From: a virus
Length of the DNA stretch: 21,969 bases
Direction: 5' to 3' (one strand)
Virus record (IMG/VR): IMGVR_UViG_3300042518_001233
Span: 1-21,969 of that record
Under the pieces are notes generated by a model. The model had not been told where the DNA came from. It did no database searches and saw only the letters and a list, made by a program, of their open reading frames with translations. Both the position numbers and the translations under genes were made by a program. This document shows, piece after piece, positions 1 through 21,969 of this stretch. The stretch's first letter is position 1. Each line of letters begins with the position of its first letter.

Positions 1-97
1 TTCACGCATTGCGGCGGGGCTTGTTTCCCTGGTCATTTCATACGCGCTGGCCGTAACCGCATTAAAAGCGGCCTCTGGCAACTCTCTCCTCGCATGA
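1..97 (+). CDS. C-terminal fragment of a membrane-anchored protein (partial)
   Basis: A frame beginning at base 2 stays open from the left edge and ends at TGA 95-97, giving 31 residues. The stretch IAAGLVSLVISYALAVTAL is strongly hydrophobic and could be one transmembrane helix, with only a short polar tail after it. The stop overlaps the portal ATG (ATGA at 94-97), the same coupling seen at many other junctions here, which supports this as the real end of an upstream gene. In many tailed phages the terminase gene precedes the portal, but a hydrophobic C-terminus does not suggest terminase. The product cannot be named from this fragment. Confidence 0.5.
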   Translation, partial: SRIAAGLVSLVISYALAVTALKAASGNSLLA

Positions 98-2187
98 AGT
101 CCTACGACGACGAGCCAGACCGCGACACGAAATATTGGGTAGGCCAACTCACCGAAGCCGCCACCGATGGCAGTTGGTTCTCCGCCGTGCGCAGCCGGAA
201 CTACGATACCCGCATGTCGCTCTGGGACGGGCAGTCCTCGGATGGCCGCAAGTGGGCCAGCAACTACGGCAAAAATGTTTTCCCCTGGGAAGGCGCTGCC
301 GACAGCCGCATCCGCCTCGCTGATCTTGTTTGCAACCGCGAGACCCAGCTTTGCCTCACCTCCACCTTCGCCGCCCGCCTGCAAATGATGCCGGTAGAGT
401 CCACCGACGCCATGTCCCGCACCGCCGCTGAGTCTGTGCTGAAGTGGATGCTCTTCACGCACTGCGCCTCCGACCTCCGGCGCGAACTGGAACTCGCCCT
501 CAACATCCGCGCTACCTATGGCCTTGCCATCATGGGCGTGTTTTGGAAAACGACGACCCGCATCGAGGAAAAATCCGTCAGCCTCGAAGACATTATCCTC
601 ATGGCCCAAGAGCAGGGCGACCCAAACTCGCCGCTCGCCATGCTCATCGGCGCAATTCTGGACCCGCTCCAAGAGGAAGTGGCTATCGAGATGGCCGAGC
701 AATTCGCCCCCGGCACCGGCACCGCCGCCAATATCCGCAAACTGCGCGAAGGCGGCACGGTGGAATACACCGAGCCATACATATTTGAGAGCAAGCCCGA
801 GTGGACGGCGTTGGAGCCTTTCAACGACATCATTTTTCCCACTGCCACCTACGACCTGCAACGAGCCCCCTGGATCGCCCGCCGCGAAATGGTGACTTGC
901 GAAGAGCTGGAGGAACGCACGCTCACTGAGGGCTACCCCTACGAATTTTACGAGAAGGCCGAGAACTACAAAGGCGCAAGCCTGTGGCCCGTCTATTCGC
1001 AGCAGAACCACAACCGCCGCGACTCGATCCTCTGGCAAGACCACCGTGACCTGGTGGAAATCTGGCATGTTTACAGCAAGGAGACGGATGAGAAGACCGG
1101 CGCGACAAAGGTCATGTGCCGCGTCATGCACCCGAATGTGGACATCTTTGCCAAGGAGGAAATTTCCCCCTACTCACACGGCGAGTATCCCTTCATCGAG
1201 TTGGCCCGCGAGCGTGTGAGCCGGTGCATCCTGGAAGCCCGTGGCATCCCTGAGATCGTTTCGACGATGCAGGCCGAGATCAAAACCCAGCGCGACTACC
1301 GCACTGATCGCGCCGGGATCGCCATACTTCCCCCCATGCGCGTGCCTGCCAATCGTGGCAAGCTCGACATAATACTCGGCCCCGCCGTGCAAATCCCCGA
1401 ACGCCGCCCCAATGAATTTGGCTGGATGCAGCCGCCGCCGTTCGACCAGGGAACCATCGAGATCGAACGCGCCGTGCGACGCGATGTGAACGAATACTTC
1501 GGCATGGCAGGCGATGGAGTCGATCCCAACTATGTCGCCCTCGTCACCCAGCATACGGTGGACCGCTGGCTCCGCGATTTCAAAGCCATCGTCACGCAGA
1601 CCTACCAGCTCATGCAGCAATACATGCTGCCGGTGCAAATCCTTCGCGTCTCCGGCGGGCAGGCTCTCCCTTTCCAGGCCGACCGCGAAAGCATCCAAGG
1701 CAAATTTGACCTCATCGTAGATTGGGATGCCAAGAACCTCGACGCCGAAGCCCTCGGCGTGAAGCTGAACTATATCAGCCAAGCCATCGTGCCTATGGAT
1801 GTTGCCGGTGTCATCGACCGCGCCGGGCTCGTGAAATTCATCATGGCCGCCGTGGATCCAAACCTCGCCGACATCCTCGTCCGCGACCCCGGCCCCGCCG
1901 CCGCCATCGAGTCCAACGAAGAGCAACTTGCCTTCACAAAAATCGCCGCAGGCACCGAGCCGGAATTACCAGGCGAAGGCCAAAACCACCAGCTCCGCGC
2001 CCAAGTCCTGCAAGGCATCATCCAAGCCAACCCCGCCCTGCAACAACGCCTCCAGCAAGACGAGATTTTCCGCAGCATGATTGAAGCCCGCATGAAGGGC
2101 TTCAACTTCCAAATGCAGCAACAACAAAACGCCCAGATAGGCCGCCAAGGCACGCTTCCAGCGTTGCAGCAAGGAGGCGCACAATGA
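94..2187 (+). CDS. Portal (head-tail connector) protein
   Basis: The portal forms the dodecameric ring at one capsid vertex through which DNA is packaged and ejected. The protein is 697 residues, close to P22-type portals (about 725). Residues 61-80 contain NVFPWEGAADSRI, and a 'PWEGA(A/S)D.R' block near the N-terminus is one I associate with this portal family. A charged central region follows with PFNDIIFPTATYDLQ, then QAEIKTQRDYRTDRAG, which suits the conserved long-helix region. The C-terminus is Gln-rich (MQQQQNAQ), as is common for portal barrels. The ATG at 94 has no Shine-Dalgarno site and overlaps the previous stop. The frame is open upstream to the window edge, so a longer N-terminus cannot be excluded. 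The next gene overlaps it by ATGA. Confidence 0.85.
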   Translation: MKSYDDEPDRDTKYWVGQLTEAATDGSWFSAVRSRNYDTRMSLWDGQSSDGRKWASNYGKNVFPWEGAADSRIRLADLVCNRETQLCLTSTFAARLQMMPVESTDAMSRTAAESVLKWMLFTHCASDLRRELELALNIRATYGLAIMGVFWKTTTRIEEKSVSLEDIILMAQEQGDPNSPLAMLIGAILDPLQEEVAIEMAEQFAPGTGTAANIRKLREGGTVEYTEPYIFESKPEWTALEPFNDIIFPTATYDLQRAPWIARREMVTCEELEERTLTEGYPYEFYEKAENYKGASLWPVYSQQNHNRRDSILWQDHRDLVEIWHVYSKETDEKTGATKVMCRVMHPNVDIFAKEEISPYSHGEYPFIELARERVSRCILEARGIPEIVSTMQAEIKTQRDYRTDRAGIAILPPMRVPANRGKLDIILGPAVQIPERRPNEFGWMQPPPFDQGTIEIERAVRRDVNEYFGMAGDGVDPNYVALVTQHTVDRWLRDFKAIVTQTYQLMQQYMLPVQILRVSGGQALPFQADRESIQGKFDLIVDWDAKNLDAEALGVKLNYISQAIVPMDVAGVIDRAGLVKFIMAAVDPNLADILVRDPGPAAAIESNEEQLAFTKIAAGTEPELPGEGQNHQLRAQVLQGIIQANPALQQRLQQDEIFRSMIEARMKGFNFQMQQQQNAQIGRQGTLPALQQGGAQ
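2171..2177 (+). promoter_or_regulatory. Strong Shine-Dalgarno site (AAGGAGG)
   Basis: AAGGAGG lies 6 bases before the ATG at 2184, inside the end of the portal gene. It fixes the start of the 315-residue neck protein. It contrasts with many fibre genes in this window, which have no such site. Confidence 0.8.
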
Positions 2188-3131
2188 AGGCCACGCCCTA
2201 CCGCACCGTCCGCGATGGCGTCGTCAGCCGCATGGGCATCGACCCCGACCAGCCGCTTATGGCCTCGCAGGCTACGGCGCTTGCGGAGTATTTGACAACC
2301 GCTGCGGCGACGGCTTGGACATTCTTTGATTGGCCCGAGGTTTATTTGACCGAGGCCCGCACGCCGGTGGGCGATGGCTACGCGCCGGGGCTTTATACCT
2401 ACGAGAGCGATTATGTCGGCACGACATCCTACATCGGCCGTGCCTTGCAGGGCTCGCAATTTGCGGACCCTGTGTGGCGGATTAAGCGCGTCACCACGAC
2501 CGCCTCGGGCGATCTGCTGAATATCGACACCGCCGTAGATGTGGCGTGGAACGACCGCACGACCGCGACCTACATCGAGACCAGCACAAATGCGCCTGCG
2601 GAGGAGTTCATCCCCTACATCCCGCTTCTGGCTCCAGGCCAGAAGGCCATTGGGAATGTGCTCAAGGTTTATGACATCAAGCCCGACGAAGGCCGCGTCA
2701 CGCTGTCGCTGGATTTCGTCGTCACCGAAGACCGCATCCTTATTACCGATACAGACTACATCTCCGGCCAAGTATGGGTCGAGTTCTCACTGCCTCAGCC
2801 AAAATTCACCAGCACCGCTTTCAATAGCTCCACGGCTTACGCAGCGGGCGATCTCGTTTACTACAACTCGACCGGCGACTGCTACGAAGCCCTCGCCGAC
2901 ACAACCGGCAATCTCCCGACGAATGAGGAGTTCTGGCTGCGCCATCGCATCCCGGCCTTCCTCGCCGACTACCTCAAGTTCTACGCGCTCGCAGAGACGC
3001 TTTCGGAGGACGGCCAGATGGACAAGGCCAACTACCAGTTCTCCCGCGCCGAAGGCATCCTGCAACAACGCATGGACGACGCCTGGCTGCGCAAAGGCGA
3101 GGTCCGACGCTACTCCGCCAGCTTCCAATAA
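2184..3131 (+). CDS. Putative neck/head-tail adaptor protein with a CBM5/12-like module
   Basis: This 315-residue protein is translationally coupled to the portal gene (ATGA overlap, strong Shine-Dalgarno site). Its position directly after the portal suggests a neck or adaptor protein; I do not recognise a named family for the whole chain. Residues 209-251 contain STAYAAGDLVYYN, then a YEALADTTGN block and FW. This resembles small carbohydrate-binding modules of the chitin-binding type (Tyr-Gly-Val-Tyr-Trp spacing), which recur in phage structural proteins. The C-terminus (about 255-310) is predicted helical and polar (LADYLKFYALAETLSEDGQ), reminiscent of adaptor helices that dock on the portal ring. 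An alternative is a tail tubular A-like protein. Confidence 0.5.
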   Translation: MKATPYRTVRDGVVSRMGIDPDQPLMASQATALAEYLTTAAATAWTFFDWPEVYLTEARTPVGDGYAPGLYTYESDYVGTTSYIGRALQGSQFADPVWRIKRVTTTASGDLLNIDTAVDVAWNDRTTATYIETSTNAPAEEFIPYIPLLAPGQKAIGNVLKVYDIKPDEGRVTLSLDFVVTEDRILITDTDYISGQVWVEFSLPQPKFTSTAFNSSTAYAAGDLVYYNSTGDCYEALADTTGNLPTNEEFWLRHRIPAFLADYLKFYALAETLSEDGQMDKANYQFSRAEGILQQRMDDAWLRKGEVRRYSASFQ

Positions 3132-3171
3132 CCACCCCCTTGACACCCTCTCCCATAATAAAAATAACGAC

Positions 3172-3459
3172 ATGAGTAACCCCACAATTCAGATCGCCGC
3201 CCGTTCCTCCTCAGGCATCGTGCAACCCGTGCAAGCCACTCCTGATGGGGCTCTGCGCGTCACCACAGGTTTTCCTCTTCCTCTTTACGATGCCTTCAGC
3301 ATTGTGCGTGTTGGCTCTACAAATAACACCGACTACACGCAGTATTCTTTCGGCGGAACACCTGTGGCTCGCGTGAAAGTTACTTACTTTGGCGGCACGC
3401 CGACTACGGATAACGCCTCGATTTCCGGCTCGTTTATTCAGTTTCCGCCTTTCGCATAA
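3172..3459 (+). CDS. Small phage structural protein, unknown function
   Basis: This 95-residue protein starts MSNPTIQIAARSSSG and is rich in Ser, Thr, Gly and beta-branched residues, with alternating hydrophobic positions that suggest beta-strands. The frame is open much further upstream, but that part overlaps the neck gene out of register. The ATG at 3172 follows a 40-base AT-rich spacer (3152-3171) and is the natural start. There is no Shine-Dalgarno site. The stop at 3457-3459 lies one base before the next ATG, so the two are probably one transcript. It sits between the neck gene and the fibre genes, so a minor tail or decoration role is plausible; nothing in it names a family. Confidence 0.55.
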   Translation: MSNPTIQIAARSSSGIVQPVQATPDGALRVTTGFPLPLYDAFSIVRVGSTNNTDYTQYSFGGTPVARVKVTYFGGTPTTDNASISGSFIQFPPFA

Positions 3460-3460
3460 C

Positions 3461-3733
3461 ATGGGACAAATCGCCTTTGATCCATTGACCGGCAGCATGA
3501 TTTCGACCACTGCGCAAAACGCGCAGCTCGATTCATCAGGCCAACTCTCTGGCGATCTCATCCCGAGCGACTTCGACGATGTGCAGCGTTTTGACAATCT
3601 CGCTGCCTTCCCATCCCAGGGCGTCGTAGCCCGCATCTATTTTGCTGCCGACAGCAACCTCCCATACCGATGGGACCCACCCACACTTTCCTACAAGCCC
3701 ATCGTCGCCGATTCGGACGGCGGTGAGTTTTAG
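3461..3733 (+). CDS. Small tail-associated protein, unknown function
   Basis: This 90-residue protein starts MGQIAFDPLTGSMIS, one base after the previous stop. Near the C-terminus IYFAADSNLPYRWD resembles the 'tag' found in N-terminal segments of phage fibre and tail proteins (IYYATDTxxLYRW), which suggests a small fibre-base or tail protein. The frame is open upstream to 3389, but that part overlaps the 3172 gene; the ATG at 3461 is preferred because of the tight spacing. There is no Shine-Dalgarno site. Confidence that it is translated is moderate. Confidence 0.55.
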   Translation: MGQIAFDPLTGSMISTTAQNAQLDSSGQLSGDLIPSDFDDVQRFDNLAAFPSQGVVARIYFAADSNLPYRWDPPTLSYKPIVADSDGGEF

Positions 3734-3773
3734 GACCACCCCGCAGTAACAACCCCCCAAAACATTAAATAAT

Positions 3774-4862
3774 ATGCCCTCCAATATTCGCATCAAACGC
3801 AGACTTACCGGCGCAGCCGGAGCCCCAGCCAGCCTGCTCGCAGGCGAGCCAGCCTGGAATAAAGTAAACGAGGTTCTCTATCTCGGTTCCGAAAATTCCA
3901 TCGACGCAGTAGCAGGCCGTGGCGCAGTCGTCATGCTCGACGGCGCACAGACCGTTGCAGGCGTCAAAACCTTCAGCGACACCATCACCGGCTCCGTCTC
4001 CGGCAACGCAGGCACAGCCACCGCGCTCCAGACTGCCCGCGACATCTCGCTTACTGGCGATGTCACAGGCACAGCCAGCGCCTTTAATGGTTCGGCCAAC
4101 GCCTCCATCTCCGCCACTCTGGCCAACAGCGGCGTCTCAGCAGGCACGCACACTAAAGTCACCGTGGACGCCAAAGGCCGCGTCACCGTTGGTGCAAACC
4201 TCGAAGCCAGCGACATCCCCACGCTCACCGCGTCCAAAGTCTCCGACTTCGACACCCAGGTCCGCTCCAGCCGCCTCGACCAGATGGCCGCGCCAACCGC
4301 GTCCGTTTCGCTCAACAGCCAGAAGATCACAGGCCTCGCCGAGCCCTCGGCCTCCAGCGACGCTTCCACCAAGGGCTATGTGGACACCGCAGTCAGCAAC
4401 CTCGTTGACGGCGCTCCCGACCTCCTCAACACGCTGAACGAAATCGCCGCCGCGATTGCCGATGACGCGAACTACGCGACGACCGTGACCACTGCCCTGG
4501 GCACAAAATTGGTCAAGTCCAGCAACCTCAGCGACCTCACCGACGCCTCGGCCGCCCGCACAAACCTCGGACTCGCCATTGGCACCAATGTCCAGGCTTA
4601 CGACGGCACACTCGCCGCCCTCGCAGGAGTCACCGTAGCCGCCGACAAGGTTATCTACGCCACCGGCGCGGATCAGTTCGCCACAAGCGACCTCTCCAGC
4701 TACGGCCGCAGCCTCATCGACGACGCCTCCGCCTCCGATGCCCGCACCACGCTCGGCCTCGGCAGCATCGCCACACAAGCCGCAAACAATGTCGCCATCA
4801 CCGGCGGCAGCATCAGCGGCGTCACCATCGACGACATCACCATCGACGGCGGCAGCTTCTAG
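3774..4862 (+). CDS. Tail fibre protein with Mtd-like N-terminal adaptor
   Basis: A 362-residue fibre protein. Residues 1-40 (NIRIKRRLTGAAGAP, then LLAGEPAWN and VLYLG) resemble the N-terminal attachment module of phage fibre and tropism-determinant proteins: 'KRxxxxxxxPxxLxxGExAxNxxxxxLYxG'. The middle (about 60-125) has the repeats QTVAGVKTFSDT, LTGDVTGTASAF and NGSANASISATL, typical of trimeric fibre shafts. Around 190-205 is EPSASSDASTKGYVDTA, a widespread fibre motif. The C-terminus ends in ITGGSISGVTIDDITIDGGSF-type strands, like the short beta-helical tips of some phage fibres. No obvious receptor-binding head is present, so other fibre proteins may attach. Trimer formation is inferred from the family. 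Confidence 0.8.
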   Translation: MPSNIRIKRRLTGAAGAPASLLAGEPAWNKVNEVLYLGSENSIDAVAGRGAVVMLDGAQTVAGVKTFSDTITGSVSGNAGTATALQTARDISLTGDVTGTASAFNGSANASISATLANSGVSAGTHTKVTVDAKGRVTVGANLEASDIPTLTASKVSDFDTQVRSSRLDQMAAPTASVSLNSQKITGLAEPSASSDASTKGYVDTAVSNLVDGAPDLLNTLNEIAAAIADDANYATTVTTALGTKLVKSSNLSDLTDASAARTNLGLAIGTNVQAYDGTLAALAGVTVAADKVIYATGADQFATSDLSSYGRSLIDDASASDARTTLGLGSIATQAANNVAITGGSISGVTIDDITIDGGSF

Positions 4863-4880
4863 TAGCTCCTCCCTCCACAC

Positions 4881-4912
4881 AGCGGTGGCGCGGTTCATCC
4901 CGCGCCATCGCT
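4881..4912 (+). other. 13-bp stem-loop between fibre genes
   Basis: Bases 4881-4893 pair with 4900-4912 along 13 base pairs (one G-T wobble at 4885/4908) around a 6-base loop. It lies in the only gene-free stretch of about 100 bases, between two fibre genes. No T-run follows, so it is not a standard intrinsic terminator. It could be a terminator helped by Rho, an RNA-processing site, or part of a mobile repeat. Confidence 0.6.
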
Positions 4913-4927
4913 CCACGGGGTCACTGC

Positions 4928-4957
4928 TTAAAACCTAATCCTTAAAACTTAAAACTT
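4928..4957 (+). repeat. TTAAAACT-type tract upstream of a fibre-adaptor gene
   Basis: Three imperfect copies of a 7-9-base unit (TTAAAACC, TTAAAACTT, AAAACTT) lie 5 bases before the ATG at 4963. The same unit recurs four times at 12700-12735 before another fibre gene. It is AT-rich in a GC-rich genome. It may act as a leader that helps unstructured initiation, or be a host-type intergenic repeat. Confidence 0.65.
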
Positions 4958-4962
4958 CCTCA

Positions 4963-5331
4963 ATGGCCACGGTCATCCAGCTTCTCCGCTCCACGGTTCC
5001 CGGCCGAGTCCCCACCGCCGCGCAAGTGGCGCAGGGTCAACTCGCCCTTAACCTCGCCGACCGGCGTCTGTATTCCAAAGACCACACCAACGAAGTTTTC
5101 CGCATAGCCCGCCCCCGCGACCCAAGCGACTACCAGCTCCTGCACGCTGCGGACGGCAACCACCTCTACCTCGGCCGCCTCGCCTGGGAAGACTACCCCG
5201 CCTCAGGCCCCGCCGAGGACTCCACCGCCTGGACCATTTACCGCATCACGACCAACTCCGCAGGCGATGTGCTCTCGGAGCAATCCGCCACCGGCGCGTG
5301 GTCAAATAAACAATCTCTCACCTACAGCTAA
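4963..5331 (+). CDS. Fibre adaptor protein with Mtd-like N-terminal module
   Basis: A 122-residue protein that starts MATVIQLLRSTVPGRVPTAA and continues QLALNLADRRLYSKD. This is a clear version of the fibre attachment module 'LKRSTVxGxVPTxxxLxxGELAVNxADxxLYxKD' known from the N-termini of many phage fibres. The rest (about 50-122) is an unassigned beta-rich segment with WTIYRITTNSAGD. Here the module stands almost alone, so it may be a short connector that docks another fibre on the tail. The ATG at 4963 follows the TTAAAACT tract with no Shine-Dalgarno site. The next gene starts 3 bases after its stop, so co-assembly with the 5335 fibre is likely. Confidence 0.7.
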   Translation: MATVIQLLRSTVPGRVPTAAQVAQGQLALNLADRRLYSKDHTNEVFRIARPRDPSDYQLLHAADGNHLYLGRLAWEDYPASGPAEDSTAWTIYRITTNSAGDVLSEQSATGAWSNKQSLTYS

Positions 5332-5334
5332 ACC

Positions 5335-6699
5335 ATGATCGCAAACGCACTCCCTCGCCCGCTCACCGCAGGCTCAGTTGACAACGCCATTCTCCGAGCA
5401 GACGGCACGGACGGCACAATCCTCCAATCCTCCGGCCTCATCGTGGACGATGCGATTATTGCATACTCAGCCACTGGCGATGCGGCTACCGATGTCATCA
5501 CGGCAACAGGTCATAATTTTTCCAGTAATCAGACCGTGCTTTTCAGCGCCATCACTGGTGGCGCTGGGCTGGCTGCAAACACCGTCTATTTCGTCCGCAA
5601 CCCATCTGGCAACACCTTCCAACTCTCGACCACCAGCGGCGGCGCAGCCATCAATTTCACCACCAACATCACCGCTGGAACGGTCATCGCCATCCAAGCA
5701 AATGTGGCCATTTCGCAAAACACCACCGAGACCAACTCCTCGCTCGTTCTCACGCCGAAAGGCGTAGGTGCGCTGATCGCTGGCCCCAAGCCGGACGGAA
5801 CAGCAGTTGGCGGGAATGCGCGAGGTAGTAGAGCGGTTGATTTGCAAATAACACGCGCAGCATCAACGCAAGTTGCAAGCGGAGCAAACGCCTTTATTGG
5901 TAACGGTCAAAATAATAGAAGCTCAGGCCTTTATGCTGTTGTGGTCGGAGGGTCTGGAAACAGCGCAACTGGGGCAGGAACTTCCGATGCTGGGTCTGGC
6001 GTTGTTTGCGGTGCAAACAATACTGCATCTGGAGATGTTGGCTCATTTGTAGGTGGTGGTTTGGGAAATACCGCAAGCGGCAGCAGAGCATTTGTTGGCG
6101 GTGGTCAATTTAATACAGCCGGAACTGGATTATATCCAACTGTTGTAGGTGGTTATACAAATATAGCAAGCTCAAATTCATCATTTGTCGGCGGCGGTGC
6201 TTTTAATACAGCATCGGGCGCCGCTTCTGCAATTTTAGGAGGCAGTTCAGCCGTAGCTGACCGAGCAGGAATGCAAGCTCATGCTTTAGATCCTTTTGCT
6301 GTTGCAGGCGATGCCCAACGCGCACGGTTTGTCATGCGGAACAAGACAACAACGAACAGCGCAGTCGAGCTTTTCTTGGACGGCATCAGCGCTCGCCTCA
6401 CCATCCCGTCCGGCAAGGTTCTGGCTCTGACAATCAACATCTGTGGCATAAGCAGCACCGGAGGAGCAGTCGCACACTACATGCGGCAGTATGCTCTCAA
6501 GAATGTCTCTGGAACCTGCACGGAGGTTTACGCCCCAGTCACCATCGGAACCGACAACGCCGCAGGAACCAGCATTGCCTTAAGCGCATACGATGTTGGA
6601 GCCGTAGAAGCCCTCCGCGTTCAAGTCACCGGAACAGCCTCCACAATCTGGCGATGGGTGGCCAGCGTCGATGCCGTCGAAATCGCCTTCGGAACTTAA
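5335..6699 (+). CDS. Tail fibre with YadA-like beta-roll repeats
   Basis: A 454-residue fibre. Residues 1-40 (TAGSVDNAILRADGT) look like a fibre base. Residues 54-112 contain a small module with ATGHNFSSNQTVLF, LAANTVYFV and NTFQLS, similar to the HGL...GxxVxF...NTFxL module common in phage structural proteins. Residues 189-295 carry seven copies of a VGGGxxNTASG-type repeat about 15 residues apart, the hallmark of YadA-head-like left-handed beta-rolls in trimeric adhesins. The C-terminal 130 residues (RFVMRNKTTTNSAVELFLDG onward) are probably a globular tip. The repeat region has lower GC than its flanks. No Shine-Dalgarno site; start fixed by close spacing to the previous stop. Confidence 0.8.
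   Translation: MIANALPRPLTAGSVDNAILRADGTDGTILQSSGLIVDDAIIAYSATGDAATDVITATGHNFSSNQTVLFSAITGGAGLAANTVYFVRNPSGNTFQLSTTSGGAAINFTTNITAGTVIAIQANVAISQNTTETNSSLVLTPKGVGALIAGPKPDGTAVGGNARGSRAVDLQITRAASTQVASGANAFIGNGQNNRSSGLYAVVVGGSGNSATGAGTSDAGSGVVCGANNTASGDVGSFVGGGLGNTASGSRAFVGGGQFNTAGTGLYPTVVGGYTNIASSNSSFVGGGAFNTASGAASAILGGSSAVADRAGMQAHALDPFAVAGDAQRARFVMRNKTTTNSAVELFLDGISARLTIPSGKVLALTINICGISSTGGAVAHYMRQYALKNVSGTCTEVYAPVTIGTDNAAGTSIALSAYDVGAVEALRVQVTGTASTIWRWVASVDAVEIAFGT
5878..6258 (+). repeat. YadA-type beta-roll repeat array in a fibre gene
   Basis: This codes for about seven turns of GG-x-x-NTASG type at residues 189, 204, 224, 239, 254, 270 and 285 of the fibre. The spacing is close to 15 residues with one 20-residue step, which suggests an insertion in one turn. 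Hand-counted GC for 5821-6300 is about 49%, against 55-68% in nearby backbone genes. Confidence 0.75.
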
Positions 6700-6712
6700 C
6701 CAAACACACACC

Positions 6713-6952
6713 ATGAGAACATACGGACTTATATTCGCAGACGGACGCAAGGAACTCGCCAGCATCGTGCTGGACGAAAACGACGAGCCACGCATCGACA
6801 CCATCCGCCCATATCCCTGCCCCGAAGATTGGGTCGATCCGCAGATCATCCCCCTCGTCAAAATCGACCAACCCGAAAGCGGCGACTGGGAACCGAACCT
6901 CGTCTGGTTCGCAGATCGCGTCGAGCGCCAGTGGATTCCAGCTAACTCCTAA
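6713..6952 (+). CDS. Small conserved-type phage protein after a fibre gene
   Basis: A 79-residue protein starting MRTYGLIFADGRKELASIV. It is acidic and Pro/Trp-rich, with EDWVDPQIIPL, WEPNLVWFADRVERQW and no signal peptide. Small proteins directly after a fibre gene are often fibre-assembly chaperones, and the Trp-rich '..NLVW..D.VE..W' ending recalls such proteins, but I do not recognise the family and this is inference. The ATG at 6713 follows a TAACCAAACAC-type leader nearly identical to that before the next gene (6965). Longer starts upstream would overlap the fibre gene. Confidence 0.5.
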   Translation: MRTYGLIFADGRKELASIVLDENDEPRIDTIRPYPCPEDWVDPQIIPLVKIDQPESGDWEPNLVWFADRVERQWIPANS

Positions 6953-6964
6953 CCAAACACGACC

Positions 6965-7702
6965 ATGCCAAACGAACTGAATATCGCCCTCGCCACCACC
7001 GGCCTCACCGTCACCGCCCAGCCCTACCAAAACGGAGCCGCCGTAGGCTCTGCCATCTCCTGCCCGGAAACCGGAAGCACCGGATTCTACTCTGGCAACA
7101 TGGCAGGCAGCTCAGGAACATACCAAATCGCGTTCCGCGCCTCTGGAGCCAATGTCGGCAGCGGCAGCATCGTGTGGGATGGAACCAACGAAATCTCCCC
7201 AAGCACCCTCACTGCCGCGCAAGTCAACGCCGAAGCGGACACAGCCCTTGCCGATGTCGGCCTCACAAGCACCGTTACCGGGCGCATCGACGCCGCGATC
7301 TCATCAAGGCTATCGCCGTCGGGAACGCTTGCCGTTGTGACCACGCTCACAAATGCGCCGACCAGCGTCACGCCGAGCGACATCTGGAGCCACGCCACCC
7401 GCACGATCACTGGCGGCACGGTCGATACTTTGACCAACGCGCCAACCGTGCCAAGCGCCGCTTCAATCCGCGCTGAAATCGACAGCAACAGCACCCAGCT
7501 CGCCGCAGTGAAAGCAAAAACGGACCTGCTCCCTGCCTCACCCGCAGCGACCGGAGACATCCCTACAGCCGCACAGAACGCCACGGCCGTCTGGTCCAAA
7601 CCGGCAAATGAATTGACGGTGGCAGACTCCATCGGTGAACGCGCCAAGCAACAAAGCACGGTAGCAATTACTGGCGCTCAACTCGCAGCCGCCCTCAGCT
7701 AA
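6965..7702 (+). CDS. Putative tail/fibre-associated structural protein
   Basis: A 245-residue protein. The first 75 residues form a beta-rich domain (LNIALATTGLTVTAQPYQNG, then GFYSGNM, SGTYQIAFRASG and GSIVWDG). This pattern is common in phage baseplate or fibre N-terminal domains that precede repeats. The rest is Ala/Thr-rich with SDIWSHATRTITGG and QNATAVWSKPANEL, two copies of a 'xxxVW/IWxxxxxxL' unit frequent in phage fibre-like proteins. The C-terminus (LTVADSIGERAKQQS) is helical. The start is 13 bases after the previous stop. The stop overlaps the ATG of the holin-like gene by one base, which joins the fibre block to the lysis block. Confidence 0.55.
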   Translation: MPNELNIALATTGLTVTAQPYQNGAAVGSAISCPETGSTGFYSGNMAGSSGTYQIAFRASGANVGSGSIVWDGTNEISPSTLTAAQVNAEADTALADVGLTSTVTGRIDAAISSRLSPSGTLAVVTTLTNAPTSVTPSDIWSHATRTITGGTVDTLTNAPTVPSAASIRAEIDSNSTQLAAVKAKTDLLPASPAATGDIPTAAQNATAVWSKPANELTVADSIGERAKQQSTVAITGAQLAAALS

Positions 7703-7884
7703 TGGACACGCACCAAGCCACCGCCTCGTTCACCGGCCTGCTTGCTACGGCGAGCGGCATCACGCTCTCCATGCTGCCGGAGCTGGAAGCGTGGCTGCGT
7801 GTGGCCTCGCTCGTCATCGGCTGCCTCGTCGGACTCGCCTCCCTCTACGCAATCCTCCGCAACAAAAAGCACCCCCATGAATAA
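7702..7884 (+). CDS. Putative holin-like small membrane protein
   Basis: A 60-residue protein. Residues 33-52 (RVASLVIGCLVGLASLYAIL) form a clear transmembrane helix, and residues 8-25 (ASFTGLLATASGITLSML) may form a weaker one. The tail RNKKHPHE is basic, which suits a cytoplasmic C-terminus. Its size, membrane segments, basic tail and place just before a second small membrane protein, a lipoprotein and a cell-wall enzyme are typical of holins, which make the pores that start lysis. The ATG shares one base with the previous stop. An anti-holin or pinholin role is also possible. Confidence 0.6.
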   Translation: MDTHQATASFTGLLATASGITLSMLPELEAWLRVASLVIGCLVGLASLYAILRNKKHPHE

Positions 7885-8044
7885 ATTCCTCTCGCACCTA
7901 AAACAACCGTCCACCTTTCGCGGTTTGGCCGTGCTCGGCGGCCTCGCTGGTTTGAGCCTTTCTCCCCAGCATTGGGAAAGTATTGGCAGCGCCGTGGCGG
8001 CGGTCATAGCCCTCATCGAGATTTTCCGCAACGAGAAGAAATGA
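7877..8044 (+). CDS. Putative second holin-like membrane protein
   Basis: A 55-residue protein: MNKFLSHLKQPSTFRG, then a hydrophobic hairpin at about 16-28 (LAVLGGLAGLSLSP), a WESIG turn, a second helix at 36-50 (SAVAAVIALIEIF) and a charged tail RNEKK. This two-helix layout with 'LSPQHWESIGSAVAAVIALI' resembles small phage holins. It overlaps the previous gene by 8 bases. Two small membrane proteins in a row fit a holin/anti-holin pair; which is which cannot be told from the sequence. The longer upstream frame (from 7742) is out of register with the previous gene and is not preferred. Confidence 0.55.
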   Translation: MNKFLSHLKQPSTFRGLAVLGGLAGLSLSPQHWESIGSAVAAVIALIEIFRNEKK

Positions 8045-8208
8045 TCCCTCCCGCCCAGATCGTGACTGGCCTCATTGCCACGGCCTTCGCCGTCGGTGCG
8101 CTCCTGCTTCTGAGCGGGTGCAGCACGCTGGGCATCTCGCTCCAGACTGACTACGGGCAATTCAGCTACACGCTGCCGGAGCTGCCAAAGCCTACATCGA
8201 GCAAATGA
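8041..8208 (+). CDS. Small lipoprotein, possible outer spanin (Rz1-like)
   Basis: A 55-residue protein with a signal peptide: hydrophobic stretch IVTGLIATAFAVGALLLLSG, then a lipobox L24-S25-G26-C27. Cleavage would leave only about 29 residues starting at the lipidated Cys27, ending in the Pro-rich YTLPELPKPTSSK. Short, Pro-rich lipoproteins in lysis cassettes are typical outer spanins, which link to an inner-membrane spanin to fuse the membranes of Gram-negative hosts. No obvious inner spanin (coiled-coil Rz) is seen; one of the two holin-like proteins could fill that role or it may lie elsewhere. ATGA overlap with the previous gene. Lipobox: seen. Spanin role: inferred. Confidence 0.55.
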   Translation: MIPPAQIVTGLIATAFAVGALLLLSGCSTLGISLQTDYGQFSYTLPELPKPTSSK

Positions 8209-8230
8209 CCCATAAATTTTAATCCTCCCG

Positions 8231-8776
8231 ATGCTCCCCCCGAGCCGCCCACAGCAAGCCAAGTCCAAGACGCAAGCCCTGCTCACCAAGGCCCGCGTGG
8301 ATGATGCCGTGGCGCTGGTGGGCATTCGTGGCTACTACCGCGACAGCATGGGCGAAGTCGGTAAGAACGACCGAGGCATCTACGACGACGCCATTTTCCT
8401 CGTCTCGCCAAACGCCTACGCAACCTTTAACGCCAACACCGATCCGAGCGTGAAGCGTCAAGGCATCGCCGTTTTAAAACCCGGCGTGCACCGCTACCGC
8501 AAAGGCAAACACGGCCTCAGTAAGCCTGGCGGAGGCTATCCTGCTCTGCGCCCTGCAAACCCCGCCGAGGCGCTACCTGTGACCCGCGACGGCGAAGGCG
8601 ATAGCATGGGTATTGCGATCAATATTCACAAAGGCGGCTTCCGCACGACCAGCAGCGAAGGCTGCCAGACGATCTACCCCAGCCAGTGGGAGTCTTTCAT
8701 TTCCTTGGTCTATTCCGAAATGGACCGCGCCGGTCAAAAGACGATCCCCTACCTGCTCGTCGAGGAGGAAGCATGA
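8231..8776 (+). CDS. Putative cell-wall enzyme with YkuD/L,D-transpeptidase-like motif (endolysin candidate)
   Basis: A 181-residue protein. The key motif is INIHKGGFRTTSSEGC: His133, then S142-E143-G144-C145. L,D-transpeptidase (YkuD) enzymes use a catalytic Cys in [S/T]-x-G-C with an upstream His in this arrangement. The preceding part (GIRGYYRDSMGEVGKNDRG, then IFLVSPNAYATFNANTDPS) looks like a conserved phage version. It lacks a signal peptide, so it would reach the wall through the holin lesion. In a lysis cassette a YkuD-like fold could cut or exchange cross-links instead of making them. An alternative is an uncharacterised wall-binding protein. It is followed by a GGAGG-led gene in ATGA overlap. 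Confidence 0.6.
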   Translation: MLPPSRPQQAKSKTQALLTKARVDDAVALVGIRGYYRDSMGEVGKNDRGIYDDAIFLVSPNAYATFNANTDPSVKRQGIAVLKPGVHRYRKGKHGLSKPGGGYPALRPANPAEALPVTRDGEGDSMGIAINIHKGGFRTTSSEGCQTIYPSQWESFISLVYSEMDRAGQKTIPYLLVEEEA

Positions 8777-9012
8777 GCGCCAAACGCAAGCCCGCCACCC
8801 GCAAAGCCGTGCTGGAGCGCATCCGAAAAGAACTCGTCGAGCAATTCGATGTCGGCCTCGCAGTGGTGAGTTGGGAAGAGGGCGGCGAGACATTCCACAT
8901 GGATTTTAAATTCGGGAACGAATACGCGGTCGAAAAGCTCGCCGAGCGGACCAGCGACATATTGTTCCCCATGGAAGACGACGAAGAAGAAGAGGAGGAA
9001 GAAGCATCATGA
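8773..9012 (+). CDS. Small protein with basic head and acidic tail
   Basis: A 79-residue protein. The N-terminus (MSAKRKPATRKAVLERIRK) is basic and helical; the centre (VGLAVVSWEEGGETFHMDFKF) looks like beta-strands; the C-terminus is a run of acidic residues (DDEEEEEEEAS). A GGAGG site lies 4 bases before the ATG. ATGA overlaps at both ends couple it to the endolysin-like gene and the metallophosphoesterase. No family is recognised. It could be a small regulator, DNA mimic or partner of the following enzyme; all of that is speculation. The longer upstream frame (from 8686) overlaps the endolysin and is less likely. Confidence 0.5.
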   Translation: MSAKRKPATRKAVLERIRKELVEQFDVGLAVVSWEEGGETFHMDFKFGNEYAVEKLAERTSDILFPMEDDEEEEEEEAS

Positions 9013-10016
9013 AAACATCCTGGAGTTCCATAGCCCGCGAGCAAGCTGACAAGGCGCACAAGACAGAAGTCGATGCGCTCAAAGCCAAGCTCGCGCAATA
9101 CCAAGCCAGCGTCGAGTCGCTGGAGAAGCAACTCGGCATCGCGCTCTCGCTCGGCAAGACACGCATCCGCCCGCAGCCCCTCACCGTCTCGATGAACGAC
9201 AAAGCCGAGGCCGTCGCCATCGCACTGGCCAGCGATTGGCATGTCGAGGAAACGGTGGAAGCGGCATCGGTGAACGGCCTCAACGAATACCGGCTGCCTA
9301 TCGCCAAGACTCGCATCGAAAAATTTTTCAGCACCATCGCCCGCCTCACCGAGATCGAGCGCCACGGGGCCAAGATCGATGATCTCATCCTCTGGCTCGG
9401 CGGCGATTTGATGACCGGCATGATTCACGAAGAGCTTGCCGAATCGAACTCCAAGACGCCAACGCAAGTTATCCTCTGGCTCCAAGACCGGCTCGCAGAC
9501 GGCCTCGCCACCCTCAAGCCGCACTTCAAACGCATCCTCATTCCGACCAGCTACGGCAACCACGGACGCACGACCGTGAAGCCCCGCCACGCCACAGGTG
9601 CCGCGCACTCTTACGAATGGCTCCTCTACAAAATTCTCGAAGGCCGCTTTCACGGCGACCAGCAGATCGAATGGCAGATTGCGGATTCCTACTTCAACTT
9701 CATGACGGTCTATGACCGCCGCCTGCGCTTCCACCACGGCGATGGACTCAAATTTCAAGGCGGCATCGGGGGCCTCACGATCCCTACCGAAAAAGCAATA
9801 GCTTCATGGAATAAGTCGCCGAACCGAGCCGACCTTGATCTATTCGGCCACTGGCACCAATACCAGCAGAACCGCCACTGGCTCTGCAACGGAAGCCTCA
9901 TCGGCTACAACGCCTACGCCCTCTCGATCAAAGCCAGCTACGAGCCACCGACGCAGACCTATTTTCTGCTCGATAAGAAACGCGGCCGCACCATGACCTC
10001 CCCCATCTACCTATGA
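9009..10016 (+). CDS. Calcineurin-like metallophosphoesterase with coiled-coil N-terminus
   Basis: A 335-residue protein with the full metallophosphoesterase motif set: ASDWH (D76, H78), WLGGD (D133), YGNHG (N184, H185), FHHGD (H243) and FGHWH (H281, H283). These residues hold two metal ions and the family cuts phosphoester bonds in DNA, RNA or small molecules. Residues 13-47 are a likely coiled coil (alternating Leu/Ala/Lys/Glu), which may give a dimer. The best guess is a nuclease or DNA-repair-type phosphoesterase; the substrate cannot be read from the sequence. It sits among structural and lysis genes in an overlapping operon, not with replication genes, which is odd. Confidence 0.8.
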   Translation: MKTSWSSIAREQADKAHKTEVDALKAKLAQYQASVESLEKQLGIALSLGKTRIRPQPLTVSMNDKAEAVAIALASDWHVEETVEAASVNGLNEYRLPIAKTRIEKFFSTIARLTEIERHGAKIDDLILWLGGDLMTGMIHEELAESNSKTPTQVILWLQDRLADGLATLKPHFKRILIPTSYGNHGRTTVKPRHATGAAHSYEWLLYKILEGRFHGDQQIEWQIADSYFNFMTVYDRRLRFHHGDGLKFQGGIGGLTIPTEKAIASWNKSPNRADLDLFGHWHQYQQNRHWLCNGSLIGYNAYALSIKASYEPPTQTYFLLDKKRGRTMTSPIYL

Positions 10017-10450
10017 CCTGGAAACACCTCGCCAAAAAGTCCAACTCCCTCCCGCCCGGCTGGAGCACCGCCGACGAAATCGCCGCCGACCTCGACTGCG
10101 AGCCAAGCGAAGTCCCAAAAATCCTCGCCGCCTCGATCCGCGACGGCCTCGTCGAGAAACAAAACTTCCCCCACTGGCAACCCGGCAGCCGTCAACTCCT
10201 CTACCAGACCGGCTACCGGCAAAAGACCGGCAAGGTTATCTCGGAAAAAAGCCCACATATTTCTGACAAAACAGATTCCATCCCCGGCATCCCCGACGAT
10301 CTCCTGCCCAAGGTTCGCCAAAAAATCCTTGCGAACCCGCACAAAACCGCCAGCGCGATCAAGGATCTGTTCAGCACAAACAACAGAATGCGCCTAAGCG
10401 TAGCCGCCATCCGAGGGCTACTTGACAAGCCTCCGCAGAATAGAAGGTAG
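10013..10450 (+). CDS. Winged-helix/HTH-like DNA-binding protein
   Basis: A 145-residue protein coupled by ATGA to the metallophosphoesterase. Residues 16-55 (GWSTADEIAADLDCEPSEV, then ILAASIRDGLVEKQNF) have the helix pattern of a winged-helix domain: 'xSTADEIAxxLxxxxxxVxxxLxxxxxxGLVEKxxF'. A basic linker and a second helical part (105-140, ANPHKTASAIKDLF, LSVAAIRGLLDK) could be another HTH. It could regulate late genes or guide the neighbouring phosphoesterase to DNA. A small-terminase role is possible but there is no large terminase nearby. Lys/Arg-rich, no signal peptide. Confidence 0.5.
   Translation: MTWKHLAKKSNSLPPGWSTADEIAADLDCEPSEVPKILAASIRDGLVEKQNFPHWQPGSRQLLYQTGYRQKTGKVISEKSPHISDKTDSIPGIPDDLLPKVRQKILANPHKTASAIKDLFSTNNRMRLSVAAIRGLLDKPPQNRR
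10443..10448 (+). promoter_or_regulatory. Shine-Dalgarno site deciding the start of the Gln/Pro-rich gene
   Basis: GAAGGT ends 7 bases before the ATG at 10456 and overlaps the stop of the previous gene. It supports 10456 over an alternative start at 10422 in another frame, which lacks such a site. Confidence 0.55.
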
Positions 10451-10455
10451 ATGCC

Positions 10456-10779
10456 ATGTATTTAGTAAATCCTTCCAGTTTTCAAACCGCTCGCCCACGG
10501 CAGCAAATGCCAGCGCAGCGCCAATCCCAGCAGAGCGGGCCGGTTGGTCCGACTCAAGCCCCCCAGGGAATGCCGCAGGCGCAGCAAATGGCGCAACAGC
10601 AAATGCCAACTTTAGGTCAATCCATGGCCCAGATGGGCGCTATCTACGGATTACCTCAAGGTCAACAGCAAATGCCAGCGCAGCGCCAATCCCAGCAGAG
10701 CGGGCCGGTTGGTCCGACTCAAGCCCCCCAGGGAATGCAGCGGGCTGCAATACAAAGACGATCTCCATTTAGATTCTAA
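10456..10779 (+). CDS. Gln/Pro-rich low-complexity protein with internal duplication
   Basis: A 107-residue protein made almost only of Gln, Pro, Met, Ala, Arg and Ser (QQMPAQRQSQQSGPVGPTQA repeated, ending QRRSPFRF). The chain holds two copies of the same 24-residue block, one near residue 16 and one near residue 71, coded by exact 73-bp repeats. It looks disordered. The stop shares one base with the next ATG, and the reading frame fits the operon; an overlapping frame (10422-10772) also carries the repeat but gives a less tidy junction. A role in linking or filling the tail hub or in DNA packing is a guess from composition and place only. Confidence 0.55.
   Translation: MYLVNPSSFQTARPRQQMPAQRQSQQSGPVGPTQAPQGMPQAQQMAQQQMPTLGQSMAQMGAIYGLPQGQQQMPAQRQSQQSGPVGPTQAPQGMQRAAIQRRSPFRF
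10501..10573 (+). repeat. 73-bp perfect direct repeat, copy 1
   Basis: Bases 10501-10573 are identical to 10666-10738 (start 165 bases apart, in frame). The repeat makes a duplicated Gln/Pro-rich block in the encoded protein. Perfect identity suggests a recent duplication or ongoing gene conversion. Confidence 0.9.
10666..10738 (+). repeat. 73-bp perfect direct repeat, copy 2
   Basis: Second copy of the repeat at 10501-10573, with no difference over 73 bases. The offset of 165 bases is divisible by 3, so both copies are read in the same frame. Confidence 0.9.
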
Positions 10780-12680
10780 TGCCCGATGACCAAACTATAG
10801 TAGAAGGCGACGCCGGATTCCTCGGCATGGCCAGCCGCTTAAACCCGCTGCAACTCCAGCCGGGAATGGTCCAATACGCCGAAAACATGCGCCTCGACCG
10901 AGGCGTCGCGCAGACGCGCAAAGGCGCGAAGCGACTCGGCGATGGAATCTCGGCAGGCACGCAGCCTCTCACTCTCCCATTTGTGCTGGATGCCAATGCC
11001 CGCGTGCGCACGATCTACAGCGGCGGCATCTTCGCCAGCGGCGTTTTCAGCTCGCCAAACTACGACGATGAAAATGAATACATCGTTCTCTGCGGGCCGA
11101 CCTCGGCTTTTCTCTACCGGCAGGATGAGCCTATCGAAGAGATCAGCTATCCCGCCACCGGCACAGCGTCCGACGAGATCATCGAGCCCACGGACAGCGT
11201 TTCGACGATACAGGCTTTCAACCGTTTCTACCTCCTGCGCGAGGCCGACATGACTTTGCCTGGCTGGGATTGGAAATACACCACGGCCAGCGGCATCGCG
11301 GTCTCTGGCACCACGGCCACCGTCCACATCACCGCCCATGGCCTCGCTGCTGGCCAGCGGGTGCGGATAGAGGAGGGGAGCCAAGCGGCATTCCAAGGGC
11401 ATGAGTATGACATCCTCACCGCTACGGCAAATGCCTTCACCGTCGCCGTGCCCGCTGGCACATCGCCGGATGTCACCGCCGACATCGCAATCCGCCGCGT
11501 CAAAGCCCCGCTCTGGTGGGATGGCTCGACGATGGAGTTTCAACGCGCCGCCTCGGGCGTGCCTGCCGAGGGCGTGACCTTCAAGACCCTGCGCAGCACC
11601 GGTTGGGCCAGCTACATCGGAAACCGGCTGTGGATCCCCGATGGCCGCGACACCGTGGCCATCTCGGATGTTCTCGACCCCGACCTCTACGATCCCTTTT
11701 TCCAATCTTTCCGCGCCAACCAGGGCAGCAACGACTACCTGGTTGCGATACACCCATGGGTCGAGGGGCAAGCGCTGGTCTTCATGCGCAACTCGATCTG
11801 GCTTGCCAACCTTACCGACACCAGCAACGCGACGGGAGACACCTTCACGGTGGACTCTGCCGTTTCCAAGCTCACGCTCCTCACCGACGAGATCGGCTGC
11901 GTAGCCCGCCGCTCGATCCAGACCGCCGGTCAGTTTGTGTTTTTCCTCTCCGACGCCGGAGTTTACCGGCTAGACACCCAGCTCGACCTCAAGCTCCGTG
12001 CCAACACCCAGCCTCTCTCGGACCCCATTGCCGACCAACTTGACGAGATCAATACCGACTACGCTCATTTCGCCGTAGGCCGGTGGTGGAACAATCGCTA
12101 CTACCTCGCCGTGCCCATCGGCGAGAACGCCACGGCAAACAACACGCTCTTCCTCTGGAACGCGCTGAACTCCCAATGGGAAAGCCGCGACACCTACGCC
12201 ATCAACCTCGACGAGCTCCTGGTCGCCGCCTACTCCAGCCAGCGCCGCCTCTTCGCCGCCAGCCGCGCCGGAACCCTCTTCCTGCTCGATGAACTCGACT
12301 ACGGCGACGATGTGCCCTACGCGAACGCGCAAGACCTCTACACCGAAATCCCCTCCGAACTCATTACCCGCCGCTACGGCTGGGGAAGCCTCAATACCAA
12401 GCGCCTCACCCGAGCCAAAGCCAGCGTGCTCCTGCCAGACGCCTCCGCCTGCACACTCGATGCCGTGACGACCGACTACGACGCTGACTTCCAAGTCGCC
12501 GCCCTGGAGAACACCACCGGCGAGGAGGAAGATTACACGCTTAAAGCCCCCCTGCGCTGCAAAGCCACCGGCCTCGACCTCCGCTTCCGCACGCAAAACG
12601 GCCGACCCATCCTCCGCCAAATCAGCGCCGAAGCCACCCGCTCCGGCTTTGACCCCACCGAAACCCGCACATTGAATTAA
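10779..12680 (+). CDS. Tail hub/stabilisation-type protein (P22 gp10-like or tail tubular B-like)
   Basis: A 633-residue protein. The start DAGFLGMASRLNPLQL, then MVQYAENMRLDRGVAQTRKG matches the opening 'GFxGxxxRxxPxxLxxGxxxxAxNxxxDRGxxxxRxG' of podovirus tail-hub and stabilisation proteins. Later blocks such as GNRLWIPDGRDTVAISDV, QALVFMRNSIWLANL and AGQFVFFLSDAGVYRLD look like blades of a beta-propeller, as known for such proteins. Residues 170-232 carry an inserted module (VHITAHGLAAGQRVRIEEG, then ANAFTVAV) of a kind shared with the 5335 fibre. It would close the channel under the portal and carry fibres. The ATG overlaps the preceding stop by one base. Confidence 0.7.
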   Translation: MPDDQTIVEGDAGFLGMASRLNPLQLQPGMVQYAENMRLDRGVAQTRKGAKRLGDGISAGTQPLTLPFVLDANARVRTIYSGGIFASGVFSSPNYDDENEYIVLCGPTSAFLYRQDEPIEEISYPATGTASDEIIEPTDSVSTIQAFNRFYLLREADMTLPGWDWKYTTASGIAVSGTTATVHITAHGLAAGQRVRIEEGSQAAFQGHEYDILTATANAFTVAVPAGTSPDVTADIAIRRVKAPLWWDGSTMEFQRAASGVPAEGVTFKTLRSTGWASYIGNRLWIPDGRDTVAISDVLDPDLYDPFFQSFRANQGSNDYLVAIHPWVEGQALVFMRNSIWLANLTDTSNATGDTFTVDSAVSKLTLLTDEIGCVARRSIQTAGQFVFFLSDAGVYRLDTQLDLKLRANTQPLSDPIADQLDEINTDYAHFAVGRWWNNRYYLAVPIGENATANNTLFLWNALNSQWESRDTYAINLDELLVAAYSSQRRLFAASRAGTLFLLDELDYGDDVPYANAQDLYTEIPSELITRRYGWGSLNTKRLTRAKASVLLPDASACTLDAVTTDYDADFQVAALENTTGEEEDYTLKAPLRCKATGLDLRFRTQNGRPILRQISAEATRSGFDPTETRTLN

Positions 12681-12698
12681 CCACAGAGCACACAGAGG
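12681..12698 (+). repeat. CACAGAG-type short intergenic repeat
   Basis: CCACAGAGCACACAGAGG, directly after the tail-hub stop, is made of two CACAGAG units. Short repeats of this kind recur between genes in several GC-rich bacterial groups (recalled, not searched). Its presence in phage DNA may reflect host DNA picked up during recombination. Confidence 0.5.
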
Positions 12699-12699
12699 C

Positions 12700-12735
12700 T
12701 TAAAACTTAATTTTTAAAACTTAAAACTTAAAACT
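12700..12735 (+). repeat. TTAAAACT tract before a tail-fibre gene
   Basis: Four TTAAAACT-type units in 36 bases, ending 9 bases before the ATG at 12745. It matches the shorter tract at 4928-4957, which also precedes a fibre-module gene. This suggests that leader and gene may travel together, or that both are host-derived intergenic repeats. Confidence 0.65.
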
Positions 12736-12744
12736 CTTCCACCC

Positions 12745-14232
12745 ATGGCAACTCTCACTAAAGGCAAAACATTCGTAAACGGGGAACTCGTCACCCCTGC
12801 CAACCTCCACCAGATGGTCGATGCCGCCACCGTCGCCAACATTGTCAACGCCGACATCGCCGCCGCCGCTGCTATTGCCGACACGAAACTTGCGCAGATC
12901 ACCACGGCAGGGAAGGTAGCCAACTCGGCAACCACTGCTACAAACGCCAGCACGGCCAATGCCATTGTGGCTCGCGATGGAAGCGGGAATTTTTCCGCCG
13001 GAACAATCACGGCCAACTTGACCGGGAATGTGACCGGAAATGCCAGCACAGCAACGACAGCAACGACAGCGGCGGCCTGCTCTGGAAATGCCGCTACGGC
13101 AACAACTCTGCAAACGGCCCGCACCATCAATGGTGTCTCTTTTAATGGGTCGGCCAATATCACCGTCACCGCCGCGCCGGACTCGCACACCCACGGGAAT
13201 ATCACCAATTTAGGTGCCATCGGAACGACTGCTGGCTTGCCAATCATTACTGGAACAAGCGGAGTCCTCCAAGCGGGCTCCTTTGGCTCGGCTGTTGGGT
13301 CGTTTTGCCAAGGTAGCGACAGCCGCCTTTCCGACTCCCGCACGCCGACCGATGGGTCTGTCACCGACGCTAAAGTCTCTGCTACGGCGGCAATCGCCGA
13401 TACGAAGCTCGCCACGATAAGCACATCAGGCAAAGTATCTAACTCCGCTACAACAGCTACAAATGCAAATACGGCCAACGCTATCGTGGCTCGGGATGGC
13501 AGCGGAAATTTTAGCGCAGGCACCATCACGGCCAGCTTGTCCGGCAACGCTACTACAGCGACCACCCTGCAAACAACTCGCACAATCAACGGCGTCGAAT
13601 TTAATGGCGGTGCAAACATTACCATTACGGCCGACCCTAACTCGCACACGCATGATGACCGCTACTATACTGAAACAGAGGTAAATACTCTGCTTACAGA
13701 TAAGCAGAAGATCAATGGCAAAATTTCATCTGGATTAAATTGGAATACGAACCAGGGAATTTTGTTTAATATACCAGAAAATGTTCAAAGGATATGTTTA
13801 GTAGTTGAAGATTGGTCTCATAACACTGCCGGACAAGGAATTGTTTTAGTTGGAACAACGACAGCAGGAATACTTAATGCGCAAGGTCCAATTATTGTAT
13901 ACCCATACTTTAATAATGTCAATAATGTTGAATCCTTTCAAGGGTTTGCAATTACAGGGAGAGCTAATACAACTGCAAACCATGCGGGAGTTTTTGATTT
14001 TTTTATAGGCAAAAACCCTGATTATTATCTTAATAATAATTTACCTGTTAATAGATTATTTTGTAGATCAAATTTACAACAATATACTGGAGGCACTTTT
14101 ACATCTACATTATTAAATGGAGCTGGTTTTGTTGATATCCCCGGCGTTCTAAATCAAATTTTACTAAGACCTTTTTATGGATCGACAAATCCAGGGTCCC
14201 GCGTGTCGGCCACTTTATACTACTATTACTAA
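12745..14232 (+). CDS. Tail fibre with duplicated shaft and AT-rich C-terminal head
   Basis: A 495-residue fibre. The N-terminus (MATLTKGKTFVNGELVTPAN, then ANIVNADIAAAAAIADTKL) is a known fibre opening ('NIVNADIxxxAAIAxTKL'). Residues 44-150 and 217-303 are a duplicated shaft unit, each with VARDGSGNFSAGTITA, TINGVxFNG and SHTH. Between them is the motif GSDSRLSDSRTPTDGS. Residues 301-320 (HTHDDRYYTETEVNTLL) are a common pre-head linker. The last about 180 residues (from about 320) are aromatic- and Asn-rich (NNVNNVESF, TLYYYY), coded by DNA of only about 34% GC. This is probably the receptor-binding head, acquired from elsewhere. No Shine-Dalgarno site. Confidence 0.8.
   Translation: MATLTKGKTFVNGELVTPANLHQMVDAATVANIVNADIAAAAAIADTKLAQITTAGKVANSATTATNASTANAIVARDGSGNFSAGTITANLTGNVTGNASTATTATTAAACSGNAATATTLQTARTINGVSFNGSANITVTAAPDSHTHGNITNLGAIGTTAGLPIITGTSGVLQAGSFGSAVGSFCQGSDSRLSDSRTPTDGSVTDAKVSATAAIADTKLATISTSGKVSNSATTATNANTANAIVARDGSGNFSAGTITASLSGNATTATTLQTTRTINGVEFNGGANITITADPNSHTHDDRYYTETEVNTLLTDKQKINGKISSGLNWNTNQGILFNIPENVQRICLVVEDWSHNTAGQGIVLVGTTTAGILNAQGPIIVYPYFNNVNNVESFQGFAITGRANTTANHAGVFDFFIGKNPDYYLNNNLPVNRLFCRSNLQQYTGGTFTSTLLNGAGFVDIPGVLNQILLRPFYGSTNPGSRVSATLYYYY
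12874..13194 (+). repeat. Fibre shaft duplication, copy 1
   Basis: Codes for residues 44-150 of the fibre. It shares with copy 2 (13393-13653) the blocks IADTKLA, NSATTATNA, VARDGSGNFSAGTIT and TINGV. Copy 1 is longer by about 20 residues (an extra Thr/Ala-rich GNASTATTATTAAACSG run). The protein repeat is much better kept than the DNA, so the duplication is old. Confidence 0.8.
13393..13653 (+). repeat. Fibre shaft duplication, copy 2
   Basis: Codes for residues 217-303, the shorter second copy of the shaft unit at 12874-13194. It leads straight into the SHTHDDRYYT linker before the AT-rich head. Confidence 0.8.
13681..14220. other. AT-rich island coding for the fibre head
   Basis: Hand count of nine 60-base lines gives 186 G or C in 540 (34%), against 55-68% in backbone lines. 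Codons such as TTA, ATA and AAT are frequent here and rare elsewhere. The change starts just after the DDRYYTETEVN linker, so the switch matches a domain border. This points to transfer of a receptor-binding domain. Confidence 0.85.
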
Positions 14233-14237
14233 ACACT

Positions 14238-16013
14238 ATGGGTAAAAAGAAAAAATCCAAACAACAAGCGCCGCCGCCGCCACCGCAGCCGCGAGACCTC
14301 GCCGCTGAAATGGCGCAAATTTCCGCAGCTGCCCAAGCCAATGCCCAAGCGCAAGCTGACACCACCGTCGATACCGCAGGCCGCCTCAGCGACCAAGCCA
14401 TCGAGAACACCGGCAAAATAGCCAAGAAGCTCAAAGACAGCGCCTACACCAAAGCGGCAAACCAAAACCTCCGCGATGCCGGAACATCCTCCGCCCAGCT
14501 CGGGCAAAGCTCTGACCAAATTGGGCAAGTCGCCGACCGCGTAGCCGCTTACAACGACCCCGCCCAAGATCGGCTGAACCAGATGGCCATGGGGCAGCTC
14601 TATCGCCCCGACCAGATTTCCTCTCAGGCTGTCGCCGCCGACCAAGTGACCGGCTCTCGCGTTGCTAATGTGGGCCAGATGGACTACGCCCGCCTCGGGC
14701 AAGTTGCCAATGTGCAAGGCCCCGCAGGCTACGCAGCCGATCAAGTCCAAGCACAGCGCATCGACGCCGCGCAAGCCGGACCCGTCGATAGTGTATCTTC
14801 TAACAACATCCGCGCCAGCGCCGCAGAGCGCGGCCTTATGAATGAAGCCCGAGGCAATGGGCTCCTCGGCCAACTGGAAGGCCAAGCCGCCAACGACCTC
14901 GCCCTCGGCCGCTCCCTCTCCGCCGAGCAATCCCGCGACGCCACCCAATCCGCCCGAGCGGCCGCGTCAGCCCGTGGCCTCGGCCTCGGCCAGTCTGCCA
15001 TGGCCGCAGAGCTTTTAAATCGTGACCGCTTCGCTACCCAGCGCGAAGCCGAACGCCGAGGATTTGCCAGCAATGTCGCCCAGCAAGGCGTCGGCATACG
15101 CCAAGCCGCCAACCAAGCCTACATGGGCAGGCAGGACGCCAACGCAGGACGGGCACTTCAAGCCGATCTCGCCAACCAATCCGCCGGTCTTAATCTTGGC
15201 CAAACAAACGCCCAGCTCTTACAGCAAAGCCGCCTCGCCAACCAATCTGCCGGTCTCCAGGCGCAGCAAAACAACCAAGCCGCCAACGCCCGAGCCCTTG
15301 AATTTGCGCAGCAGGGCGGGCTTCAAGCCTCCATGGCAAACCAGCAAGCCGGGCTCTCCCAAGCCTCCGAACAGGCCCGCCTGCAACAAACCGCCATTGG
15401 CGCGTCCTACGACGCATCCCAACAGGCCGCCATGGCCGATGCAGGCTACGCCCAGCAGGCCAACCTCTCAAACCAAAACGCCAACCTCAACGCCGCCCAA
15501 TACAACAGCAGCCAAAACCTCGCCGCCCAGCAGGCGAACCAATCGGCAAACTACAACGCCAACTACGCGAACCAAAATTTCCTGCAAGGAGTCGCCAGCC
15601 AGAACTTCAACCAATTCAGCGGCCAGCAAAGCATGCTCGGCAGTCTCTACGGCCAGCAAGCAGGCATCGCGCAAAACCAATACGCCAACAACCTCGGCCT
15701 CGCCCAAGCCAATGTCGCCCTCGACCCCTACCAACGCGCCCTCGGCAGCAACATCCCTATAGCCAGCCAAGGCAACGCCGCCTCGATGATCGGCCAGAGC
15801 TTCAACGGCACCATGGGCTACGGCTCCGACCTCTACAACACGAACCTCAACATGGGTGCCAGCATTTACAACACCTACAACACCAACCAAGCCGCTCTCA
15901 AGGCCGCGCAGATCACCGGCGGAGCAAGCAGTAATGCAGGCTGGATGGCTATGCTCGGCGGAGCAGCCCAAGGCGCAGGTGCGCTCGGTGGAGGTTATCT
16001 TGCAGGAAGGTAA
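14238..16013 (+). CDS. Putative internal/ejection protein with 11-residue helical repeats
   Basis: A 591-residue protein. It opens with a basic patch and Pro run (MGKKKKSKQQAPPPPPQPRD), followed by long Ala/Gln-rich helices. Residues 311-450 carry a motif xANQxAxL at 311, 333, 366, 410, 432 and 443, all spaced by multiples of 11, which suggests a hendecad right-handed coiled coil. Residues 567-588 are Gly/Ala-rich and hydrophobic (MAMLGGAAQGAGALGGGYL), possibly membrane-active. Size, composition and place (after hub and fibre, before the giant protein) recall podovirus internal core proteins that form a trans-envelope channel (T7 gp14-16, P22 gp7/16/20). No sequence family is recognised, so the role is inferred. 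Confidence 0.55.
   Translation: MGKKKKSKQQAPPPPPQPRDLAAEMAQISAAAQANAQAQADTTVDTAGRLSDQAIENTGKIAKKLKDSAYTKAANQNLRDAGTSSAQLGQSSDQIGQVADRVAAYNDPAQDRLNQMAMGQLYRPDQISSQAVAADQVTGSRVANVGQMDYARLGQVANVQGPAGYAADQVQAQRIDAAQAGPVDSVSSNNIRASAAERGLMNEARGNGLLGQLEGQAANDLALGRSLSAEQSRDATQSARAAASARGLGLGQSAMAAELLNRDRFATQREAERRGFASNVAQQGVGIRQAANQAYMGRQDANAGRALQADLANQSAGLNLGQTNAQLLQQSRLANQSAGLQAQQNNQAANARALEFAQQGGLQASMANQQAGLSQASEQARLQQTAIGASYDASQQAAMADAGYAQQANLSNQNANLNAAQYNSSQNLAAQQANQSANYNANYANQNFLQGVASQNFNQFSGQQSMLGSLYGQQAGIAQNQYANNLGLAQANVALDPYQRALGSNIPIASQGNAASMIGQSFNGTMGYGSDLYNTNLNMGASIYNTYNTNQAALKAAQITGGASSNAGWMAMLGGAAQGAGALGGGYLAGR
15168..15587 (+). repeat. Hendecad (11-residue) repeat array
   Basis: Codes for residues 311-450 of the 14238 protein. 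The copies LANQSAGL, LANQSAGL, MANQQAGL, LSNQNANL, QANQSANY and YANQNFLQ start at 311, 333, 366, 410, 432 and 443; the gaps 22, 33, 44, 22 and 11 are all multiples of 11. An 11-residue period is three helical turns and marks right-handed coiled coils. Confidence 0.8.
16004..16010 (+). promoter_or_regulatory. Shine-Dalgarno site (AGGAAGG)
   Basis: AGGAAGG lies inside the last codons of the 14238 gene, 5 bases before the ATG at 16016. It fixes the start of the Gly-rich 185-residue protein and suggests translation coupling. Confidence 0.7.
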
Positions 16014-16015
16014 AA

Positions 16016-16573
16016 ATGTATAACTCCTTCAATACTCCTGCATGGGCTATTGTTGCCTCCAAGCAACCCCAGCCCGCCCAGCAATCCTCGCAATCTAATC
16101 CTATGATGGGAGCCGCCACCGGCATCGGCATGAAATATGCCACCGGAGGAAGCAGCGGAGCAAGTAGCGGCGGAGCGAGTGGTATAGGCGGAGGGTGGGC
16201 AGGAGTGCCTGGAGGCGTTGTAAACGGAGTCATGGCCGGGCACTATATTTCACAAACAGACCCCAACCTATCTAACCAAAAGGACGGGTTTGGCAAAAAT
16301 TGGCAAGATCGCCGAGCCTATGTTGGGGGGGCAATTACGGGCGGCGTCATGGGTTACTATGGACTTGGAGCACTTGCCGGGCCAGCCACTATTACAGCCA
16401 GTAAATTTATGGAACCCGCCACCCGCGCCGCTATTAAGTGGGGCGACTCTTGGGGCGGAGCAGGCGGAGCTCTCATGCTGGATCCTATCGGTGCCGTCGC
16501 CAGCGGCAAATACTCCGGCGGCGAACTCCTCAAAGGCGCTGCCCTCGGCCCATTCACCAAAGTCTTTAAATAA
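16016..16573 (+). CDS. Gly-rich hydrophobic protein, putative ejection protein
   Basis: A 185-residue protein. After a polar start (MYNSFNTPAWAIVASKQPQP) come two Gly-rich hydrophobic stretches, at about 45-76 (GGSSGASSGGASGIGGG, then VPGGVVNGVMAG) and about 100-125 (YVGGAITGGVMGYYGLGALA). They lack strong charges and could insert in membranes. Its size matches T7 gp14 (196 residues), which goes to the outer membrane during DNA entry, but I see no sequence match I can name. It follows the 14238 gene by 2 bases. Role inferred from size, composition and neighbours. Confidence 0.5.
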   Translation: MYNSFNTPAWAIVASKQPQPAQQSSQSNPMMGAATGIGMKYATGGSSGASSGGASGIGGGWAGVPGGVVNGVMAGHYISQTDPNLSNQKDGFGKNWQDRRAYVGGAITGGVMGYYGLGALAGPATITASKFMEPATRAAIKWGDSWGGAGGALMLDPIGAVASGKYSGGELLKGAALGPFTKVFK

Positions 16574-16594
16574 CCTCAATCCCCTCCCGCTCTC

Positions 16595-17200
16595 ATGTAT
16601 AATCCCCAGCCAGACAACTCAGCGGAAATCCTCAGCCGCGCCAACAACCAAGCCGCCGCCATCCAACTCCAAGGCATGCAGTCCCTCGGCGACAGCTTCG
16701 CCGCCATGGGTGACTCACTCGGTGATGCGTTTTATAAGAGAAACGCTCAAGCCAGGGAAAACGCTGCCAAGGCCGACACCAACTTAGGCACAGCAGAAGC
16801 TCTCGACAGCATCTACGGAAGTTACGGATCGCCGGAACAGCGCCAAGCCTTTCGTGATGGCTTGAATAAAATGTCCGGCAACCAGGATAAAACCTCAGGC
16901 TACATCGCCATGCACGTGCCAACAGCCAACGCGCTTGTCGAACTCAATAAATCCAAGCAGATCGCAGACATCTACGCGGCCAACAATAAAGACCTCGCCG
17001 CAATAAAAGCGGGGAATGCCGCTGAAACCGCTGCTGCCAAAGAACCCAAGCTCGATGCCAACTACGCCAGGCAATTCTACCAATCTCTCATAGGACGTGG
17101 ATACACCCATGAGCAAGCTATTGAGGGAATGAATGCCGGAGGCTTGAGATGGGGGGTCCAATACATTGAGCGTCCAGACCCAATGTGGGGAACGCGCTAA
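16595..17200 (+). CDS. Putative internal virion protein, unknown family
   Basis: A 201-residue, mostly helical, Ala/Asn/Gln-rich protein (MYNPQPDNSAEILSRANNQ, then LQGMQSLGDSFAAMGDSLGD) that ends in a distinct YARQFYQSLIGRGYTHEQAI helix pair and RWGVQYIERPDPMW. The first part looks like a coiled coil (about 8-60). The start MYNPQ recalls MYNSF of the previous gene and MYLVNP of the 10456 gene. No Shine-Dalgarno site; the start is chosen because it is the first ATG after the previous stop. Its position among suspected ejection proteins suggests it is also carried in the virion. Confidence 0.5.
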   Translation: MYNPQPDNSAEILSRANNQAAAIQLQGMQSLGDSFAAMGDSLGDAFYKRNAQARENAAKADTNLGTAEALDSIYGSYGSPEQRQAFRDGLNKMSGNQDKTSGYIAMHVPTANALVELNKSKQIADIYAANNKDLAAIKAGNAAETAAAKEPKLDANYARQFYQSLIGRGYTHEQAIEGMNAGGLRWGVQYIERPDPMWGTR

Positions 17201-17238
17201 TCTCCCGCCCCGCTTGCTCCCCCTCGCTATAATTCAGC

Positions 17239-20200
17239 ATGGCCTCCCTTAACGCCGCTCTCGATTTTCTGGAACGCAAATACGGCAACCCCTCCCAACC
17301 GCCCGCTGGCGATGGGGGCATGGACCCCTCCGCCGCTCCGACCCCGAGACAAGGCGCTCAGATGATAGATTTTGAAACTCCGCTGCCGGATTGGCAATCC
17401 TCCGCCGGTGCCGTGGATATGCCCCCCGAGCAGGATCAAACCATGGTTCCGCTGCAAGATGAAGAGCCCGCCCAAGATTACGCCCCGCAGCGAGTCTCGC
17501 GGGTGGAGCAAGGAGACACATTCAACGCCGCGCTGGATTTCCTGACCCGCAAATACGGCGACCCTCAACAAGCCGCCACCCAGCAAGCCGTCGCTGAAGC
17601 CACCACGCCCACCGAGAATCTCCCCGTCCTCAAGTCCGACCTCGCCAACGCCCTCGGCGTGCTCGATTACCGCGACCCCGAGGAAGGCCAGCGCCGCCAG
17701 CAAGCCGCCGCCCTCGGCGAAATCCTCGGCCTGCCGGAATACGAGAAGGTCCAACTCGGAGCCGCCCCCGTGAACGCCGACGGCACCGTCACCATCCGCC
17801 GCGCCCAGGCTGTAAGCCCCGAGGCCAATGCCGCCGCTGCCAAGCAGCTTGCAAATATGCAGACGATGGCCGCTGGCGAGATGCTCGTCGAAGAATCTCC
17901 CAAGGAAGTCGGCACCCTCCAAGGCATAGCCAACGCCGCGCAGAACGCTTTCGACTCCGCCCGCCAAGCCCTCATGGCCACCGATGGTCTCGATGAGAAC
18001 GACGCCTCACAGATCGCCCGCATCGAATACAACAAAGCCGCCCGCCGCGTCGCCCCAGGCTACGCCGCCTACCAGCAAGCCGAAGGCTGGGATGCAGCCA
18101 AAGCCTTTGCCAAAAATCCCTTTGAAGTCTCGGCCAACATCATCACCGAAGGACTCGCCGGAAGCTGGCCCGCCCTCGCAAGCGGCCTTGCCACAGGTGG
18201 TGCCACTGCGCTTGCGGTCGGTGCCGCTGGATCAGTTGTGCCAGGCGTGGGTAATGTCATCGGCGCAGGCGGTGGGTTCACCGCAGGCATGGTCGGAGGC
18301 ACCGCCGCCGGTTCCTTTGCCACAGAATACGGCAGCAAGATTCTCGAAGAGTTGCAGACCGCCGGGATGAATCCCAAAAATCCCGAGAGCATCGCCAAAT
18401 TCTTTAGCAACGAAACGCTCATGGCTGAGGCAAAGGATGCCGCTTTCAAGAGAGGCGTTCCCGTTGCCGCCTTCGACGCCCTCTCCGCAGGCATCGCCGG
18501 GCGAGTCGGCTCAGTCTTCCGCGCCGCCGCCAAGACCCCTGTCCGCCTCGCCGTCACAGAAGGAGTCATCCAAGGAGGGCTCGGAGGAGCAGGCGAGGTA
18601 GCCGGATCCGTCGCAGCCGGAGACCCAGTAAACCCCAAGGCCGTCTTCGGAGAAGTCATCGGCGAAGTCGGACCAGCCGCCATCGAGATCGCCGCCGGAC
18701 GCCAAGCCGCAGCCCCCGCCGAAGTCCCGCAAAACTTCACCCCCATTTCCTCCCCGGCACCATCCGCCCCCACCGGCCAACCCCCGCGCACCCTCGGCCA
18801 AGTCCGCGCTCCCGAAATCCCCATCGACCAGACCGCCCTCGATGAAGCCTTCGGCTCGACCTTCGCCCCGCCGCCCGAGGTATCAAATGATACCTTCGCC
18901 CCGCCTGCCGCAGTTAACCCACAGGTTAACCCTGCGCCTGCTCCGGTTTCCGACATTCCCCCAACGGCCTCTGCTCCCGTAGCAAGCACACTCACAGCGC
19001 CTGAACCAACAGGCTCACCCGAGTTGATCGCCGGGGAGGGGGCGTCTGTTTCGACGCAGCCTGAGGTAAGTGCCGCGCCAATAGTTGCTCCAAAATTGGA
19101 ACGAACCTCAACTGGAATGCGAATAATTAACCAAGCTGTTGAAGGCGGGGTTAATTTATCAGAACTCAATCTGTTAGAGTCGGCAATTCAACGGTTGGAT
19201 AATCCAGCGGGAACAAAAATCTCAGAAGAAACAACAGCTGAGGCTATCCAGTATCTCCAATACACTCCAGAGGGTAATTCTGTTGTAGAGCACCTTCGCA
19301 CCTTGGCGGCATCTAAAGATAAACGCGATAAAGGGATAAAAATAAGATCAACTGCAATACTAAAAAGCCTTTCTGATCTTTCCCCTTCGCTCGCCCCTAT
19401 TCCCCCGAACACCTCTACGGCCCCAGCCGCCGCAAGTGGAGCGCCTGCATCAACAGGATCACCCGACCTGATCACCGGGGAGGGGGCATCTGTTTCTCCG
19501 ACAGCGGTTCTTCCATCTCCTGAGACTACCCCCGCCGCGCCGGCTCCCCGCCCGTTCTCCGACCTCATGGCAGAGAACATGAAGCGCAAAGGCGAGGCAG
19601 GCTATATCGACCTCGGCGTGGTGCAAGATTTCGGACGGAGCATCTACCAAGCGGGCATGGATTTCGCCGCATGGTCTGGGCGCATGGTGCAGAAGTTTGG
19701 GGAAACCATCCGCGATGTCCTCTCTTCTCTGTGGCAAGCCGTCTCCGGCGGGCAATACTTACCCCAAGCCCGCGAGCGTGGCAGCGTAAACATTTCTCCT
19801 GGCACTGGACCCAAGCCCCGCAAGTTCGGCCAATCCCTCCAAGCCGCCCCCGGCGTTGCGCCCGAAGTCAAATCCCGCCTCACCTCGCTCGACTACGATC
19901 CTGTCTCGAACGCCCAAACCCTCGCCAACGCCCGCGCCCGCATCGACTCCGCAGGCAGCATCGACACCGCTTTCACCGATCTCATGGGCAAGCCCGCCAT
20001 CGAAGGCTGGCAGCCCACCGCCGAGGATTACGCCACCGGCATGGAACTCATGGGGCAACTCCAAAACCGCAGCCGCCATGCCGATGCCGCCTCCATCGCC
20101 AACATGATGGCCACCCGCGCCACCGACCAAGGCCGCGCCATCCAAGCCCTCTCGATGATTGGCCGCCTCGGCCCGCAGGGCATCGAGCTTTTCGCTCAAA

Positions 20201-21969
20201 GCCAACTCCAAGCCGCCGCGACCAAGCCCGCCAAGACCGACAAGCAGAAGGCCGACATCCAAGCCAAGATCACCGAAGCCGGGCAGTTGCAAGGCGAGGT
20301 GGACAAACTCCGCCGCGACTCCACCACCGCCGCCATCGTCGGCAATAAAGACCTCATCAAATCCTCACTCCCCGCCGGAGTCGATGCCGTGCAGGTGAAC
20401 ATCGCCATCCGCGAAGCGATCCTCGGCGCACCCACGCCGCTTGCCGCCCAAGCCGCAACCTCATCCATCCTCACCGGCCAAGGTCTATCCGACAAAGGAG
20501 CCGCCCGCATCTCCGGCAGCATCGTCCGCGACTTCCTTAAGACCACGCAAGACACCCGCGCCAAAGTCCTCCAAGACCTCCTCGCCACCGCCGACTCCGA
20601 CCGCCGCCTGGACAAATCCAAACTCGGCTCCCTCATCCGCCTCAACCGCGAAGGCAAGCTCACCGATGCCAGCCTTCACGCAGGCATGGCCAAAATGCTT
20701 GGCATCCCGCACTGGAGCGCCGAGCACAGCGCCAAGGTCCGCCGCATCCTCGCCCAGCACGAGAAAGCCACCGACCCCCGCATCAAGCTCGTCAAAGCCG
20801 CCGAAGCCCTCGATGTCGTTTACCGCGACTTCATGCCGCCAGGCTTCCTCGATAAAGTGGACACCATCCAGACCATCGCCATGCTGCTGAATCCTAAAAC
20901 GGTGATCCGAAATGTGGTTGGCAACACCCTCATGGCCGGGGCAGACCTCACTGCCGATGCCGTTTCCGTGCCGATGGATGCACTCCTTTCCCTCGGCACA
21001 GGCGAGCGCACCCGCACCGGCCTTTCACTCGGTGAACGCCTCATGGGCCTGGGAGCCGGAGTAGGCGACATCAAAGCAGGCTACGACTTCGCCCGCTCCG
21101 AAGGCCGTGGCCGCATGGGAAGCATTGCCGAGGGCGTCGATACGCTGGTTCGCCTCGGCCGCCTGCAATCCTCGGGCAAATACAACGCCTCCGACATCTC
21201 CGCCCTCAGCGGCCCCACCTTCACCGCTCCCGTCCTTCGCCAACTCGAATCCACTCTTGGCCTCGTCCTCTCCATCTCCGACCGGGGTTTCTACGAATCC
21301 TCGTTCCGTGCCAGCCTCGACACCCGCATGAAAGCTGCCGCCGCAAATGGCAACCCCATGCTCGCGCCCGATACCGACATGGTGACAGCCGCCCGCATGG
21401 ATGCTGGCCGATCCATTTACCAAGACGACAACGCCGCCAGCCGCACACTCGGCGGGCTGCGCCGCGTCCTCAACTTGAATCAACGCTGGGGCATCGGCTC
21501 GCTGCTAATGAAATTTACCCAAGTCCCTGGCTCAATCCTTACCCGCGCCGTGGAATTTTCCCCGCTTGGATTCATCAACACCGCCTACCAAAGCCTCGCG
21601 CCAATGCTCTCCAACTCCCGCGAGTTCGACCAGAAAGCCTTCACTGATTCCTTCTCCCGCGCCCTCGTCGGCACCACCGGCCTCGTCGCCACCGGCTACT
21701 GGCTCGCCCACCTCGGCATCATCTCCGCTGGCAGCGACTCAAAAGACGAAGACAAACGCAACCTCAACCGCGCCATGGGCTGGGGGTCCTACAAACTCAA
21801 TGTCGATGCGCTCAAGCGTGCCCTCATGACCGGCAACTTCTGGACCCCTCAGAAACGGCGACTCGACGACAAGGTAATCGGCTACGATTGGGCGCAGCCT
21901 CTCTCCATCGGCGTCGCCATGGGGGCCTACTCCCGCGAGAATCAAGAAGCCATCAAGCAAGACATACTC
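17239..21969 (+). CDS. Giant phage protein, probable ejection/large polyvalent-type protein (3' partial)
   Basis: The frame starts at ATG 17239 and stays open to the right edge: at least 1577 residues with no stop. N-terminus: two copies of NAALDFLxRKYG (5-16, 96-107) around an acidic, Pro-rich linker. Residues 303-365 are Gly/Ala-rich and hydrophobic (ATGGATALAVGAAGSVV). A Pro-rich linker (510-600) leads to an AT-rich segment (607-717) bracketed by 60-bp repeats. Residues 780-840 (AGYIDLGVV, FAAWSGRMVQKFGETIRDVL) and about 1214-1235 (MLLNPKTVIRNVVGNTLMAG) recall motifs of very large phage and mobile-element proteins. A hydrophobic helix lies at 1475-1495. Probably carried in the capsid and ejected; no catalytic motif found in the visible part. 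Confidence 0.65.
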   Translation, partial: MASLNAALDFLERKYGNPSQPPAGDGGMDPSAAPTPRQGAQMIDFETPLPDWQSSAGAVDMPPEQDQTMVPLQDEEPAQDYAPQRVSRVEQGDTFNAALDFLTRKYGDPQQAATQQAVAEATTPTENLPVLKSDLANALGVLDYRDPEEGQRRQQAAALGEILGLPEYEKVQLGAAPVNADGTVTIRRAQAVSPEANAAAAKQLANMQTMAAGEMLVEESPKEVGTLQGIANAAQNAFDSARQALMATDGLDENDASQIARIEYNKAARRVAPGYAAYQQAEGWDAAKAFAKNPFEVSANIITEGLAGSWPALASGLATGGATALAVGAAGSVVPGVGNVIGAGGGFTAGMVGGTAAGSFATEYGSKILEELQTAGMNPKNPESIAKFFSNETLMAEAKDAAFKRGVPVAAFDALSAGIAGRVGSVFRAAAKTPVRLAVTEGVIQGGLGGAGEVAGSVAAGDPVNPKAVFGEVIGEVGPAAIEIAAGRQAAAPAEVPQNFTPISSPAPSAPTGQPPRTLGQVRAPEIPIDQTALDEAFGSTFAPPPEVSNDTFAPPAAVNPQVNPAPAPVSDIPPTASAPVASTLTAPEPTGSPELIAGEGASVSTQPEVSAAPIVAPKLERTSTGMRIINQAVEGGVNLSELNLLESAIQRLDNPAGTKISEETTAEAIQYLQYTPEGNSVVEHLRTLAASKDKRDKGIKIRSTAILKSLSDLSPSLAPIPPNTSTAPAAASGAPASTGSPDLITGEGASVSPTAVLPSPETTPAAPAPRPFSDLMAENMKRKGEAGYIDLGVVQDFGRSIYQAGMDFAAWSGRMVQKFGETIRDVLSSLWQAVSGGQYLPQARERGSVNISPGTGPKPRKFGQSLQAAPGVAPEVKSRLTSLDYDPVSNAQTLANARARIDSAGSIDTAFTDLMGKPAIEGWQPTAEDYATGMELMGQLQNRSRHADAASIANMMATRATDQGRAIQALSMIGRLGPQGIELFAQSQLQAAATKPAKTDKQKADIQAKITEAGQLQGEVDKLRRDSTTAAIVGNKDLIKSSLPAGVDAVQVNIAIREAILGAPTPLAAQAATSSILTGQGLSDKGAARISGSIVRDFLKTTQDTRAKVLQDLLATADSDRRLDKSKLGSLIRLNREGKLTDASLHAGMAKMLGIPHWSAEHSAKVRRILAQHEKATDPRIKLVKAAEALDVVYRDFMPPGFLDKVDTIQTIAMLLNPKTVIRNVVGNTLMAGADLTADAVSVPMDALLSLGTGERTRTGLSLGERLMGLGAGVGDIKAGYDFARSEGRGRMGSIAEGVDTLVRLGRLQSSGKYNASDISALSGPTFTAPVLRQLESTLGLVLSISDRGFYESSFRASLDTRMKAAAANGNPMLAPDTDMVTAARMDAGRSIYQDDNAASRTLGGLRRVLNLNQRWGIGSLLMKFTQVPGSILTRAVEFSPLGFINTAYQSLAPMLSNSREFDQKAFTDSFSRALVGTTGLVATGYWLAHLGIISAGSDSKDEDKRNLNRAMGWGSYKLNVDALKRALMTGNFWTPQKRRLDDKVIGYDWAQPLSIGVAMGAYSRENQEAIKQDIL
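18878..18895. repeat. 8-bp inverted repeat in a linker
   Basis: AGGTATCA and TGATACCT are perfect inverted copies around 2 bases, inside the Pro-rich linker of the giant protein (coding VSNDT). A second inverted repeat lies 18 bases further on. Confidence 0.7.
18913..18930. repeat. 7-bp inverted repeat (GTTAACC/GGTTAAC)
   Basis: GTTAACC and GGTTAAC pair around a 4-base spacer, in the same linker as the repeat at 18878-18895. Each arm also holds the palindrome GTTAAC, so there are two GTTAAC sites within 18 bases. It codes for AVNPQVNP, so it may be just a Val-Asn-Pro repeat. Confidence 0.6.
18997..19056 (+). repeat. 60-bp direct repeat flanking an AT-rich segment, left copy
   Basis: Differs from 19441-19500 at 9 of 60 positions (85% identity). 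It codes for APEPTGSPELIAGEGASVST, residues 587-606 of the giant protein; the other copy codes for nearly the same block. The offset of 444 bases keeps the frame. Confidence 0.85.
19081..19380. other. AT-rich inserted segment in the giant protein
   Basis: Hand count gives 123 G or C in 300 (41%), against 55-68% nearby. Rare codons (ATA, TTA, AGA) cluster here. It encodes a helical stretch (INQAVEGGVNLSELNLLESA, then TAEAIQYLQYTPEGNSVVEH) unlike the Ala-rich surroundings. Nearly matching 60-bp repeats lie on both sides, so the segment looks like an inserted domain. Confidence 0.75.
19441..19500 (+). repeat. 60-bp direct repeat flanking an AT-rich segment, right copy
   Basis: Right partner of 18997-19056. 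It codes for APASTGSPDLITGEGASVSP, residues 735-754. The unequal base changes, mostly silent or conservative, show that the block has been kept by selection or is old. Confidence 0.85.

Follow-up and report, generated by a model that had tools for sequence, protein, structure and literature searches.

Layout of the fibre gene

The window, a virus record of 21,969 bases analysed over its whole length, carries at 5335–6699 a gene whose product is a phage tail fibre, judged from its homology to fibres and from its structural neighbourhood. A PHROG tail-fibre match covers residues 49–221 (E = 1.7e-8), and fibres of PHROG 9370, 4711 and 7765 match residues 49–225 with E values from 1.7e-8 to 3.1e-7. 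The surroundings are those of phage structural genes: ORF 94–2187 resembles an annotated portal protein (MW202524, 23%) and a protein of C75C1 (28%), and ORF 10779–12680 resembles the annotated head closure protein of C75C1 (28%). The features discussed below are these:

5335–6699, + strand: tail-fibre gene (open reading frame, 454 aa) with a conserved N arm, a hypervariable beta-roll and a conserved C domain
5335–5808, + strand: N arm, aa 1–158, with 81–92% amino-acid identity in the relatives L001–L010
5809–6324, + strand: exchangeable cassette from GGNARG to about GDAQ, a predicted left-handed beta-roll of UspA1/YadA type (GC3 0.27), placed by the GC3 profile, the identity drop against the relative L003 and the UspA1 matches
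5878–6258, + strand: seven-turn repeat region as first annotated, placed by turn spacing and G+C count
6325–6696, + strand: C domain; among the 38 other loci that have a C match, 36 are 60–92% identical to it in amino acids
6713–6952, + strand: 79-aa protein directly 3' of the fibre, a candidate for its chaperone or for a partner in its assembly
12745–14232, + strand: another fibre gene, with an AT-rich C-terminal tip at 13681–14229

A scan of viral contigs gave 55 matching loci; from these and the window, 39 yielded N, middle and C parts. The three-part layout is thus common to 39 loci, a set that includes the window's own copy and the duplicates L005/L006/L020, L013/L032, L034/L035 and L039/L040. 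Apart from Cy-LDV1, the relatives come from metagenomic contigs, which are often fragmentary. The middle part ranges from 91 to 225 aa, and the C domain is 37% identical in the remaining two loci, L039 and L040. In a separate ORF of the window (10456–10779, + strand), the 24-residue stretch QQMPAQRQSQQSGPVGPTQAPQGM is present twice in the translation.

The initial annotation had described seven turns about 15 residues apart with one 20-residue step, and this repeat is borne out. Turns of the form N-x-(A/S)-(S/T/G) lie at residues 194, 209, 229, 245, 260, 276 and 291, in steps of 15, 20, 16, 15, 16 and 15, and GG precedes five of the seven. The pattern (GG/GA/GN).{1,2}N.[AST][STG] has seven matches in aa 181–310, two of which overlap in one turn; in 5,000 residue shuffles it was found 0.48 times on average and at most four times. 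The window's roll has the tandem-turn spacing of about 14–16 residues of UspA1/YadA-type heads.

A profile built from 31 rolls and compared with solved structures returned UspA1 (3pr7, E = 2.8e-30; 3ntn, 7.9e-16) and BpaC (7o23, 1.6e-7), together with a grass ice-recrystallisation protein (E = 6.7e-7), and the window fibre as sole query also found UspA1 3pr7 (E = 5.8e-5). When the predicted fibre model was compared with structures, 3pr7 headed the VIA list (Z = 15.1, r.m.s.d. = 9.8 over 152 residues); such a deviation over this length indicates that two domains are set at a different angle from that in 3pr7. Foldseek placed the same structure at rank 19 (88 columns, r.m.s.d. = 2.5, E = 0.016). 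The model was predicted as a single chain, with pLDDT values of 76–91 for aa 241–310 and 46–64 for aa 181–240; the roll's opening 50 residues (aa 181–230) are poorly modelled, at 46–57. Pfam recognized no YadA_head (PF05658) in the window's roll at E up to 1 and gave LbR_Ice_bind at 0.0072, below its cut-off. Among the 31 rolls, YadA_head was found in 10 (best E = 6.5e-15), LbR_Ice_bind in 16 and UspA1_rep in 6.

Judged by the profile and the predicted model, the roll belongs among the left-handed beta-rolls known from UspA1/YadA heads, with the UspA1 head as its nearest predicted likeness. The first description of a trimeric-adhesin-type beta-roll in AT-rich DNA of a phage fibre therefore stands, and the comparisons support a closer likeness to UspA1 than to collagen-binding YadA. 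The fibre would form a trimer. An identity as a trimeric autotransporter adhesin was rejected, as the fibre contains no YadA_anchor domain at E up to 1.

In the N arm, residues 40–122 are predicted to form a small β-barrel akin to the E1 FCCH domain (best VIA Z = 8.1, r.m.s.d. = 2.3, 75 residues); some relatives in the alignment lack this barrel. The C domain (aa 327–454) is a predicted β-sandwich resembling the C domain of T4 gp9 (1qex, Z = 10.1, r.m.s.d. = 2.7, 110 residues) and that of Acinetobacter phage tailspikes (6c72, Z = 8.9), with a weaker structural likeness to TNF-like lectins.

The 79-aa protein accompanies the fibre closely. Of the 38 other family loci, 37 have a homologue on the same strand that starts –1 to 14 bases past the fibre stop codon; the exception is L020, whose contig stops at the fibre. 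These homologues are 56–97% identical, while the rolls vary. The protein is confidently modelled (pLDDT 91), and comparison with Pfam, PHROG, PDB sequences and known folds yielded nothing convincing; against the phage collection, neither it nor the C domain matched any record at E up to 0.01. The protein is possibly a fibre chaperone or assembly partner. Since it stays constant while the roll changes, it should, if a chaperone, act on the conserved C domain.

Exchange of the roll between the arms

In L001–L010, the N arm is 81–92% and the C domain 74–92% identical to that of the window, and the best-matching piece of the middle part is 34–49% identical. L002 and L003 are close kin of the window phage: their portal is 97% and their next gene 97–98% identical to the window's, as are the phosphoesterase of L002 and the upstream fibre of L003 (99% each). 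When the window was compared with L003 in bins of 60 bases, 32 of the 45 bins between 3000 and 5699 had an identity of at least 0.92, and the lowest had 0.75. Identity is 0.50–0.55 over 5820–6299 and 0.75–0.98 over 6300–7199, and this low-identity block coincides with the block of low GC3 described below.

The reverse arrangement, in which similar rolls lie between diverged arms, was found as well. In L004 and L081, 418 of 423 bases of the roll are identical (98.8%), compared to 63% of the 300 bases before it and 65% of the C domain (Fisher p ~1e-40). The corresponding values are 95% for the roll and 86–87% for the arms in L002/L003 (p = 5e-5 and 1e-4), 83% against 59% and 64% in L011/L078, and 79% nucleotide identity against 61% and 57% in L009/L118. 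L008/L012 show a sign of exchange on the N side only, whereas L001/L004 (N 97%, roll 86%, C 91%) and L013/L015 (N 98%, roll 94%, C 91%) show none. L005 and L019 agree in the C domain and in the downstream portion of the roll and differ ahead of it, as would be expected after a crossover inside the roll. These pairs come from 13 that were examined, five of them tested, which had been selected either because their rolls resemble each other or to set them against the window. Nucleotide identity, averaged over the 741 pairs that the 39 loci form, is 0.70 for the N arm, 0.61 for the roll and 0.72 for the C domain. The identities of the two arms correlate at 0.36 with each other and at 0.34 and 0.30 with that of the roll, so that the arms do not agree clearly better with one another; a value of only 0.36 means that the arms, too, are exchanged. 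The roll is swapped as a unit between conserved arms, with ends near GGNARG and GDAQRARFV.

The module at the upstream end is widespread. The pattern GGNARGxxA[VI], derived from the aligned middle parts, occurs in at least 599 viral stretches, and at least 550 of these encode a relative. Further roll ORFs are present in 16 of the 136 sequences with a match (window included), 10 of the 16 being among L041–L055, which were matched by the roll and not by the arms of the window fibre. L048, L050–L053 and L055, all AT-rich viral contigs, contain very large roll ORFs of 1,688–2,346 codons with one or two more roll ORFs nearby. The window holds no second copy of the roll, and a shufflon with silent cassettes was rejected on this ground. 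In a check for diversity-generating retroelements, the reverse transcriptase domain RVT_1 was found in none of 28 records, some of which may be fragments.

Other parts of the window are replaced relative to its close kin L002, namely the stretches 3774–4862 and ~7200–7500 (+ strand), with 60-base identities mostly of 0.4–0.7 and 0.33–0.49.

Third-position composition

The G+C content of 5878–6258 is 48.8%, against 57.3% and 56.5% in the flanks of the same gene and 59.3% in the window; the count of 234 G+C in 480 bases given in the initial annotation is matched exactly at 5821–6300. The difference is larger at third codon positions. GC3 is 0.28 over 5809–6261 and 0.65 and 0.59 in the gene's flanks, and, judged by the window's other genes, these amino acids would be expected to give 0.74 (z = –13). 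Such matched expectations rule out amino-acid composition as the cause of the low GC3. The low-GC3 block spans about 5815–6324, slightly past the region first annotated. When 172-codon stretches of 11 window genes were compared, GC3 below 0.53 was confined to this fibre and to the fibre at 12745–14232. In the latter, the shaft has a GC3 of 0.60 and the tip (13681–14229), the only other AT-rich stretch among the window genes examined, one of 0.22; the tips of its relatives L155 and L156 have the same step and the same value of 0.22.

The step recurs across the family at the ends of the roll. Averaged over 41 loci, GC3 falls from ~0.65 at 20 codons ahead of the first motif (GGNARG) to 0.3 at 25 codons past it, and rises from ~0.4 to 0.7 some 10–20 codons past the closing xDR of the roll. 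GC3 lies below both flanks in 42 of 43 distinct rolls, which were collected with a regular expression in which a GDAQ-like motif had to be followed by 60 codons or more; in L101 and L139 this pattern apparently ended the roll too early, and both were left out of the 41-locus average. In the profile-HMM comparison, rolls were clustered at 60% identity, and in the separate GC3 comparison identical rolls, rolls below 50 aa and those with fewer than 100 flank codons were dropped. Where the flanks predict a GC3 of at least 0.45, the rolls of family fibres have 0.37 against 0.61 expected and are lower in 36 of 40 clusters, 33 of them by more than 0.10, although the independence of the clusters is incomplete. 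Fibres with the GGNxRG motif and a different C domain show no drop (0.20 vs 0.21), which speaks against the motif by itself as the cause of the low GC3; 13 of their 14 clusters are AT-rich, which makes this a weak comparison.

The two arms agree with each other in GC3 better than the roll agrees with either. Over the 39 loci, duplicates included, the N and C arms correlate at r = 0.74 and the roll with the arms at 0.26 and 0.17; over the 43 distinct rolls the values are 0.76, and 0.48 and 0.26. The related rolls of L009 and L118 have a GC3 of 0.26 and 0.22 in backgrounds of ~0.65 and ~0.33, so related rolls occur in both GC-rich and AT-rich phages. Replacement alone does not lower GC3, since other replaced stretches keep values of 0.72–0.78: the upstream fibre has 0.78 in the window and 0.72 in the L002 ORF at the same place, and the replaced part of ORF 6965–7702 has 0.74.

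Origin and role of the roll

We consider it probable that a receptor-facing beta-roll cassette is swapped among phages by recombination near its conserved ends, and that it travels through a pool that includes AT-rich phages. The roll sits in the tail fibre between the conserved N arm and the conserved β-sandwich C domain, and related phages replace it whole by recombination near the GGNARG and GDAQRARFV ends. It would itself be, or bear, the receptor-facing surface, a predicted role in which it may aid attachment to surfaces or polymers, as was first suggested. Resistant hosts would select for new rolls, and changes of host range would maintain the turnover. Rolls would arrive through the pool including AT-rich phages and, in GC-rich phages, would be replaced before their codons adapt. 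A broader reading, to which we give somewhat less than an even chance, is that the receptor-binding modules of phages form an AT-rich gene pool of their own across base compositions, with a turnover that outpaces codon adaptation, and that the roll (5809–6324) and the tip (13681–14229) both stem from it.

The initial annotation had proposed that the segment derives from a bacterial adhesin. The fold and the motif are indeed common to UspA1 and to bacterial surface-type proteins, and the best bacterial match to the roll, from a Bacteroidia MAG, is 52% identical. When the genome collection was searched with just the roll, by a method that works through exact short peptides and is limited to close relatives, 195 patterns matched and four bacterial relatives were confirmed; in the two of these that were scanned, a Peptidase_S74 chaperone domain was present and a YadA anchor was absent at E up to 0.001. 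Among 119 rolls compared, 12 of them bacterial and from four genomes, all 53 of the window's group have another phage roll, and none a bacterial one, as best match; the nearest relative of the window's roll is 52% identical, and no donor was found in this set. The GGNARG module with the roll is carried by most of the viral pattern matches counted above, and most rolls of the family are low in GC3. A recent direct transfer of a bacterial adhesin segment into the window phage is thus highly improbable and already mostly refuted: the nearest rolls lie in phage fibres and are mostly just as AT-rich. Such like composition does not imply that the roll is native, because its composition departs from that of the carrier gene and rolls move between phages.

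The chief rival on composition is that codon-level selection keeps a Gly/Ala/Ser/Asn-rich repeat AT-rich at third positions, with stable mRNA hairpins, restriction palindromes or repeat recombination as its supposed targets, in which case GC3 would be uninformative on origin. Thirty rolls that are only 31–58% identical to the window's are mostly low in GC3, a common feature that recent shared descent does not explain. Bacterial rolls, too, lie slightly below their own genes. They follow these closely (r = 0.89, offset 0.06, seven clusters from four genomes), and where the flanks predict at least 0.45 they have 0.61 against 0.68 and are lower in six of six clusters (at most four genomes), with differences of 0.00–0.05 under a stricter mask; part of the low GC3 may accordingly belong to the roll itself. 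Against such selection, the roll of a Verrucomicrobia MAG (L062) has a GC3 of 0.776 where 0.78 is expected (0.78 vs 0.82 with a broader mask), and phage rolls of high GC3 exist, namely those of L095 (0.85) and L089 (0.65). These two and the rolls of L077, L080, L082 and L096 are at or above expectation, and those of L117, L037 and L079 are within 0.06 of it; as exceptions to the family's composition they also tell against the preferred reading. Family fibres whose flanks predict less than 0.45 show hardly any drop (0.23 vs 0.25, lower in 10 of 14 clusters), and the tip at 13681–14229, whose translation is not a Gly-rich roll, has its GC3 of 0.22 all the same. We regard codon-level selection as an unlikely explanation on this balance.

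On the side of exchange, the chief rival is that the roll could be a length-variable spacer or shaft instead of the receptor-binding part, its variation reflecting relaxed constraint with gain and loss of repeats, while the conserved C domain binds the host. The likeness of the C domain to tailspike tip domains and, more weakly, to TNF-like lectins fits this proposal, as does the wide range of lengths of the middle part. Replacement of the whole cassette in near-identical phages and the 98.8% identical roll between diverged arms, however, exceed what slippage of repeats would produce, and the C domain is kept among phages with differing rolls. A mere spacer seems to us rather doubtful, though less so than codon-level selection, and we retain the swapped receptor-facing cassette as the preferred reading.

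On that reading, the family lets one count how a module, probably receptor-facing, passes from phage to phage while the arms of its gene stay, and how its composition remains out of step with the genome. It opens to direct test the old idea that fibre parts cross between phages with different hosts faster than their codons can adapt, and suggests a simple way of spotting recognition surfaces in uncultured phages. If the AT-rich module pool exists, the surface with which a GC-rich phage recognizes its host would stand out by third-position composition alone.

Mosaicism of tail fibres is classical, and was reportedly described by Haggard-Ljungquist in 1992. What is already known comprises YadA domains in phage fibres and the mosaicism of these fibres; the new element is the decoupled composition. 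Added to this are the internal position of the cassette, the retention of both arms, the counts across a family and a composition that stays apart. Among the matches listed from the open-licence literature, no title or abstract opening concerned swapped beta-rolls of low GC3 in phage fibres.

The top match among predicted viral structures, A0A6J5LQZ0 from an uncultured member of the Caudovirales (E = 4.6e-21, 31% identical over the alignment to the window fibre), is already named 'Head domain of trimeric autotransporter adhesin', so that a head of this kind already has a precedent among phages. Within the phage collection, the fibre matches a single record at E up to 1e-5, the cyanophage Cy-LDV1 (BK059895; L057, 2597–5008; 31% identity); it has the N motif, the roll and the C domain in the same order, and its roll has a GC3 of 0.44–0.49 where 0.64–0.72 is expected from the gene. 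A pelagiphage fibre described by Mizuno et al. 2014 (PMC3909814) has a C-terminal YadA region to which few reads are recruited; there, too, the variable part of the fibre contains a domain of YadA type. There the domain is C-terminal, whereas the roll of the window is internal and followed by a conserved C domain; the term 'GC content' is absent from the main text of that paper. Exchange of receptor-binding parts is described for Alteromonas phages (PMC10579305) and for the carotovoricin fibres of tailocins (PMC13195805). Compared to these, the family of the window swaps an internal roll, keeps both arms and has a decoupled codon composition. Lucks et al. 2008 (PMC2266997) suggest that stretches of odd GC3, and tail genes that are less well adapted, may be due to transfer between phages that infect different hosts; they state that their own study neither supports nor refutes this interpretation of GC3, for which the fibre family of the window allows a direct test. 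With the UspA1 head of Moraxella catarrhalis (3pr7) and the YadA/Hep_Hag repeats, the window's roll has in common a repeat of ~15 residues, GGG-x-x-N-x-A-x-G turns and a predicted left-handed beta-roll; it differs from the UspA1/YadA heads in lying inside a phage fibre, between other arms and without an autotransporter anchor.
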